Shown here: piece after piece, positions 1 to 64,000 of the stretch
Numbering within the stretch: position 1 is the stretch's first letter
How the letters are laid out: each line of letters begins with the position of its first letter
Assembly: GCF_006716115.1 (NCBI RefSeq)
Contig: NZ_VFOO01000001.1
Span: 558,001-622,000 of the forward strand
DNA length: 64,000 nt
Reading direction: 5' to 3'
Origin: Subtercola boreus
Lineage (GTDB): Bacteria > Actinomycetota > Actinomycetes > Actinomycetales > Microbacteriaceae
Notes under the pieces: generated by a model
What the model saw: the letters and a program-made list of their open reading frames with translations, nothing else
Told to the model about the DNA's origin: nothing
The model's database searches: none
Program-made: the position numbers and the translations under genes

Positions 1-182
1 TTCTCGGTTGGCTGGTGGCGCCCTGGATCTTCCGGGTCTTCGCGTGGTGGCACAAGCCCGGTATCGGGTCGCGCCGGGAGGTGCTCGGCTACGTCATCCT
101 CGCGGTGCTCTACGCGGCGTCGATGGCTCTGGATGCCCTGCTGATCGCCCTCGGGCCGATCGGTGGTGGCGGCGCCGCGTAG
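1..182 (+). CDS. C-terminal fragment of a membrane protein (5' end outside window)
   Basis: The reading frame is open from base 3 to a TAG at 180-182 and encodes 59 residues of the C-terminus of a larger protein. It has an aromatic/hydrophobic stretch (WLVAPWIFRVFAWW), a short basic loop (HKPGIGSRREV) and a second hydrophobic segment (VLGYVILAVLYAASMALDAL), so it looks like the last one or two membrane segments of an integral membrane protein. It ends in a Gly/Ala tail. The stop codon overlaps the putative -10 box of the gluconokinase gene nine bases downstream. I do not recognise the family. Confidence 0.6.
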   Translation, partial: LGWLVAPWIFRVFAWWHKPGIGSRREVLGYVILAVLYAASMALDALLIALGPIGGGGAA

Positions 183-191
183 GCTCGGGAT

Positions 192-710
192 GTGACAGCT
201 TCCGCCCCCGCTCTGCCGCCCGTCGTCGTGATGGGGGTCTCCGGATCGGGTAAATCGACCGTCGGAGCCGCGCTCGCTTCAGCACTCGGCGTCGACTTCA
301 TCGACGGCGACGACCTGCACTCCGCAGCCAACACGGCGAAGATGGCCAGCGGCGTGCCGCTCACCGACACCGACCGGCAGCCCTGGCTCGAAGCGGTTGG
401 GCACGTGCTGCATTCGGAGCCGGGTGCCGGCCCTGTCGTCGCGTGTTCGGCCCTCCGCCGTGTGTACAGGGAGGTCCTGCGGGGTGCCGCACCCGACGCC
501 GTGTTCCTCCACCTGGCCGCCGGGGCGGACCTGCTGCGCGCCCGCCTGGTGCACCGCGAGAACCACTTCATGCCGCCGGCCCTGCTCGCCTCGCAGCTCG
601 GCACTCTCGAGCCGCTGGAAGCCGACGAGCGCGGCGTCGTGCTCGACACGGCGGGTGGAGTCGACGAGGTCGTCCTGCAGGCGATCGTGTGGCTCCGCGG
701 TTCCGTGTAG
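192..710 (+). CDS. gntK: gluconokinase
   Basis: This 172-residue protein phosphorylates D-gluconate with ATP to 6-phosphogluconate, feeding the pentose phosphate pathway. A P-loop (GVSGSGKST) lies near residues 15-23, followed by the family's FIDGDDLHS segment and NTAKMASGVPLTDTDRQPWL. CSALRRVYREVLR and the late HFMPPALLASQLGTLEPL segment are also typical of the GntK/thermoresistant gluconokinase family, and the length is normal. The GTG start at 192 is chosen because a TAGGCT box (180-185) sits six bases upstream and no Shine-Dalgarno sequence is visible, suggesting a leaderless transcript. No gluconate permease is in view. Confidence 0.93.
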   Translation: MTASAPALPPVVVMGVSGSGKSTVGAALASALGVDFIDGDDLHSAANTAKMASGVPLTDTDRQPWLEAVGHVLHSEPGAGPVVACSALRRVYREVLRGAAPDAVFLHLAAGADLLRARLVHRENHFMPPALLASQLGTLEPLEADERGVVLDTAGGVDEVVLQAIVWLRGSV

Positions 711-876
711 ACTCTCAAGCTGAACTTCGGCGAGGGATGCTCTGCATCCGTGATCGACGCGGTGGACGAGGCTTCTGGTCTTTCCTCACGCTGATGCGTT
801 CGAGTTGAACACACCCACAAACCCTCTCATTCGAGACTTTTACAGCGGGCCTTCGTGGCCTGCAAGGAGAAACACC

Positions 877-1482
877 ATGGCTGACGACAACAAGATCATC
901 GCGGAGACGCGCACTTCCTTCGGCAAGGGTGCGGCGCGCAAGCTCCGCGCCGCCGGCAAGATCCCCGCCGTGATCTACGGCCACGGCGCCGACCCGCAGC
1001 ACGTGAGCCTTCCGGGCCACGAGGTCTTCCTGCTCATCCGCAAGTCGAACGCGCTCATCGAGCTCGACATCGAAGGCGCCAAGCAGCTCGCGCTGGTCAA
1101 GGATGTGCAGAAGGACCCGGTGCGCCAGATCATCGAGCACCTCGACCTGATCGTCGTGCGCCAGGGTGAGCGTGTGCAGGTGGAGGTCTCCGTGCAGGTC
1201 GAGGGCGAGCCCGTCTCCGGCGCCACCGCCGACCTCGACACCTTCACGCTGCTGCTCGAGGTGCTCGCCACGAACATCCCGACCCGCGTCGTCGTCAACA
1301 TCGAGGGCGCCGAGGCCGGCACCCAGATCCTCGCCAAGGACATCGAACTGCCCGAGGGCGCTGTTCTCGTCGGCGACGAGGACCAGCTGATCGTTGCCGT
1401 CTCGATCCCCGAGGAGCAGGACCTGGGCGACAGCCTCTCGGCCGGCGACGCGTCGACGTCGGACGCCCCGACGACCGCATAG
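877..1482 (+). CDS. rplY: 50S ribosomal protein L25/general stress protein Ctc
   Basis: A 201-residue L25 of the long Ctc type: an N-terminal 5S rRNA-binding domain (about residues 1-95, with GAARKLRAAGKIPAVIYG) and a C-terminal TL5 beta domain, ending in an acidic Ser/Thr/Ala tail. The ATG at 877 has an AAGGAGA ribosome site at 863-869, so the in-frame start at 805 is rejected. The neighbouring pth gene downstream is the usual actinobacterial partner. About 165 bp of leader separates it from gntK and carries a small GGATGC/GCATCC hairpin (735-749). An intrinsic terminator follows the gene. Confidence 0.95.
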   Translation: MADDNKIIAETRTSFGKGAARKLRAAGKIPAVIYGHGADPQHVSLPGHEVFLLIRKSNALIELDIEGAKQLALVKDVQKDPVRQIIEHLDLIVVRQGERVQVEVSVQVEGEPVSGATADLDTFTLLLEVLATNIPTRVVVNIEGAEAGTQILAKDIELPEGAVLVGDEDQLIVAVSIPEEQDLGDSLSAGDASTSDAPTTA

Positions 1483-1497
1483 TCTCCTGTTCTGTCC

Positions 1498-1541
1498 AGA
1501 CGTGCCGCGGCGGCCTTGTTCGCCGCGGCACGTCTGTTTTC
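1498..1541 (+). terminator. intrinsic terminator after rplY
   Basis: A perfect 15-bp inverted repeat (arms 1498-1512 and 1521-1535, 8-nt loop) is followed by GTTTTCT. It lies 16 bases after the rplY stop codon, so rplY and pth are probably separate transcripts although adjacent. Confidence 0.85.
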
Positions 1542-1582
1542 TCCCCCAGGTTCTTCTTCCTCTCCGCTGAAAGGTGCGCGTC

Positions 1583-2173
1583 ATGGCTGCTGACGACCAG
1601 TGGCTCGTCGTCGGGCTCGGCAACCCCGGCCCGGAGTACGCCGGCAACCGGCACAATGTGGGCCAGATGGTGCTCGACGAGCTGGCGTCGCGGTTCTCGG
1701 GGTCGTTCAAAGCGCACCGTTCCAACGCCCGGGTGGCCGAGGGGCGGCTCGTTCCGGGCGGGACGCGGTTCGTCCTCGCCAAGCCGAACAGCTACATGAA
1801 CAACTCGGGCGGGCCGACCGCCGGCCTGCTCTCCTACTACTCGATCGATCCGTCGCACCTGATCGTGGTGCACGACGAGCTCGACATCCCGTTCGACACC
1901 CTCCGCCTGAAGTCGGGCGGCGGGCACGGCGGGCACAACGGCATCCGCGACATCATCACGGCCTCGGGCACACCCGACTTCACCCGGGTGCGGGTCGGCA
2001 TCGGGCGCCCGCCCGGCCGGCAGAGCGCGGCGGACTTCGTGCTCCGCGACTTCTCGTCGACGGAGCGGACGGTGCTGCCGAACCTGCTGGCGGATGCCGC
2101 CGACGCCGTCGAACTCATCGCCGCCGACGGCCTCACGGCCGCGCAGCAGCGCTTCCACGCGCCGCCCGCCTGA
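1583..2173 (+). CDS. pth: peptidyl-tRNA hydrolase
   Basis: A 196-residue Pth that cleaves peptidyl-tRNAs released during abortive translation. Visible family signatures are VVGLGNPGPEYAGNRHNVGQ (catalytic His at about residue 24), the SYMNNSGGP segment and VHDELDIPFDTLRLK with GGGHGGHNGIRDI. I choose ATG 1583, which has an AAAGG ribosome site at about 8 bases, over the GTG at 1574, which would leave no room for one. It sits between rplY and mfd as in many actinobacteria. Confidence 0.95.
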   Translation: MAADDQWLVVGLGNPGPEYAGNRHNVGQMVLDELASRFSGSFKAHRSNARVAEGRLVPGGTRFVLAKPNSYMNNSGGPTAGLLSYYSIDPSHLIVVHDELDIPFDTLRLKSGGGHGGHNGIRDIITASGTPDFTRVRVGIGRPPGRQSAADFVLRDFSSTERTVLPNLLADAADAVELIAADGLTAAQQRFHAPPA

Positions 2174-2227
2174 GCTGAGCCGCGCACGCTGTCGGCGCAA
2201 GCCCGGCCGGGTGTCGGAGGGGAGCCG

Positions 2228-2233
2228 TAGAAT
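2228..2233 (+). promoter_or_regulatory. putative -10 box (TAGAAT) of leaderless mfd
   Basis: TAGAAT ends seven bases before the GTG start of mfd, so transcription would begin at or next to the start codon. The only purine-rich tract (about 2215-2222) is too far upstream to serve as a ribosome site for that GTG. Confidence 0.6.
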
Positions 2234-2240
2234 TGGGTAC

Positions 2241-5200
2241 GTGATCCTTCAGGGCTTGATTCCGGCGCTTTCGCGCGCCTCCACGTTCGACCGTGCCCTG
2301 GCGGAAGCCGGACGAGATGCCGACTTCTCGCTCACCGACGGGCTGCGGGCGCCGCTTCTCGCCGGGCTCCTGGCGCAGCGCGCGGAACGGGGACTCCCGG
2401 AGGCGCTCTTCGTGGTGACGGCAACCGGGCGCGACTCGGAGAGTCTGCGCGCGAGCCTCGAGTGCCTGGCGCCGGGTGCCGACATCCTCGAGTTCCCGGC
2501 GTGGGAGACACTGCCGCATGAGCGGCTGAGTCCGAGCGCCGAGATCGTGGGCAAGCGCATCGCCGCGCTCCGCCGCCTCGACGAGTGGACCGCCGAGACG
2601 GCAGCTGCCGATGCGAAGGTGAAGGGCGCAGAACGTCCCCGGCCGCTTGTCGTCGTGGCGTCGGTTCGTGCCGCGCTCCAGCCCCTGGCCGACAACCTCA
2701 CCGAGCACCAGCCCGTGCGGTTGGTGAAGGGCGGCCGCGGTTACGATCTCGCGAGCCTGGTCGGCGAACTCGTCGAACTCGCCTACTCGCGGGTCGACAT
2801 GGTCACCCGTCGCGGCGAGTTCGCGGTGCGCGGCGGCATCCTCGACATCTTCCCGGCCGTCTCCGAGCACCCCGTGCGGGTCGACTTCTTCGGCGACGAG
2901 ATCGAGGAGATCCGCGGCTTCTCGGTCGCCGACCAGCGTTCGCTCGAGAACCAGTTCGACCACGTCGAGCTGCCGCCGAGCCGCGAGCTCTTGCTCAGCG
3001 AGTCCGTGAAGCAGCGCGCGCGGGAGATGCAGCACGAGTTCCCGAGCCTGTCGGGGCTGCTGGAGAAGATCGGCCAGGGCATCCCCGTCGAGGGGATGGA
3101 GTCGCTTGCCCCTGCGCTGCTCGATCGACTCGTCACGGTCACCCACTACTTGCCAGCCGGTGCCGCGATCGCCGTCATCTCGCCCGAACGGGTGGCAAGT
3201 CGGGCTGTCAGCCTGACGGAGACGAACCGCGAGTTCCTCTCCGCCGCCTGGAACGCCGCCACCGCAGGAGCCGAGGCTCCGATCGACCTGGCTTCGGGCG
3301 AATTCATCACGCTGAACGACCTGCGCGACGCCGCCGGCATCCACCGCCCGTGGTGGACTCTCAGTACGTTCGACAGCGGAACGGCATCCGTCGACGAACA
3401 CCTGGAAGCGATCGTGGGCACCGATGCGCACTACTTGAGAATCCAGGCTGACGCCGTTCCGAGCTTCCAGGGCAACGTCGAGGGTGCGCTCGATCATGTG
3501 GCGAGCCGGATGCACGACGGCTGGAGTGTCGCGGTCGTCGCGGCGGGCACCGGTCTCGTCGAACGCGCGGCCGACGTCCTGGCCGAACGCGAACTGCCTG
3601 CGCGCGTGGTCGAGCAGTTCCCGGCCGCACCCGAGCCGGGAATCGCCTACCTCGTGAAGGCCACCGTCGAGAGCGGCTTCGAGCTGCCCGAGATCAAGCT
3701 CGCGCTGATCAGTGAGAACGAGTTCTACGGTCGGAGCGCCGGATACGACGCCCGCCAGGTGAAGAAGCTGGCGACGCGCCGCAAGAATGTCGTCGACCCC
3801 TTGCAGCTGAAGGCCGGAGACATCGTCGTGCACCAGACGCACGGCATCGGCAAGTTCCTCGAACTCGTGCAACGCGAGGTGTCGAGCGGCGGCCGCAACC
3901 CGGTGAAGAGCACCCGCGAATACCTGCTGATCGAGTACGCGCCCTCGAAGCGCGGCTACCCCGGTGACAAGCTCTACGTTCCCACCGACCAGCTCGACCT
4001 GCTCACCCGGTACGTCGGGGGAGAGGCGCCCGCCCTGTCGAAGATGGGCGGCAGCGACTGGTCGGCGGCGAAGACGAAGGCACGGAAGGCCGTGCGCGAC
4101 ATCGCCGTCGAGCTCGTGAAGCTCTACTCGGCACGCATGGCGTCGAAGGGCTACGCGTTCGGCCCCGACACCCCCTGGCAGCGGGAGCTCGAGGAGGCGT
4201 TCCCGTTTGCCGAGACGCCCGACCAGCTCACCACGATCGACGAGGTCAAGGCCGACATGGAGCGGCCGATCCCGATGGACCGCCTTCTCGCCGGTGACGT
4301 GGGCTTCGGCAAGACCGAGGTCGCCGTGCGCGCCGCATTCAAGGCCATCCAGGAGGGCAAGCAGGTCGCGATGCTCGTGCCGACCACCCTTCTCGTGCGC
4401 CAGCATCTCGAGACCTTCACCGAACGTTTCGCCGGTTTCCCTGTGCACACCCGTGCGCTCTCGCGGTTCCAGACCGACAAGGAGGCCCGCGAGACGATCA
4501 AAGGCCTCGAAGACGGCACCATCGATATGGTGATCGGCACCCACCGCATCCTCGCCGAAGCGATGACGTTCAAAGACCTCGGCCTCGTGATCATCGACGA
4601 AGAGCAGCGTTTCGGTGTCGAACACAAAGACAAGCTGAAGAAACTCAAGACGAACGTCGACATCCTCTCGATGAGCGCCACGCCCATCCCTCGCACCCTC
4701 GAGATGGCGGTGACGGGCATCCGCGAGATGTCGACGCTCGCGACGCCGCCCGAAGACCGGCACCCGATCCTCACCTATGTCGGCCCGAACTCCGACCGGC
4801 AGATCGCGGCCGCCATCCATCGGGAGATGCTCCGCGAGGGGCAGGTCTTCTTCGTGCACAACCGGGTCTCATCGATCAACCGGGTCGCGGCGCACATCGC
4901 CGAGCTGGTTCCGGATGCCCGTATCGCCGTCGCCCACGGGCAGCTGCCTGAGCACCTGCTCGAACAGGTGATCGTGGACTTCTGGGAACGCAAGTTCGAC
5001 GTGCTCGTCTCGACCACAATCATCGAGACCGGGCTCGACATTCCGAACGCCAACACGCTGATCATCGACCGTGCAGACAAGTACGGCCTGTCGCAGTTGC
5101 ACCAGCTGCGCGGGCGGGTCGGGCGCGGCCGCGAGCGGGCGTATGCGTACTTCCTCTACGACGAGCTGAAGCCGCTTTCGGAGACCGCGCACGACCGCCT

Positions 5201-5888
5201 CTCGACGATCGCGGCGAACAACGAGCTCGGCTCCGGCATGCAGGTCGCCCTGAAAGACCTCGAGATCCGCGGGGCGGGCAACCTGCTCGGCGGCGAACAG
5301 TCGGGCCACATCGCGGGTGTCGGTTTCGACCTCTACCTCCGGATGATCGGGGAGGCCGTCTCGACGTTCCGCGGCGATGTCGCAGAAGGCCAGACCGAGT
5401 TGCGGCTAGAACTGCCGGTGGATGCGCACATCCCCGAAGGGTACGTCGACAGCGAGCGGCTGCGGCTGGAGGCCTACCAGAAGCTCTCGACCGCCTCGTC
5501 GCCGGCCGCGGCGGACGGCCAGATCGACCAGGTGCTCGAAGAGCTGACCGACCGGTACGGCGAACCGCCGGAGCAGGTCACGAACCTGATCACGGTCTCG
5601 AAACTGCGCCGGCTCGCCCAGCGCACCGGGCTCAGCGAGGTCGTGGCGATGGGGTCGAATCTGCGCGTGGCGCCTGCGGCGCTGGCGGATTCGGTGCAGG
5701 CCAGGCTCCGGCGGATGTACCCGTCCGCGAAGTACATGGCGGCGGCTGCAGCACTGTCGGTTCCGATGCCGGTCGTGAACGGGCATCCGCTGCCCGACGC
5801 GGAACTCATCGCGTGGGTCGAGAGCCTGCTCGGCGCGATCTTCCCGGCGCCCGCGGTTCCGGCCGCAGCGGCGGCGCCCGCCGAGTAG
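2241..5888 (+). CDS. mfd: transcription-repair coupling factor (DNA translocase)
   Basis: At 1215 residues this is a full-length Mfd, which removes RNA polymerase stalled at DNA lesions and recruits UvrA. The N-terminal UvrB-like region (about 1-480) includes EFPAWETLPHERLSP and FAVRGGILDIFPAVSEHPVR. The CarD/RID-like domain (about 515-610) includes DIVVHQTHGIGKF. The RecG-like translocase has a Walker A motif GDVGFGKTE (about residue 685), DEEQ motif II (about 785), and TTIIETGLDIPNANTLI and QLRGRVGRGRERAYAY further on, then the C-terminal D7 domain. GTG 2241 is taken as the start because of the TAGAAT box seven bases upstream and because the family N-terminus begins there. In the conserved order the next gene is usually mazG; here four genes intervene. 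Confidence 0.96.
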   Translation: MILQGLIPALSRASTFDRALAEAGRDADFSLTDGLRAPLLAGLLAQRAERGLPEALFVVTATGRDSESLRASLECLAPGADILEFPAWETLPHERLSPSAEIVGKRIAALRRLDEWTAETAAADAKVKGAERPRPLVVVASVRAALQPLADNLTEHQPVRLVKGGRGYDLASLVGELVELAYSRVDMVTRRGEFAVRGGILDIFPAVSEHPVRVDFFGDEIEEIRGFSVADQRSLENQFDHVELPPSRELLLSESVKQRAREMQHEFPSLSGLLEKIGQGIPVEGMESLAPALLDRLVTVTHYLPAGAAIAVISPERVASRAVSLTETNREFLSAAWNAATAGAEAPIDLASGEFITLNDLRDAAGIHRPWWTLSTFDSGTASVDEHLEAIVGTDAHYLRIQADAVPSFQGNVEGALDHVASRMHDGWSVAVVAAGTGLVERAADVLAERELPARVVEQFPAAPEPGIAYLVKATVESGFELPEIKLALISENEFYGRSAGYDARQVKKLATRRKNVVDPLQLKAGDIVVHQTHGIGKFLELVQREVSSGGRNPVKSTREYLLIEYAPSKRGYPGDKLYVPTDQLDLLTRYVGGEAPALSKMGGSDWSAAKTKARKAVRDIAVELVKLYSARMASKGYAFGPDTPWQRELEEAFPFAETPDQLTTIDEVKADMERPIPMDRLLAGDVGFGKTEVAVRAAFKAIQEGKQVAMLVPTTLLVRQHLETFTERFAGFPVHTRALSRFQTDKEARETIKGLEDGTIDMVIGTHRILAEAMTFKDLGLVIIDEEQRFGVEHKDKLKKLKTNVDILSMSATPIPRTLEMAVTGIREMSTLATPPEDRHPILTYVGPNSDRQIAAAIHREMLREGQVFFVHNRVSSINRVAAHIAELVPDARIAVAHGQLPEHLLEQVIVDFWERKFDVLVSTTIIETGLDIPNANTLIIDRADKYGLSQLHQLRGRVGRGRERAYAYFLYDELKPLSETAHDRLSTIAANNELGSGMQVALKDLEIRGAGNLLGGEQSGHIAGVGFDLYLRMIGEAVSTFRGDVAEGQTELRLELPVDAHIPEGYVDSERLRLEAYQKLSTASSPAAADGQIDQVLEELTDRYGEPPEQVTNLITVSKLRRLAQRTGLSEVVAMGSNLRVAPAALADSVQARLRRMYPSAKYMAAAAALSVPMPVVNGHPLPDAELIAWVESLLGAIFPAPAVPAAAAAPAE

Positions 5889-5939
5889 CCCCGGCTCACC
5901 CCCGCCCGGTAGCGCCCACCCCACCCGCACCCCCCCCTC

Positions 5940-5993
5940 GGGGAGTCGATTTCTCCACCAAAATCGGCTTTTTGCCGGAGAAATCGACTCCCC
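5940..5993. repeat. long perfect inverted repeat between convergent genes
   Basis: Two 17-bp arms (5940-5956 and 5977-5993) are perfectly complementary around a 20-bp AT-richer centre. The element fills the 146-bp gap between mfd (+) and the VOC gene (-), so it could end transcription from both sides, but neither arm is followed by a long T-run. A second palindrome of similar design but different sequence lies at 61148-61195. Confidence 0.85.
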
Positions 5994-6034
5994 GATCGGT
6001 GAGCGGGGCGGGAGGGGGGGCGAGGCGGGTCGGG

Positions 6035-6457
6035 TCAGAGGTTCTCGCCGCGGTAGCTGCCGACGCTCCAGGCGTTGCCCTCGGGGTCGGTGAACGAGAA
6101 CTCGCTGCCGCCGTAGCTCTGCTCGGTGAGGGGGCGGATGATCGTCCACCCGGCCGCGCTCACCCGGTCGAAGACCGCCCGGGGTTCGTCGGTACTGAGG
6201 TAGGTCGTCGAGGTTCCCGGGCCGCCGACCGTTCCCGACCATCCGGTGCCGCCGGTGTCGCTGCCGAACATGATTCCGCCGCCGCCCGGCCAGAGCAGTT
6301 CGGCGTGCGCGATGTCGCGCTCGGGATCCCCGGCGACGTCGCCCCGGTAGACGACGTGTTCGGTGAACCCGATGGTCTCGACGAGCCAGGCCAGCGCGGC
6401 TGCCGCGTCATGGAAGCGGAAGGTGGGCCAGACTCCCGGCGCTGGTGTCTTCGTCAT
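6035..6457 (-). CDS. VOC (glyoxalase/bleomycin resistance-like) superfamily protein
   Basis: A 140-residue single-domain VOC protein built from two beta-alpha-beta-beta-beta modules. It has the usual FRFHDAAAALAWLVETIGF start, HAELLWPGGGGIMFG at the end of the first module, and FSFTDPEGNAWSVGSYRG at the C-terminus, where the family places its last metal ligand or substrate contact. The substrate cannot be told. The start is ATG 6457, with a CAGGCT box seven bases upstream on the coding strand and no clear ribosome site. It converges on mfd and lies 46 bp downstream of the eamA-type gene on the same strand. Confidence 0.85.
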   Translation of the reverse strand: MTKTPAPGVWPTFRFHDAAAALAWLVETIGFTEHVVYRGDVAGDPERDIAHAELLWPGGGGIMFGSDTGGTGWSGTVGGPGTSTTYLSTDEPRAVFDRVSAAGWTIIRPLTEQSYGGSEFSFTDPEGNAWSVGSYRGENL

Positions 6458-6503
6458 GGCGAACAGCCTGCCACCCGGGACGGCGGATCGCCAGAGGTCG
6501 GCG

Positions 6504-7397
6504 TCACGCCAGCGGCTCCGCAGGAGCGATGACCCGCCGCCGCGCCGCGGTGCGCACTGCTCCGATGCTCGCAGCGATGACCAGCGCGATCGCCACCGCC
6601 TCGACCCAGGTCAGCGCTTGGCCGAGGATGGCGAGCCCGGCCAGTGCCGCGATCGCGGGCGCGAGGCTCATCAGGATCGAGAACGTCGCCTCTGGGATGC
6701 GCCGCAAGGCCAGCAGCTCGAACGCGTACGGGATCGTCGAGGAGAGGAGAGCAACCGCCAGGCCGAGCAGCAGTACCCGGGGCTCGACGAGGGCGGATCC
6801 GGCCGTCAGCAACCCGAACGGCAGGGAGATGATGGCTCCGACCACCATCGCGATCGCGATGCCGTCGAGCTTCGGGAATCGGGCCCCGGTGCGCGCCGAG
6901 AGCAGGATGTAGGCCGCCCAGAAGACCCCGGTTCCTGCGGCGAAGGCGACGCCGACCGGGTCGAGGGCGTCCGCACCGCCCTGGCTGAGCAGTGCGACGC
7001 CCGCGAAAGCGAGGACCGCCCAGAGCCAGGCGGAAGCGCGCCGGCTCACGACGACCGAGAGCACCAGCGGCCCGAGAACCTCGATGGTGACGGTGGTTCC
7101 GAGCGGCAACCTGTCGAGCGCGGTGTAGAACATCATGTTCATGCCGCCCACCGTGAGACCGAAGGCGACCACGATCATCCAGTCGCTGCGGCTGTATCCC
7201 CGAAGCCGGGGGCGGCAGAGGGCCATCAGGACGAGCGCGGAGAACCCGAGGCGGAGTGTCACCATGCCGAGAGCGCCGACGGTCGGGAACAGCGTGATCG
7301 CGAACGACGCGCCGATCTCCTGGCAGAGCAGCCCCGCAACGACAAGCCCGATGGGCCCGAGTGTGCCGGCTCGGAGGCTCAGGGCGGTGGATGTCAC
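6504..7397 (-). CDS. EamA/DMT-family exporter (RhtA-like)
   Basis: A 297-residue integral membrane protein with about ten hydrophobic helices arranged as two EamA repeats. The second repeat contains STIPYAFELLALRRIPEATF and LMSLAPAIAALAGL, segments characteristic of the RhtA branch that exports threonine/homoserine and related amino acids. Substrate assignment is inference. GTG 7397 is preceded by a TAACGT box six bases upstream on the coding strand and no ribosome site, so the message may be leaderless. nhaA ends nine bases upstream, so read-through is possible. Confidence 0.85.
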   Translation of the reverse strand: MTSTALSLRAGTLGPIGLVVAGLLCQEIGASFAITLFPTVGALGMVTLRLGFSALVLMALCRPRLRGYSRSDWMIVVAFGLTVGGMNMMFYTALDRLPLGTTVTIEVLGPLVLSVVVSRRASAWLWAVLAFAGVALLSQGGADALDPVGVAFAAGTGVFWAAYILLSARTGARFPKLDGIAIAMVVGAIISLPFGLLTAGSALVEPRVLLLGLAVALLSSTIPYAFELLALRRIPEATFSILMSLAPAIAALAGLAILGQALTWVEAVAIALVIAASIGAVRTAARRRVIAPAEPLA

Positions 7398-7406
7398 GCC
7401 CTCACG

Positions 7407-8759
7407 TTACCGTTCGGAGGGTCCCGGGTCGGTTCTGTCGTCTGCTCTGCCGTACGCGTCCGCCTCCGCCAGCTCGGCCTTGGCGTAGTGCCGGTTGCGG
7501 GGGCGGAGCACCACGGTGGCGAGCAGAGCGGCGAGCACGGACGCGACCAGGATGGCCACCTTGGCGTCGTCGTCGTGCACGCTGCCGATGCCGAAACTGA
7601 GTTCCGCGACGAGGAGCGAGACGGTGAACCCGATCCCGCCGAGCAGGGCGACCCCGGTGAGATCGATCCACCGGATGCTCGGATCGAGTTGCGCGCGGGT
7701 CGCCCGGGTGGTGACCCAGGTCGTGAGCAGGATGCCGACGGGTTTGCCGAGCACCAGGGCGGCGACGATGCCGATCGTCACCGGACTCGAGAGCGCGGTG
7801 GTGAAGCCGTCGAGCCCGCCGATGGTGACACCTGCGGCGAAGAACGCGAAGACCGGCACGGCGAAGCCGGTGGAGATCGGGCGGAAACGGTGCTCGAAGA
7901 TCTCGGACAGCCCGGGTCCCGCCTCCGGCCCGCCGCTGGCCTTGCTCCGGATCACCGGGATCGCGAAGCCGAGCAGCACCCCCGCGATGGTCGCGTGGAT
8001 CCCCGACGCGTGGATCAGAGCCCAGACGGCCACTGCGATCGGCAGCAGGATCAGCCAGGCCGCCGCCTGGTGCCGGCCGAAGAACCGGCGGAACCGCTGG
8101 GCGAGAACGGTGTAGAGGGCGAGCGGGAGCAGAGCGAGCAGCAGGGGTACGAACTGGATCTCGCTGGTGTACACGAAGGCGATGATCGCGATGGCGATGA
8201 GGTCGTCGACCACCGCGAGTGTGAGCAGGAAGATGCGGAGTGCGCTCGGCAGCCGGGAGCCGACGATCGCGAGCACGGCCACGGCGAAGGCGATGTCTGT
8301 CGCGGTGGGGATCGCCCAGCCGGTGATGGCTTCCGGGTCGGCGAGGTTGATCGCCAGGTAGATGAGGGCGGGGACGATCACGCCGCCGACCGCAGCGGAG
8401 ACCGGCACGATCGCCTTGCTGAACTGGCGGAGCTCGCCCGCGACGAACTCCCGTTTAAGCTCGAGCCCGACCAGGAAGAAGAAGATCGCCAGCAGACCGT
8501 CTGATGCCCACTGGCCGAGGCTCAGATGCAGGTGCAGAGCCTCCGGCCCGATCTCGAAGTCCCGGAGCGCGAAGTAGCTGTCAGCGAACGGAGTGTTGGC
8601 CCAGATGACAGCGATGGCCGCCGCGACCACGAGGATCACGCCGCCGACCGTTTCTTTACGGAGGATCTCGCCGAGACGGGACGATTCGGCCGAACGGTCT
8701 GCGGCGAACAGGCCGGGCTTCGTGTCGGGGGTGCCCGCGGGCGGTGAGTGCTGGGTCAT
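7407..8759 (-). CDS. nhaA: Na+/H+ antiporter NhaA
   Basis: A 450-residue NhaA with about twelve membrane segments; it exchanges external protons for cytosolic sodium. Diagnostic features are [10 protein letters not shown] after FFFLVGLE, the [21 protein letters not shown] segment, and the paired aspartates of [13 protein letters not shown] that form the ion site. The chosen ATG (complement 8757-8759) has a GAGAGG ribosome site four bases upstream. A longer frame starting 18 codons earlier is rejected. A Gln/Pro-rich cytoplasmic N-terminus of about 30 residues precedes the first helix. Confidence 0.94.
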
Positions 8760-8883
8760 GGTGCCTCTCGGAAGGGTCGAAGAAGTTTCTGCCGACCAGA
8801 CTTCCCGGCTCACCGGTTACAGTCTAACGACAGTGCTCAACCGGCCGGCGTGACCCGCGCCGACCGATGGATGTGAGGCCCGC

Positions 8884-9579
8884 GTGACAGACCAGTACCC
8901 CTCCAGGCTCGACGAACTGATCGCCGTCACCGCTCGGCTGCGCGCGCCGGGTGGATGCCCGTGGGACGCCGAGCAGACCCACGAGTCGCTCGTGCAGTAC
9001 CTCGTCGAGGAGTCGCACGAGCTGGTCGAGGCGATCGAGGTGGGCACACGCGACGACCTGCTCGAGGAGCTCGGCGACGTGCTCTACCAGGTGATCTTCC
9101 ACGCCGATCTCGCCGCTCACACGCCGGGCGAGGGCTTCGACATCCAGGATGTCGCGGCTCACATGACCGCGAAGATGGTGGGGCGGCATCCGCATGTCTT
9201 CGGCGACCGGATCGCGCACACGGCTGCCGACGTGGTGGGAATGTGGGACGACCTGAAGGCCGTCGAGAAGCCGGGCCGCACAAGCGTGCTCGACGGGATC
9301 CCCCAGGGGATGCCCTCGCTCGCGCTCGCGGACAAGGTGATCGGCAAGGCGCAGAAGATCGGCCTGCTCGACGCCGACGCCCCGGCGGGCATCCCGGTCA
9401 GCGACGAAGACGAGCTCGGTTCGCTGCTGCTCGCCGTGGTTGCTTCGGCCAAGGCGCAGGGGCTCGATGCCGAACGCGCGCTGCGGTCGACGCTCCGGGG
9501 ACTGCAGGATGAGATCCGCGAGGCGGAGGCTCAGGATTCAGCCGACGCGGGCATCATCGCGCTGCCGTCTGTCGACTGA
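8884..9579 (+). CDS. mazG: nucleoside triphosphate pyrophosphohydrolase MazG
   Basis: A 231-residue house-cleaning enzyme that hydrolyses (d)NTPs to monophosphates and pyrophosphate. The MazG domain is at the N-terminus: CPWDAEQTHESLVQYLVEES, then the EExxE/ELGDVLYQVIFHAD metal-binding helices and HMTAKMVGRHPHVFGD. The shorter second half keeps ALADKVIGKAQKIG but is trimmed relative to E. coli MazG. GTG 8884 has GTGAGG five bases upstream. Its last 42 bases overlap the 3' end of the convergent acyltransferase gene. Confidence 0.93.
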   Translation: MTDQYPSRLDELIAVTARLRAPGGCPWDAEQTHESLVQYLVEESHELVEAIEVGTRDDLLEELGDVLYQVIFHADLAAHTPGEGFDIQDVAAHMTAKMVGRHPHVFGDRIAHTAADVVGMWDDLKAVEKPGRTSVLDGIPQGMPSLALADKVIGKAQKIGLLDADAPAGIPVSDEDELGSLLLAVVASAKAQGLDAERALRSTLRGLQDEIREAEAQDSADAGIIALPSVD

Positions 9580-10833
9580 TGCCCCGGGCCAGCGCCCGAG
9601 CAGCAGCACCGCAATCGCGTAGAACACCGCGCCGAGCACGGCGAACGGCAGGTCGAGGAAGAACTCCATCACGCAGAACGCCGGCACGAACGTGAGCACG
9701 GCGGCCAGCGCGACGATCGGCCCCGGGGGAGTGGGCCCCACCTCGCGCGGCTTCTCGAACCGCCCGACCAGGAACGACAACCCGAACAGCGCCGCCATGA
9801 CGATCACGAAAAAGACGGGGCGGCTCCACCACCAGGCCGGGCCCGCCGGAGCGGGGGATGCCCCGGGGATGAGCAGCGCGATCCCTGAGAGAATGATGAT
9901 CACGGGCAGGTGCCAGAGGTAGATCGTCATCAGCCGCGATCCGACGACGAAGACGAAGGCGCGCGCGGCGTGCGTGTTCATGAGGGCTGCCAGCGCCGGT
10001 CGCAGCAGCCTCAGGATGCACGCCTGACCGAGGGCGAGCGCGACCAGGGGCAGCGTGGGAGGGTTCAGGTTCGTGAGCATGTCGTCGCTGTACGGGCCCA
10101 GACCGGTCAGCGGGAACAGGGTCGCGTACGCGGCGGCGGCGACCAGCACCAGCTGCCACCAGGCGCGTCGGTCGAACCATCCGTCGGCGTACCAGAAGCC
10201 CAACTGCTGCACCAGCAGCCAGACGAAGAAGAGGTTCAGCAGGCCGACGGCGTCGATCCCGCTGGAGTAGCGCAGGGCATCCACGACCACCGCACCGGCG
10301 AGCAGCACGACCAGGGTGAGGCGCGGGGCTCGCGCATGCCAGCGGGCCATTGCGGGCACGAGCGCCTGGCAGAGACCGTAGGCGGCGAGGAACCAGAGCG
10401 GCGAGCCGGCCCCGACGACGACGGTGTCGAGCAGGGTCGGGTCGATACCGATGAGCCGCGCCCCGCCGATGACGGCCACGTAGAACACGAAGAGGGGGAG
10501 GGCGGGCTGGGCGAGGCGCAGAACCCGGGTGCGCACGAAGTCGGCGGGGGTGCCTCCGCGGCGAACGGAGCTCCGCCAGGCTGTGATGCTCGCGAACCCG
10601 CCGACCACGAAGAAGAGCGGCATGATCTGGCCCTCCCACGTCACGGGCGCGAACCACCACTGCTGCTCGAGGGGGCGCGAAACAGTGAGTTGGCCGTCGG
10701 CCGCGAACCCGACGCCGACCATGAGCAGGTGGATGATCACCACGAGCAGCACGCAGAACACCCGCGCGATGTCGAGCGTCAGGTCGCGTTTGGAGAGGTC
10801 GATCGACGACGTTGTCAGACTGGCGGAACTCAT
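9538..10833 (-). CDS. acyltransferase family 3 membrane protein
   Basis: A 431-residue membrane protein with about ten helices. It starts with the acyltransferase-3 signature DLTLDIARVFCVLLVVIIHL, whose His is the likely catalytic residue, followed by QIMPLFFVVGGFAS and, near the C-terminus, MTIYLWHLPVIIILSG. Family members O-acetylate cell-envelope sugars or lipids; the target here is unknown. ATG 10833 is chosen over an upstream frame start because a TATATT box lies six bases before it. The gene overlaps mazG tail to tail by 42 bp and is divergent from hisS. Confidence 0.88.
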   Translation of the reverse strand: MSSASLTTSSIDLSKRDLTLDIARVFCVLLVVIIHLLMVGVGFAADGQLTVSRPLEQQWWFAPVTWEGQIMPLFFVVGGFASITAWRSSVRRGGTPADFVRTRVLRLAQPALPLFVFYVAVIGGARLIGIDPTLLDTVVVGAGSPLWFLAAYGLCQALVPAMARWHARAPRLTLVVLLAGAVVVDALRYSSGIDAVGLLNLFFVWLLVQQLGFWYADGWFDRRAWWQLVLVAAAAYATLFPLTGLGPYSDDMLTNLNPPTLPLVALALGQACILRLLRPALAALMNTHAARAFVFVVGSRLMTIYLWHLPVIIILSGIALLIPGASPAPAGPAWWWSRPVFFVIVMAALFGLSFLVGRFEKPREVGPTPPGPIVALAAVLTFVPAFCVMEFFLDLPFAVLGAVFYAIAVLLLGRWPGASVDRRQRDDARVG

Positions 10834-10839
10834 GCGAAC

Positions 10840-10845
10840 AATATA
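10840..10845 (-). promoter_or_regulatory. putative -10 box (TATATT) of leaderless acyltransferase gene
   Basis: On the minus strand TATATT ends six bases before the ATG of the acyltransferase gene; no Shine-Dalgarno motif fits between them. Confidence 0.6.
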
Positions 10846-11011
10846 GGGGACGCGAGCTTTCGTCAGCCGCGGCGGCGCGGTGCCGGCATCCGGGCACCGA
10901 CGAACGGGCGAGGATGGTGCGGCACGCCCCGCTCCGCGGCACCCTGTCCGCTGAGGCTCGTCCGTTTGTCGGCCGACAGCGGGCAGGACGGGGAAGGCTC
11001 CGCGCGACTGG

Positions 11012-11017
11012 CAGAAT
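11012..11017 (+). promoter_or_regulatory. putative -10 box (CAGAAT) of leaderless hisS
   Basis: CAGAAT ends six bases before the hisS ATG. An almost identical arrangement precedes the PHP gene (40444-40449) and, with one more base, mfd. The GGGG in between is too close to the start to be a normal ribosome site. Confidence 0.5.
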
Positions 11018-11023
11018 TGGGGC

Positions 11024-12298
11024 ATGGCTCAGGCAATCACCCCGCCCCGCGGCATGCGCGACTTCCTTCCGGCAGAGAAGGCGACGCGCGAGCGTGCGCT
11101 CGGCATCATCCGCCGCTCCTACACCGCGCACGGGTTCGACGAGATCGAGACGCCCGTGATGGAGGACATCGAGCGCCTGCACTCCGGCCTCGGCGGGGAC
11201 AACGAAAAGCTGAGCTTCAGCGTGATGAAGCGTGCGCTCAGCAAGAGCGACCTCGAGGAGGCGGCCGAGTTCGAGGCGCCCGAATTCCTCGCCGACCTGG
11301 GGCTCCGGTTCGACCTCACGGTTCCGCTCGCACGGTTCTACGCGAGCCACCGCGGGGAGTTGCCGAGCGTCTTCCGGGCCATCCAGATCGCGCCGGTCTG
11401 GCGTGCGGAGCGCCCGCAGAAGGGTCGCTACCGCCAGTTCGTGCAGTGCGACATCGACATCATCGGCGAGCCAGGCCAGCTGGCCGAGGCGGAGATCATC
11501 ACGGCGACGCTCGCCACGCTCGACGAGCTGGGGCTGGCCGGCTGCACGATCCGCATCAACGACCGTCGGCTGCTCACGGCGATGCTGGACGTCTTCGGAT
11601 TCGCTCCGGCTGAACATCCACAGGTTCTGATCACGGTCGACAAGCTCGACAAGGTGGGCCAGGACGGCGTCGTCGCCGAACTGCGCGAGCGCGCCGTCAC
11701 ACCGGCCGCCGTCGATGCGCTCGACGCGTTCTTCCACCGCATCACGACCCAGGAGTTCAACCCGTTCGGCGTGCGTGCGATCACGAAGGCCCTGCCGGCG
11801 GGGGTCGACCCCGAGCTCATCGCCGAGCTGGCCGCGCTCGCAGAGGTCGTCGACAAGGCGTACCTGCAGTTCGACCCGTTCCTCGTGCGCGGCATGGGCT
11901 ACTACACGGGCACGATCTTCGAGATCGCGCACCCCGACTTCTCGTTCTCGCTCGGGGGAGGAGGTCGTTACGACGGCATGATCGGCCGTTTCCTCGGTAC
12001 GGATGTCGCGGCCTGCGGCTTCTCGATCGGATTCGAGCGCATCGTCGACCTCCTGCAGGCCGACGCCGTCGGGGCTCCGGATGCCCTGCTGCTCCTGCAC
12101 GACGCATCCGCGACGCCGGCGCAACTGGTCGGGTTGAAGACGCAGCTGATCGCCTCGGGAACCCGTGTGCGGCTCGAGAAGCGGACGAAGAACACGAAGG
12201 CGCAGCTCGACCGCGCGGCAGCCGGCGGGTTCACCTCGTTCGCGTTCGTCGGCCCCGACACCCACGCCGAGGCAGACCTCGAGGTCAAGGCGATCTAA
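11024..12298 (+). CDS. hisS: histidyl-tRNA synthetase
   Basis: A 424-residue class II synthetase that charges tRNA-His. Motif 1 is in PRGMRDFLPAEKATRERALG, motif 2 around FRAIQIAPVWRAERPQKGRY, the histidine-A signature is GMGYYTGTIFEI, and motif 3 is in CGFSIGFERIVDLL. A C-terminal anticodon-binding domain begins at about residue 335. The family-typical start is ATG 11024 with a CAGAAT box six bases before it. It is divergent from the acyltransferase gene and is followed by a palindrome and the MarR gene. Confidence 0.95.
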   Translation: MAQAITPPRGMRDFLPAEKATRERALGIIRRSYTAHGFDEIETPVMEDIERLHSGLGGDNEKLSFSVMKRALSKSDLEEAAEFEAPEFLADLGLRFDLTVPLARFYASHRGELPSVFRAIQIAPVWRAERPQKGRYRQFVQCDIDIIGEPGQLAEAEIITATLATLDELGLAGCTIRINDRRLLTAMLDVFGFAPAEHPQVLITVDKLDKVGQDGVVAELRERAVTPAAVDALDAFFHRITTQEFNPFGVRAITKALPAGVDPELIAELAALAEVVDKAYLQFDPFLVRGMGYYTGTIFEIAHPDFSFSLGGGGRYDGMIGRFLGTDVAACGFSIGFERIVDLLQADAVGAPDALLLLHDASATPAQLVGLKTQLIASGTRVRLEKRTKNTKAQLDRAAAGGFTSFAFVGPDTHAEADLEVKAI

Positions 12299-12300
12299 TC

Positions 12301-12357
12301 TTCTACATCTCGTAGAAAAAGTGAGGATTTGGACGTTAGATAGTTCGGCTATACAAT
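12301..12357 (+). promoter_or_regulatory. probable MarR operator and promoter
   Basis: The 67-bp gap between hisS and the MarR gene holds a 17-bp palindrome (12301-12317, TTCTAC/GTAGAA with a 5-bp centre), a weaker ATAG..CTAT repeat (12341-12353) and TACAAT (12352-12357), which ends seven bases before the GTG start. There is no T-run after the palindrome, so an operator fits better than a hisS terminator. Autoregulation is inferred from the usual behaviour of MarR proteins next to a transporter. Confidence 0.55.
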
Positions 12358-12364
12358 CAAGTAC

Positions 12365-12802
12365 GTGAACAGCGAACTTTCTGAACTTCTGGGCGACCTC
12401 GTAGCCGTCACCCACCGCCTCACCCGTCTCGCGGCCCAGGCCACGGGGGAGACCACGCCGCCCGCCTCGTGGCGGACGCTCAGCGTGCTCACCTCCGCCG
12501 GGCCCATGCGCCTCGGCGAACTCGCGAACGCGAGCCGCGTCAGCCAGCCGACGATGACCAGGATCGTCGCCAACCTCAACGAGCTCGAATGGATCAAGCG
12601 CATCGCCGATTCATCCGACGCCCGCGCCTGGCAGATCGCCATCGCGCCGAAGGGCCAGGTCGCGTTGAACGATTGGCGTTTCCGCCTCGGCGTCGCCCTC
12701 GAACCCCTCTTCTCCGACCTCACGCACCGTGAGCTCGAAGTTCTCAGCCAGGCCACCGAGCTCATCGGCGACCGTATAGACGTACAGGAGCTTGCAGCCT
12801 AA
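12365..12802 (+). CDS. MarR-family transcriptional regulator
   Basis: A 145-residue winged-helix regulator. The recognition region is around SAGPMRLGELANASRVSQPT and MTRIVANLNELEWIKRI, followed by the wing and a C-terminal dimerisation helix (LTHRELEVLSQATELI). It lies two bases upstream of the MFS transporter gene, so the two form an operon and it most likely represses it until a ligand binds. GTG 12365 is supported by the TACAAT box seven bases upstream; no ribosome site is visible. Confidence 0.9.
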   Translation: MNSELSELLGDLVAVTHRLTRLAAQATGETTPPASWRTLSVLTSAGPMRLGELANASRVSQPTMTRIVANLNELEWIKRIADSSDARAWQIAIAPKGQVALNDWRFRLGVALEPLFSDLTHRELEVLSQATELIGDRIDVQELAA

Positions 12803-12804
12803 TC

Positions 12805-14163
12805 ATGACAACCGTCGGATCCTCCCAGGGCTCCGCGACCCCCGCCACACCGACGAAGGCCGCTTCAGCCGCACAGACAGCACCCGCACCCACTACGCAC
12901 GGCCCCGGAAGCTCAGGCCACGGCCACGGCCACGGCCACGGCGGTGGCGGGGCATCCATCCTGCACCAGCCGAAAGCCGTCTGGGCCGTCGCCTTCGCGA
13001 GCGTCATCGCGTTCATGGGCATCGGCCTGGTCGACCCGATCCTGCCGGCCATCGCCGAAGCGCTCCAGGCCAGCCCGACGCAGACCTCGCTGCTCTTCAC
13101 GAGCTACCTCGTCATCACCGGCCTCGCGATGCTCATCACGAGCTTCGTCTCGAGCCGGATCGGTGCCAAGAAGACCCTGCTCATCGGTCTCGCCCTGATC
13201 GTCGTGTTCGCGGCCCTCGCCGGGCTCGCCGGCAGCGTCGAGGGTGTCATCGGGTTCCGCGGCGGCTGGGGGCTCGGCAACGCGTTCTTCATCTCCACGG
13301 CCCTCGCCACCATCGTCGGCGCCGCGAGCGGCGGAGCGTCGAGCGCCATCGTGCTGTACGAGGCCGCCCTCGGTCTCGGTATCGCGATCGGTCCACTGCT
13401 CGGTGGCCTGCTCGGCTCGATCAGCTGGCGCGGCCCGTTCTTCGGAACCGCCGTGCTCATGGCCATCGGCTTCATCGCGATCGCGGTCCTGCTGAAGAAG
13501 GACGAGAAGGTCGACCGGGTTCCGACCCGCCTCAGTGCGCCGATCCGGGCACTGGCGAACCCGAGCATCCGCCTGCTCGCCTTCACCGCCCTGTTCTACA
13601 ACATGGGCTTCTTCACCCTGCTGGCCTACACGCCGTTCCCGCTCGGCCTCAACGCGATCGGCCTGGGCTTCACCTTCTTCGGCTGGGGGATCGGAGTCGC
13701 GGTCACCTCGGTGTTCGTCGCCCCTCTGCTGACCCGTCGGATGAAGCGCACCACAGCCCTGACCGGGGCGCTCGTGCTGCTCGCGCTCGACCTCGTCGCG
13801 GGTGGGCTCCTCATCTCCTCCACAGTCGGCCTCATCGTCTGCATTGTCGTCGGCGGCCTGATGCTCGGAATCATCAATACCGTGCTCACCGAGTCGGTCA
13901 TGATGGCGACCGACCTGCCGCGCACCGTCGCGTCGTCGGCCTACTCGGCCGTGCGGTTCCTCGGCGGTGCCATCGCTCCGCCCGCCGCAGCAGCGCTGGC
14001 CGTGGCCGTCAGCCCCGGGTTCCCGATGTACGCGGCTGCCGGCTCGGTGATCGTGGCCGCCCTGTTCGTCGTCATCGGACGGAAGACCCTCCGCCGGGTC
14101 GACGCCGGCGGCGAGGAGACCGAGTTCGAGGAGGCCCAGGCGCTGAGCGTCGGCGAGGAGTAG
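12805..14163 (+). CDS. MFS drug/metabolite exporter with His/Gly-rich N-terminus
   Basis: A 452-residue major facilitator protein with twelve predicted helices. The first helix pair shows IAFMGIGLVDPILPAIAEAL, the loop SSRIGAKKTLLIG matches motif A, and GGLLGSISWRGPFFG is motif C, pointing to a proton-driven exporter. Before helix 1 there is a roughly 50-residue Thr/Ala/Pro-rich cytoplasmic extension containing four consecutive Gly-His pairs, encoded by four copies of a 6-bp repeat (12916-12939). It is translated two bases after the MarR gene. Confidence 0.88.
   Translation: MTTVGSSQGSATPATPTKAASAAQTAPAPTTHGPGSSGHGHGHGHGGGGASILHQPKAVWAVAFASVIAFMGIGLVDPILPAIAEALQASPTQTSLLFTSYLVITGLAMLITSFVSSRIGAKKTLLIGLALIVVFAALAGLAGSVEGVIGFRGGWGLGNAFFISTALATIVGAASGGASSAIVLYEAALGLGIAIGPLLGGLLGSISWRGPFFGTAVLMAIGFIAIAVLLKKDEKVDRVPTRLSAPIRALANPSIRLLAFTALFYNMGFFTLLAYTPFPLGLNAIGLGFTFFGWGIGVAVTSVFVAPLLTRRMKRTTALTGALVLLALDLVAGGLLISSTVGLIVCIVVGGLMLGIINTVLTESVMMATDLPRTVASSAYSAVRFLGGAIAPPAAAALAVAVSPGFPMYAAAGSVIVAALFVVIGRKTLRRVDAGGEETEFEEAQALSVGEE
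12916..12939 (+). repeat. 6-bp tandem repeat (GGCCAC x4) encoding Gly-His pairs
   Basis: Four exact copies of GGCCAC inside the MFS gene encode the alternating Gly-His run of its cytoplasmic N-terminus. Copy number could change by slippage without breaking the frame. Confidence 0.85.
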
Positions 14164-14168
14164 ATCGG

Positions 14169-14174
14169 TAGACT
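14169..14174 (+). promoter_or_regulatory. putative -10 box (TAGACT) of eno
   Basis: TAGACT in the short gap after the MFS gene fits a -10 element. Transcription from it would give a leader of about 55 nt that contains the AAGGAGA ribosome site of eno (about 14222-14228). Confidence 0.45.
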
Positions 14175-14223
14175 GGTGCCACCGGATGCTCGCCTGCTGC
14201 GACATCCGTCACAGAACTCATAA

Positions 14224-15516
<1,293 letters not shown>

Positions 15517-15572
15517 TCGGGCAGAGCGCTCCAGCAGTAGGCGGTTCCACCGAACCGCGAGTGAGGAATTCC

Positions 15573-16130
15573 ATGAGATCGACGGTCGGCAGGGCTCCGC
15601 GCTCCGCCGACCGCCGGTCGACCGGGGCCGCACCCACCAACTGGCTCCGCAGCATCCGGTTCTCCGGCTTCACCGTGCTGATGCTGGTCATCCTCGTGCT
15701 CTTCGTCGTGATCGTCGCGCCGGGTGCGCGGATCTTCATCGAACAGCGCCAGCAGATCGCCGACCTCCAGCAGAACCTGAAGGCTGCCGAGGCGCAGAAC
15801 TCCAGCCTCACCTCGGATGTCGCGCGGTGGAGCGACCCCGCCTACATCCGGGCCGAGGCGCGCGACCGCCTCTACTACGTCATGCCCGGCGAAACCAGTT
15901 TCCTCGTGCTGAACGACACCGGCACGGGGCAGGCCGGCAGTACGGCACCGGTGTCGAGTGACATCCAGACCACACAGAGCGACTGGATCGCGTCGCTGCT
16001 GGTCTCCGGGCTCACCGCCGGCCTCAGCACCCAGACGCCCGACCAGCTCGGCCTCACGCCCACCGGCGCAGCGACCCCCGATGGAACGGCGCCCACCGGC
16101 GCGGCCACCCCCGACGGAACGACACAATGA
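15573..16130 (+). CDS. FtsB/DivIC-family septum formation initiator
   Basis: A 185-residue bitopic protein: about 30 basic cytoplasmic residues, one transmembrane helix (FTVLMLVILVLFVVIVAPGA), then a coiled coil (IEQRQQIADLQQNLKAAEAQ) and the DivIC signature WSDPAYIRAEARDRLYYVMPGE. Family members stabilise the divisome complex with FtsL and FtsQ. A Ser/Thr/Gly extracytoplasmic tail ends in a duplicated PTGAATPDGT unit. ATG 15573 has GAGGA seven bases upstream; the GTG at 15561 is less likely. Its TGA overlaps the ATG of the DUF501 gene (ATGA). Confidence 0.9.
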   Translation: MRSTVGRAPRSADRRSTGAAPTNWLRSIRFSGFTVLMLVILVLFVVIVAPGARIFIEQRQQIADLQQNLKAAEAQNSSLTSDVARWSDPAYIRAEARDRLYYVMPGETSFLVLNDTGTGQAGSTAPVSSDIQTTQSDWIASLLVSGLTAGLSTQTPDQLGLTPTGAATPDGTAPTGAATPDGTTQ

Positions 16131-16660
16131 CAACGCCCCCGTTCGACGCTCCCACCCAGCTCGACATCCAGACCGTCTCGAACCAGCTCGGCAGGCAGGC
16201 GCGGAACGTGCTCGGTATCGCCGCGCGCTGCATCTGTGGCGCGCCGACCGTCGTCGCCACCGCCCCACGCCTCGACGACGGAACCCCGTTCCCCACGATG
16301 TACTACCTGAGCCACCCGGCCGCGACAGCCGCCATGTCCGACCTCGAGGCCGCCCAGATCATGCCCTCCCTCCAGCAACTCGTCGAATCCGACGAAGCGG
16401 TCGGTGCCGCGTACCTCGCCGCGCACGAGCAGTACCTCGCCGACCGGGAGAGCATTGCCGTCGTCGAGGAGATCGCCAACATCTCGGCCGGAGGGATGCC
16501 CGTGCGGGTCAAATGCCTGCACGCCCTCGCCGCGCACGCCCTCGCGGCGGGCCCCGGGGTGAACCCGATCGGCGATCTCGCCCTGGCGCGGGGGGACTGG
16601 TCGCCACTCGTCTGCGAGTGCAAGGAGTATCCTGTAGATGCGGCCAGCGCAGGCCATTGA
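16127..16660 (+). CDS. DUF501 family protein
   Basis: A 177-residue soluble protein that matches the DUF501 family, usually found beside eno and divIC in actinobacteria; its biochemical role is not established. It contains ARCICGAPTVVATAPRLDDG, PTMYYLSHPAATAAMSDLEA, an AAHEQYLADRE helix, and a C-terminal VKCLHALAAHALA..NPIGD region with several conserved Cys/His residues. Translation is coupled to the divIC-like gene by an ATGA overlap. In many relatives an exopolyphosphatase-type gene comes next, but here an NADH dehydrogenase does. Confidence 0.88.
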   Translation: MTTPPFDAPTQLDIQTVSNQLGRQARNVLGIAARCICGAPTVVATAPRLDDGTPFPTMYYLSHPAATAAMSDLEAAQIMPSLQQLVESDEAVGAAYLAAHEQYLADRESIAVVEEIANISAGGMPVRVKCLHALAAHALAAGPGVNPIGDLALARGDWSPLVCECKEYPVDAASAGH

Positions 16661-16756
16661 ACAACTCCGTGGCACACCAGTGCGATAACTCGTTCTGGCC
16701 CGTGGTGCGGAGGTAGTAGCCTGTTGGCTTGTACCTGACCGAGGAGAACCTTTACT

Positions 16757-18178
16757 GTGCCGAAAATCTTGATCGTCGGCGGCGGCTACGCCGGCTTCTA
16801 CACCGCCTGGAAGCTCGAGAAGTGGTTGCGGAACGGCGAGGCTGAGGTCACCGTCGTCGACCCGCTGCCGTACATGACGTACCAGCCCTTCCTGCCCGAG
16901 ATCGCATCCGGCTCGATCGAGCCCCGCCACGCGGTCGTCGCGCTCCGTCGCCACCTCAAGAAGACGACGATCATCGCCGGCAAGGTCGAGAAGATCACCC
17001 ACGCCGACAAGACCGTCACGATCCACCCGAACATCGGCGAGGACTACGAGGTCGAGTACGACACCATCGTCGTCACCGCCGGCTCGGTCTCGCGTACGTT
17101 CCCGATCCCGGGTGTCGCAGACGAGGCCATCGGTCTGAAGACGATCGAGGAGGCCGTGGCCATCCGCGACCGCATCCTCACCAACTTCGACAAGGCTTCG
17201 CAGCTGCCCGAGGGACCCGAGCGCGACCGCCTGCTGACCTTCGTCGTCGTCGGCGGCGGCTTCGCCGGCATCGAGATCTTCGCCGAGATTCGCTCCTTCG
17301 CCAGCGCCCTGCTCGACAGCTATCCCGAGCTCGCCTTCGAGGACACCCACTTCCACCTGATCGAGGCCATGGGCCGCATCATGCCCGAGGTCTCGCTGAA
17401 GACCGCCGGCTGGGTCATCAAGAACCTCGCCGAGCGTGGCGCCCAGATCCACCTCGACACCCAGCTGAAATCCGCTGTCGGCGGTGTCGTCGAGCTGTCG
17501 ACCGGTGAGAGCTTCGAGTCCGACACCATCGTCTGGACGGCCGGCGTCATGGCCAGCCCGATGCTGAAGAACACCGACCTCCCCATCGAGGAGCGCGGCC
17601 GCCTGCGCCTGCAGGCCGACCTCCGTGTCGTCGGTGACGACGGCATCGTTCCCGACGCCTGGGGTGCCGGCGACGTCTCGGCCGTGCCCGACCTCTCCGG
17701 TGGTGGTGTGGGCGGGTTCTGCGTACCGAATGCCCAGCACGCCGTGCGCCAGGGCAAGCAGCTCGCGAAGAACATCGTCGCCGAGCTCCGTGGTGAAGAC
17801 GTCAAGGACTACTTCCACAAGAACGCTGGCGCGGTCGCCGGCCTCGGCCTCGGCGTCGGCGCTTTCCAGTCGGGCAAGATCGGTATCACCGGCTTCCCCG
17901 CCTGGGTCATGCACCGTGGCTACCACGGTCTCGCCATGCCGAGCTGGGAGCGCAAGATCCGCGTCATCGGCAACTGGGCGTTCAACCTCGTGCTCGGCCG
18001 CGACATCGCCTCGCTCGAGGCCCGGGTGCACCCGCGCGCAGCGTTCGAGGAGTTCGCGTCCCGTCCCCGTCCGGCTGCTCCCGCCGCTGCGGCGCCCGCC
18101 GCTCCTGCTGTCGGTGCTGGCACCCCAGGCCCCGCCGGTGCTCCGGTGCCGGTCGGTGGAGCGGTCTCGAAAGAGTAA
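16757..18178 (+). CDS. ndh: type II NADH:quinone oxidoreductase
   Basis: A 473-residue single-subunit flavoprotein that passes electrons from NADH to the quinone pool without pumping protons. It has two Rossmann motifs, ILIVGGGYAGFYTAWKLE at the N-terminus for FAD and FVVVGGGFAGIEIFAEI at about 165 for NADH, then WGAGDVSAVPDLSGGGVGGF and the quinone-site-like PNAQHAVRQGKQLAKNI. A C-terminal amphipathic segment (about 400-435) is followed by an Ala/Pro-rich 40-residue tail of unknown purpose. GTG 16757 has GAGGAGA nine bases upstream. The tRNA gene starts ten bases after its stop. Confidence 0.9.
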   Translation: MPKILIVGGGYAGFYTAWKLEKWLRNGEAEVTVVDPLPYMTYQPFLPEIASGSIEPRHAVVALRRHLKKTTIIAGKVEKITHADKTVTIHPNIGEDYEVEYDTIVVTAGSVSRTFPIPGVADEAIGLKTIEEAVAIRDRILTNFDKASQLPEGPERDRLLTFVVVGGGFAGIEIFAEIRSFASALLDSYPELAFEDTHFHLIEAMGRIMPEVSLKTAGWVIKNLAERGAQIHLDTQLKSAVGGVVELSTGESFESDTIVWTAGVMASPMLKNTDLPIEERGRLRLQADLRVVGDDGIVPDAWGAGDVSAVPDLSGGGVGGFCVPNAQHAVRQGKQLAKNIVAELRGEDVKDYFHKNAGAVAGLGLGVGAFQSGKIGITGFPAWVMHRGYHGLAMPSWERKIRVIGNWAFNLVLGRDIASLEARVHPRAAFEEFASRPRPAAPAAAAPAAPAVGAGTPGPAGAPVPVGGAVSKE

Positions 18179-18188
18179 CCTCCTGGTC

Positions 18189-18262
18189 GCCCCCATAGCC
18201 CAATTGGCAGAGGCAGACGACTTAAAATCGTCGTAGTGAGGGTTCGAGTCCCTCTGGGGGTA
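18189..18262 (+). tRNA. tRNA-Leu (UAA anticodon) with a short variable loop
   Basis: The 74-nt sequence folds into a cloverleaf. The 7-bp acceptor stem (18189-18195 with 18255-18261) has a G1-U72 wobble, and the discriminator is A (18262). The D arm is a 3-bp GCC/GGC stem with a large loop, like that of bacterial tRNA-Leu. The anticodon stem GACGA/TCGTC carries loop CTTAAAA, giving anticodon UAA (codon UUA), and the T stem is GAGGG/CCCTC. Only five bases (GTAGT) separate the anticodon and T stems, whereas bacterial tRNA-Leu normally has a long variable arm. CCA is not encoded. D arm, A73 and anticodon all support leucine. Confidence 0.85.
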
Positions 18263-18346
18263 CTTCAGCCTTAACTTTGTCTTGCTGTGTCAACGGGAGA
18301 GTTGGGGCTATCGCCGGCGCGGATCGGGTTGCCGCGCGCGCCGCGC

Positions 18347-18589
18347 CTAGTGGCCCTCCCGCCGGAGCTCCGCCTCGAGCGGCGCATCCGACACGATCGT
18401 CACCGGCACGCCGGGGGTGATGAGAAGTTCGTAGGTCTGCGGGTTGCCCTCGAGGTCGGTGCAGAGGAATGCCGTCCACTCGGTGCGGCCCGCGGCGACG
18501 ATCGACTGGATCAGGTCGCGGACCGCGGTGTGCTCGTCGGCGTCAGCGATCACGATCTCGGTATTGCCGTACTGCAGAATCGAAGTCAT
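18347..18589 (-). CDS. hypothetical protein, 80 residues
   Basis: A small acidic soluble protein I do not recognise. It begins with MTSILQYGNTEIVIADADEH and continues with a helix (AVRDLIQSIVAAGRTEWTAF), followed by TYELLITPGVPVTIVSDAP. The ATG (complement 18587-18589) has a strong GAGGGGA ribosome site six bases upstream, and codon usage matches the neighbours, so it is probably real. It converges on the tRNA, 84 bp away. Its upstream region holds an 11-bp inverted repeat (arms about 18617-18627 and 18648-18658). Confidence 0.65.
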   Translation of the reverse strand: MTSILQYGNTEIVIADADEHTAVRDLIQSIVAAGRTEWTAFLCTDLEGNPQTYELLITPGVPVTIVSDAPLEAELRREGH

Positions 18590-18786
18590 TCGGTTTCCCC
18601 TCGTCTTTTCGGCCGCCTGTGCCGGAGAAATCCTCAGGGAGGGATCTTCCGGCACAGGGGCGGCATCGCCATGTTGCCGAAGGTTCCGCTCAGGGAGCGG
18701 AACACGTCAGGCAACGGATGGGCGTCGACGGAGCGCTAGGAACACTCTTCAACCGGCAGCACAATTCGGTAGCTGCGCATTCAAGC

Positions 18787-18802
18787 TAACCCGTTCGGGT
18801 TA
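18787..18802. promoter_or_regulatory. perfect 16-bp palindrome, candidate operator
   Basis: TAACCCGTTCGGGTTA is a perfect palindrome in the divergent region between the 80-residue protein gene and the APC permease. It is relatively AT-richer than its surroundings and fits a dimeric repressor site; no candidate repressor is assigned. Confidence 0.5.
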
Positions 18803-18831
18803 ACCCCTGCAAAGGCCCAGTTGTGGGGGCA

Positions 18832-18859
18832 GACGGGGAACGCCGCCGACGTCCCCGTC
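18832..18859 (+). promoter_or_regulatory. hairpin upstream of the leader ORF
   Basis: GACGGGGA (18832-18839) and TCCCCGTC (18852-18859) form an 8-bp stem with a 12-nt loop, seven bases before the GAGGA ribosome site of the 19-codon ORF. It may influence access to that site. Confidence 0.45.
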
Positions 18860-18875
18860 CAACACGAGGACGAAC

Positions 18876-18935
18876 ATGACGTCTAAAACGATGACCCGAG
18901 CAGCACCGATTGTTCACCTGGGCGCGCGAGAGTAG
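18876..18935 (+). CDS. 19-residue leader ORF upstream of APC permease
   Basis: ATG 18876 has a GAGGA ribosome site five bases upstream and encodes MTSKTMTRAAPIVHLGARE before a TAG. The stop is four bases before the ATG of the permease, which has only a weak ribosome site of its own (GTAGGCGG overlapping the stop). That geometry suggests translational coupling or a regulatory leader peptide. It could be a chance short frame; codon usage over 19 codons is not decisive. Confidence 0.5.
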   Translation: MTSKTMTRAAPIVHLGARE

Positions 18936-18939
18936 GCGG

Positions 18940-20232
18940 ATGACGGCACCACCCACCCTCGCGCGAAAGCTCGGCACCGTCGACGCGGTGAGCATCGGCC
19001 TCGGTTCGATGATCGGGGCCGGCATCTTCGCCGCGTTCGCCCCGGCCTCGTCCGTCGCGGGTGCTGGGCTGCTCGTGGGGCTGCTGGTCGCCGGGATCGT
19101 CGCCTTCTGCAACGCGACGTCATCGGCGCAGCTCGCCGCGCAGTATCCGACGTCGGGTGGCAGCTACGTCTACGGCCGGGAACGGCTGGGGGAGTGGCCC
19201 GGGTTCCTGGCGGGGTGGAGCTTCGTGGTCGGCAAGACGGCCAGCTGCGCGGCGATGGCGCTCACGTTCGCCGCGTATGCGGCACCGGCCGGCTGGGAGA
19301 AGCCCGTCGCGGTGCTGGCTGTGCTCGCTCTCGCAGCCGTCAACCTCGTCGGGGTCACCCGAACGGCAGCGCTGACGCGCGTGATCGTGGCATTCGTGCT
19401 GCTGGTGCTGGCCGTTGTCGTGATCTCGGCGGTGGCGGGCCGGGGGCCGCTGGTTCTGGATGCTCGACCCGACTTGTTCGAGCACGGCTGGTACGGCATC
19501 CTGCAGTCCGGCGGGCTGCTCTTCTTCGCCTTCGCGGGCTACGCGCGCATCGCGACGATGGGGGAGGAAGTGAAGGAGCCGCAACGCACGATCCCACGCG
19601 CCATCCTCGTCGCCCTGGCGGCGACCTTCGTGGTCTACGCCGTTATCGCGCTGACGGTTCTCGCCGTGCTCGGCCCGGAACGGCTCGCCGCGAGCAGCGC
19701 ACCGCTCGCCGATGTCGTGGCGGCGGGAGGGTGGAGCTGGGCTTCGCCGCTCGTGCGGATCGGTGCGGCCGCCGCGGCCCTCGGTGCGCTGCTGGCGCTC
19801 ATCGCGGGAATCGGACGCACGAGCCTCGCGATGGCCCGCAACGACGATCTGCCCCGCTGGCTTGCGGCCGTGCATCCGAGGCGCCGGGTGCCGCAGCACG
19901 CGGAGATCGCGCTGGCCGTGGTCGTGTGTGTGCTGGTGCTGAGTGTAGACCTCCGATCAGCGATCGGTTTCTCGTCGTTCGGCGTGCTGCTCTACTACGT
20001 TGTCGCGAATGCTGCCGCCTTCACGCAGGGCGCGGCGGATCGGCGCTACCCGCGAGCGCTCCAGGTTGTCGGAGTGCTCGGTTGCCTCGTTCTGGTCGCG
20101 ACGCTGCCGCTGCCGGCTGTGCTCGTGGGGCTGGGTGTGCTGGTGGTGGGGATCGGGTACCGGATCGTGCGGTTGCGCACCGCGGTCAGCGCGAAGCGGC
20201 CGCCTTCTCCGCCAGGTAGTCGTCCATCGTGA
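18940..20232 (+). CDS. APC-family amino acid permease
   Basis: A 430-residue permease with about twelve helices. The first helix has VSIGLGSMIGAGIFAAFAPA, with the unwound GSMIGAGIF substrate motif of the APC superfamily, and YPTSGGSYVYGRERLGEWPG and GYARIATMGEEVKEPQRTIP are typical downstream segments. It probably imports or exchanges amino acids or polyamines. ATG 18940 is in frame with an earlier TTG (18910) that lies inside the leader ORF. Its last 47 bases overlap the convergent MarR gene. Confidence 0.88.
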   Translation: MTAPPTLARKLGTVDAVSIGLGSMIGAGIFAAFAPASSVAGAGLLVGLLVAGIVAFCNATSSAQLAAQYPTSGGSYVYGRERLGEWPGFLAGWSFVVGKTASCAAMALTFAAYAAPAGWEKPVAVLAVLALAAVNLVGVTRTAALTRVIVAFVLLVLAVVVISAVAGRGPLVLDARPDLFEHGWYGILQSGGLLFFAFAGYARIATMGEEVKEPQRTIPRAILVALAATFVVYAVIALTVLAVLGPERLAASSAPLADVVAAGGWSWASPLVRIGAAAAALGALLALIAGIGRTSLAMARNDDLPRWLAAVHPRRRVPQHAEIALAVVVCVLVLSVDLRSAIGFSSFGVLLYYVVANAAAFTQGAADRRYPRALQVVGVLGCLVLVATLPLPAVLVGLGVLVVGIGYRIVRLRTAVSAKRPPSPPGSRPS

Positions 20233-20674
20233 CGGCGACGTCGCTGAGGAACCGCTCGAACTCCGCCAGAACCTCGGGGGAGTAGCGATCCATGACCGTG
20301 CCGAGGCGTTCGGCGAGCGGGTCGAAGAAGCCGTCGATCAGTTCTTCGACTCCGTCGGTCGAGTGCAGGGTGACGATGCGCCGGTCGGCGTTGTCGCGCG
20401 CGCGGCGGATGTGCCCGGCGTCTTCGAGCCGGTTGAGGAGCGAGGATGTCGCGCCCCCGGTCAGCCCGACGCGGTGGCTGAGCTGGGTCTGGGTGAGGGG
20501 CGCACCGGCGTCCTGTGCGGCGAGAATGTGTACCAGCGCGTTGGCGTCGGTGGTGTGGAGGCCGGCGGAGAGCCCGAGCTGGCGGCCCATGTCGCTGAAC
20601 GCTGTTCCGTGCATCCGGAGCGCTGTGAGCAGCCGGTCGTGCTGGGCGTTCGGACCGGACGGCGATTCCGGCAT
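20186..20674 (-). CDS. MarR-family transcriptional regulator
   Basis: A 162-residue MarR protein: winged helix around LTQTQLSHRVGLTGGATSSL and LNRLEDAGHIRRARDNADRR, flanked by dimerisation helices. The ATG has a GAGGAGG ribosome site five bases upstream. It is divergent from the FAD monooxygenase gene, and the 104-bp spacer carries three evenly spaced TTTGAT-like repeats, so it likely controls that enzyme and itself. It overlaps the APC permease tail to tail by 47 bp. Confidence 0.9.
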   Translation of the reverse strand: MPESPSGPNAQHDRLLTALRMHGTAFSDMGRQLGLSAGLHTTDANALVHILAAQDAGAPLTQTQLSHRVGLTGGATSSLLNRLEDAGHIRRARDNADRRIVTLHSTDGVEELIDGFFDPLAERLGTVMDRYSPEVLAEFERFLSDVAVTMDDYLAEKAAASR

Positions 20675-20713
20675 GGCGACCTCCTCGTGTCAACCCCAGT
20701 CTACGGGTATTCG

Positions 20714-20755
20714 TTTGATTGTCACTTCATTTGATCATGGGTTAGATTGATCATG
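20714..20755. promoter_or_regulatory. three 16-bp-spaced repeats, probable MarR operator
   Basis: TTTGATTG (20714), TTTGATCA (20730) and ATTGATCA (20746) recur at exactly 16-bp intervals; the last two extend to TGATCATG and contain the palindrome TGATCA. The array fills the intergenic region between the divergent MarR and FAD monooxygenase genes, just before the AAGGGG ribosome site of the latter. Confidence 0.65.
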
Positions 20756-20778
20756 TAACTATTTTGAAGGGGCCCATC

Positions 20779-22032
<1,254 letters not shown>

Positions 22033-22060
22033 CGCCCCGTCGCTGAGGGCTCGCCCCGGG

Positions 22061-23530
22061 TCAGGCGGCCGCCGATTCCAGCACGTGTTCGGCGCGCTCG
22101 GGGCTGCCCGCGGCGAGACCGCGGTCGATCGCCCGGCGGGATGCGAGCCAGATGACGACGCCGAGGAGGAAGACGAGCCCCTCGGAGACGGTCAGCGACC
22201 AGATGATGCCGGCGAGACCGAACCAGAGGTTGCCGAGCAGCACGATGGGGATGAACAGCACGCCCTGCGCCAGGGACATGACGATGGCGGGCACCGAGCG
22301 CCCGGTCGCCTGGAAGAGCGAGGTCAGCAGACCGGTGAAACCGTTCACGATCATCGCGACGAGCTGGGCGGTGAGGATGGTGACACCGATGGCCAGCACG
22401 GAGGGGTCGGAGACGAACGCTGAGAAGACCTGGTCGCGGAACACGAAGACCGAAGCGGCCGAGAGGAGCACGATGCCGCCGACGGTGACCGCCGAGACCC
22501 GGAGGGCCGACCGGAGCCTGGCTCGGTCGCCTTTGCCGTAGGAGTAAGCGAGCAGCGGCAGTACGCCGAGGGTGACGCCCATGACGAGGAACTCCGGCAC
22601 CTGGGCGATGCGCACGGCGACGCCCATCGCGGCGAGGGCGCTGTCGCCGTAGGCCACCGCGAGGTTGTTCAGCACCAGGGAGGTGACGATCAGGAAGGCC
22701 GACTGCAGAAGCTCGCCGACACCCACGCCGAAGACCGGCTTCAGCACGGCGGGCGACAGGGTGAACCAGCGTGGCGCGAGGCTCACGTGTTCGCTGTGGC
22801 GCTGCAGCCAGACGATGAAGTAGACGACGACTCCGAGGTTCGAGAGCCCCATCGCGAGTGCCGCTCCGCCGACGCCCCAGTGCAGCACCAGGATGAACAG
22901 CACGTCGAAGACGACGTTCGCGATGGTGGACGCGATGAGCCCGATCATCACCTGCCGCGCCGCACCCTCCGCCCGCACGATCTGTTCCAGGCAGAAGGCG
23001 GCGGCGAGCACCGGCACGAAGCCGAGCATGACGGCCACGTAGGCGCTCGTCGCGGGCACCGCGGCGGCATCCGCCCCGAGAAGCGACACGAGCGGACCGA
23101 GCAGCAGCAGTCCGAGACCGCCGAGGATGGCGCCCGTCACGATGGCCCCCCACAGGGCGAAGGAGGAGACGTGCTTGATCTGGTCGGCCTGGCCTGAGTC
23201 GGTCTCGGCGGCGCCGAACAGCCTCGAGATGAGGGCGCCGCCGCCGACGCCGAACACGCCGCCGACCGCCATGACCAGGCCGAGGAGGGGTGTGCCGAAC
23301 GTGATGGCGGCGAGCAGGGTGGCGTCGTGCAGCGAGCCGATGAAGCCCGCGTTGACGACGTTGTAGACGGCGCCCACGATCATGGCGGCGGCCATCGGCA
23401 CGCAGAGGTGCACCAGGGCGCGCACGATCGGTGCGGCGGAGAGGTACCAGCGATTGGTGCCGACGGCGCCTACCCGGGGCGGGAGTGTGACGGGGGGAGT
23501 GGAGGGTGGGGTGGAGGGTGAGGTGCTCAT
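22061..23530 (-). CDS. MATE-family efflux transporter
   Basis: A 489-residue multidrug and toxic compound extrusion protein with two six-helix bundles. It includes LVHLCVPMAAAMIVGAVYNV, GVGGGALISRLFGA, the mid-protein FCLEQIVRAEGAARQVMIG, and the symmetrical second-half segment LVAMIVNGFTGLLTSLFQAT. A Ser/Thr/Pro-rich cytoplasmic N-terminus precedes helix 1. The ATG has a ribosome site (AAAGGAGCAG). It lies 145 bp downstream of a MarR gene on the same strand, which probably controls it. Confidence 0.9.
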   Translation of the reverse strand: MSTSPSTPPSTPPVTLPPRVGAVGTNRWYLSAAPIVRALVHLCVPMAAAMIVGAVYNVVNAGFIGSLHDATLLAAITFGTPLLGLVMAVGGVFGVGGGALISRLFGAAETDSGQADQIKHVSSFALWGAIVTGAILGGLGLLLLGPLVSLLGADAAAVPATSAYVAVMLGFVPVLAAAFCLEQIVRAEGAARQVMIGLIASTIANVVFDVLFILVLHWGVGGAALAMGLSNLGVVVYFIVWLQRHSEHVSLAPRWFTLSPAVLKPVFGVGVGELLQSAFLIVTSLVLNNLAVAYGDSALAAMGVAVRIAQVPEFLVMGVTLGVLPLLAYSYGKGDRARLRSALRVSAVTVGGIVLLSAASVFVFRDQVFSAFVSDPSVLAIGVTILTAQLVAMIVNGFTGLLTSLFQATGRSVPAIVMSLAQGVLFIPIVLLGNLWFGLAGIIWSLTVSEGLVFLLGVVIWLASRRAIDRGLAAGSPERAEHVLESAAA

Positions 23531-23675
23531 GACTGCTCCTTTCCGGGCAGGTTCGAGCGCGCGCCGACGAACGCCGGCACGGCGAGGAGAGGTGGGGGAC
23601 TCTGGATGCCCGCCCGGGCTCGATGGTCAGGGTGGGGTGGTGCGGGGATTGGTCCGGCGGGGCGCTACCGGGGCG

Positions 23676-24113
23676 TTATCGCGTGGGTTGCGGCAACACG
23701 GAGGTCACCTTCGTCAGGAGGTCGTGCAGCGTGGCCCGCTCCGCTGCGCTGAGCGGCGCGAGGATGGTGTCGTCGGCGGCCTCCATGGCGGAGTCGAAGC
23801 CGGCGATGAGTTCGGCGCCGGCGGGCGTGGCGTAGACGCGTTTGCTGCGCTCGTTCCCGCCCTCCGTGCGGCGTTCGATGAGGCCTCGGCGTTCGAGCCC
23901 CTGCAGGAGGCTCGACACGCTGGCGGCGCTGGTGCGGGTGAGTGCGGCGATGTCGCGCTGGATGGATCCGGGGTTCTGTTCGAGGAAACCGAGGGCGAAT
24001 GCCTGCTCATGGCTCAGCTCACGCTCGCGGATCCAGTCCTCGCCGACTTTGCGCTGTGCCCAGCCGATCCAGCGCAGCAGTGAGAGCGTGCTGGTGAATT
24101 CCGGTTCCTTCAT
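23676..24113 (-). CDS. MarR-family transcriptional regulator
   Basis: A 145-residue regulator with GSIQRDIAALTRTSAASVSS as recognition region and LLQGLERRGLIERRTEGGNE as wing; it carries the conserved basic residues that contact DNA. ATG 24113 is chosen over an earlier frame start because a TAGAGT box lies seven bases upstream on the coding strand and overlaps an operator-like repeat. It precedes the MATE exporter on the same strand and is divergent from the HSL esterase gene. Confidence 0.9.
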   Translation of the reverse strand: MKEPEFTSTLSLLRWIGWAQRKVGEDWIRERELSHEQAFALGFLEQNPGSIQRDIAALTRTSAASVSSLLQGLERRGLIERRTEGGNERSKRVYATPAGAELIAGFDSAMEAADDTILAPLSAAERATLHDLLTKVTSVLPQPTR

Positions 24114-24120
24114 GATCAGA

Positions 24121-24146
24121 ACTCTAACTGTTAGCCTTCTAACTGT
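24121..24146. promoter_or_regulatory. direct repeats and palindrome, probable MarR operator with -10 box
   Basis: TCTAACTGT occurs at 24123-24131 and again at 24138-24146. The first copy is part of the palindrome TAAC-T-GTTA (24125-24133), and ACTCTA (24121-24126) is the complement of the gene's TAGAGT -10 box. A bound repressor would cover the promoter of the MarR gene and could also affect the divergent esterase gene. Confidence 0.65.
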
Positions 24147-24275
24147 CAAGGGAACCGCCAGCTGGCGCGCGAAACGGCCTGATCAGTCACGACTGGCGGT
24201 CGCGAGAGGCGGGAGCGCCCGACAGAATGAAGACGAAGGCACAACGCCGTGCCCCACGGCCCAGGGAGACCAACC

Positions 24276-25259
24276 ATGACATCCACCGATTCTGTCCGCG
24301 AGTTCGCTCGCCCGCCCTACGACCCGGAGCTCGCTGCAGTGCTCGCCGTGCTCGGCGCACAGATGCCGCCGACCGTGACCCCTGGGATGATCGCCCCGAT
24401 GCGCTCGGCGAGCGTCACACCGCCGATCGAGGAGTTGCTGGCCGGCCGCGCGGTGACCCACGAGGAGCGCAGCGTGCCCGGACCCGAGGGGGCTCCGGAG
24501 ATCATCCTGAGCATCTTCCGTCGCACGGATCACGTGGCGGGAGGCCCGGGGATCTACAACGTGCACGGTGGCGGCATGATCATCGGCGACCGCTTCACCG
24601 GCCTCGAACCGCTGCTGGACTGGGTCGAGCAGTTCGATGCCGTGCTGGTGAGCGTCGAGTACCGGCTCGCTCCCGAGTCCCCCGATCCTGCCCTCGTCGA
24701 CGACTGCTACGCCGGGCTGGTCTGGACCGCGGAGCACGCCGACGAGCTCGGCTTCAACGCCGACCGACTGGTCATCTCGGGAGGAAGCGCTGGCGGCGGC
24801 ATCGCCGCGGGAGTCACCCTGATGGCCCGGGACAAGGGCGGTCCCGCGCTGATCGGCTCCCTGCTGATGTACCCGATGCTGGATGACCGGAATGAAACGG
24901 TTTCGAGCCACCAGTTCGTCGGCATCGGCGTCTGGGACCGGGGCAGCAACGACACCGGCTGGGATGCTCTCCTGGGCGATCGCCGCGGGACGGAGAACGT
25001 GTCCATCTACGCGGCTCCTGCTCGCGCGACCGACCTCTCCGGTCTTCCGCCCACGTTCATCGATGTCGGCTCGGCTGAGGTCTTCCGCGACGAGGACGTG
25101 GCGTATGCGTCGAAGATCTGGGCCGACGGTGGCATCTGCGAGCTGCATGTGACCCCGGGGGTGTTCCACGGGGCTGAGCTGATGGCGCCCGCGGCTGCCC
25201 TGTCGACCGCCGTCGCAGAGAACAGGACCCGCTGGTTGCGGCGTATCCTCGGCGTCTGA
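24276..25259 (+). CDS. alpha/beta hydrolase, hormone-sensitive lipase (HSL) family esterase
   Basis: A 327-residue esterase. The oxyanion-hole motif HGGG is at residues 97-100, the nucleophile is S171 in SGGSAGGG, the acid is probably E268 or D272 in DVGSAEVFRDED, and the His is H298 in GVFHGAE. These are hallmarks of the HSL (type IV) lipases acting on short-chain esters or carboxylate-modified natural compounds. ATG 24276 follows an AGGGAGA ribosome site, so the in-frame GTG at 24249 is rejected. It is divergent from the MarR gene. Confidence 0.88.
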   Translation: MTSTDSVREFARPPYDPELAAVLAVLGAQMPPTVTPGMIAPMRSASVTPPIEELLAGRAVTHEERSVPGPEGAPEIILSIFRRTDHVAGGPGIYNVHGGGMIIGDRFTGLEPLLDWVEQFDAVLVSVEYRLAPESPDPALVDDCYAGLVWTAEHADELGFNADRLVISGGSAGGGIAAGVTLMARDKGGPALIGSLLMYPMLDDRNETVSSHQFVGIGVWDRGSNDTGWDALLGDRRGTENVSIYAAPARATDLSGLPPTFIDVGSAEVFRDEDVAYASKIWADGGICELHVTPGVFHGAELMAPAAALSTAVAENRTRWLRRILGV

Positions 25260-25385
25260 CGGGTTGCGCGCCGGGCAGGCCTCGGACGTTCTCGTCCGAC
25301 CTGTCCTGCCTGGGTTAGGGTGGGGGCAGACAGCAGCGCGCCGTCCTGCGACTCTCCGGCCGGCGCGCACCTCGCAGAGTCGTGA

Positions 25386-26411
25386 GTGGATCTCCAGAAC
25401 ATGCAGGAACTAGTGGGACGGATCACCGCCCTCGATCCGGTGGCGAGCGACAGCCTGCGGGTGATCTCCTACTTCGACACGCTGGTGGAGGGGCATGCGT
25501 CGGCCGAGGCGCTCCTCCGCGCCGCCAGCGTGCTCACGGGGTGCGGGGTCGGCTTTGTTGCAGAGGAGACGGTGATGCGTGTCGACAGCGCCGGTGCGCG
25601 CTCGGCGGATCCCGGCGTTCCGGAGGGTGGCCGTTGGCCCTCCCACGCGGTCGGTGAGGGCTGGTACGCGTGGATCGAACGGAGCGGGAGCGCTCACGTG
25701 AACGACGCGATGGTGCTGGAGCGACTGTCGTTCGGCTTGCGGATCTCGCTGGAACGCACCCATCCGGTCGCCATTGCCCGCCGGAACCTGGAGATCCTCA
25801 TCGATGCGGCCGAGAGTCCCGACGCCCGGGCGGCAGCGGCTCGCCGCCTGAGGGTCGACACCGGCCTGCTGCGACTGGTGGCGGCCCCGGCCGCCGACTC
25901 TGGAGCCGAGCCGGGTGCCGGCAGCGTTGTGGTCGACACGCTTGTCGGCCGGGTGCGGGCGAGGATCGTTCGCGAAGGCGCGGGTGCGCCTCTCGGCCGC
26001 CTCGGTCTCGGACTCCTTCTCCCGGCGACCGATGCGCCGCGGTCGTGGCAGACGGCGCTCCTGGCGCTCCGTCTGTCCACGGAGGCCGAACCGGTCATCG
26101 ACGCCAGCGCCCTCGGCGGCATGCTTCTGCTCGCCGAAGCAGCCGAGACCTCATCCCATCCGCAGCCCGACGTCGAGGCGATCGATCGGCTGGTGCAGGA
26201 TGACCCACGGAACCTCGCGAACCTCGAACTCCTCGTGCGTGCGGAGAGCGTCCGCGCGGCGGCGGCCTCGACAGGGGTGCACCACTCGACGATGCAGGCC
26301 CGCGTGTCCGAGCTCAGCGAGCGACTCGGCTTCGATGTGCGTTCTTCAGAAGGCCGGGTACGGCTGTCGCTGGCGCTCCGCCTCCACCACCTTGCCACGA
26401 ATCGGTTCTGA
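25386..26411 (+). CDS. PucR-like helix-turn-helix regulator
   Basis: A 341-residue protein with a variable N-terminal sensor region and a C-terminal segment (about 262-335) in which NLELLVRAESVRAAAASTGV and HHSTMQARVSELSERLGFDV resemble the PucR/CdaR-type HTH. No GAF or GGDEF signature is obvious. The start is uncertain: GTG 25386 has a CAGAGT box five bases upstream, ATG 25401 is an alternative, and neither has a good ribosome site. It follows the esterase gene by 126 bp and may regulate it; nothing in the sequence proves this. Confidence 0.7.
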   Translation: MDLQNMQELVGRITALDPVASDSLRVISYFDTLVEGHASAEALLRAASVLTGCGVGFVAEETVMRVDSAGARSADPGVPEGGRWPSHAVGEGWYAWIERSGSAHVNDAMVLERLSFGLRISLERTHPVAIARRNLEILIDAAESPDARAAAARRLRVDTGLLRLVAAPAADSGAEPGAGSVVVDTLVGRVRARIVREGAGAPLGRLGLGLLLPATDAPRSWQTALLALRLSTEAEPVIDASALGGMLLLAEAAETSSHPQPDVEAIDRLVQDDPRNLANLELLVRAESVRAAAASTGVHHSTMQARVSELSERLGFDVRSSEGRVRLSLALRLHHLATNRF

Positions 26412-26452
26412 CGGGGACGGGGCTTCCACGCGCACGGCGCGGAAGCCCAGGA

Positions 26453-28687
26453 TCACTCCGCCGCCTCGACCTCCGGCTCGATGATGAGGAACAGGCCACC
26501 GTAGGGCGGGAGGCTCACGGAGAAGCTCTGCAGGTCATCCACCCGCCCGGTCTCCTCGCGGGTCGTCGCGTCGATGACCGCGCGGCGGGCGATCAGGGCG
26601 TCGGAGCGGACGGTGCCGTCGATCTCCTCTCCGGTGAAGTTCAGCACGGTGATCTGCAGGCGCGGATCCTCGATCGTGATGTCGCCTTCGTCGAGGCGGT
26701 GCACCATGACGAGCATGCCGGGGTGCGCGACATCCGGGATGTCGACCTGGCTGGCGATGTCGAGCCCGTAGGTCGAACGGAGGTCGAGGATCTGCCGCAC
26801 CGACAGCGCGAACGAGCCGGGCGTGTCGAGCTGCTCGGGCAGGGGACCGTAGAGCGAGCGGCCGCGGGGCATGCCCGAACTCGACGCCGTGGCCTCGGGG
26901 AACACGTTCATCAGGTCGTGGGCGCCGCGCTCGATCCAGCGGGTGTCGCCGTCGGCGATGAGGTCGCGCACCTCGTCGACCGGCACCGGCAGCATGCCGA
27001 GCAGATCCCAGGCCGAGAGGGCAAAGACGCCGGGCTGCCAGGCGTTGAAGCGCACCAGGCAGAGGTGGGCGGCACGGATGCTCGCGACATCCTCATCGGT
27101 GATCGACGCCAGCGTGGTGTGGCCCTGCGTCGCGGCGATGACCGAGGCGGTGGTGCAGGCGATGCCGTTGGTGGTGAAGACCATGTTGTAGTCGGCCGCG
27201 TCTCCGGTCAGCTTCGACACCAGGTCGGCACGAACCGTCTCGGCGAGCTGCCCGCCGGTGATCTCCTCGTCGCGGAACGGGTACAGGTCGGCGCGGTGCA
27301 GGGTCTCCCAGTGCAGCAGCTCGTAGGTGAGCTCGTCGTGGTTCTGGAGGGCGTGCACGAGGCTCACCGGTTCGACGCCGAGGCTCAGGGAGGTGCGGAG
27401 CGTCAGCCGCAGGAACTCGGTGTCGCCCATCGCCAGCGCGTGCTGGTAGGCGGGCCGGTTGATGAAGTCGTAGGAGAGGTCGGCGCCGACCCGGCCGGTG
27501 TCGCGGATGTCCTCGATGGTGAGGTTCAGCTCCTGGAAGCTGAAGCCGCCGACCTTCCGCACCATGCCCGCGATGAGGTGGTTCGCGGCCTCGGAGAGCG
27601 GATGTCCCTCCGACCACGCCGGGCTGCCTGAGGCGCTCTTCTCCACGCCGAGGAAGCCGTTGGCGTCGAGGCGGAGCGCGCTCGAACCGAGGTCGCCGAG
27701 GGAGTGCAACGCATCGCCGATCACGAGGCGCATTCCGGCGAACGTGGGGTCGAGCCAGTTGATCGAGGGCTGGCCCTGCTTGAAGTAGTGCAGGTAGACC
27801 CAGCGGCGGGTGATGCCGTCGACGCCGAGCACGGGGCCGGTGGCGCTCCAGTTCGTGTCCTTCTGGCCGGGGGAGTAGAAGATCACGCGCTGCAGTTCGC
27901 CGATGATGAAACCCTGCTCGGCGAGCTGGTGCTCGGTCTCCTTGTTGAGGTTCACCGAGTCGCGGCCCGCGGGCACCTCGGGCAGCAGCCCCCAGCTCTC
28001 CTCGGGGATCTCGACCATGTGGTAGATGCCCGGGTAGTCCTTGTAGGCCATCTCCGCGAGGCGGAAGTCGGCGCCCTTGCCGGTGTGGCCCGGCACGATG
28101 TCGTCGATGACGCTGCCGCCGTGATGGTCGGCGACATCCGAGAGCAGCCGGAACTCGTCCTCCGAGCCGAACGCGGGGTCGATCTGGGTGGAGATGCGGT
28201 CGAAGTGGCCGTCGACGCTGGCTGTCATGCTCCAGCCGGTGATGCCGCCGGCACGCTTCACGGGGCCGGTGTGCACGGCTGAGATGCCGATGGTCTCGAA
28301 GGCGGCCCAGAGCCGTTCGTCGCCGAGGGCGCCGAGGTAGGAGACACCCGGTTCGGTGATCAGCGAGATGGGGTAGGCGGTGAACCAGACGGATGCTGTG
28401 CGGATGGCTCGCCGGGCATCCGGTTTCGCGTAGGGGTTCCGCCACATGCTCGGCTGGCCGGACAGACCGCGCGAGAGCACCTGGGCGTCGCGGAGCATCG
28501 ACTGCCGGATCAGCCATTCGACATAGGAGACGTTCGACGCGTCGGCTGACCGCGGATCGGAGAAGGAGCGTTGGATGCGGCTCGCACGGAGGTTCGCGCG
28601 GGGCCGGAGGCGTGGCGGCCGCGCCGGATAGAGCTCGCCGTCGAACGTGATCTCGGCAGCGGGTTCGGTCGATTCTTCTTCGGTCAT
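26453..28687 (-). CDS. GH13 alpha-amylase-family enzyme related to trehalose synthase
   Basis: A 744-residue glycoside hydrolase family 13 protein. Its catalytic barrel shows region I as DDIVPGH (195-201), the nucleophile D341 in LRLDANGF, the acid/base E386 in FQELN and the transition-state pair H450-D451 in LQNHDEL. There is no signal peptide, so it acts in the cytoplasm. The overall layout recalls maltose alpha-D-glucosyltransferases (trehalose synthases), but the sequence is distant from the common TreS type and the reaction is unproven. It is divergent from the GntR gene, and the shared 153-bp spacer contains repeated GCCATAC elements. Confidence 0.75.
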
Positions 28688-28775
28688 AGCCCTATCTTTC
28701 CCTCTCCCGAAGGCGGTTGCGTGCATTCCCCCCATTTGCAGCCGATTGTTCCGCGAAGTGCCCGCTCGTGGGCAG

Positions 28776-28806
28776 TAATATGCCATACACGACTACGAGC
28801 CATACG
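28776..28806. promoter_or_regulatory. promoter and repeated GCCATAC elements between GH13 gene and gntR
   Basis: TAATAT (28776-28781) is followed by GCCATAC at 28782-28788 and again at 28799-28805, a 17-bp spacing. A TGCCC/GGGCA hairpin (about 28760-28774) precedes them. The location between two divergent genes, one encoding a GntR-type regulator, suggests an autoregulatory operator. Confidence 0.5.
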
Positions 28807-28840
28807 TGCTGGCCGCGCCTGCTTAGGAGATGATGCTGAG

Positions 28841-29542
28841 ATGAACGAGAGCTCTTCGATCCGAAGCATCCCGCAGTCGTCGAGTCTCCGCGCCGAAGTG
28901 GAGCGCGCACTCTCGGTCGCGATCATCTCCGGCGAACTCGAGCCGGGCACGGTCGTGTCGGTTCCCGGGCTCGCCACCCAGTTCGGGGTGTCGGCGACCC
29001 CGGTGCGCGAGGCCATGCTCGACCTCGAGAAGCGGGGGTTCGTCGAGTCGGTGCGCAACAAGGGTTTCCGCATCACCACCGTCGGCGAAGACGACCTCCG
29101 CGAGATCGTTCAGGCGCGCCGCTGGTTGGAGGTGCCGGCGATCCGGATCGCCGCGGAGGAGTTCCCGGAAAATCGCCTCCCGGAGTTCCGCGCGATGGCG
29201 GAGCAGATCATCCGGGCAGCCGCGGCCGCCGACTTCGCCGCCTACCTGGCTGCGGACTCGCACTTCCATCTCGAACTGATCGCGCTGACGGGCAATCGCC
29301 GGCTCGTGAGGCTCGTCGAGGAACTCCGCAGCCAGACCCGCATGGTCGGCCTTGCCGAGCTGAAGGACACCCGCGAACTCGAACTCTCGGCAACGGAACA
29401 CCACGAACTACTCGACCTGCTCGTCGCGGGCGACGCCGACGCAGCCGAGAAACTGCTGCATGCGCACATCGGCCACGTGCTCGGCTGGTGGGCGGGCCTC
29501 GCCGAAGACCAGCTCGAAACCTCCACCCTCCCCACGAAATGA
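28841..29542 (+). CDS. GntR-family (FadR/FCD subfamily) transcriptional regulator
   Basis: A 233-residue regulator. The N-terminal winged helix includes LRAEVERALSVAIISGELEP and LATQFGVSATPVREAMLDLE, and the C-terminal FCD all-helical ligand domain includes DSHFHLELIALTGNRRLVRL and a late EHHELLDLLVAGD with the expected metal-binding His residues. The ATG follows AGGAG. It stands at the head of the hydroxyproline catabolic region and is the natural candidate to sense hydroxyproline or an intermediate. The proC gene starts ten bases after its stop. Confidence 0.88.
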   Translation: MNESSSIRSIPQSSSLRAEVERALSVAIISGELEPGTVVSVPGLATQFGVSATPVREAMLDLEKRGFVESVRNKGFRITTVGEDDLREIVQARRWLEVPAIRIAAEEFPENRLPEFRAMAEQIIRAAAAADFAAYLAADSHFHLELIALTGNRRLVRLVEELRSQTRMVGLAELKDTRELELSATEHHELLDLLVAGDADAAEKLLHAHIGHVLGWWAGLAEDQLETSTLPTK

Positions 29543-29552
29543 GCACCCCGCG

Positions 29553-30398
29553 TTGACCACCCCACACTCCTTTCCCACGACGGCCCTCCTCGGTGCCGGT
29601 TCCATGGGCCAGGCCGTGCTCGCCGGGCTCCTCCGCCCCGACGTCACGGTCGAGGGCGGCATCAGGGCGACCACGAGGTCGGCGTCGCGCGCGGCGACCG
29701 TGCCCGAGCATCCGTCGCTCAGCGTGTACAGCACCGAGACCGACCCCCGGGCGAACCAGGTGGCCGTGACGGATGCCCGCATCGTCATCGTCGGAGTGAA
29801 GCCGTACATGGTCACCGACCTGCTGGCCGAGATCGCCCCCTCGCTCGCGCCGGACGCCATCGTCGTGAGCCTCGCCGCCGGCGTCACCCTCGATGTGTTC
29901 GAGCGCGCCCTGCCGTCGTCGGTCGCGGTCGTGCGGGCGATGCCGAACACGCCCTCGCTCATCGGCAAGGGTGTCACCGGGCTGGCGCAGGGGAAGCGCG
30001 CGAGCGACGAGCAGTTCGCGCTGGTGACGGCGCTGTTCGAGCTGGTCGGCGACGTGGTCGCTGTTCCCGAGGGCGAGATCGATGCGCTCAGCTCGATCTC
30101 CGGATCGGGTCCGGCGTACTTCTTCTACCTCGTCGAGCAGCTCACCGCGGCGGCTGTCGCGAAGGGCTTCACGCCCTCGCAGGCGGCAACACTCGTGAAC
30201 GGCACGTTCATCGGTGCCGCTGCGCTGCTGGAGCACACGGGGGAGGATCCGGCCGAGCTCCGGCGCCGCGTCACCAGCCCCAAGGGCACCACCGAGCAGG
30301 CCATCCGCGTGCTGTCGGAGGGCGGCCTCGAGAAGCTGTTCACGGAGGCGACGGATGCTGCGGTGGCGCGCTCGAAGGAGCTGGCGTCGGGTAGCTGA
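29553..30398 (+). CDS. proC: pyrroline-5-carboxylate reductase
   Basis: A 281-residue ProC-family NADP-dependent reductase: dinucleotide fold ALLGAGSMGQAVLAGLL near the N-terminus, ARIVIVGVKPYMVTDLLAEI, VVRAMPNTPSLIGKGVTGLA, and the signature GSGPAYFFYLVEQLTAAAVA with a late RRRVTSPKGTTEQAI. The start is read as TTG 29553, eleven bases after the GntR stop, because the family N-terminus begins there; a frame start inside gntR is unlikely. ProC normally makes proline; its place here may mean it helps process pyrroline intermediates, but that is inference. Confidence 0.9.
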   Translation: MTTPHSFPTTALLGAGSMGQAVLAGLLRPDVTVEGGIRATTRSASRAATVPEHPSLSVYSTETDPRANQVAVTDARIVIVGVKPYMVTDLLAEIAPSLAPDAIVVSLAAGVTLDVFERALPSSVAVVRAMPNTPSLIGKGVTGLAQGKRASDEQFALVTALFELVGDVVAVPEGEIDALSSISGSGPAYFFYLVEQLTAAAVAKGFTPSQAATLVNGTFIGAAALLEHTGEDPAELRRRVTSPKGTTEQAIRVLSEGGLEKLFTEATDAAVARSKELASGS

Positions 30399-30403
30399 CG
30401 CCG

Positions 30404-30426
30404 ACCGCGGCGCCGGCGCCGGTTTT
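30404..30426 (+). terminator. possible terminator after proC
   Basis: A GC-only palindromic stretch (CCGGCGCCGG at 30413-30422 inside a longer imperfect stem) is followed directly by TTTT, five to twenty-eight bases after the proC stop. The stem is imperfect. Confidence 0.4.
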
Positions 30427-30553
30427 CTGTACAGATGCACATGTGAAGATCGTGTTTCCGATCGCTCTGTGACCGGTTCTCCGGGGTTCTCATTGTCGTA
30501 GCGCGTCACTCGGCGCGGCTTTCGACGACGACAGTTCGCCTTGGGAGGCCCCC

Positions 30554-32224
30554 GTGTCGACATCCGCAGCATCCCGCGAAGCAAGCTCCGGCACGTCCTC
30601 GCCGGCCCTGAAACGCACCGTCGGGTTCTGGGGGCTGACGTTCGTCTCACTCGGGTCGATCATCGGGTCGGGCTGGCTGCTGGGGGCGCTGACAGCGGCG
30701 AAGTTCGCGGGCGGCTCCGCCCTCATCTCGTGGGTCATCGCCGCGATCATGCTCATGGTGCTCGCGCTGATCCACGCCGATCTGGGCGGTGCGTACCCGG
30801 TCGCCGGGGGCACCGCGCGCTACCCGCACTACGCGTTCGGTGGTTTCGCGGGGTTCACGGCGGGTTGGGTGACCTACCTGCAGGCGGTGTTCATCGCTCC
30901 GCTCGAGGTGGAGGCGTCGCTCAGCTACGTGAACTCGGTCGGCAGCATCAGCACCGACTTCCCGCTGATCAACGTCGACGGAACGCTCACCGGCCAGGGC
31001 ATCGTCGTGGGCATTCTGGCGATGCTGCTGTTCACCTTCGTCAACCTCGGCGGCGCCCGCTGGATGAGCGACAGCAACACCGGCATCGTCATCTGGAAGA
31101 CGCTGGTGCCGATCCTGACGATCGTGGTACTGATCACGCTGAGCTTTCACGCACAGAACTTCACGGCGAACGGTGGGTTCGCGCCCTTCGGCTTCCACGG
31201 CATCTTCGCGGCGCTGCCGGCCGGCGTCGTCTTCGCGCTCCAGGGGTTTGAGCAGGCATCGCAGATGGCCGGCGAGGCCAAGAACCCGAAGAAGGATGTC
31301 GCGCGGGCGATCATCCTCGCGATGGGTATCGGTGCGCTGCTCTACCTGCTGCTCGAGGTGGCCTTCGTCGGGTCGCTCGACCCGGCCACGCTCATCCAGA
31401 ACGGCTGGTCGAATCCCATCGGCGAGGGCGACTACGGGCCCTATTACACGCTGGCGCTGTCAGCCGGGGCGGGGTGGCTGGCCGCTGTGCTGATCATCGA
31501 CGCCGTGATCTCGCCCGGCGGAACGGGGCTCATCTATGTGGGCACGACCGCCCGCATCTCGTACGCCCTGGGACTGCCCGACCGGCTCACCCGCCTTTCG
31601 GCCCGCGGTGTGCCGGTCTGGTCGCTGGCGCTCGCGAGCCTCCTCGGCATCGGCGCCCTGCTGGTACCGGGGTCGGGCTGGCTGCAGCTCGTCGGCTACA
31701 TCACCGGCGCGACAGCGATCATGTACGCCTTCGCGCCGATCTCGCTCGCTGCCCTGCGGAAGGCCGACCAGAAGCGCCACCACCCCTACAGGGTGCCGGC
31801 GCCGATGTTCATCCTGCCGCTCGGTTTCGTCTTCGCGAACCTGATCATCTACTGGGGCGGTTTCGACGCGACCTGGCGACTGTCGGTTGCGGTGCTGGTC
31901 GGCCAGGTGCTGTTCGTCATCGCGGCGCTCGTGAAGGCGAAGAACGTGAACCTCGCGAAGGCGCGCTGGCAGTCGGCGTTGTGGATCTGGCCGTGGCTCG
32001 TCGGCATGTGCATCATCGGCTACCTCGGTGACTTCGGAACCACGCAGCTGAACGTGCTGCCCGCCGACTGGGACACGCTGATCGTGGCGGCGTTCGCCGT
32101 GGCGGTCTTCTACTGGGCGGTGAGCCGCCGGATGTCTTCCGCCGACGTTGAATCGCAGGTGGCGGAGGACATCGAGCACGAGGAGGAGGCCGAGGCCGGC
32201 CGGCCCGCCGTGCTCCCCGCCTGA
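30554..32224 (+). CDS. APC-family amino acid permease (probable hydroxyproline/proline uptake)
   Basis: A 556-residue permease with about thirteen helices. It has the GSIIGSGWLLGALTAAKFAG motif in helix 1, AYPVAGGTARYPHYAFGGFA, GFEQASQMAGEAKNPKKDVA after helix 6, and a long charged C-terminal tail (DVESQVAEDIEHEEEAEAG). GTG 30554 has GGGAGG upstream. Its place between proC and the hydroxyproline enzymes suggests it imports hydroxyproline, proline or short derivatives. It is on the same strand as the enzymes but separated from them by the oppositely oriented amidohydrolase gene. Confidence 0.85.
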   Translation: MSTSAASREASSGTSSPALKRTVGFWGLTFVSLGSIIGSGWLLGALTAAKFAGGSALISWVIAAIMLMVLALIHADLGGAYPVAGGTARYPHYAFGGFAGFTAGWVTYLQAVFIAPLEVEASLSYVNSVGSISTDFPLINVDGTLTGQGIVVGILAMLLFTFVNLGGARWMSDSNTGIVIWKTLVPILTIVVLITLSFHAQNFTANGGFAPFGFHGIFAALPAGVVFALQGFEQASQMAGEAKNPKKDVARAIILAMGIGALLYLLLEVAFVGSLDPATLIQNGWSNPIGEGDYGPYYTLALSAGAGWLAAVLIIDAVISPGGTGLIYVGTTARISYALGLPDRLTRLSARGVPVWSLALASLLGIGALLVPGSGWLQLVGYITGATAIMYAFAPISLAALRKADQKRHHPYRVPAPMFILPLGFVFANLIIYWGGFDATWRLSVAVLVGQVLFVIAALVKAKNVNLAKARWQSALWIWPWLVGMCIIGYLGDFGTTQLNVLPADWDTLIVAAFAVAVFYWAVSRRMSSADVESQVAEDIEHEEEAEAGRPAVLPA

Positions 32225-32242
32225 CCGCGGCGGGCGACGCGG

Positions 32243-33445
32243 CTAGACGAGCAAGCCGGACTGGACGACCTGGCGGGGGCGGGACTGGTCCCAGAGCAGG
32301 GCGCTGTCGTCGAAGGGGTTGCCGTCGAGCAGCAGCAGGTCGCCGGCGGCTCCGGGCGCGATGCGTCCGATGTCGGTGCGCTGCAGCAGGGAGGCGTTCA
32401 CCGAGGTGAGCGAGCGCAGCACGTCGGCGACCGACTCGACCTCCAACTGCAGGCGGATACCCTGCAGCTGATCGTCGGCGAGCGCCGACATCAGGTCGCT
32501 GCCGAAGCCGATCTGCACCCCGGCCGCCCGGGCCAGCTGCACGGCGGTCTTGCCGGCATCCAGAACCTCGGAGTTCTTCGCCCGCGAGATGGGGTTGAGG
32601 TTCACCTCGTCTCCGCGGCGGTTCATCGCGTCGTAGGCGACGAGCGTCGGCACGAGGAACGCCCCGTGCGCCGCCATCAGCGCCGCAGCCTCCTCGTCGA
32701 GCAGGTTGCCGTGCTCGATCGACCGGATGCCGTTGGTCACCGAATGGATGATCGCCTCCGGCGAGTACGCGTGCGCGGCCACGTAGCTCCCGCGACGCGT
32801 CGCCTCGTCGGAGACGGCGAGCAGCTCCTCGGCGGAGTACTGCGGCACCCGGATCGGGTCGGTCAGTGACACGACACCGCCCGACGTCATCACCTTGATG
32901 GCGTGGGCACCGGTGCGGAATCTCTGCCGCACGGCGCGCCGCAGGTCATCCACTCCGTCCACGATCTCGTTCATGTGCCCGCCGTGGAAGCAGAGGTCGA
33001 GGTCGCCGGGCCGCGGGTCGCCGTGCCCGCCGGTCTGGCTGAGGGCGGGGCCGGTGAAGTGGTAGCGCGGGGAGGGGAAGAGGTCTTCGTCGATGGCCCG
33101 GGCGAGGCCGATGTCACCACCGGCGACATCGCGCACCGTGGTGAAGCCCCGGCGGAGGGCAGCGGCGAGCCGGTGCGTGCCCACGATCGAGACGTAACTG
33201 AGTGGCCGGAGTTCCAACTCCATCCCGCCCATCGCGGTGCTGTAGGCGTGGAAATGGGCGTCGATGAACCCCGGGACGATCGCCCTGCCCTTCGCGTCGA
33301 CGACACGGCCGACACGGGTTAGCCCCGGCCCGACCTCGGCGATGACCCCGTCGACGACGGTGATGTCGGCCTCGACGAGGTCGTCGGAGACCCCGTCGAA
33401 GACGAGGGCATCGGTGACGGTCAGGGTTCCGGTGGCGCGGCTCAT
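32243..33445 (-). CDS. metal-dependent amidohydrolase, prolidase-like
   Basis: A 400-residue amidohydrolase with a complete binuclear site: H64 and H66 in GFIDAHFHAY, the bridging lysine K184 in HAIKVMTSGG, H225 in VAAHAYS, H245 in SIEHGN and D317 in GFGSDL. This set, with lysine in the HAIKVMTSGG context, matches the Xaa-Pro-type dipeptidase/imidazolonepropionase-like amidohydrolases. Its position inside a hydroxyproline region fits cleavage of X-Hyp or X-Pro dipeptides, but other N-acyl or imide substrates are possible. A ribosome site (AAGGAAG) lies about ten bases before ATG 33445. It is divergent from the FAD oxidase gene, 71 bp away. Confidence 0.85.
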   Translation of the reverse strand: MSRATGTLTVTDALVFDGVSDDLVEADITVVDGVIAEVGPGLTRVGRVVDAKGRAIVPGFIDAHFHAYSTAMGGMELELRPLSYVSIVGTHRLAAALRRGFTTVRDVAGGDIGLARAIDEDLFPSPRYHFTGPALSQTGGHGDPRPGDLDLCFHGGHMNEIVDGVDDLRRAVRQRFRTGAHAIKVMTSGGVVSLTDPIRVPQYSAEELLAVSDEATRRGSYVAAHAYSPEAIIHSVTNGIRSIEHGNLLDEEAAALMAAHGAFLVPTLVAYDAMNRRGDEVNLNPISRAKNSEVLDAGKTAVQLARAAGVQIGFGSDLMSALADDQLQGIRLQLEVESVADVLRSLTSVNASLLQRTDIGRIAPGAAGDLLLLDGNPFDDSALLWDQSRPRQVVQSGLLV

Positions 33446-33485
33446 CGGGGGGCTGCTTCCTTCGAGAGAGTGGGGTGCTGCGTGA

Positions 33486-33491
33486 TATACT
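33486..33491 (+). promoter_or_regulatory. putative -10 box (TATACT) before the hydroxyproline dehydrogenase operon
   Basis: TATACT sits in an AT-richer patch (GATATACTACTGTA) of the 71-bp spacer between the divergent amidohydrolase and FAD oxidase genes, followed by the GGGAGGGA ribosome site of the latter. No good -35 element is visible, so activation or an extended site may be needed. Confidence 0.5.
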
Positions 33492-33516
33492 ACTGTAGGG
33501 GTGGGGAGGGAGAGCC

Positions 33517-34698
33517 ATGAAGGTCATCGTGATCGGCGGCGGCATCATCGGTGCAGCCACAGCGCGCAGTCTCTCCCGCCGGGGCATCGAGGTCAGCGTC
33601 ATCGAACGCGGCCGGAACGTCGGTGGCACCTCCTCGGGAGGCGAGGGCAACCTGCTGCTCTCCGACAAGGGACCGGGCGACGAGCTCCGGCTCACGCAGT
33701 ACTCGTCGACCCTCTGGCCCGTCGTCGACGCCCAGCTGGCAGACGAGCTGGGCCCCGGTTTCCCGTCGGTCGAGTTCGAGCGGAAGGGCGGGGTGGTCGT
33801 GGCGACCACCGCCGGAGGCGCCCAGCCGCTCTACGACTTCGCGGCCCTGCAGCGCACGGCGGGCGTGGATGCTCGACCCGTCGACCCGGCGGAAGCCCTG
33901 CTGCTCGAACCGCACCTGAACCCCGCGATCACGGCGGCCATCCACTACCCCGAAGACGCCCAGGTGCAGCCCGTGGTGATGACGGAGGCGCTCATCGCGT
34001 CGGCGAAGCTCAGCGGCGCCCGGTTCTTCGAGAACGAGACCGTGCTGGCGGGCATCCGGAACCCGCAGGGCGAGCTCGTGGGAGTGCGGACCTCGCGCGG
34101 CACACACCATGCGGATGCCGTCGTCGTTGCGGCGGGCCCGTGGTCGGCCGAGGTGTCCGGCGCCCTGGGCGTGCCTCTGCCCGTGAAGCCGCGCCGCGGA
34201 ATGGTGCTGGTCACCTCGCGGATGCCGCACCGCATCTTCCACAAGGTGTACGACGGCGACTACGTCGGGGCGGTCGGGTCGAGCGACGCGGCGCTCCAGA
34301 CCTCGAGCGTCATCGAGACGACGGCTGCGGGCACAGTGCTCATCGGCTCGTCCCGCCAGCAGATCGGCTTCGACAGCCGTCTGACCGTCGCCGTGCTGCG
34401 GGAGCTCGCGCAGAAGGCGCTGCGGCTCTTCCCCTTCCTCGCCGGCATGTCGGTGATGCGGAGCTACGGCGGATTCCGCCCGTTCATGCCCGACCACCTG
34501 CCCGTGATCGGGCCCGACCCGCGGCTGTCGGGGCTCTGGCACGCCACCGGGCACGAGGGTGCCGGGATCGGGCTGTCGGTCGCGACAGGTGCGATCCTCG
34601 CCGACCTGATGACCGGAGCTGCGCCTGCGCTGGATGCCGCACCCTTCTCACCCGCGCGGGCCTCGCTCGCGCCGTTCCTCGACGCCGGGGCGGCCTGA
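33517..34698 (+). CDS. FAD-dependent oxidoreductase, D-hydroxyproline dehydrogenase oxidase (beta) subunit
   Basis: A 393-residue DAO-family flavoprotein. It has the Rossmann motif VIVIGGGIIGAATARSLSRR at the N-terminus, GNVGGTSSGGEG-type FAD contacts, DAVVVAAGPWSAEVSGALG in the middle, and MRSYGGFRPFMPDHLPVIGP and ATGHEGAGIGLSVATG at the C-terminus. It resembles the beta subunits of heteromeric D-hydroxyproline dehydrogenase and hydrogen cyanide synthase (HcnC). The next two genes encode the expected 2Fe-2S and FAD/BFD subunits, three bases and then an overlap away. The ATG has a GGGAGGGA ribosome site. Confidence 0.87.
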   Translation: MKVIVIGGGIIGAATARSLSRRGIEVSVIERGRNVGGTSSGGEGNLLLSDKGPGDELRLTQYSSTLWPVVDAQLADELGPGFPSVEFERKGGVVVATTAGGAQPLYDFAALQRTAGVDARPVDPAEALLLEPHLNPAITAAIHYPEDAQVQPVVMTEALIASAKLSGARFFENETVLAGIRNPQGELVGVRTSRGTHHADAVVVAAGPWSAEVSGALGVPLPVKPRRGMVLVTSRMPHRIFHKVYDGDYVGAVGSSDAALQTSSVIETTAAGTVLIGSSRQQIGFDSRLTVAVLRELAQKALRLFPFLAGMSVMRSYGGFRPFMPDHLPVIGPDPRLSGLWHATGHEGAGIGLSVATGAILADLMTGAAPALDAAPFSPARASLAPFLDAGAA

Positions 34699-34701
34699 AC
34701 C

Positions 34702-35154
34702 GTGACCTCCTTCCTCCTGCCTCCCTCCCAGGACCCGATCCGTCCGGCTGCTGCCGCGGGCATCCGGATCGCCGTCGACGGACGAGCCGTCGACGGGATC
34801 GCCGGCCAGACCATCGCGGGCGTACTGCTCGGCTCGGGCACGCTCGCCTGGCGCACAACCTCGAAGAACGCCCGCCCGCGCGGGGTCTTCTGCGGCATCG
34901 GGGTCTGCTACGACTGCCTGGTCGAGGTGAACGGGCAGCGCGATGTGCGGGCCTGCCAGCGCCGGGCCGCCGACGGCGATGCGGTGGTGACGCAGTACGA
35001 CGAGCTGCCGGCTGCCTCGCCGGCCATGCCGGCCACCTCGGCCACCCCGGCCATGCCGGCCACGCCGGCCATGCCGTCGACTGCGGCCACCCCGGCCACC
35101 TCGGCCGCCTCGGCCATGCCGACTTCGTCCGGGGCGGGGGATGACCGTGCCTGA
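34702..35154 (+). CDS. (2Fe-2S)-binding protein, dehydrogenase gamma subunit with repetitive tail
   Basis: A 150-residue protein. The first 100 residues form a small plant-type ferredoxin fold with cluster ligands C64, C69 and C72 (CGIGVCYDC) and C85, matching HcnA-like gamma subunits of D-hydroxyproline dehydrogenase. The last 45 residues are a low-complexity Pro/Ala/Met/Thr tail made of PAMPAT-like repeats that such subunits do not need. GTG 34702 is three bases after the oxidase stop, and the 3' end overlaps the next gene by 14 bp, so the three subunits are translationally coupled. Confidence 0.85.
   Translation: MTSFLLPPSQDPIRPAAAAGIRIAVDGRAVDGIAGQTIAGVLLGSGTLAWRTTSKNARPRGVFCGIGVCYDCLVEVNGQRDVRACQRRAADGDAVVTQYDELPAASPAMPATSATPAMPATPAMPSTAATPATSAASAMPTSSGAGDDRA
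35023..35121 (+). repeat. imperfect short tandem repeats encoding a Pro/Ala/Met/Thr tail
   Basis: About ten degenerate 9-bp units of the type GCCATGCCG/GCCACCTCG form the 3' part of the gamma-subunit gene and encode PAMPATSATP-like residues. Expansion in multiples of three would not break the frame. Confidence 0.75.
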
Positions 35155-36574
35155 CGTGCTCATCGTCGGCGCCGGCCCGGCCGGCCTCAGCGCGGCCCGC
35201 GCCGCCCGTCGCCAGGGCGCCGCGGTGACTCTGCTCGACTCCTCCGACGAGCTCGGCGGGCAGTACTGGCGTCACCTCCCGGCCTCACGCCCGGCCGAAC
35301 GCGAGAGTGCGCTTCACCACGGCTGGGCGACGTTCACGGCGCTCCGCGAGGAGCTCGAGGCCGATGACGGCTGCACGATCATCCGCGGGGCGAACGTCTG
35401 GGCGATCGAGACCCGCGAGGGTCGGCCCGGTGCCGTGTTCGCGGTGATCGGTGAACCCGACGGCGTCGACCGCCAGCAGCGCATCTTCGAGCCCGACGCC
35501 CTCGTGCTCGCCACCGGTGCCTACGATCGCACGCTGCCGTTCCCCGGCTGGGACCTGCCCGGAGTGTTCACAGCGGGTGCCGCCCAGGCGCTCGCGAAGG
35601 GCGAGCGCGTCGCCATCGGTTCCCGCGTGCTGGTCGCCGGGGCGGGCCCGTTCCTGCTGCCGGTCGCAGCCTCGCTCGCCGCCACCGGTTCGACCGTGAT
35701 CGGCGTGTACGAGGCCAACCGCACGAAATCGCTGGCCCGTGGATGGCTGCCAAAACCTTGGCAGCTGCTCCGCGCCGCGAAGAAGGGCACAGAACTCGCC
35801 GGGTACGTGCTGAACCATCTGCAGCACCGCATTCCGTACCGGCTCGGCACGGCCGTGGTGCGCGCCGACGGTACCGACCGTGTCGAGAGCGTGACGGTCG
35901 CCTCCGTCGATGCCTCCTGGGCGCCGATCCCGGGCACCGAGCGCACCTTCGCTGTCGACGCGGTCTGTGTCGGCCACGGCTTCACCCCGCGTCTCGAGCT
36001 CGCCCTCGCGGCGGGCTGCGAGCTGGGTGCGGACGATTTCGTGAGCGTCGACGAGGGGCAGCAGACGAGCATCCCGTCGGTGTACGCCGCCGGCGAGATC
36101 ACCGGCATCGGCGGGGTCGACGCGGCGCTCGCCGAGGGGGAAATCGCCGGTCACACCGCCGCCGGCGGTTCGGTTCTGGATGCCCGGCTCACACCTGCAC
36201 TCGCACACCGCCGCACGTACCGCTCCTTCGCCGACCGCATCGAGAACGCGCACGGCATCGAACCCGGCTGGACGCGCTGGCTCACCGACGACACGGTCGT
36301 CTGCCGGTGCGAGGAGGTGACGTACGGTGCGCTCTGCGGGGTCGCGTCGGCGACGGGCGGGGCGAGCCTCCGGTCGCTGAAGCTCACCAGTCGCGCCGGA
36401 CTCGGCATCTGCCAGGGGCGGGTGTGCGGGCGCACGGTCGAGGAGCTGCTCCAGGGGCTGACGCCCGGGCACAGCGACCGGCCGGGCTCCGGGGCTGCCG
36501 ACCGGGTACGAACCGACCGGCGGCCGATCGCGCTGCCCCTCCGGCTGGGCGAGCTGGCGGCGGAACCCCTCTGA
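35141..36574 (+). CDS. FAD/NAD(P)-dependent oxidoreductase with BFD-like 2Fe-2S domain, dehydrogenase alpha subunit
   Basis: A 477-residue protein. It has the FAD fold DVLIVGAGPAGLSAARAARR at the N-terminus, LATGAYDRTLPFPGWDLPGV, a second nucleotide-binding segment VLVAGAGPFLLPVAASLA at about 165, and VYAAGEITGIGGVDAALAEG. The C-terminal BFD-like cluster has ligands C388 and C390 (CRCEEV), C424 and C429 (CQGRVCG). This combination is typical of HcnB and the alpha subunit of heteromeric D-hydroxyproline dehydrogenase, which oxidises cis-4-hydroxy-D-proline to pyrroline-4-hydroxy-2-carboxylate. It starts inside the gamma-subunit gene. Confidence 0.88.
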   Translation: MTVPDVLIVGAGPAGLSAARAARRQGAAVTLLDSSDELGGQYWRHLPASRPAERESALHHGWATFTALREELEADDGCTIIRGANVWAIETREGRPGAVFAVIGEPDGVDRQQRIFEPDALVLATGAYDRTLPFPGWDLPGVFTAGAAQALAKGERVAIGSRVLVAGAGPFLLPVAASLAATGSTVIGVYEANRTKSLARGWLPKPWQLLRAAKKGTELAGYVLNHLQHRIPYRLGTAVVRADGTDRVESVTVASVDASWAPIPGTERTFAVDAVCVGHGFTPRLELALAAGCELGADDFVSVDEGQQTSIPSVYAAGEITGIGGVDAALAEGEIAGHTAAGGSVLDARLTPALAHRRTYRSFADRIENAHGIEPGWTRWLTDDTVVCRCEEVTYGALCGVASATGGASLRSLKLTSRAGLGICQGRVCGRTVEELLQGLTPGHSDRPGSGAADRVRTDRRPIALPLRLGELAAEPL

Positions 36575-36686
36575 GCTCCTCTCCTCCACATGCGACCGAT
36601 CGACGACGTTCTCCACAGATTCCTCTGCTCATCACGATCCGGCCCACCGAGGCCGCACACTGGGACCACTCCCGAGAAAGACACCC

Positions 36687-37604
36687 ATGACCAACACGGC
36701 ATTCGACCTCGGCGGCGTCATCGTCGCCACCACCCTCGCCTTCACAGAAGACGCTTCGGCCCCGGCCGGCCTCGCCGTCGACTACGACCGCTACGCGGAG
36801 CACTGCAACTGGCTCATCGAGAACGGCTGCCGTGGCGTCGGCCCGAACGGATCGCTCGGCGAGTACTCCTCGCTCACCGACGACGAGCGCCGGAAGGTCG
36901 TGCAGACCGCCGTCGAGGCCGTCGACGGCCGGGGCCTCGTCATCGCCGGTGTGCACGGCATCGGCTGGCACCAGGCCAGGCACTGGGCGGAGCTCGCGAA
37001 GGAGGATGGCGCCGACGGCGTTCTGCTGCTGCCGCCGACCATCTACCGGGCCAGCGACGCGGAGGTCATCGAGCACTACACCCGTGTCGCCGAGGTGGGC
37101 CTGCCGATCATGGCCTACAACAACCCGTTCGACACCAAGGTCGACCTGACCCCCGCCCTGCTCGCCGAGATCGCGAAGATCCCCGAGGTCGTGGCGGTGA
37201 AGGAGTTCTCGGGCGACATCCGCCGCGTGCTCGAGATCAGGGAACTCACCGACCTCGACGTGATCGCCGGCGCCGACGACCTGCTCTTCGAGACCTTGGT
37301 GGATGGCGCGGTCGGCTGGTTCGCCGGCTACCCGAACGCCTTCCCGAAAGAGGCCGTCGAGATCTACACGCTCGTCACCGAGGGTAAAATCGCAGAGGCG
37401 CTCATGCTCTACAAGGAGCTCGTGGCGGTGTTCCGCTGGGACTCCCGCACGGAGTTCGTGCAGGCGATCAAGCTCTCCATCGACATCGCCGGCCAGAGCT
37501 TCGGCGGCAAGACCCGGCCGCCGCGCGGCCCCCTCAGCGCGGAGAACGAGGCGAAGGTGCGAGCCGATACCGAGAAGGCGTTGCGCTACCTCGCGTCGCG
37601 CTGA
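36687..37604 (+). CDS. DapA-family lyase, probable pyrroline-4-hydroxy-2-carboxylate deaminase
   Basis: A 305-residue class I aldolase-fold protein. The Schiff-base lysine is K172 in VVAVKEFSGD and the general-acid tyrosine Y144 is in IMAYNNPF; CRGVGPNGSLGEYSSLTDDE is the carboxylate-binding loop. In hydroxyproline pathways this family deaminates and dehydrates pyrroline-4-hydroxy-2-carboxylate to 2-oxoglutarate semialdehyde, and the neighbours supply exactly the preceding and following steps. Alone, the sequence could also be a dihydrodipicolinate synthase-like aldolase. It is 112 bp after the dehydrogenase alpha-subunit gene. Confidence 0.85.
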   Translation: MTNTAFDLGGVIVATTLAFTEDASAPAGLAVDYDRYAEHCNWLIENGCRGVGPNGSLGEYSSLTDDERRKVVQTAVEAVDGRGLVIAGVHGIGWHQARHWAELAKEDGADGVLLLPPTIYRASDAEVIEHYTRVAEVGLPIMAYNNPFDTKVDLTPALLAEIAKIPEVVAVKEFSGDIRRVLEIRELTDLDVIAGADDLLFETLVDGAVGWFAGYPNAFPKEAVEIYTLVTEGKIAEALMLYKELVAVFRWDSRTEFVQAIKLSIDIAGQSFGGKTRPPRGPLSAENEAKVRADTEKALRYLASR

Positions 37605-37638
37605 ATCCCGGCCACCCGAAACACCCACAAGGAGCACC

Positions 37639-38640
37639 ATGCGCAGCAGCCGGATGTTCACCGCCGTCGATTCGCACACCGAGGGCATGCCCACGCGGGT
37701 CGTGACGGGCGGCATGGGCGTCATCCCCGGCGCCACCATGAACGAGAAGCGGCTCCACTTCATGGAGCACCTCGACGACGTGAGACTCCTCCTCATGAAC
37801 GAGCCGAGGGGGCACGCCGCGATGAGCGGCGCCATCCTGCAGCCGTCCACGCGGGCCGACGCCGACTGGGGTGTGGTCTACATCGAGGTCTCCGGATGTC
37901 TCCCGATGTGCGGCCACGGCACGATCGGTGTGGCGACCGTGCTGGTCGAGACGGGCATGGTCGAGGTCGTCGAACCGGTCACGACCATCCGGCTCGACAC
38001 GCCGGCCGGGCTCGTCATTGCGCGCGTCGCGGTCAGTGACGGGCACGCGGACTCGGTCACGATCGAGAACGTTCCCGCCTACGTCGAACGTCTCGATGCG
38101 GTGATCGAGGTGCCGGGCTACGGCCGGGTCCCGTACTCGCTGGCGTTCGGTGGCAACTTCTACGCGATGGTCGACCTCGACGCGGTGAGCCTGCCGTTCG
38201 ACCGCAGCCGCCAGAACGACATCATCGAGGCGGGGCTCGCCATCATGGCGGCGATCAACGAGCAGGACGCCCCGCGACATCCGGAGATCGACGGCGTGGA
38301 CCACTGCCACCACGTCGAGTTCATCGCGCCCGGGTCGGATGCGACGCTCTCGCGGCACGCGATGGCGATCCACCCGGGCTGGTTCGACCGCTCGCCGTGC
38401 GGCACCGGAACGTCCGCCCGCATGGCCGAGCTGTGGGCCCGGGGCGAGCTCGCCCTCGACACCGACTTCGTCAACGAGTCGTTCATCGGCTCGCGTTTCG
38501 TCGGCCGCCTCCTCCGCACCACCGAGGTCGGCGGCCGCCCCGCGGTGATCCCGACCATCACCGGCCGCGCCTGGGTCACCGGCATCGGACAGTACCTGCT
38601 CGACCCCTCCGACCCGTTCCCCACCGGCTTCCAGTTCTGA
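37639..38640 (+). CDS. 4-hydroxyproline 2-epimerase (proline racemase family)
   Basis: A 333-residue proline racemase-fold enzyme with both catalytic cysteines, C91 in PMCGHGTIG and C254 in SPCGTGTSA. Two cysteines indicate racemase/epimerase chemistry, whereas trans-3-hydroxyproline dehydratases replace one of them. It would convert trans-4-hydroxy-L-proline to cis-4-hydroxy-D-proline, the first step of the pathway encoded around it. HTEGMPTRVVTGG and HHVEFIAPGSDATLSRHAMA are further family signatures. ATG 37639 follows AAGGAG; a much longer open frame upstream (from 37303) overlaps the DapA-like gene and is spurious. Confidence 0.9.
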   Translation: MRSSRMFTAVDSHTEGMPTRVVTGGMGVIPGATMNEKRLHFMEHLDDVRLLLMNEPRGHAAMSGAILQPSTRADADWGVVYIEVSGCLPMCGHGTIGVATVLVETGMVEVVEPVTTIRLDTPAGLVIARVAVSDGHADSVTIENVPAYVERLDAVIEVPGYGRVPYSLAFGGNFYAMVDLDAVSLPFDRSRQNDIIEAGLAIMAAINEQDAPRHPEIDGVDHCHHVEFIAPGSDATLSRHAMAIHPGWFDRSPCGTGTSARMAELWARGELALDTDFVNESFIGSRFVGRLLRTTEVGGRPAVIPTITGRAWVTGIGQYLLDPSDPFPTGFQF

Positions 38641-38647
38641 GCCTGCC

Positions 38648-38699
38648 CACCCCGCTGCCGGCCCTCTGCCCGCCCCGCTGCCCGCCCCTCTGCTCGCGG
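38648..38699 (+). repeat. two copies of a C-rich 23-24 bp repeat
   Basis: CCCCGCTG..CCCTCTG recurs with a 23-24 bp period in the gap between the epimerase and aldehyde dehydrogenase genes. No stem-loop with a T-run is formed. Confidence 0.6.
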
Positions 38700-38737
38700 G
38701 CGACCATCCCCGCACCACCCAGTACCAGGAGTCCGAC

Positions 38738-40300
38738 GTGACCGACACCACCACCCCCGCCATCCCGACCCCCACGGGCTCCGGCGGCGCAGCCGGCCCG
38801 ACAGCGGCCGACGACGTCGAAGCGCTGGCCGGCCGCGCCGCCGCTTCCAGCCGGGCCTTCGCGCAGACCGCGCCGCGCGATCGCGCCCGCGCGCTGGTCG
38901 CGGTCGGCGACGCGCTCGCCGCAGCCGCCGACGAACTCATCGACCTCGCGATGGCCGAGACCGGCCTCGCCCGCCCGCGCCTCACCGGTGAACTGAAGCG
39001 CACGGTGGTGCAGCTGAAGCTCTTCGCCGAGACGATCGTCGACGGTGCGTACCTCGACGCCCGCATCGATCCGGCCGACCCCGAGTTCGCGCTCGGTGCC
39101 CGGCCCGACCTCCGTCGCACCCTCGTCCCGCTCGGCCCGGTCCTGAACTACGCGGGCAGCAACTTCCCGTTCGCGTTCTCCGTGGCCGGGGGTGACACCG
39201 CGGCCGCGCTGGCCGCCGGCTGCCCGGTGATCGTGAAGGGCCACCCCGGGCATCCACAGCTCTCGATCCGCACCGCCGCCATCGTCGCCGAAGCCCTCGC
39301 CGTGGCCGGTATGCCCGACGGGGTCTTCCAACTCGCCCTCGGGCAGGAGGCGGGCGTTGCGCTGCTGAAGGACGATCGCATCCGCGCCGGATCGTTCACC
39401 GGTTCGCTCCGCGCGGGTCGCTTCCTCGCGGATGTCGCTGCCGCGCGCCCCCGCCCGATCCCGTTCTTCGGCGAGCTCGGCAGCGTCAACCCGGTCTTCG
39501 TCTTCCCCTCCGCCGCGGCGGGCGCCGGCGCGGCCGCCACCATCGGAGCGGGCTTCGCCGCCAGCATCTCGGGGTCGGCCGGGCAGCTCTGCACCAAGCC
39601 GGGGTTCCTCTTCGTGCCCGCCGAGTCCGCCGCCGAACTCACCCGAGCGGTCGCCTCCGGCGTCGCCGGCGTCCCCGAGCAGCGGATGCTCAACCCGCAG
39701 ATCGCGTCGGGATTCGTCGCCCGCCAGCACACCGTGCTCGGCGCCGACGGGGTCAGCACCGTCGTCGACGGCGGCACACGTCTCGACGGAGACGAGCAGG
39801 GCTGGGTGACCCCGACGGTCGCGTCGACGACCGTCGCAGCCCTCAGCGCGGCCGGTTCCGCCGTGCTCGACGAGGCGTTCGGTCCGCTCTCCGTCGTGGT
39901 CGCGTACGACGACGTCTCTGAGCTGGCTGCCCTCGCTGCCGAGCTGTTCCCCGGCAACCTGACGTCGACCGTCTTCCTCGGCGAGGGCGACGAATCAGCC
40001 CTCGTGCACGAGTTCGTCTCGGTGCTCAGCGAGACCAGCGGGCGGGTGCTCTTCGGCGGCTGGCCCACAGGCGTCGCGGTCACCCCGGCCATGCAGCACG
40101 GCGGGCCCTACCCCGCCACGACGAGCGACAGCGGAACCTCGGTGGGCTCCGCAGCGATCACCCGGTTCCTGCGGGCCGTCACCTACCAGGACGCCCCCCA
40201 GCCCCTCCTGCCGCCGCAACTCCGCGACGACAACCCCTGGAACGTGCCGCAGACCATCTCGCCCCCCGGCGCCTCGGCCACCTGGGGCGCGCTGGTCTGA
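38738..40300 (+). CDS. aldehyde dehydrogenase, probable 2-oxoglutarate semialdehyde dehydrogenase
   Basis: A 520-residue NAD(P)-dependent aldehyde dehydrogenase with catalytic C285 (QLCTKPGF) and general base E246 (FFGELGSVNP). VIVKGHPGHPQLSIRTAAIV and the Ala-rich AAGAGAAATIGAGFAASISG match the branch that oxidises 2-oxoglutarate semialdehyde to 2-oxoglutarate. It closes the hydroxyproline pathway. GTG 38738 lies 97 bp after the epimerase; that gap contains two copies of a C-rich 23-24 bp repeat. A Gly/Ala-rich N-terminal extension of about 25 residues is unusual. Confidence 0.87.
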   Translation: MTDTTTPAIPTPTGSGGAAGPTAADDVEALAGRAAASSRAFAQTAPRDRARALVAVGDALAAAADELIDLAMAETGLARPRLTGELKRTVVQLKLFAETIVDGAYLDARIDPADPEFALGARPDLRRTLVPLGPVLNYAGSNFPFAFSVAGGDTAAALAAGCPVIVKGHPGHPQLSIRTAAIVAEALAVAGMPDGVFQLALGQEAGVALLKDDRIRAGSFTGSLRAGRFLADVAAARPRPIPFFGELGSVNPVFVFPSAAAGAGAAATIGAGFAASISGSAGQLCTKPGFLFVPAESAAELTRAVASGVAGVPEQRMLNPQIASGFVARQHTVLGADGVSTVVDGGTRLDGDEQGWVTPTVASTTVAALSAAGSAVLDEAFGPLSVVVAYDDVSELAALAAELFPGNLTSTVFLGEGDESALVHEFVSVLSETSGRVLFGGWPTGVAVTPAMQHGGPYPATTSDSGTSVGSAAITRFLRAVTYQDAPQPLLPPQLRDDNPWNVPQTISPPGASATWGALV

Positions 40301-40455
40301 CCGGCCCCGCCGGCCCGCCGGCCCAGCCGGCCCGGGCGCGGGCGAACGGGCGAACGTCAGACAGCGCGACCGCCCAGGGGCGTGCGCGTCGGCCGAGCCT
40401 CGTCCATTCGTCGCGCAGCCCGGCGGGCGGGCGCGGGGAGGCGCAGAATGGGACC

Positions 40456-41469
40456 ATGGACCCCGTCGCCGCCCTCTCCGAGATCGCCTTCCACCTGGAA
40501 CGCGACCGGGCACCGCAGTTCAAGGTGCAGGCCTTCCGGAAGGCCGCGGCGACGCTCGGCGCCTGGAGCCCCGCTGAGCTGGCGGCCCGCGCCGGCGACG
40601 GCCGTCTCAAGGCGACGAAGGGCATCGGTGCGAGCACCTTCGAGGTGGTGCGGCAGGCGCTCGACGGCGGCGTGCCCGACCGCCTCGCGAAGCTGCGCGC
40701 CGCAGCGACAAGCCCCCTCACCGACGGCGGCCGGGCGCTCGCCGCCCAGATCCGGGGTGACCTCCATTCGCACAGCGACTGGTCCGACGGCACCACACCC
40801 GTCCCGCTGATGGTCGATGCCGCCGTCAGCCTCGGCCGCGAGTATCTCGCCCTCACCGACCACTCACCGCACCTCACAGTCGCGCACGGACTCACGGCCG
40901 AACGCCTCACCGACCAACTGGACGTCGTCGACGAACTCGACCGGCACACCCCCGGCCTCCGGCTGCTGACAGGCATCGAGGTCGACATTCTCGACGACGG
41001 CACCCTGGACCAGAACCCCGAACTGCTCGATCGCCTCGATGTGGTGGTGGCGAGCATCCATTCGCATCTGCGGGCAGACCGGGCCACGATGACCGAACGG
41101 ATGCTCGGGGCCGTCACGCACCCGCGCACCACGATCCTCGGCCACTGCACTGGGCGGCTCGTCGAAGGCTCCCGCGGAACCCGTCCGCCGTCGGAGTTCG
41201 ACGCCGCGCGGGTGTTCGCGGCCTGCGCGGAGAACGACGTCGCCGTGGAGATCAACGCCCGGCCGGAGCGCCAGGATCCGCCGGACGACCTGATCGCTCT
41301 CGCGCTCGACTCGGGCTGCCTGTTCAGCATCGATTCCGATGCGCATGCCCCCGGCCAGCTGGCGCTTCTCGACTACGGGATCGAACGCGCGGCAGCGAAC
41401 GGGGTGCCGGCCGACCGCATCATCACAACGTGGCCGGTGGAGCGCCTGCTCGAGTGGGCTCGCCACTGA
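40456..41469 (+). CDS. PHP-domain phosphoesterase with PolX-like N-terminal domain
   Basis: A 337-residue protein. Residues 1-90 resemble the helical N-terminal domain of family X DNA polymerases (EIAFHLERDRAPQFKVQAFR, LKATKGIGASTFEVVRQALD). Residues about 98-335 form a PHP metal-dependent phosphoesterase with GDLHSHSDWSDGT, LALTDHSPHL, GIEVDIL, SIHSHL, GHCTGR, EINARP and DSDAHAPGQL. The polymerase palm present in full PolX is missing. It may process DNA ends or small phosphoesters. ATG 40456 has a CAGAAT box six bases upstream. It overlaps the DUF998 gene tail to tail by 47 bp. Confidence 0.85.
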   Translation: MDPVAALSEIAFHLERDRAPQFKVQAFRKAAATLGAWSPAELAARAGDGRLKATKGIGASTFEVVRQALDGGVPDRLAKLRAAATSPLTDGGRALAAQIRGDLHSHSDWSDGTTPVPLMVDAAVSLGREYLALTDHSPHLTVAHGLTAERLTDQLDVVDELDRHTPGLRLLTGIEVDILDDGTLDQNPELLDRLDVVVASIHSHLRADRATMTERMLGAVTHPRTTILGHCTGRLVEGSRGTRPPSEFDAARVFAACAENDVAVEINARPERQDPPDDLIALALDSGCLFSIDSDAHAPGQLALLDYGIERAAANGVPADRIITTWPVERLLEWARH

Positions 41470-42169
41470 AGACGGGCTCTGGTGCGCGCACGGCATCCGC
41501 GACATCCGCCGCAGGCAGCCGCACCAGCGCGAACACGATCACCCAGAGCAGTGCGACGGTCGCTGCGGCCAGTTCCAGCCAGCCGCCGAGGTCCACCCGG
41601 AACCGGAACACCGACAGCAGTCCGCCGACGCCCGACGCGAGGATGATCAGCGCCCCGCTCGCGATCGACACGGCGAACAGCGGGCGGAGGGTGTGCGCAT
41701 ACGCCGCCTGGATGATCGCCAGCCCGACCGCGGCGAAGCCGAGCGTCGCGGCGAGGGTGTGCACGAAGTCGGCCACGGTCGATCCGTTCGTGAACGGCAC
41801 TGGGCACCCCGGCGAGCAGGTCACGCGTGAGGCCAGTGCGATCGAGAGGCAGGCGAAGAGCAGGGTTGCAGAGATGCTCCACGCCCCGAGCAGCCGCACA
41901 CGAGACCGGATGCCCGACCGCCCGAGGGCGACGAGACCGCCGCCGACCGCGATGGCGAGGAGGCCCGAGTTGAAGATCAGGGGAGTGGGAGCATCCGAAG
42001 CACCCATCTCGCTGAGATAGACGTTGGTCTGCGAAGCCAGCCGGGTCGCCCAGATGACAGCGACGCCGACTGCCAGCAGGACGGCACCGACCAGGCGCAC
42101 GGCTACAAGTGCGGTGCTTCGCCCCGAACGGGAGAACCCCGGCGGCCGCGGGGGTCGCCGGGGTTCCAT
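41423..42169 (-). CDS. DUF998 family membrane protein
   Basis: A 248-residue protein with six predicted helices (for example VRLVGAVLLAVGVAVIWATR and LWVIVFALVRL) matching the DUF998 family of uncharacterised membrane proteins. TNVYLSEMGASDAPTPLIFN after helix 1 is a typical segment, and a periplasmic loop has two cysteines (CSPGCP) that may form a disulfide. ATG 42169 lies ten bases after the SRPBCC stop; a TAAACT box (complement 42177-42182) overlaps that stop codon seven bases before the ATG. Confidence 0.82.
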   Translation of the reverse strand: MEPRRPPRPPGFSRSGRSTALVAVRLVGAVLLAVGVAVIWATRLASQTNVYLSEMGASDAPTPLIFNSGLLAIAVGGGLVALGRSGIRSRVRLLGAWSISATLLFACLSIALASRVTCSPGCPVPFTNGSTVADFVHTLAATLGFAAVGLAIIQAAYAHTLRPLFAVSIASGALIILASGVGGLLSVFRFRVDLGGWLELAAATVALLWVIVFALVRLPAADVADAVRAPEPVFSGEPTRAGAPPATL

Positions 42170-42179
42170 GGGACAGAGT

Positions 42180-42635
42180 TTACGCGGAGACGTCGCCGCG
42201 CCAGGACCCGTCTTCGGAGCCCTTCTTCTCGATGTACTCCTTGAAGTTCTTCAGGTCCTTCTTGACAGCGTGGTTGTCGGCGCCGAGAGCGCCACCCAGC
42301 TTCTCGAGGAGTCCCTGGGCTTCCCAGTCGAGCTGCACGGTGACGCGGGTCTCATCGTCGCTCAGCTTGTGGAACGTGACGACGCCGGCGTGATCGACGT
42401 CGCCGCCGGTGCTGTTCCAGGCGACGCGCTCATCGGGGTGCTGCTCCGTGATGTTGGCCTCGAACGTCTTCTCGACGGGACCGACTTTGACCGTCCACAC
42501 CGTGAGGGTCTCGGTCTCCTGCTTGATCGACTCGACCTCGTCGAGGAACTTCGGGAATTCCTCGAACTGGGTCCATTGGTTGTACGCGACCGAGACGGGA
42601 ACGCTGACGTCGACGGTTTCGATGACCTGTGGCAT
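42180..42635 (-). CDS. SRPBCC (START/cyclase-dehydrase-like) protein
   Basis: A 151-residue helix-grip protein: VIETVDVSVPVSVAYNQWTQ, FEEFPKFLDEVESIKQETET, then WNSTGGDVDHAGVVTFHKLS and a C-terminal helix GGALGADNHAVKKDLKNFKE. The family binds hydrophobic ligands and includes coenzyme Q-binding and stress-linked proteins; mycobacterial Rv0910-like toxins share the fold. The ATG has an AAGGAG ribosome site. It is followed by the DUF998 gene in the same direction. Confidence 0.87.
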   Translation of the reverse strand: MPQVIETVDVSVPVSVAYNQWTQFEEFPKFLDEVESIKQETETLTVWTVKVGPVEKTFEANITEQHPDERVAWNSTGGDVDHAGVVTFHKLSDDETRVTVQLDWEAQGLLEKLGGALGADNHAVKKDLKNFKEYIEKKGSEDGSWRGDVSA

Positions 42636-42799
42636 TTCGGATGACTCCTTCAGTGTCGGCGGATCCGACTCTTCGACGTTACGTCCGGAGCAAAGACCGG
42701 GGCACCCCTCGCTTTTTCGGGCCTGAATCTGGTAGGGCCGCGTTCAGCAAACCCCCAGCAGGATGGCCTGTGCGGGTGTACGGCTGCGATGATGGAGGC

Positions 42800-43090
42800 A
42801 TGAACGAGATCTCTGTTTCCGAACTGGCTGCCGTTTCCGCACCGTCGATCATCGATGTGCGTGAGCCCGACGAGTTCGCCGGCGGGCACGTGCCCGGCGC
42901 CGTGAACATCCCCCTCGGCCAGCTCCAGGGGAGCGACCTTCCCGAGGGTCCGGTCTACGTGATCTGCGAACTCGGCGGCCGGAGCGCCCGCGCGACGCAG
43001 TATCTCGCCGGCCAGGGTGTCGACGCGACGAACATCGCCGGCGGCACCACGGCCTGGCGCGAGGCGGGCCTCGCGACAACCCAGGACTGA
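42800..43090 (+). CDS. single-domain rhodanese-like sulfurtransferase
   Basis: A 96-residue rhodanese domain with the catalytic cysteine C56 in the loop CELGGRS. IIDVREPDEFAGGHVPGAVNIP and GGTTAWREAGLAT are the conserved N- and C-terminal motifs. It probably carries persulfide sulfur in the cytoplasm. ATG 42800 has a GATGAT box six bases upstream; GGAGG is too close to the ATG to act as a ribosome site. It is divergent from the SRPBCC gene. Confidence 0.9.
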   Translation: MNEISVSELAAVSAPSIIDVREPDEFAGGHVPGAVNIPLGQLQGSDLPEGPVYVICELGGRSARATQYLAGQGVDATNIAGGTTAWREAGLATTQD

Positions 43091-43150
43091 GCGCCGCGAG
43101 GCCCGTTCGATCAACCTGCCGAGCGGATGCTCAGCCCCGGTCGGGCGTCG

Positions 43151-43897
43151 TCACGACGTGATCGAGGCGGTGGATGATCCACCGGCCTTGAGCGCGGCGA
43201 AACGGGCATCGACCTCGGTGAGTTCGCCCAGGTCGTCGAGCTGGTCGAACTGCGAGTCGAGGCTCGACGCGGCGATTTCGCTCGCACCCCGCACCTTCGC
43301 CTCCTCGCGGCGGATCTTGTCCTCGAAGCGGCTGACCTCGCTCGTGGGGTCGAGGATGTCGACGCTCTTCACCGCGTCGAGCACCTGGGCCTGGGCGGCA
43401 GCGCTCTTCGAGCGGGCCACGAGTTCGCTGCGCTTCGACTTCAGCTGGTCGAGCTTCTGCTTCATCGTGTTCAGGCCGGTCTTCAGCTTGTCGACGATCT
43501 CGGTCTGCGAGGCGATCTGCGGCTCCGCGTCGGTCGCCTCCTTCTCGGACTGGATCTGGCGTTGCAGGGCGATCTTCGCGAGGGAGTCGAAGCGGTCGGC
43601 GTCGGCAGCAGTGCCTTCGCCTCCCTCCGCCCGGTACTCGTCGGCCTTGCGGCTCGCGGCCAGGGCCTTCGCGCCCCAGCTCGCCGCGGCCTCGACGTCT
43701 TCGCGGTGGTCGTCCTCGGCCAGGCGCAGGTTGCCGATCGTCTCGGCGATGGCGCTCTCGGCGTCGGCGATGCTGTTCGTGTAGTCGCGCACCATCTGGT
43801 CGAGCATCTTCTCCGGGTCTTCGGCGGAGTCGATCAGTGCATTGATGTTCGCCTTCGTGAGCTGCGCGATGCGGCCGAAGATGGACTGTTTTGCCAT
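43151..43897 (-). CDS. pspA: PspA/IM30 family phage shock protein
   Basis: A 248-residue coiled-coil ESCRT-III-like protein that guards the cytoplasmic membrane under stress. It starts MAKQSIFGRIAQLTKANINA, the amphipathic membrane helix, and continues with EDPEKMLDQMVRDYTNSIAD and long helical hairpins. The ATG is preceded by AGAAGGAACC. It lies immediately downstream of the large TPM-domain gene on the same strand (87-bp gap), a pairing that suggests a joint membrane-stress role. Confidence 0.93.
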   Translation of the reverse strand: MAKQSIFGRIAQLTKANINALIDSAEDPEKMLDQMVRDYTNSIADAESAIAETIGNLRLAEDDHREDVEAAASWGAKALAASRKADEYRAEGGEGTAADADRFDSLAKIALQRQIQSEKEATDAEPQIASQTEIVDKLKTGLNTMKQKLDQLKSKRSELVARSKSAAAQAQVLDAVKSVDILDPTSEVSRFEDKIRREEAKVRGASEIAASSLDSQFDQLDDLGELTEVDARFAALKAGGSSTASITS

Positions 43898-43983
43898 GGT
43901 TCCTTCTCTTTTCGTGTGGTTCTGCCGGTTGTCTGGATCGTTGTCCGTGATGGTCTGCGTGGGGACTCTGGTCAGCGGGGAGC

Positions 43984-46350
43984 TCAGAAGCGGCCGCCGC
44001 CGCGACGGGACCGCGTTCCGCCGCCGCCGAAACTGCCGGCGCTCCGGCCGCCGAACGAGCCGCCGCCGCTCCGGCTGCGACTGCCGCCGCGACTGCCGCC
44101 GCCACCGCCGAAGAACCCACCGCTCCCGCCGCCGCCGAACAGCCCACCGAAGCCATCGTCATCGTCGTCGTCGCTCCGTCCGCTGCTGCCGCCGAACATC
44201 CCGCCGCCCCGGTTGCCCCCGCCGCCGAGCACGGAATTGATGATGATGCCGCCGAGCATGGCCCCGAGCATCCCGTTCCCTGCGCCGCCGCCGCTGCCGC
44301 CACTGCTGCCGCCGCTGCCGCCCCCGAAACCGCCGAACAGTCCACCTCCGCCGGCCGGGCTGTCGCCTGCGCCGCCGTCGTACCCGGCTCCTGCCGCGAA
44401 CTCACCCACATCACGCTGTGCCGATTCGATCGCCTGGGCGGCGAGCGAATCGGCGCGCTGCGCGGCCGCGAGTGCGCCGGCAGCGTCTGTCGGGGCCAAC
44501 TCCTCGGCACGCGCCACGAGCCGCGTCGCCTCCGCGAGCCGGGTGCGCGCCTCTGCGCCGACCCCGCCGCGGCGCGCGGTGATGTAGTCGTTCGCCGCCG
44601 ACACCCGGCTGCGGGCGGACTGGAGCGTCTGCGCCAACGTCGTGACAGCGCGCTGCTCGGTTGCCTGCTGTCCGCGCACCGCTCCCAGCACGCCGTCGAT
44701 GTCGCGGTTCGCGAGGTCGAGTCTCTGCGCAACAGCCGACGGATCCACCGGGCCCGCCGCGAGCTGCGCCTGCACCTCGGCGATGACCGAGCTCGTGCGC
44801 TCCGAGGCGGCCGCGATCGCGCCCTGCGGATCGCCCGCCGCAGCCACGGCGTGGGCGTCGACCACATCCTGCTGGAGGTTGCCGAGCACCGCGTCGAGCT
44901 GGCCCCGTGCGGCGGCGAGGTCGGCCGCCACCCGGTCGACAGCGTCGAGCAGGAGAGTCGCCTGGTCGACCGCCTCCTCGGCAGCCCGCACCCCGACGGC
45001 GGCTTCGCCGGTGTCGGCGGCCTGCTCGTGTTCTGCGGCGTCGAGTGCGGCGCGGGCGAAGGTCAGCCGTTCGGTCGCCTGGGCCGGGTTGTCCGCGACG
45101 GTAGAGAAGGCGCTTGCCTGATACGACGCGGCGAGGGCCTGCAGGGTCGCCTCGGCTGCCGCCACCCGCGGCTCCACCGTTCCGCAGGCCGCTCGGCCCG
45201 CAGCAACTCCGGCAGGGATGTTCTTCTCGAGCTCCCGCAGCTCATCAAAGGCAGCGGCCTGCTCGTCGAGAACGCGGTTCGCTTCGGCGCAGAGCCGCAC
45301 GATGTCGGCGTTCCACTGGCGGGTCTCGGCGTCGGAGTCGGGCTCGGCGTCGTCGAGCTTCTGCTTCACCTGGAATGCCTGCCGAAGCGAGGCCGTCGCG
45401 GTGTCGAGGGCCTTCTGGAAGGGAGCGGATGCGGCACTGCCGTACTGCGCCACGGCGAATCCGAGCTCCTCCGTGCTGGTCTGCACCGCATCGTCCGTCT
45501 GGACGAGCGCCGACCCCGCCTGCCGTTGGAGTTCGACGATCGGCATGCTCTGCAGGGGGTCGGTGGGGGTGTCGGTGCGTCCGGTCGATCCGCCGGCTCC
45601 GGATGCAGCGCCGCCGTCGCCGAGGGCAGCGCCGCCGCCGCCCGTGACCCGATTGCGGCGTGCAGCCCGCACGAACACGATGACGATGATCCCGCCGACG
45701 ATCACGAGGATCAGTACGAGCACGATGACGATGGCCCCGATCGTGCCAGCACTCACCCCCGACGAGGACGAGGTGCCCGATCCACCCGATCCGGAACCAC
45801 CGGACCCCCCGTTGACCGCGTCGCCGAGCCCCGCGGCGGCGGCCTCCGCAGCTCCCGCCCAGTCGCTGTTCTTCAACTGCGGTTCGATCCGCGAGCTCTC
45901 GATCGACGACAGCTGGTCGCCGCTGACCGGCCCAGCGCTGTCGCCGGAGAGGTAGTAGGCGCGGCCGTCGACGGCGACGGCGAGCAGGTAGTCGGTGGGG
46001 CCCAGGTTGTTGCGGGAGGCGGTCTCGTTCGCCCACCCTTCAGCGTCTGCCGGGCCTTCGAATGTTCCGACGAAGGCGACGAAGAGATCTATGCCGCTGT
46101 CGGCATACAGTTTGTCGGCGGCGCTGGTGATGGAAGCGGTACCCGCCGCATCCAGGACCCCCGCGGTATCGATGACCCGGCTGCCGCCTAGATCGACGGG
46201 CGTGCTGGCGGGAGCGGCGGAACCGGCCGTGGCGGCGGAACCGGCCGTGGCGGCAAAACCGGCCGAGGCAGACGAGGCGCCGCCGAGCGCGAGACCGAGC
46301 GCCAGGCCGAGAGCAAGGAGGGGGATGACGATCTGCCGTGGTGCTCGCAT
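43984..46350 (-). CDS. TPM-domain membrane protein with coiled-coil and Gly/Arg-rich tail
   Basis: A 788-residue protein. A signal peptide or first helix (about 8-30) is followed by a TPM phosphatase-like domain (about 50-175, with VIDTAGVLDAAGTASITSAA and YLLAVAVDGRAYYLSGDSAG). A Gly/Ser linker and a transmembrane helix (IGAIVIVLVLILVIVGGIIV, about 207-227) lead to a long Ala/Glu-rich cytoplasmic coiled coil (about 260-660). The last 130 residues are Gly/Ser/Arg-rich with an Asp cluster. ATG 46350 has a TAGGAT box six bases upstream. pspA lies downstream on the same strand. Confidence 0.85.
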   Translation of the reverse strand: MRAPRQIVIPLLALGLALGLALGGASSASAGFAATAGSAATAGSAAPASTPVDLGGSRVIDTAGVLDAAGTASITSAADKLYADSGIDLFVAFVGTFEGPADAEGWANETASRNNLGPTDYLLAVAVDGRAYYLSGDSAGPVSGDQLSSIESSRIEPQLKNSDWAGAAEAAAAGLGDAVNGGSGGSGSGGSGTSSSSGVSAGTIGAIVIVLVLILVIVGGIIVIVFVRAARRNRVTGGGGAALGDGGAASGAGGSTGRTDTPTDPLQSMPIVELQRQAGSALVQTDDAVQTSTEELGFAVAQYGSAASAPFQKALDTATASLRQAFQVKQKLDDAEPDSDAETRQWNADIVRLCAEANRVLDEQAAAFDELRELEKNIPAGVAAGRAACGTVEPRVAAAEATLQALAASYQASAFSTVADNPAQATERLTFARAALDAAEHEQAADTGEAAVGVRAAEEAVDQATLLLDAVDRVAADLAAARGQLDAVLGNLQQDVVDAHAVAAAGDPQGAIAAASERTSSVIAEVQAQLAAGPVDPSAVAQRLDLANRDIDGVLGAVRGQQATEQRAVTTLAQTLQSARSRVSAANDYITARRGGVGAEARTRLAEATRLVARAEELAPTDAAGALAAAQRADSLAAQAIESAQRDVGEFAAGAGYDGGAGDSPAGGGGLFGGFGGGSGGSSGGSGGGAGNGMLGAMLGGIIINSVLGGGGNRGGGMFGGSSGRSDDDDDDGFGGLFGGGGSGGFFGGGGGSRGGSRSRSGGGSFGGRSAGSFGGGGTRSRRGGGRF

Positions 46351-46356
46351 GCCCCC

Positions 46357-46362
46357 ATCCTA
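46357..46362 (-). promoter_or_regulatory. putative -10 box (TAGGAT) of the leaderless TPM gene
   Basis: On the minus strand TAGGAT ends six bases before the ATG of the TPM gene. The box lies between the AraC-like gene's stop (46371) and this ATG, so transcription would restart here within the same-strand block. Confidence 0.6.
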
Positions 46363-46370
46363 GGGATCTG

Positions 46371-47300
46371 TCACGCTGTACGGTTCAGCGAAAACCCAGC
46401 CCGACTGGTCGCCGCTTCTTCGGACTGGGCCAGCAGAACCGCCTTCACGGTCGTTCCGTACACCGTCTTCAGAGCCCGGTGGAGTTCGTGTTCGCCGGAG
46501 AATCCGGCATGCCTGGCGATCTCCTTCAGCGAAGACACCTCGAGTCCGGTGGCCTGCAGCCCGAGCATCGCCATGGCCATCCGGCGCTCGGTGATCGCCG
46601 AGCCGGCGTTGCCGCGATCGCCGGTGACGCTGAAAGTGCGTTCGAGTTCGGCCGGAGACATCTGGAGCTGCGCAGCCAGTGTCTTCGCCCCGTAGCCGGA
46701 ATCGCTCGACCCGAGCGCGATGAGCGAATCGGCGAGGGCACGAACATCCAGATCGGGCTGATGGGCGCCGAGCGAGTAGGCGTTGTCGGCGAGGAAGAGC
46801 CTGGACACCAGTCCGGTGAGCACGGTGGCCGTCGGTTCGCACGGAAGCGACTGCTCGTCGAGGATCTCGATGAGCGCGAGCAGGAACGACATCAGCGGTG
46901 AGCTCTGGGCGGTGGAGTAGGCGAAAGCTCCGAATGAGTCGTGGACCTCGACGCCCGCTGCGCGCAGCCAGCTGCGCGGCATGGAGACGGCCAGGGCGCG
47001 ACAGGGCTCCGAGATCTCGACCGTGGTCGTGGCGTTCGAGGCGGCGAACGCTGCGGAGCCGGAGGCGAACCGCAGCAGGTTGCCATCGTGAGCAACCGTG
47101 ACGTCGCCGTCGACCAGGGCGATCACCGCAACGCGCTCGTCGAAACGGGGGTGTGGGGAGATCCCCGGGCGAGGTCCGAAGAGGGGGATCGGTGCTGTGG
47201 GCTGCTGCACCACGTCGACGACATCGACACCGCCGAACGACCAGACCGTGCCTCGGGCGGAGGAGGGCGACGTGATCGCCACACGGATACTTCGACGCAT
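46371..47300 (-). CDS. AraC-type regulator (full-length paralogue)
   Basis: A 309-residue regulator. Residues about 18-175 are an AraC-binding-like sensor domain (GTVWSFGGVDVVDVVQQPTA, AVSMPRSWLRAAGVEVHDSF). Residues about 183-290 form a double HTH with TLAAQLQMSPAELERTF and SSLKEIARHAGFSGEHELHR. The sensor domain is paralogous to the neighbouring 188-residue protein encoded just upstream. ATG 47300 directly abuts the T-run of a terminator; the G7 tract in that terminator's descending arm, six bases before the ATG, is the only possible ribosome site. A TTG start 26 codons earlier would read through the terminator and is less likely. Confidence 0.8.
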   Translation of the reverse strand: MRRSIRVAITSPSSARGTVWSFGGVDVVDVVQQPTAPIPLFGPRPGISPHPRFDERVAVIALVDGDVTVAHDGNLLRFASGSAAFAASNATTTVEISEPCRALAVSMPRSWLRAAGVEVHDSFGAFAYSTAQSSPLMSFLLALIEILDEQSLPCEPTATVLTGLVSRLFLADNAYSLGAHQPDLDVRALADSLIALGSSDSGYGAKTLAAQLQMSPAELERTFSVTGDRGNAGSAITERRMAMAMLGLQATGLEVSSLKEIARHAGFSGEHELHRALKTVYGTTVKAVLLAQSEEAATSRAGFSLNRTA

Positions 47301-47331
47301 AAAAAACCCCCCCGCTGGCTGAGCGGCCGGG
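47301..47331 (-). terminator. intrinsic terminator abutting the next start codon
   Basis: On the minus strand an imperfect 11-bp stem (two central mismatches, 5-nt loop) ends in seven G and is followed by six T. It lies 44 bases after the stop of the 188-residue gene, and its last T is adjacent to the ATG of the AraC-type gene. It may act as an attenuator whose folding also hides the G-rich ribosome site. Confidence 0.7.
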
Positions 47332-47374
47332 GTCTGGGGCACGATGACCGCTTCAGCTGAGACGGTCGGTGCGG

Positions 47375-47941
47375 TCAACCGTACACGGCGCTGTCGGCGT
47401 GGAACAGTCCCGCCACGAGATCGGTCAGCACGCCCGCTGTCGGCTCGGCAGGAAGAGCCCGTTCCCTCACGCTGTCGATGAGCGCGAGAGTGTAGGTGAG
47501 CAGCGGGGACGTTCGCGCGGTCGTGGCGGCGAACGCCCCGAAGGTGTGTTCGGCGTCGATTCCGGCGTCCCGGAGACGCTTCCGACTGAGGGAGACGATG
47601 ACGGCATGGCAGGTCTCGGATGCTTCGACCGTCGTCGTCGTCCCCGTGACGATGTACGCCGCCGACCCGGCCAGGAAGCGGAGGAGAGCGCCCTCGTAGG
47701 ACACCTGCACCTCACCCTCCAGCAGGAACATCACCGCGATCCGCTCGCCGTGGAGGGGCGAGACATGCCGGAAGATCGGGATCGGAGGGGTGGGTGACTG
47801 CACGACGTCGACGACTTCGACGCCGGCAAAAGACCAGAGGGTGCCGTCGCCGAAACGGCGGTGGTCGGTGTCCGCGTGCGTGTCCGTGCCATGGTCGTCG
47901 CTCATTCTCGACGAGAGGGTGATGCTCATACTGCGCGCCAT
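47375..47941 (-). CDS. AraC-binding-like sensor domain lacking the HTH (truncated paralogue)
   Basis: A 188-residue protein that aligns along its length with the sensor domain of the AraC-type regulator downstream: GTLWSFAGVEVVDVVQSPTP versus GTVWSFGGVDVVDVVQQPTA, and SLSRKRLRDAGIDAEHTFGA versus SMPRSWLRAAGVEVHDSFGA. It stops where the DNA-binding domain would begin, with no HTH-like sequence following. The frame is intact and codon usage normal, so it may be a functional stand-alone sensor or dimerisation partner. ATG 47941 has GGAGTGAGA upstream; ATG 47929 is an alternative. Confidence 0.75.
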   Translation of the reverse strand: MARSMSITLSSRMSDDHGTDTHADTDHRRFGDGTLWSFAGVEVVDVVQSPTPPIPIFRHVSPLHGERIAVMFLLEGEVQVSYEGALLRFLAGSAAYIVTGTTTTVEASETCHAVIVSLSRKRLRDAGIDAEHTFGAFAATTARTSPLLTYTLALIDSVRERALPAEPTAGVLTDLVAGLFHADSAVYG

Positions 47942-48070
47942 CGTTCTCACTCCATTACTCCGCAGCAGGGTCTGAGCACGCGGTGTCACAGCCAGAAAAT
48001 ACCGCCGGAACCTCACAGAGAACCGGGATGCGGCTGAAGAATACACGGGAAATCGCGACCCGTCACTCCT

Positions 48071-48090
48071 TCACGGCGGATTCGCCGTGA
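48071..48090. promoter_or_regulatory. 8-bp inverted repeat upstream of MFS gene
   Basis: TCACGGCG and CGCCGTGA flank a GATT centre. The element lies just before the TACTCT box of the MFS gene in the divergent spacer with the HTH-less sensor gene, so it may be an operator. Confidence 0.45.
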
Positions 48091-48094
48091 GGTC

Positions 48095-48100
48095 TACTCT
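48095..48100 (+). promoter_or_regulatory. putative -10 box (TACTCT) of leaderless MFS gene
   Basis: TACTCT ends seven bases before GTG 48108. Together with the absence of a ribosome site it favours that GTG over the in-frame GTG at 48087. Confidence 0.5.
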
Positions 48101-48107
48101 CGACTCT

Positions 48108-49577
48108 GTGTCAACGACAGAGCGAACCCAGGGCAGTGGTGCCGGAGGCGTGAAGAGCCTCGTCCCGGCACGGATGGACAGGCTCCCGTGGACGAGGTTC
48201 CATTGGTCGATCGTCATCGGGCTGGGGTTCTCGTGGGTGCTCGACGGCCTCGAGATCCAGATCGTCGCGTCAGCGGGGTTCCAGAAGGATCTCGGCATGA
48301 GCCCCGCCGATGTGGGGCTCGCCGGCACGGTCTACCTGGTCGGCCAGATCGTCGGTGCGCTCGTCTTCGGCCGCCTCTCCGACAAGCTGGGGCGCAGGAA
48401 GCTGTTCATCCTGACACTCGTGATCTACCTCATCGCCAGTGCCGCGGCGGGACTCTCACCGAGCATGTACGTGCTGTTCTTCTTCCGGTTCTTCGCCGGA
48501 ATGGGAATCGGCGGCGAGTACGCGGCCATCAACTCAGCGATCGACGAACTGATCCCGTCGCACTACCGCGGGCGGGTCGACATTGCAATCAACGGCACGT
48601 ACTGGGGCGGCGCGGCCCTCGGATCGGCGGCGAACCTCTTCTTCCTGAACCCCGACAACTTCGCCGAGAACATCGGCTGGCGGCTCGCGTTCTTCATCGG
48701 CCCGATCCTCGGCCTTGCGATCATCTACCTGAGGCGGCACATCCCCGAGAGTCCGCGCTGGCTGATGACCCATGGCCGCGAGAAGGAGGCTGAGGAGACG
48801 GTCGACGACATCGAGGCCCGCGTGGAACGGGAGGGCGGGAAGATCGAGCCGGTCGACGAGAAGCTGGCGATCACCGTGAAGGCCACGGAGAGCATCCCGT
48901 TCCGCACCATCGTGAGGGTGCTGTTCCGCGACTACCCGAAGCGCACCCTGGTCGGCGCGACGATGATGATCACCCAGTCGTTCCTCTACAACGCCATCTT
49001 CTTCACCTATGCGCTTGTGCTGCAGAACTTCTACGGCACCGACTCCGTGTCGACGCAGTTCTACTTCTTCCCGTTCGCCATCGGCAATCTGCTCGGCCCG
49101 CTGCTGCTCGGTCACCTCTTCGACGTCTGGGGCAGGCGCAAGATGATCCTGCTCACCTATGGCGTCTCCGGTGTCGTCCTCGGCGTCTCCGCTGTGCTGT
49201 TCAGCGCTGGTGCGCTCGACGCGACGACGCAGACGATCTTCTGGTGCGTCTCGTTCTTCTTCGCCTCGGCCGGCGCGTCGAGTGCATACCTCACCGTGAG
49301 CGAGATCTTCCCGCTCGAGCTCCGCAGCCAGGCGATCTCGTACTTCTTCGCCCTCGGCCAGCTCGCCGGAGCCGGGGCCCCGTTGATCTACGGGATCCTG
49401 ATCGGCGACGGCACCGATCGCGGCCCGCTGACGGGCGGCTACTTCCTCGGGGCCGGCATCATGATCCTCGGCGGCATCATCGCCTTCATCTTCGGTGTGG
49501 ATGCCGAACGCAAGTCGCTCGAATCGATCACCCAGCCCCTGTCCGTCGTGACTGATGACCGGCAGACTGGGCGGTAA
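48108..49577 (+). CDS. MFS transporter, sugar/organic-acid porter type
   Basis: A 489-residue twelve-helix transporter. It shows GRLSDKLGRRKLFILTLVIY (motif A with the sugar-porter D-R-x-G-R-R pattern), FFRFFAGMGIGGEYAAINSA, RRHIPESPRWLMTHGREKEA before the central loop, and GHLFDVWGRRKMILLTYGVS in the second half. The substrate is unknown; the branch includes aromatic-acid and metabolite symporters. It is divergent from the paired sensor/AraC genes, which are plausible regulators. Confidence 0.86.
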   Translation: MSTTERTQGSGAGGVKSLVPARMDRLPWTRFHWSIVIGLGFSWVLDGLEIQIVASAGFQKDLGMSPADVGLAGTVYLVGQIVGALVFGRLSDKLGRRKLFILTLVIYLIASAAAGLSPSMYVLFFFRFFAGMGIGGEYAAINSAIDELIPSHYRGRVDIAINGTYWGGAALGSAANLFFLNPDNFAENIGWRLAFFIGPILGLAIIYLRRHIPESPRWLMTHGREKEAEETVDDIEARVEREGGKIEPVDEKLAITVKATESIPFRTIVRVLFRDYPKRTLVGATMMITQSFLYNAIFFTYALVLQNFYGTDSVSTQFYFFPFAIGNLLGPLLLGHLFDVWGRRKMILLTYGVSGVVLGVSAVLFSAGALDATTQTIFWCVSFFFASAGASSAYLTVSEIFPLELRSQAISYFFALGQLAGAGAPLIYGILIGDGTDRGPLTGGYFLGAGIMILGGIIAFIFGVDAERKSLESITQPLSVVTDDRQTGR

Positions 49578-49604
49578 GAACATCCATTCAGAAGGAGCAG
49601 ACCT

Positions 49605-49814
49605 ATGGGACTCGAAGACATCACGGCAAAAGCAAAGTCTTTCCTTGCAGATGGCAAGGTTCAGGATGCGCTGAAGAGCGAGAAGGCCGAAGACGTCAGC
49701 GACAACATCCTCGAGTCGGTCAGCGGCGCGGTCAAGAAGGTCACCGGCGGCAAGTTCGACGAGCAGATCGACAGTGCCCGCGACAAGGCCGACAAGGCCG
49801 TCGGCACCGAGTGA
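49605..49814 (+). CDS. small MT0933-type antitoxin-like protein
   Basis: A 69-residue, highly charged, helical protein that matches the Rv0909/MT0933 antitoxin-like family (DITAKAKSFLADGKVQDALK, then VKKVTGGKFDEQIDSARDKA and DKAVG). ATG 49605 has AGAAGGAG eight bases upstream. No toxin partner is adjacent; in Mycobacterium tuberculosis the partner of this family is an SRPBCC protein, and the only SRPBCC gene here is 7 kb away. It may instead be a small stress protein. Confidence 0.75.
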   Translation: MGLEDITAKAKSFLADGKVQDALKSEKAEDVSDNILESVSGAVKKVTGGKFDEQIDSARDKADKAVGTE

Positions 49815-49863
49815 GTGAATCCGGGGTGGAGGTGGCGCCGAACGGCGTCAGCTCCTCCCCGGA

Positions 49864-50424
49864 TCAGTCGGAGAGCTTCCGCTCCAGCGCGTCGAGCAGC
49901 GGTTCCTGCCCCGCCACGAGAAGGGTCCGGGCCTCGGCCAGCGGCACCCAGCGGGCACCGTCTATCTCGGGATACTCCCGCAGCAGGCCCGATCCGCGTG
50001 GCCACTCGACCGTGAACGTGTTGCTGCCGACGAAGACCACAAGTTCGCCCTCCGCCAGTTCTGCCGCGTAGGCCAGCACGATCTTGCCGGACCGCTGGCG
50101 CACCTCGGCGAGCAGTCCGTACGGCGCAGGCGGCGGAGGTGCCCCGATCTCCTCGGCGAATTCGCGGAGTGCCGCATGGAGCGTGTCCTCCCCGGGCTCG
50201 ACCAGGCCCTTCGGGATCGACCAGGCCCGCTCGTGCTTCCGCGCCCAGAACGGACCGCCCATGTGCGCGATCCAGACCTCGGTGCCGCCTGCGCCCTGCC
50301 GGTACAGCAGGATGCCCGCACTCAGCTTCCCGGGTGGCCGGCTGCTTCCCGTCTCCCCGTCGCCCCCCGTTTCGCCGTCGAACCCCGGCGCCCGGTCGCC
50401 GCTCGTCGGCTGGTCGCCGTTCAT
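49864..50424 (-). CDS. NUDIX hydrolase
   Basis: A 186-residue NUDIX protein with the full box GLVEPGEDTLHAALREFAEE followed by IG. KLSAGILLYRQGAGGTEVWI is the usual first strand and PKGLVEPGE the loop before the box; the sequence is close to the diadenosine polyphosphate/ATP-type pyrophosphohydrolases. An acidic, Gly-rich 30-residue N-terminus precedes the domain. ATG 50424 overlaps the stop of the coiled-coil gene upstream (TCAT on the plus strand), so translation is coupled. Confidence 0.88.
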   Translation of the reverse strand: MNGDQPTSGDRAPGFDGETGGDGETGSSRPPGKLSAGILLYRQGAGGTEVWIAHMGGPFWARKHERAWSIPKGLVEPGEDTLHAALREFAEEIGAPPPPAPYGLLAEVRQRSGKIVLAYAAELAEGELVVFVGSNTFTVEWPRGSGLLREYPEIDGARWVPLAEARTLLVAGQEPLLDALERKLSD

Positions 50425-51482
50425 CGTCCGGCCGCCCGGGCGGTGCTGGATGCTCGGCGGGCCGCTTTCTCACGCTGCTGGTCGAGCCGCCCCAGCTCCC
50501 GGTCGGTCTCGTCCCGCCGGTCATCCAGTTCACTGCGCTCGGCGCGGCGCTCGGAGAGTTCTTCCTCGAGATCGGCCAGCCGGGCGGCGATCCCGTCGAT
50601 CTCGTCGCTGAGGGCGTCCGACCGTTCGCGCGCCCGGTCGCGGAGCTCCCGCAGCTCGTCGAGCTGCCGGTCGACGGCCTCCAGCGCGGCCGCAGCCTCC
50701 TCGGCTTCTGCTGCTGCCCGAGCCTGGCTCGCCCGTGTGTCTCTCGGCACATCCGGATCGTCCGCGGCTCGACGGGGGCTGCCCGTTCGGGAGACGACAA
50801 CGCCTCGCGCGCCAGCCTCGTCGCTCGGGTCGGCGCCCTCGGCGCAATCCGCACCCCGTTCGGGCGGGGTGAACGGCCCGCTCACGGCGCCGTCCAGGTC
50901 GACGGCCTCGAGCCCGGTCGCCGCCAGCGGCCGCACGAGACGACCCGTGCGCGCCGCCGCTGCCGCCGCGGGATCGGCCAGCACGGCCTGCATGGTCTGC
51001 TCGATGTCGTTGCCGACAGCGGGGGAGAGCTTCTGCTGCGGGGCGGGGGGTCCGCCATCCGGCCCCGCCCCCGGCAGGGACAGCACCTGTTCGGCGAGCT
51101 GCAGGGCCGCGGCCGTCGCGCGCCCGAGCGTGCTTCGGCGCTCGGCCGACAGCTCGGCCAGCGCACCCGCCTCGCCGCGCTCGCTCGCCGCCCGCACACG
51201 TGCACCGAGGGCGGCCACCGTCTCGAACTCGCCGGGTTGTCGCGTCGCGAGCAGGTTCACCGCCCAGGCCGCCGCCGACGGCTTCACCAGCCGCCTGATC
51301 GCCTCGGCCTGCTCGCGCCCGGCTGCCCTGTCGCCGCCGCCCGCCGCGCTGCCTGCCCCCGCGCCCGCCGGACCGCCTGCGCCCGCGCCCGCGCGCGCCG
51401 CTTTCGCGAGCTCCGTACGCCGGGCCACGAACTCGGCCGGTGGCAGTACGCAGAGCTCGGCGGCGACGCTCTCGAGATCCAC
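50421..51482 (-). CDS. coiled-coil hypothetical protein
   Basis: A 353-residue protein I cannot assign. The N-terminal third is Ala/Gly-rich with RRLVKPSAAAWAVNLLATRQ and ALAELSAERRSTLGRATAAA. A middle linker has low complexity, and the C-terminal 110 residues form a strongly charged coiled coil (LEAVDRQLDELRELRDRARE, LADLEEELSERRAERSELDD). There is no signal peptide. GTG 51482 is chosen on the GATACT box six bases upstream; GGAGGA abuts the GTG and is too close to be a normal ribosome site. It is coupled to the NUDIX gene and divergent from the cation-efflux gene. Confidence 0.75.
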   Translation of the reverse strand: MDLESVAAELCVLPPAEFVARRTELAKAARAGAGAGGPAGAGAGSAAGGGDRAAGREQAEAIRRLVKPSAAAWAVNLLATRQPGEFETVAALGARVRAASERGEAGALAELSAERRSTLGRATAAALQLAEQVLSLPGAGPDGGPPAPQQKLSPAVGNDIEQTMQAVLADPAAAAAARTGRLVRPLAATGLEAVDLDGAVSGPFTPPERGADCAEGADPSDEAGARGVVVSRTGSPRRAADDPDVPRDTRASQARAAAEAEEAAAALEAVDRQLDELRELRDRARERSDALSDEIDGIAARLADLEEELSERRAERSELDDRRDETDRELGRLDQQREKAARRASSTARAAGR

Positions 51483-51511
51483 TCCTCCAGTATCGCTCTT
51501 CGCACTGCCCC

Positions 51512-51600
51512 GGGCGGGGCGGTGTGAACAACCCCGTACTGGGCGGGGCCGGTGCGAACAAGCCCGTGCCGGCCGGGCCGCGGTGCGAACGGCCCCGGTG
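51512..51600. repeat. three 29-30 bp GC-rich tandem repeats
   Basis: Units starting at about 51512, 51541 and 51571 share the pattern GGGC-GGGGC-GGTGCGAAC-(A)AGCCCGT. They fill the spacer between the divergent coiled-coil and cation-efflux genes. Confidence 0.7.
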
Positions 51601-51653
51601 CATACTGGAAGCACCGGGCCGCGAGGCGCCCGCTCATCTCTTCGGGGGGCCGG

Positions 51654-52562
51654 ATGATCGTCGTCATCGCATTCGTCGCGAACATCCTGGTGGCCATCGC
51701 CAAATCCGTCGCTGCGGTGCTCACCGGTTCGGCATCCCTGGTTGCCGAGGCGTCCCACTCCTGGGCGGATGCGGGCAACGAGATCTTCCTGCTGGTGGCC
51801 GACCGGCGTTCGACGCGCAGCAAGGACGACGGGCATCCGCTCGGCTTCGGCCGGGAAGCGTACGTCTGGTCGCTGCTCGCGGCGGTCGGGGTGTTCACGG
51901 TCGGTGCCGTCGTCTCGGTGATGCACGGCATCCAGGAGATGTTCGACCCCGAGCCCGCTTCCGACTATCTGATCGCCTACATCGTGCTCGGCGTCTCCGC
52001 GCTGCTCGAGGGCGCTTCGTTGCTGCAGTCGGTGATCCAGGCGCGCCGCACGGCGGCGAAGTACCGCCGGGAGGCATTCGACTATGTTCTGAACGGATCG
52101 GATCCGACGCTCCGCGCCGTCGTCGCCGAGGATTCCGCGGCCCTCGCCGGCCTGGCGATCGCGTTCCTCGGCATCCTGCTGCACCAGCTCACCGGCAACC
52201 CGTTCTGGGATGCGCTCGGCTCCGTGCTCATCGGGCTGCTGCTCGCGGTCGTCGCTGTCGTACTGATCAACCAGAACCGACGCTATCTGGTCGGGTTCAA
52301 CCCGCCCCCACGCTTCCGCACCGGGGCGGCGGAGCAGCTGCTCGCGCAGCCCGAGATCGCCCGGATCACCTACCTGCACCTCGAATTCGTCGGGCCGTCG
52401 AGGCTTTTCCTGGTCGCGGCCGTCGACCTCGCCGGCGACGAGCGCGAGGAGCACGTCGCCCGGGTGCTCCGGCGCATCGAACGCACGATCGAGGAGAACG
52501 AACTCGTCGAGCAGGCGGTTCTGACGCTGTCGGTGTCAGACGAGCCGTCGCTCGAGTTCTGA
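51654..52562 (+). CDS. cation diffusion facilitator family transporter
   Basis: A 302-residue CDF protein with six helices and a cytoplasmic C-terminal domain. Helix 2 has the metal motif HSWAD (ASLVAEASHSWADAGNEIFL), but helix 5 has EDSAALAG (AVVAEDSAALAGLAIAFLGI) where classic zinc transporters have HxxxD. The altered second half-site suggests a different metal or stoichiometry, as in the SLC30A9-like branch. ATG 51654 follows a G-rich tract; the long open frame upstream runs through tandem repeats and is not used. Confidence 0.85.
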   Translation: MIVVIAFVANILVAIAKSVAAVLTGSASLVAEASHSWADAGNEIFLLVADRRSTRSKDDGHPLGFGREAYVWSLLAAVGVFTVGAVVSVMHGIQEMFDPEPASDYLIAYIVLGVSALLEGASLLQSVIQARRTAAKYRREAFDYVLNGSDPTLRAVVAEDSAALAGLAIAFLGILLHQLTGNPFWDALGSVLIGLLLAVVAVVLINQNRRYLVGFNPPPRFRTGAAEQLLAQPEIARITYLHLEFVGPSRLFLVAAVDLAGDEREEHVARVLRRIERTIEENELVEQAVLTLSVSDEPSLEF

Positions 52563-52582
52563 TCCGCCGCCGCGGGGCCTCC

Positions 52583-52682
52583 GGGCATCCGAAGACCGCA
52601 GAGCGGCGCTCCCGGGCATCCGGAGAGCGCAGAGCGGCGCCGCGGGCATCCGGAGACCGCAGAGCGGCGCCCCGGGCATCCA
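52583..52682. repeat. 30-bp tandem repeats between convergent genes
   Basis: Three units of about 30 bp start at 52583, 52614 and 52644, each containing GGGCATCCGGAGACCGCAGA-like sequence followed by GCGGCGC, and a partial fourth starts at 52674. The array lies between the cation-efflux gene and the FKBP gene. Each unit contains GGCGCC/CCCGGG-type self-complementary cores that could fold as RNA. Confidence 0.8.
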
Positions 52683-52703
52683 CTGCCCGAAGCGCCGCGA
52701 AGG

Positions 52704-52726
52704 TGCTGCTGCTACTACTGCTACTG
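52704..52726. repeat. CTG/CTA triplet run overlapping the FKBP stop codon
   Basis: Eight trinucleotides of CTG/CTA type span the end of the FKBP gene; the minus-strand stop TAG (52721-52723) is one of them. Slippage here could extend or shift the C-terminus. Confidence 0.6.
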
Positions 52727-53752
52727 CGAAGCTGAGGCGGTGGCGAGGATGTCGACGACGAACACGATGTCGTCGGTTCCGCTGATGCCGGCCGACGACT
52801 GGCCTGTCGTGCCGTAGCCCTGGTCCGGCGGGATGACCACGATCACCTGGGAGCCGACGGTCGCGCCGACGAGTGCGGCACCGAAGCCCTTGATGACCTG
52901 GTTGGTGGCGAAACTCGTCGGGCCGCCCTTGGTCCAGCTCTCATCGAAGACGGCGCCTGTGGTCCAGTTGACACCCTGGTACTGCACGGTGACGGTGTCG
53001 CCGTCACCCACGACCGCACCGGTGCCGAGCTTCAGCGTGGCCATCTGCAGCGTGGTCGGAGCCGGGGTGCTCGGGATCGTCACCGTCGGCGTGCCGTCGT
53101 CGGCCAGGGTGACCGTCGGGAAGCCGGCGGGTGCGGGCTGGTCTGCACCCGTGGCGCGGGTGGGCATGTTCGGATCGGTCGTCGGCGAGGGTGCGGTGGT
53201 CGCCGCGGGCGCCTCGGTCACGTCTTTGACGTCGATCACGAACACGACAGTGTCGGTGGCGGCGACGCCGAGCGTGCTGTTGCCGGCCTCGCTCCAGGCG
53301 TCGGCCGGCGGCACGACGGCCACGATCCGGGAGCCGACGGTGGAGCACTCGACGGCCTTCACGATGCCGGGCAGGAACTGGGTCTGGTCGACGGTCACCT
53401 GCTGGGCGCCGACCTCGGCGTCAGTGGTCGTGAAGAGCTGCTTGCCCGACGTTCCGTTGTAGAGGGTGAAGTCGATGGTCGCGAGCGATCCGTCGGTGAC
53501 TTCGGCTCCCGTTCCCACAGTGGTGACCGTGCGCTCGGTCGCCGTGGCGGCGAGCGGCGTGGTGAAGGTCGTCGTGGGGAGCGTGTCGAGGTCGCCCGTC
53601 GCGGTCACGGCGGCCGAATTCGTGCCCGGGGCCGTCGGCGTGCAGGCCGCGGCGGTGCTGGTCTCCGAGGAGGAGGGCGCCGCAGACGACGCGCATCCTG
53701 CCAGCGTGAGTGCGACGGCGGCCGCGGCGGCGATCAGGGTGATTTTTCGCAT
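52721..53752 (-). CDS. FKBP-type peptidyl-prolyl isomerase lipoprotein
   Basis: A 343-residue secreted lipoprotein: signal peptide with lipobox LAGC and lipidated C20, then a Ser/Thr-rich linker. Two FKBP-like domains follow. The first (about 70-180) is degenerate; the second (about 235-340) keeps GDTVTVQYQGVNWTTGAVFD, NQVIKGFGAALVGATVGSQV and VVIPPDQGYG. A Pro/Thr linker joins them. It probably helps fold proteins at the outer face of the membrane. The ATG is preceded by GGATCC with no strong ribosome site. Confidence 0.9.
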   Translation of the reverse strand: MRKITLIAAAAAVALTLAGCASSAAPSSSETSTAAACTPTAPGTNSAAVTATGDLDTLPTTTFTTPLAATATERTVTTVGTGAEVTDGSLATIDFTLYNGTSGKQLFTTTDAEVGAQQVTVDQTQFLPGIVKAVECSTVGSRIVAVVPPADAWSEAGNSTLGVAATDTVVFVIDVKDVTEAPAATTAPSPTTDPNMPTRATGADQPAPAGFPTVTLADDGTPTVTIPSTPAPTTLQMATLKLGTGAVVGDGDTVTVQYQGVNWTTGAVFDESWTKGGPTSFATNQVIKGFGAALVGATVGSQVIVVIPPDQGYGTTGQSSAGISGTDDIVFVVDILATASASQ

Positions 53753-53967
53753 GGATCCTCAGACACTTCTCATTGGTGAACAAACCCGCCCAGTATGTTC
53801 GGTCGGCCTATGAACAACCTGTTGATGGGCTGGGAGAGCAGTCCGGATGAGGCCCGCAGGGGGATCATTTCGGAAAACTTCCGGCGAACGCGTGACGAAT
53901 GGCTCGCGACATCCGTCTTATTAATGGCGTACTCTCGCCCACGTCCGCTCAGGAGGCGCACAGCACA

Positions 53968-54261
53968 ATGGGAACACTCACCTACGGATCGTCCGGAACC
54001 GTCCTGCAGTTCGACGACCGGCTGCTGGCGCACCTGCAGGCCGTCATCATGGCGAAACTCCGGCGGGACGAGAAGTTCGGCCTGACCTGCTCGCATGACG
54101 CGGGAGGCTACACCTCGGTCTGGCTGCACCCGTCCATCCCCCTGGTGTTCACCTTCGACACGGTTGACCGGCCTCAACTCAATCGGCCGTGGGTCGAACT
54201 GCTGATGCAGTCGGCCAACAGCGGATCGGGTCTGAGCATGATCCCGGAGCCGCGGGACTGA
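53968..54261 (+). CDS. DUF7882 family protein
   Basis: A 97-residue protein typical of Microbacteriaceae: MGTLTYGSSGTVLQFDDRLL, AHLQAVIMAKLRRDEKFGLT, a WLHPSIPLVF segment and a C-terminal NRPWVELLMQSANSGSGLSM. Database entries often call such proteins ATP-dependent DNA ligase, but none of the ligase motifs is present, so the function is unknown. ATG 53968 has AGGAGG eleven bases upstream; an in-frame start at 53899 is less likely. Confidence 0.85.
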   Translation: MGTLTYGSSGTVLQFDDRLLAHLQAVIMAKLRRDEKFGLTCSHDAGGYTSVWLHPSIPLVFTFDTVDRPQLNRPWVELLMQSANSGSGLSMIPEPRD

Positions 54262-54284
54262 AGACGGGCACTATCGTGGTGATG

Positions 54285-54647
54285 ATGATTTCACGACGAG
54301 AGGCCGCGCTCCGCCTCGACATTCCGCTGGAGATGGCGACCCGGCACGGGTTGCCGCCCCGGATGACCGTGGAGGAACTCGACGCGATCGACACCGATCC
54401 ACCGGCCTGGCTCGCCCAGTCGCGGGCCAACCGCACCGGGAAGAAACCCGTGTGGGTACAGCTGACCTGCTCGATCTGCGGATTCACTGAAGCGGCCCGG
54501 CCGAAGAAGTGGTGGCCGACCTTCACCTACCTCAGCTGCGACTTCCACTCCCCGGGGGAGCTCCCGCCCGTGGCATCCGGAGACACCCGCCGGGAGTTCG
54601 ACGCGATCGGAAGCCGGTTCGTCGGAGTGGTCGACGAACCGGCCTGA
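54285..54647 (+). CDS. DUF5997-like protein with CxxC and CxxH motifs
   Basis: A 120-residue soluble protein with RREAALRLDIPLEMATRHGL, PAWLAQSRANRTGKKPVWVQ and LTCSICGFTEAARPKKWWPT, then LSCDFH. The CxxC and CxxH pairs suggest one structural zinc site. I recognise it as like DUF5997 proteins of actinobacteria, whose role is unknown. Of the adjacent ATG codons, 54285 is chosen because a TATCGT box ends seven bases before it. It lies 23 bp after the DUF7882 gene. Confidence 0.75.
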   Translation: MISRREAALRLDIPLEMATRHGLPPRMTVEELDAIDTDPPAWLAQSRANRTGKKPVWVQLTCSICGFTEAARPKKWWPTFTYLSCDFHSPGELPPVASGDTRREFDAIGSRFVGVVDEPA

Positions 54648-54671
54648 CCGGTCGCTCCTGCTCTTCGGTCC

Positions 54672-54887
54672 CTACTTCTTCTCTTCGAGCTTCAGGGCGA
54701 CACCCAGCGCGAAGAACGTGGGGGCCCAGTGGCCGATGAAGATTCCCCAACGGTCGGACTGGGCCTTCGAGTCGCCCTTCCGGGCACGGCTGATGAAGTA
54801 GGCCACGAACGACAGCGCGATGGAGGCGAAACCGCCGGCGTACGCGTGCTCGCTCTTCAGGCCGTACTCACTGAGTTTCTCGATCAT
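54672..54887 (-). CDS. small membrane protein, 71 residues
   Basis: A short protein with two hydrophobic stretches (AGGFASIALSFVAYFISRAR and GIFIGHWAPTFFALGVALKL) separated by a charged loop (KGDSKAQSDR) and a basic C-terminus. The ATG has AAGGAAG six bases upstream. I do not recognise a characterised family. It stands alone, convergent with the DUF5997-like gene; the 91-bp gap to the ABC permease gene holds a CTGTAG/CTACAG inverted repeat (54919-54934). Confidence 0.75.
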   Translation of the reverse strand: MIEKLSEYGLKSEHAYAGGFASIALSFVAYFISRARKGDSKAQSDRWGIFIGHWAPTFFALGVALKLEEKK

Positions 54888-54978
54888 GAGGTGCTTCCTT
54901 CTGATTGTCTTCTACGCTCTGTAGATTCCTACAGTCTGCGCCGCCTTCTAGGCCGCGCACAGGCCCTTGACACAGGTC

Positions 54979-56235
54979 TCAGGCCTGGCCGTGGCTGGCC
55001 CGCGAACGGCGGGACAGCGAGTCGATGATCACGGCGAGCAGCAGAACGGCTCCCGTGATCATGTAACGGATCGACGAGTCGAGGTTGAGGAGCGTCAGCC
55101 CGTTCGAGATCGACTGGATGACCAGGATGCCGAGCAGAGCGGAATAGGCGCTGCCACGACCGCCGAAGAGGCTCGTGCCGCCGATGACCGCCGCGGCGAT
55201 CGCGTTGAGGTTCGTGTCGCCGCCGCCGGAGGAGAGGCTCGCCGACGTCAGCCGGGCCGAGGCCAGCAGTCCGCCGAGGGCGGCGAACGTCGACGTGAGG
55301 ATGAACACCGAGATGTACACCCGGTTCACCCGGATGCCGGCCCTGCGGGCCGCCTCGACAGAACCACCGACGGCGAACACCGAGCGACCCCACTTGGTGC
55401 GGGTGAGGAAGAAGTTCATCACCACGACCAGCACCACGAACAACAGGAACATCGCGCCGAGCCCGCGGTCCGTGGCGAGGTACGCGACCACGACCACGAG
55501 GAGCACCAGGAGGGCGATGGACTTGATCAGCGTCACCGACAGGGCACCGGTCGAGAGGCCGGCCTTCCGGCGGCGCGCGGCGCGGCGCACATCGGTGTAG
55601 AACACCGCGGCCGCGGCAAGCACGGCCAGCGCGTAGGCCGCCCACGGCGGGAGGAACGTCGCCTGGGCGAACTGCACGATCCACGAGTCATACGGGAGGT
55701 TGATCGAGCCGTTCGGCCCGAGCACCTTCAGCTGCAGGCCGAGGAAGGCGAGGAGACCGGCGAGGGTGATCACGAAGCTCGGCACGCCGAACCGGGTGAA
55801 GAGCAGGCCGTAGAGGAAGCCGATCGCGGCGCCCACCACCAGCGCGACAACGACGGCCAGGATCACCGGCCAGCCGAGCTGGGTGAGGCCGACGCCGAGG
55901 ATGGCTGCGGCGAGACCGCTGACCGAACCAACTGAGAGGTCGATCTGGCCGAGCAGCAGCACCAGAACGATCCCGATCGAGATCGTGCCGACGGCGGCGC
56001 ACTGCAGGGTCAGGTTGACGAGGTTGTTCGACGAGAGGAAGTTCGGGTTCAGGATCTGGAAGATCACCCAGATGACGACGAGCCCGATGATGACAGGAAG
56101 GGAGCCGAGGTCGCCGCCCCGCACCCGCTGCTGGAAGGCGAGCACGGCGCCGCGCACACCCTCGGTGCGGACGAGGCGTTCATCCTGGAGGTCCGCGGCG
56201 CGGTCGGCCGGGGATTCGGTGGGAGAAGTGGTCAT
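54979..56235 (-). CDS. sugar ABC transporter permease (XylH-like)
   Basis: A 418-residue BPD-type-2 permease with about ten to twelve helices. GQIDLSVGSVSGLAAAILGV, PSFVITLAGLLAFLGLQLKV and NAIAAAVIGGTSLFGGRGSA are characteristic of the RbsC/XylH family that imports pentoses and related monosaccharides. It is the third gene of an operon with the ATPase (two bases upstream) and the binding protein. The insert between helices (RRAARRRKAGLS) is typical of the XylH branch. Confidence 0.88.
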   Translation of the reverse strand: MTTSPTESPADRAADLQDERLVRTEGVRGAVLAFQQRVRGGDLGSLPVIIGLVVIWVIFQILNPNFLSSNNLVNLTLQCAAVGTISIGIVLVLLLGQIDLSVGSVSGLAAAILGVGLTQLGWPVILAVVVALVVGAAIGFLYGLLFTRFGVPSFVITLAGLLAFLGLQLKVLGPNGSINLPYDSWIVQFAQATFLPPWAAYALAVLAAAAVFYTDVRRAARRRKAGLSTGALSVTLIKSIALLVLLVVVVAYLATDRGLGAMFLLFVVLVVVMNFFLTRTKWGRSVFAVGGSVEAARRAGIRVNRVYISVFILTSTFAALGGLLASARLTSASLSSGGGDTNLNAIAAAVIGGTSLFGGRGSAYSALLGILVIQSISNGLTLLNLDSSIRYMITGAVLLLAVIIDSLSRRSRASHGQA

Positions 56236-56237
56236 GA

Positions 56238-57176
56238 TCAGCGGATCTCCTTCGAACCGTCGTCGGGATTGTCGGCACCGGTGGCGTTGTCGGGCACGGG
56301 TTCGGTGACGTCGGCTCTGCCGGGGGCGGGGGCCGCGACATCCGGAGCCGTGCCGTGTGCATCGGCCGCAGCCGCCACCGCGTGCGCACTCGCGCGACGG
56401 GTGACCACGTTGTCGGTGGCGCCGGTGATGGCGGAGATGATCTCCTCGTAACTGACGTCGGCCACGTGGAAGTCGCCGTTGTTCCGACCGAGCCGCAGCA
56501 CGACGACGCGGTCGGCGACCGCCTGCACATCGGCCATGTTGTGACTGATGATGAGCACGCCGAGGCCGCGCTCACGGAGGCGCTCGATCAGGTTGAGCAC
56601 TTCGGCGGTCTGGGCGACGCCCAGGGCCGCGGTCGGTTCGTCGAGGATGACGACGCTCGGCTCGCCGATGAGCGAACGGGCGATCGCGACGGTCTGCCGC
56701 TGCCCGCCGGAGAGAGAGGCGACGGCGATCCGCACGGAGGGGATCTTCGCTGAGAGCTGGCGGAGCAGGCTCCACGCGCGCTGCTCCATCTCCTCTTCGT
56801 CGAGAGTGCCGTGGGTGATCTCGCGGCCGAGGAAGAGGTTCGAGACCACGTCGAGGTTGTCGCAGAGCGCGAGATCCTGGAACACGGTCGCGATCCCGAG
56901 GGCGCGCGAGGCGGTCGGGGTGGGGATCGACACCACCTGGCCGTCGAAGGTGATCGTGCCGGAATCCTGCGGGTGCACCCCGGCCAGGATCTTCACGAGC
57001 GTGGACTTTCCCGCGCCGTTGTCGCCGACGATGGCGACGACCTCCCCAGCGTGGATGTCGAGATCGATGTCGGTCAGGGCGCGCACGGCACCGAAGCCCT
57101 TCGACACACCCTTCAGCGACAGCACGGGTTCGCGGACGGAGCTCGCGGCTGGAGCGACGGCTGATTCCATCGTCAC
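56238..57176 (-). CDS. sugar ABC transporter ATP-binding protein (single-domain, XylG/FrcA-like)
   Basis: A 312-residue ATPase with one nucleotide-binding domain: Walker A GDNGAGKST, Q-loop in TVFQDLALCDNLDVVSNLFL, signature LSGGQRQTVAIARSLI, Walker B VVILDEPTAALG and the switch His in IISHNMADV. RbsA/XylG proteins usually have two domains; the shorter one-domain form occurs in FrcA-like systems. A 55-residue acidic, Ala/Pro-rich tail follows. GTG 57176 has GAGGAGG five bases upstream. Confidence 0.88.
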   Translation of the reverse strand: MTMESAVAPAASSVREPVLSLKGVSKGFGAVRALTDIDLDIHAGEVVAIVGDNGAGKSTLVKILAGVHPQDSGTITFDGQVVSIPTPTASRALGIATVFQDLALCDNLDVVSNLFLGREITHGTLDEEEMEQRAWSLLRQLSAKIPSVRIAVASLSGGQRQTVAIARSLIGEPSVVILDEPTAALGVAQTAEVLNLIERLRERGLGVLIISHNMADVQAVADRVVVLRLGRNNGDFHVADVSYEEIISAITGATDNVVTRRASAHAVAAAADAHGTAPDVAAPAPGRADVTEPVPDNATGADNPDDGSKEIR

Positions 57177-57267
57177 AGTTCCTCCTCAGGAATGGTGGTG
57201 GTGAGAGAAGAGGAGCGGACCCGGCCGGTGCGCACTGCGCGTCCGGCCGGGTCCGCTTCCCGGGGTG

Positions 57268-58374
57268 TTACTTGACGCCGGCGGTGGCGCAGGCTGCCGC
57301 GTAGTCTGCGGTGCAGATGTCCGAGGCCTTGTAGAAGCCGTCGGCGACGACGGTCGACTCGATGTTGGCGGCGGTCACAGCGACCGGCGTCAGCAGGAAC
57401 GAGGGGATGGAGGCCCCGCCCTTGGTGGTGGTGTTCGACGTCGGAGTGACGCTCTCACCCTTCGCGAGCGAGACGGCGAGGGTCGCTGCCTGCTCGGCTT
57501 CGGGCTTGAACGCCTTGTAGACGGTCATGAACTGGTCTCCGGCGAGGATGCGCTGGATGCCGGCGAGCTCGGCGTCCTGGCCCGTGACGGGAGGCAGCGG
57601 GCTGACGTTGGCACCCTTGAGAGCGGCGATGGCGCCACCGGCGGTGCCGTCATTGGCGGCGTAGAGACCGACGATCTGCGGACCGAACTGCGTGATCTGG
57701 CCGGCGACCCAGGTCTGGGCCTGTGCCGGGTCCCATCCGGGTGTGTCGTACTCGGCGAGGATCTTGTAGCCCGATGCGTCGATGATCTTGTGGGCGCCCG
57801 CCTTGAACTGGCTGGCGTTGTTGTCGGTCGGCGACCCGTTGACCATCAGGATGCCCGCGTCAGCGGCAGCGCCGTCAGCCTTCAGCTTGTCGACCAGGGC
57901 CTGGCCCTGCAGCTCGCCGACCTTCTCGTTGTCGAACGAGATGTAGTACGACAGGTCGGCGCTGTTGATCAGTCGGTCGTAGGAGATGACCGGGATGTTC
58001 TTGGCCTTCGCCTCGCCCACGATGGATGCTGCGGCCTCGCCGTCGAACGGGTCGAGCACCAGCACGTTGACGCCCTGGGTCAGCATCGACTCCGCCTGCT
58101 GCTGCTGCTTGGCGGCATCGCCGTCGGCGTTGGAGTAGAGCACGGTGCAGTCGGGACAGAGGGACTTGATCTTCGCCTCGAACAGGGGCTTGTCCGCGCT
58201 CTCATAGCGAGCGGTGACAGAGTCGGGAAGCAGCAGGCCGATCTTCGCGCTCGAGGCGTTGGCGGTGTTTGCTGCGGTACCCGATGATGAGCCGTTCGAA
58301 CATGCTGTGAGCGAACCGGCTGCGAGCAGGAGTGCGGCCGTCGCAATGACCGCTCTCGTGGTGGCGATCTTCAT
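57268..58374 (-). CDS. sugar ABC transporter substrate-binding lipoprotein (XylF/ChvE-like)
   Basis: A 368-residue periplasmic-binding-protein type 1 lipoprotein. The signal peptide ends in LTAC with lipidated C25. KIGLLLPDSVTARYESADKP and VLVLDPFDGEAAASIVGEAK, then VISYDRLINSADLSYYISFD, are characteristic of the xylose-binding protein branch. The ATG (complement 58372-58374) has a GGGAGG ribosome site seven bases upstream. It is the first gene of the importer operon, under a spacer with palindromes likely bound by the ROK regulator. Confidence 0.9.
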   Translation of the reverse strand: MKIATTRAVIATAALLLAAGSLTACSNGSSSGTAANTANASSAKIGLLLPDSVTARYESADKPLFEAKIKSLCPDCTVLYSNADGDAAKQQQQAESMLTQGVNVLVLDPFDGEAAASIVGEAKAKNIPVISYDRLINSADLSYYISFDNEKVGELQGQALVDKLKADGAAADAGILMVNGSPTDNNASQFKAGAHKIIDASGYKILAEYDTPGWDPAQAQTWVAGQITQFGPQIVGLYAANDGTAGGAIAALKGANVSPLPPVTGQDAELAGIQRILAGDQFMTVYKAFKPEAEQAATLAVSLAKGESVTPTSNTTTKGGASIPSFLLTPVAVTAANIESTVVADGFYKASDICTADYAAACATAGVK

Positions 58375-58437
58375 TGAAAAACCTCCCGTTACTGCCGCCC
58401 TCATTGGCGACGTGAGCGAGTTTTGCATCTTTGACGG

Positions 58438-58461
58438 TTGACGTCAAGACTTGAAGTCAAG
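58438..58461. promoter_or_regulatory. paired palindromes, candidate ROK operator
   Basis: TTGACGTCAA (58438-58447) is a perfect palindrome, and CTTGA-AG-TCAAG (58450-58461) is a second one with the same TTGA/TCAA half-sites. They lie between the end of the ROK gene and the binding-protein gene, upstream of the importer operon. Confidence 0.6.
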
Positions 58462-59659
58462 CTGAAGATAACAACTTGGCGGCAGTGTTGTCGTCGGCCG
58501 TGATGTGCGCGCTGTCGACGGCGAAGACAGCGGCTCCGAGCGTCGCAGCGCGTGCCCCGAGCTGGCCCTGCACGATCTCGGGCATGAGGTCCCGGCCGAC
58601 GATGACGGACCGCTCCACCGCGTGCCGGAGCGGTCCGAGCAGCAGCTCGCCCGCGCGGGCGAGCTCGCCGGCGACGACGATCCGCTCCGGGTCGAGCAGA
58701 TTGCAGAGATTGGCTGCGGCGACGCCGATGTGCCGTCCGGCGTCCGCCACTGTGCGCATCGGCAGGGCCTCGCCGGCCATGGCCCGCAGCACGATGTCGC
58801 CGAGCTTGAGGCTGCCGAGATCGTCCCGCAGGCTCTCGAGCAGCGCTGGCCCGCCCGCGATGGCCTCGAGGCAGCCCCGGTTGCCGCACCGGCAGAGGGG
58901 GCCGTCCTCCAGGATGGTCGTGTGGCCGAACTCGCCGGCCACGCCGTTGTGGCCGCGGAAGATCGCCCCGTTCAGGATGAGCCCCGCGCCGATGCCGTCA
59001 CCGACATCGATCGTGACGGAGTTGCTCCGGCCCCTCGCGGCTCCCAGCCGGTACTCGGCGAGTGCGGCGAGATTCGCGGCGTTGTCGACGAAGACGGGCC
59101 GTTTGAGGCGGCGTTCCATCACCTCGGCGACGTTCACGCCGTCCCAGCCGCGCATGATGCCTTTGCGGGCGGTCGTGCCCGTCTCACGGTCGAGGGGGGC
59201 GGGAACAGCGATGCCGACAGCGAGAACCTCCTGCATCGTGGCATCCACCGACTCCAGCATGTCTGCCAGCAGCAGAGTCGTCTTGTCGAGTTCGTTGTCG
59301 GCCCGGTGGTCTTTCGCCAGGGGCATGTGGTGCTCGGAGACCACGCGGTGGCTGGCATCCGCCAGAACGATGCGCATGTGCCGGGTCGAGAAGTGCACCC
59401 CGGCGAACAGGCCGAGGGAGTGCGCGAGAGTCACGTGTTGCGCCCGGCGCCCGCTCCGGGTGCTCGGTGCCACGTGCAGCAGACCGGTTCCGGAGAGCTC
59501 CTTGACGATGTTCGACACGGTTGCGGCAGAGAGGCCGGTCGCTCCGGCGAGTTCGACCTGGGTCAGACCGCCGTGCTTCTTGACGGCATCCACAATGCGC
59601 GCCCGATTGGCTTCACGAAGTGAAGTCTGAGAACCGGGAGTGCGCCGTTGGTCATCCAC
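58457..59659 (-). CDS. ROK-family transcriptional regulator
   Basis: A 400-residue NagC/XylR-type repressor. The N-terminal winged helix includes ANRARIVDAVKKHGGLTQVE and LAGATGLSAATVSNIVKELS. The kinase-like domain has VTIDVGDGIGAGLILNGAIF, GHNGVAGEFGHTTI and the zinc site CRCGNRGCLEA. It lies upstream of the XylFGH-like operon on the same strand and most likely represses it until a sugar binds. GTG 59659 has a TATGTT box six bases upstream and no ribosome site. A CTTCAC-GAA-GTGAAG palindrome (59611-59625) lies inside its 5' coding region. Confidence 0.9.
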   Translation of the reverse strand: MDDQRRTPGSQTSLREANRARIVDAVKKHGGLTQVELAGATGLSAATVSNIVKELSGTGLLHVAPSTRSGRRAQHVTLAHSLGLFAGVHFSTRHMRIVLADASHRVVSEHHMPLAKDHRADNELDKTTLLLADMLESVDATMQEVLAVGIAVPAPLDRETGTTARKGIMRGWDGVNVAEVMERRLKRPVFVDNAANLAALAEYRLGAARGRSNSVTIDVGDGIGAGLILNGAIFRGHNGVAGEFGHTTILEDGPLCRCGNRGCLEAIAGGPALLESLRDDLGSLKLGDIVLRAMAGEALPMRTVADAGRHIGVAAANLCNLLDPERIVVAGELARAGELLLGPLRHAVERSVIVGRDLMPEIVQGQLGARAATLGAAVFAVDSAHITADDNTAAKLLSSA

Positions 59660-59665
59660 CAGAAC

Positions 59666-59671
59666 AACATA
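59666..59671 (-). promoter_or_regulatory. putative -10 box (TATGTT) of leaderless ROK gene
   Basis: On the minus strand TATGTT ends six bases before the GTG of the ROK gene; no Shine-Dalgarno sequence is present. Confidence 0.55.
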
Positions 59672-59702
59672 CAGCCCATGTCAATGCCCAGCCGGGGAGT
59701 CG

Positions 59703-59708
59703 CATAAT
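59703..59708 (+). promoter_or_regulatory. putative -10 box (CATAAT) of leaderless hypothetical gene
   Basis: CATAAT ends six bases before ATG 59715, mirroring the divergent ROK gene promoter 31 bases away. Confidence 0.55.
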
Positions 59709-59714
59709 TGCAGG

Positions 59715-60266
59715 ATGATCTCTCCGCAGCTCTCCCACGCACTGCGCCTGGCCGGACTCCGCTGGCGCCCGGTCTCCGGCGACCTCTTCGTGATCTCCCG
59801 GGAAGGGTTCGAGGGCGACGTCTTCACGGTCAGCGACATGACCATCGAAGCGCACGAGTACGACACCGGAACGGTGCTCGGCTTCAACGGCACCACCGAA
59901 TGGGCGCTCGACTCCGTGGCGCTCGACGACGCGCTCTGGATGCCCGCGGAGCACCAGCTGCGCGCCCTGCTCGGCTCGACCTTCCGGTCGCTCCGGCAGG
60001 TGGGGAGCAGGGGAGCGGGCGGTGCGGGCGGGGTGGGCCGGGCGGGAGATGGCGCCGTTGGTGGGACCGGGTCTGCTGCCGGGGGCGCCGGGGTGGGTTC
60101 GCTCGATGAGGACGGCCTGCTGGTCGAGGAGTCGTACGAGGTCGAGATCGTGCTCTCCGGCCAGTCCCGGGTCTTCGTCGCGGTCGACGCGGCCGATGCC
60201 TACGCCGGCGCACTGCTCGAACTCATCGGCGCTTCCGGTGGTGGCCTCGAAGCCGACCTCGGCTGA
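59715..60266 (+). CDS. conserved Microbacteriaceae hypothetical protein with Gly-rich insert
   Basis: A 183-residue soluble protein. The first 95 residues are conserved-looking (LRLAGLRWRPVSGDLFVISR, VFTVSDMTIEAHEYDTGTVL, GFNGTTEWALDSVALDDALW), then comes a 35-residue Gly/Ala insert and an acidic C-terminal segment (VEESYEVEIVLSGQSRVFVA). Similar proteins are sometimes labelled pilus assembly protein CpaE, but there is no ATPase motif, so I leave the function open. It is divergent from the ROK gene, with a CATAAT box six bases before the ATG. Confidence 0.75.
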   Translation: MISPQLSHALRLAGLRWRPVSGDLFVISREGFEGDVFTVSDMTIEAHEYDTGTVLGFNGTTEWALDSVALDDALWMPAEHQLRALLGSTFRSLRQVGSRGAGGAGGVGRAGDGAVGGTGSAAGGAGVGSLDEDGLLVEESYEVEIVLSGQSRVFVAVDAADAYAGALLELIGASGGGLEADLG

Positions 60267-60278
60267 GCGGCCCGGCGC

Positions 60279-61046
60279 GTGAACCGGCTGGCGAAGGCGG
60301 GCTACTGGATGCTCGACTACGGCTACAGCGCGAGGGCGGAGGTGGGAGGCATCCTGCGCCCGCGCGGCCGGCGCGCGCTCGTCGGGCCGGCCGGCGCAGG
60401 GCAGGGTGCGGGCGGGGGCGTCGACGCGGGCGGGGGCGCCGACGCGGGCGGGGGCCCGCGGCCCGCCGGACCCGTGAACGTCGTGCTGCTGCCGGGCGTC
60501 TACGAGCGCTGGCACTTCATGCTGCCGATCATGCGGCGGCTGGCGCGGCAGGGCCACCCCGTGCATCCGGTGCCGGAACTCGGCCGGAACGTGCTCCCGA
60601 TCGCGGACTCCGCACGGCTGCTCGCCGACCGTCTCGCGGCCGACGACCTCCGGAACGTCGTTCTCGTGGCGCACAGCAAGGGCGGGCTGATCGGCAAGTA
60701 CCTGATGCTGAGGCTCGATCCGGAACATCGCGTCGAGCGGATGATCGCCGTGAACAGCCCCTTCTCGGGTTCGACGTGGGCGCGGTACCTCCGCCTGTCG
60801 AGCATCCGGATGTTCGCCGCCGACGACCTGACCGTCACCTTCCTCGGCGCGCCGTCACCCGTGAACGCCCGCATCACGTCGGTGTACGGAACCTTCGACC
60901 AGCACGTGCAGGCGGGGAGCGTGCTGCCGGGCGCGCGCAACGTGCAGCTGCCCGTCGCCGGTCATTCGCGCATCATCGGCTCCCGGGCCCTCGCGGCCCT
61001 CCTCGACGAGGAGCTCGCCGAAGTCGCTGCGCGCCTCCACCCCTGA
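60279..61046 (+). CDS. alpha/beta hydrolase, lipase-like
   Basis: A 255-residue hydrolase. The strand-loop VVLLPGVYERWHFMLPIMRR gives the oxyanion region, the nucleophile elbow is AHSKGG, IAVNSPFSGSTWA follows it, and the catalytic His is probably in LPVAGHSRIIG. The fold matches the PGAP1/class 3-like lipase group. A Gly/Ala/Asp low-complexity insert (about residues 36-65) separates the N-terminus from the core. GTG 60279 is 12 bases after the preceding stop with no clear ribosome site. No signal peptide is seen. Confidence 0.8.
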   Translation: MNRLAKAGYWMLDYGYSARAEVGGILRPRGRRALVGPAGAGQGAGGGVDAGGGADAGGGPRPAGPVNVVLLPGVYERWHFMLPIMRRLARQGHPVHPVPELGRNVLPIADSARLLADRLAADDLRNVVLVAHSKGGLIGKYLMLRLDPEHRVERMIAVNSPFSGSTWARYLRLSSIRMFAADDLTVTFLGAPSPVNARITSVYGTFDQHVQAGSVLPGARNVQLPVAGHSRIIGSRALAALLDEELAEVAARLHP

Positions 61047-61147
61047 CCCCCGCCCGCGCCCCCCGCCCCCCGCGCCACCCTCCCTTCCCTCCTGCCGCGC
61101 GTGCTCCCCCTTCCCTTCCCCGTCGTCCCGCAACTTGATCGATCAAA

Positions 61148-61195
61148 AGGACGCCAACTGCTCTTTCGCCGCGGATGTGGAGCAGTTAGCGTCCT
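61148..61195. repeat. long inverted repeat between convergent genes
   Basis: Sixteen-base arms (61148-61163 and 61180-61195), one mismatch, surround a 16-bp centre. The element lies between the lipase-like gene and the GH76 gene, both of which point towards it. It has the same design as the palindrome at 5940-5993 but a different sequence. Confidence 0.8.
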
Positions 61196-61228
61196 CTGGA
61201 TGGGGTCCGCGGCAAGGGAGGCTGCGGG

Positions 61229-62578
61229 TCAGTGCGCGGCGCGGTGGCGCTCGTACCGGGCCCGCGCCTCGATCGCCATGACGGCGGCGAGCTGGGTCGA
61301 GAGCGCGGTGGTCGCGCCGGGTGCTGCTGCCCAGTCGTCTGCGACGAGGGGGTACGGATGCGCGGCGAGCCGGAGGGGCGCGGTGGCGGGGGTGGCGGCG
61401 AGGGCAGATGCCAGAGCGGGGGCGGCGGCGCGGGCGGGGGCGGCGAGCAGGTCGGTGTTGGCGAGGAAGAAGGGTTCGAGCATCCGGAGCCCGGCGCTGC
61501 CCGGGGCGAGACGTTCGAGCAGCAGCTCGAGGTAGCGCACGAAGACACCCTTGAAGAGGCCTGCGTCGCCGCCGCCGCGCTGGTCGAGGCGCGCGGGCTC
61601 GTCGAGGAACCGGCCCGACGGGGCCAGTCGGGCGATGGTCGCGGTGGCTGTGCGCACGGCGCGTTCGAGGAGTTCTGCGCGGGCGGTGCGGTCGAACGCC
61701 TCGACGAGCGCTCCGAGGTAGAGGCCCTGGTTGTAGCTGAACAGCCATTCGGAGTCGAGGACGCCGTCGCCCTGCCGGTTGAGGCCGTCCGCGACGAGGT
61801 CGGCGGGGCCGGCCGGCCTCCCCTCGGCGAGAGCGCTGCCCTGCCCTCCCACGAGGGCATCGGTGAGAAATGTGAGCGAGGAGTCGGCGGCGGTCTCGTA
61901 ACGGAGGCTTCCGGTGCGGCTGGCGAGCCGTGCGGAGAGGATCGCGAAGGCACCATTCGTCGGCGCGTTGAGGTAGTCGAGCTGGCTGTCGCGCCAGGCG
62001 ATCGCACCGGGCCGAGCACTGCTCCCGCCGTGGGCGTGGATGTACGCCCAGAGCGCCTCGGCATCGGCCAGGTACCGCGGCGCACCGGTGAGGTCGAACA
62101 GCCGCAGCGCGGCAAGGGCCAGCCAGCCCATGTCGTCGAAGTAGTGGTTGAACAGCCCGCGGTTGCGGCACAGGATGCCCGCGTAGGTGTTCTGGGCGAG
62201 GGCGACGCGCCCGGCCGCAGCGCTCGCGCCGGACCGTGCCGCGCCGGACCCTGCCGCGCCCGACCCTGCCGCGCCGGACCCTGCCGCCCCCGCGCCTGCG
62301 CCCTGCCGGCCGCTGCCGGCATCCGCAGCGCCGCCGGCAGCGCCGCCGGCAGCGCCGCCGGCAGCGCCGCAGCGCCGCTCTGCCCCGTCGACCCTTACCT
62401 CGACCGCGTGGGCGAGCCACCAGTAGTTGAACGTGGCGATCTGTCCGAGCCGCAGCGGTGCCGTGTTGTGCAGCCACCGGGCACCGAAGACCCGGCTCTG
62501 GAAGTGGTGGGTGAGCCCCTGTTGCGCCCCATCCCCGAGGCGGCCCCAGGCAGCGGCGTCCCGCGAAGTCATAACCAT
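61229..62578 (-). CDS. GH76 glycoside hydrolase (alpha-1,6-mannanase-like)
   Basis: A 449-residue (alpha/alpha)6-barrel protein of family 76. The catalytic aspartate pair is in FNHYFDDMGWLALAALRLFD, and NAPTNGAFAILSARLASRTG, SEWLFSYNQGLYLGALVEAF and LFKGVFVRYLELLLERL are family signatures. Members cleave alpha-1,6-mannan. There is no signal peptide, so it may act in the cytoplasm. Residues about 70-120 are a low-complexity Gly/Ala/Ser insert encoded by short repeats. ATG 62578 lies inside a 17-bp tandem repeat and has GGAG four bases upstream; ATG 62572 is an alternative. Confidence 0.85.
   Translation of the reverse strand: MVMTSRDAAAWGRLGDGAQQGLTHHFQSRVFGARWLHNTAPLRLGQIATFNYWWLAHAVEVRVDGAERRCGAAGGAAGGAAGGAADAGSGRQGAGAGAAGSGAAGSGAAGSGAARSGASAAAGRVALAQNTYAGILCRNRGLFNHYFDDMGWLALAALRLFDLTGAPRYLADAEALWAYIHAHGGSSARPGAIAWRDSQLDYLNAPTNGAFAILSARLASRTGSLRYETAADSSLTFLTDALVGGQGSALAEGRPAGPADLVADGLNRQGDGVLDSEWLFSYNQGLYLGALVEAFDRTARAELLERAVRTATATIARLAPSGRFLDEPARLDQRGGGDAGLFKGVFVRYLELLLERLAPGSAGLRMLEPFFLANTDLLAAPARAAAPALASALAATPATAPLRLAAHPYPLVADDWAAAPGATTALSTQLAAVMAIEARARYERHRAAH
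62233..62376. repeat. GC-rich short repeats encoding a Gly/Ala/Ser insert in GH76
   Basis: Two runs are seen: a degenerate 15-bp unit (GCGCCGGACCCTGCC-like, 62236-62290) and a 12-bp unit (GCCGGCAGCGCC, about 62328-62372). Both keep the frame and encode AAGSGAAGSG and GGAAGGAA residues between conserved GH76 blocks. Confidence 0.75.
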
Positions 62579-62640
62579 CGCTCCGTCACAGCCATCGCTC
62601 CGTCACAGCCATCGCTCCGTCACAGCCACTGCTCCGTCAC
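62575..62640 (-). repeat. 17-bp tandem repeat x4 spanning the GH76 start codon
   Basis: Four units with exact 17-bp period start at 62575, 62592, 62609 and 62626; the last has changes in its CATCG part. On the coding (minus) strand each intact unit reads GTGACGGAGCGATGG, that is a GGAG motif four bases before an ATG. The leftmost unit supplies the GH76 start codon. Because 17 is not a multiple of three, the repeated ATGs fall in different frames and open short ORFs. Confidence 0.85.
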
Positions 62641-62687
62641 GGCGGCCCGGGGTCGCCGCAGCCCCCGCCTCACAGCGAACCCCCACG

Positions 62688-64000
62688 TCACTTCAGGGAC
62701 GGAGCGACGAACCGCAGCCACGCCCATACCGACAGGCTCACCGCGGCGAACCCGACGGCGACCAGCAGCAGCGGCAGGACGGCGGGCGCGGGCGCCGCGA
62801 TGAGTCCGCTGCCGGGCGCGACGGCGGGGGCGACGACGGCCGCGAGCAGCGTGAACGAGCCGAGTGCCGTTGCGAGCCAGGCCGGCCGCGACCAGGTGAA
62901 GAGAGCGCGCCCGCTCAGCCGGCCGAACGGCAGCACGAGAACGGCAGCGGCTCCGAACGAGCCGAGCACGAGGGTGTTCAGCGTCTCGGTCGTGAAGGCG
63001 CCGAATGGGGAGTTGAGGTCGGGCAGCAGGCTGATGGTCGTCCAGGCGACTCCGCCGAGCACGAGCAGCGAGAGCAGGTGCAGCATCGCGAACTGGCCTC
63101 TGATGCGCTGTGACACCCCGTCGACGCAGCCGATGGCGAGCACCAGGCCGAACAGCAGGGCGGGCTCGATCGTGAACACGCGGGAGACCAGCGACGCGAT
63201 CACCGCGAGCACCAGGTAGCGCGGAGCGAACGTCACGACCGAGCGCACCCCGAGCATCCGGAGCCCGAGGAAGCGGGGAACCAGCAACGAGACAGCGTTC
63301 AGCAGGGCGAAGGCGAGGCAGATGGCCGCCAGCAGGCGGAGGTAGGCGGGCTGGTTCTCGACCGGACCGGAGAGCATGCCGATCGCTGCGGCTGCCACGA
63401 CGGCGACGGAGGCGAGCAGCCACGGATTCACGCTGAGCTCTGGTGCGCGGTCGTACTCGGCGCGGGGGCGGTTCCGCCCGGTGAGCCGGGTTCCGCGGCG
63501 CTTGGCGCGGGCGTGCGTCGCAACCGAGACAGCCCCGGCCATCAGTCGGGCGGGGGCGGCGACCAGTAGGAGGGCCGCGAGGGCGACTCCGACGGCGAGC
63601 AGCCAGTTGAGGCCCGACGCCTCACCGAAGACGGGCGTGAGTGCGCCGGAGAACCGGGTCGAGCCGGCCCACGAGCCGTCGGCGGCGTGCGTTTCGGCGT
63701 GGGAGGGGCTGCCGCCGCCCGCGCTGCCGTCGGGGGTCCCCGGCAGGGATCCCGTGCCTCCCGTGCCCGATCCGTCAGAGCCGGAACCGGATCCGGTGCC
63801 ACCCGGGTTCGTGCCGTCGCCGGTGGCCGCGCCGCCGCCGCCCGCGCCGGCATTGCCGCCACTGCCCCCGGTGCCGCCCGTGCCTCCGCTGCCCGGCGAT
63901 GCCCCCGGTGTCTGGCTCCCCGCTCCCGCCCCGGGTGTGGCGGGCGCGCTCGGCGACGGGCTCGGAGCGGGAGTCCCGGCCACGAAGACCGCGTCGAACG
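62688..64000 (-). CDS. C-terminal part of a large membrane protein (5' end outside window)
   Basis: At least 437 residues of a protein whose N-terminus lies beyond base 64000; the frame is open through the right edge, so the GTG at 63983 is not taken as a start. A Pro/Gly/Ser linker of about 110 residues (SGSGSDGSGTGGTG-like) leads to about ten hydrophobic helices, beginning with LNWLLAVGVALAALLLVAAP and interrupted by a basic loop (RAKRRGTRLTGRNRPRAEYD). The upstream part is probably an extracellular domain. I do not recognise the family. Confidence 0.65.
   Translation of the reverse strand, partial: FDAVFVAGTPAPSPSPSAPATPGAGAGSQTPGASPGSGGTGGTGGSGGNAGAGGGGAATGDGTNPGGTGSGSGSDGSGTGGTGSLPGTPDGSAGGGSPSHAETHAADGSWAGSTRFSGALTPVFGEASGLNWLLAVGVALAALLLVAAPARLMAGAVSVATHARAKRRGTRLTGRNRPRAEYDRAPELSVNPWLLASVAVVAAAAIGMLSGPVENQPAYLRLLAAICLAFALLNAVSLLVPRFLGLRMLGVRSVVTFAPRYLVLAVIASLVSRVFTIEPALLFGLVLAIGCVDGVSQRIRGQFAMLHLLSLLVLGGVAWTTISLLPDLNSPFGAFTTETLNTLVLGSFGAAAVLVLPFGRLSGRALFTWSRPAWLATALGSFTLLAAVVAPAVAPGSGLIAAPAPAVLPLLLVAVGFAAVSLSVWAWLRFVAPSLK

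Follow-up and report, generated by a model that had tools for sequence, protein, structure and literature searches.

The short tRNA gene on the forward strand of the DNA analysed here (64,000 nucleotides of Subtercola boreus, hereafter the window) is in all likelihood an ordinary class I tRNA-Leu, charged by LeuRS and decoding UUA, which takes the place of the long-armed tRNA-Leu(UAA) in the Microbacteriaceae and in many other actinobacteria. By sequence reading, ARAGORN and Rfam it is intact and 74 nt long. ARAGORN prints it as tRNA-Leu(TAA) with its start at 18189, and the Rfam tRNA family RF00005 matches 18189-18262 over the whole model (positions 1-71 of 71) with 58.7 bits and an E-value of 3.9e-10, well above the gathering score of 29 and as a full-length member of that family. 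This is the sole RNA match at gathering level in the window, which holds this one tRNA gene. The features referred to below are the following.

16757..18178, + strand: ndh-type NAD(P)H dehydrogenase gene, the conserved neighbour (ORF; Pfam Pyr_redox_2; synteny).
18189..18262, + strand: tRNA-Leu(UAA), class I, 74 nt without an encoded CCA (ARAGORN; RF00005, 58.7 bits; check of the own genome; covariance model R1, 101.7 bits, the same sequence being part of the R1 training set).
18198..18214, + strand: leucine-type D arm, with a 3-bp stem GCC/GGC and an 11-nt loop CAATTGGCAGA that holds A14, A15, G18G19 and A20a (sequence).
18223..18225, + strand: anticodon TAA, which reads UUA (ARAGORN, sequence).
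18233..18237, + strand: variable loop GTAGT of 5 nt, with U48 at its 3' end (sequence, Rfam alignment).
18262, + strand: discriminator A73 (sequence).

The acceptor stem has 7 bp and the T arm is regular. A73 is followed by CTT, so that the CCA is not encoded and would be added after transcription. The gene combines a leucine anticodon with A73, as is expected of a bacterial tRNA-Leu, and all leucine core elements (A14, A15-U48, G18G19 and A20a) are present; the list of elements is that of the available text of PMC9976931, and the tRNA position numbers are our own assignment. The long variable arm of class II is absent, the loop counting five nucleotides. Judged from its sequence, the gene thus has the identity elements of a tRNA-Leu without belonging to class II. 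The earlier note on this DNA, which had described a tRNA-Leu(UAA) with a leucine-type D arm, A73 and a variable loop of five bases, is borne out by ARAGORN, RF00005 and the sequence alike.

The genome of S. boreus (4.21 Mb, 99.78% complete) contains 46 matches to RF00005, and the 45 outside the window were all typed with ARAGORN. Among the 46, the short gene is the sole one to read UUA with a UAA anticodon. The remaining tRNA-Leu genes are four in number (CAA, CAG, GAG and UAG), all of them long-armed and 82-88 nt as printed. As such, the whole-genome list of tRNA-Leu genes that had been proposed as a check returns no second, long-armed UAA isoacceptor among these matches. A gene-by-gene check of this kind covers the own genome, a relative (G015) and, in part, a further family genome (G088). 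One LeuRS frame lies above the curated cut-off, reaching 923 bits together with its neighbours. The A15-U48 pair is present in all five tRNA-Leu, and also in seven non-leucine tRNAs of the genome, so it is not leucine-specific. Furthermore, the D-loop string AATTGGCAGAG is common to the short tRNA-Leu, the tRNA-Lys(CTT) and the tRNA-Asn of this genome.

Conservation was followed along two lines, an exact search and a covariance model. A search with an exact 31-base core returned 51 contigs, namely six of Saccharopolyspora, one of Antrihabitans and 44 that we grouped as Microbacteriaceae-type (named genera, MAGs titled Microbacteriaceae, Actinomycetota or Micrococcales, and one 'Corynebacterium-like' strain); ARAGORN finds a short tRNA-Leu(taa) in all 51 loci, five of which repeat loci of the family sample (the pair L074/L108 being judged the same). 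The model, R1, was built from 22 sequences, and matches 97 of 100 sampled family genomes, or 90 of the 91 of high quality. All 30 top loci typed from the family sample, the own one included, are tRNA-Leu(taa) according to ARAGORN. The three genomes without an R1 match are G061 (75% complete), G065 (83%) and G088 (100%), and the last of these, a complete genome, has a long-armed UAA tRNA in place of the short form. The acceptor stem of this long-armed tRNA-Leu(UAA) (L216, G088:C1:574574-574655) reads GCCCCTA/TGGGGGT and resembles that of the short form, and a congener of G088, G005, has a match to the short model. A recent switch between short and long form is possible for this pair.

Within the 22-sequence alignment, 99.8% of the pair cells are standard, and changes on both sides are seen in 11 of 20 pairs, compared with a mean of 5.2 for shuffles and 1 to 3 for slid partners; the stems are evidently kept by compensatory changes. 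It should be noted that the exact 31-base core was the means by which 16 of the 22 rows had been found, so that the constancy of the core is partly there by construction; no such constraint lay on the acceptor and T stems. The caveat extends to A14, A15, G18G19 and A20a, which recur in the 22 aligned relatives. A73 is present in 22 of 22. A freer check is provided by 36 other short tRNA-Leu, which were selected for their model score in the phylum and family samples. Here, A14 and A73 are found in 36/36, A15 and U48 each in 35/36 and C2 in 32/36; the D-arm elements A14, A15, G18G19 and A20a are present in 35 or 36, and the sole exception to A15-U48 is a G15-C48 pair.

Outside the family, R1 matches 110 of 396 genomes of a phylum sample at an E-value of 1e-13 and 145 of 148 genomes of a class sample, and finds nothing in E. 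coli genomes at 1e-3. Because R1 also gives about 70 bits to tRNA-Lys and tRNA-Asn, the highest score among non-leucine tRNAs, and responds to short tRNA-Leu of other anticodons, the matches in these tallies, including the 97/100 of the family, are not all UAA. When 40 places from the phylum and family samples were typed, 36 were short tRNA-Leu (16 UAA, 17 CAA and 3 UAG) and 4 were tRNA-Lys or tRNA-Asn. A strict short-UAA pattern is found in 74 of the 148 class genomes; one printed match, the second in G608, does not resemble a tRNA. A strict long-UAA pattern is found in 12, among which are all 10 genomes of a family, f5, whose sequence is of the bldA type and in none of which the strict short pattern occurs; we take f5 to be Streptomyces-like. 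That no class genome has both forms holds for these strict patterns only. Neither pattern is matched in 62 genomes, including one (G376) with a short UAA gene typed by ARAGORN. A third pattern, applied to 12 of these 62, matches in 8, of which ARAGORN types six as long-armed and two as having short to intermediate loops. Long UAA forms should hence be commoner in the class than 12 of 148, and the class reads as a patchwork of the two forms.

In family f6, which is probably Mycobacteriaceae-like, several genomes carry short genes for both UAA and CAA, so that both of their UUR-reading tRNAs are short-armed (L167-L176). In one genome (G531, L434) the tRNA-Leu(UAA) measures 78 nt as printed, and its variable loop looks intermediate in length. 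Another contig (G503:C1; L437, L440-L442) has four long-loop matches of UAA type, one of which ARAGORN printed as tRNA-Leu.

The architecture that the earlier note took for something unusual is therefore not singular, given the 97 of 100 family genomes with an R1 match and the 74 of 148 class genomes with the strict short pattern. That note had itself named a short form that is standard throughout Actinobacteria as a reason to abandon its claim, and this is largely what these same counts amount to, but long forms occur as well, for instance in G088 and in family f5. Across the sampled genomes, the short tRNA-Leu(UAA) presents itself as a lineage-wide standard form, not a local freak.

The neighbourhood of the gene is conserved as well. 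The stop codon of ndh lies 10 nt before the tRNA start on the same strand. No sigma-70-like promoter was found in 16500-18600, which is a point against the preferred reading. The tRNA is probably co-transcribed with ndh and released from the common transcript by processing. In all 44 Microbacteriaceae-type loci of the exact-core set, an ndh match on the same strand ends at most 360 bp upstream of the tRNA. The six Saccharopolyspora loci have the end of their ndh match 0.36-1.56 kb upstream, and no ndh match was found at the Antrihabitans locus, in the 528 bp of upstream sequence that are present. In the family sample, where up to 1.5 kb upstream was covered, 24 of 30 loci, the own one included, have ndh on the same strand; two of the six others still hold an ndh match. 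The position after ndh, which had been put forward as the place to survey in related Microbacteriaceae, is thus occupied in most loci of both sets, which speaks for a chromosomal locus that is old and has mostly been inherited vertically.

So how would a tRNA of this shape acquire leucine? The anticodon alone is no safe guide to identity, because a human tRNA with a leucine anticodon and without a long arm was judged closer to tRNA-Met in the accessible part of PMC8450103. According to the available text of PMC9976931, leucylation in E. coli depends on A73, A15-U48, G18G19 and A20a while the long arm is dispensable, and human mitochondrial tRNA-Leu(UUR) is charged without one. We propose that the single bacterial-type LeuRS of S. 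boreus recognises the short tRNA through A73, the D-loop elements A14, G18G19 and A20a, and the A15-U48 pair. Leucylation would not require the missing long arm, and a tRNA without it should be left alone by SerRS. Leucylation and expression, which we infer, would make this a working tRNA, and it is almost certainly functional.

Could the gene instead be a decaying or silent copy, left behind by a mobile element? The same short form does occur on phages and on records labelled as plasmids, but the genome has no second UAA tRNA, the stems show compensatory changes, the ndh locus is conserved across genera, and no direct repeats of at least 18 nt involving the tRNA were found within 17000-26000 of the window. 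A pseudogene or mobile remnant was rejected on these grounds, and we consider it hardly conceivable. Scarcely better placed is the idea that UUA is reassigned, the tRNA carrying an amino acid other than leucine. The class I body could be taken in its favour, as could the string AATTGGCAGAG, shared with the tRNA-Lys(CTT) and tRNA-Asn that are the top-scoring non-leucine tRNAs of the model, whereas A73 and the leucine-type 11-nt D loop argue for leucine. The codons themselves lean the same way: of 20 TTA codons in ndh orthologues, 16 lie where leucine prevails (14 of 18 without repeats of the same contig) and 4 where other residues do. In the relative G015, with the codon masked, leucine prevails at 4 of 4 TTA sites of ndh, the one gene that had homologues under the cut-offs, and 3 of 4 TTA sites of its enolase are at leucine positions. 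A reassigned UUA codon finds no support in these genes and is very improbable.

A third alternative, that of a regulatory tRNA like bldA, whose limiting supply gates the translation of rare TTA-containing regulator genes, had been called conceivable in the earlier note, and we regard it as improbable, though less so than the previous two. UUA is indeed very rare, as had been supposed, with 16 of 124,679 codons and 16 of 12,687 leucine codons in 349 ORFs (464 kb of 4.21 Mb; ORFs in the own genome and in G015 were called by length and GC3 heuristics rather than a gene finder). Such rarity is expected, since the genome has 69% GC. The TTA codons fall in 14 ORFs, of which 12 were scanned against Pfam and 11 gave a match: GntR/FCD, ROK and LuxR-type response regulator genes, two transporters, an aminotransferase, GmrSD-type, NYN, YflT-domain and pectate-lyase-like proteins, and DNA polymerase III gamma/tau. 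Three regulators among the 12 would suit a regulatory role. In six of the 11 matched ORFs, the TTA precedes the domain, and the true start may come after it, GntR/FCD (TTA at codon 85, first domain from residue 107) being an example. In the other five (response regulator, ROK, aminotransferase, EamA transporter and DNA polymerase III gamma/tau) the TTA lies inside or after the Pfam match, and is therefore securely within the gene whatever its true start. This small set comprises two regulators and three others, and is not regulator-only. Within the 464 kb (of 4.21 Mb) covered by the heuristic ORFs, TTA is not confined to genes of auxiliary function, a statement that leans mainly on the gamma/tau frame, whose TTA is codon 700 of 923 and lies beyond the matched domains. 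Furthermore, G015, a relative with a genome of 0.93 Mb and 45% GC in a 60-kb sample, shares all five leucine anticodons, UAA being represented by the short form alone, and uses TTA throughout, in 40 of 40 sampled ORFs and with 197 TTA in 15,954 codons. The Streptomyces-like genomes, for their part, carry the long form instead. On the TTA use of the own genome and of G015, a bldA-like role was rejected as the main reading.

The occurrence of the short form on mobile elements deserves consideration in its own right. Matches were found in 150 records of a phage collection and in 7 of a plasmid collection. The five phage and six plasmid places that were typed are all short tRNA-Leu (UAA, UAG or CAA) except for one plasmid tRNA-Lys, which has a short Leu(CAG) in the same array. 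Of the plasmid records whose match was typed as short tRNA-Leu, three exceed 1 Mb and may be chromosome-like. Annotation as plain tRNA-Leu is routine for such genes, for example in phage records, and some of the phage matches listed are annotated as tRNA-Arg, tRNA-Met or tRNA-Asn. On viral contigs, there are at least 120 pattern loci, and among the loci listed 115 of 120 hold a tRNA-Leu shorter than 80 nt by ARAGORN. Three or more tRNAs are carried by 77 of the 120 viral loci listed (L242-L361), two actinobacterial plasmids (L098 and L102) have a short tRNA-Leu among other tRNAs, and on a Tsukamurella plasmid (L101) one lies beside a site-specific integrase gene. It is conceivable, if rather unlikely, that the short-armed tRNA-Leu make up a single mobile lineage, alike in the D arm and able to switch between leucine anticodons, which phages and plasmids carry and which has repeatedly displaced the long-armed tRNA-Leu(UAA) on actinobacterial chromosomes, perhaps by evading enzymes or toxins whose recognition depends on the long arm. 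If this were true, bldA-type control could exist only in lineages that retained the long form.

On the reading that we prefer, an ordinary class I tRNA-Leu, UUA appears to be decoded by such a tRNA in nearly all sampled genomes of the family and in parts of other families. tRNA-Leu is usually described as a class II tRNA with a long variable arm (PMC7609411 and PMC4033280, in the portions available), and in the accessible portions of the open-access literature we found no description of a lineage-wide short tRNA-Leu(UAA) in bacteria. It is in this that the remaining interest lies: a bacterial lineage that relies on class I tRNA-Leu, not found so described in that literature. A bacterial family of this kind would be a natural test of whether the long arm is dispensable for LeuRS and for the exclusion of SerRS. 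It also bears on Streptomyces, whose bldA is long-armed, in contrast to the short form of many relatives.

Comparison with known systems places the short gene among several partial likenesses. With the bldA tRNA-Leu(UAA) of Streptomyces, for which a regulatory role is described in the available text of PMC4932002, it shares the UAA anticodon and the reading of the rarest leucine codon of a high-GC actinobacterium, whereas bldA has a long variable arm and the D-arm string AGACACG, as in all 10 genomes of family f5. The class II tRNA-Leu of E. coli has A73, A15-U48, G18G19, A20a and C2-G71 in common with it (PMC9976931, available text), but bears a long arm where there is none here, the very arm that the same text reports as dispensable for leucylation. 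Human mitochondrial tRNA-Leu(UUR) is likewise a leucine tRNA without a long arm, recognised via A73 and A14 (PMC9976931, available text); it is mitochondrial, and the anticodon branch of its transcript is partly unfolded, whereas all stems pair well here. The phage and plasmid tRNA-Leu have the D-arm string TAGCCCAATTGG-AGAGGCA or one close to it and a short loop, but often lie among other tRNAs and carry UAG, CAA, CAG or GAG besides UAA. Finally, the tRNA-Leu(TAG) of the M. mucogenicum clade is, in the accessible text of PMC6582537, an actinobacterial leucine tRNA with a short variable loop too; unlike the gene described here, which is the sole chromosomal UAA gene, it has the anticodon TAG, lies in a tRNA cluster and exists besides a normal long isoacceptor.
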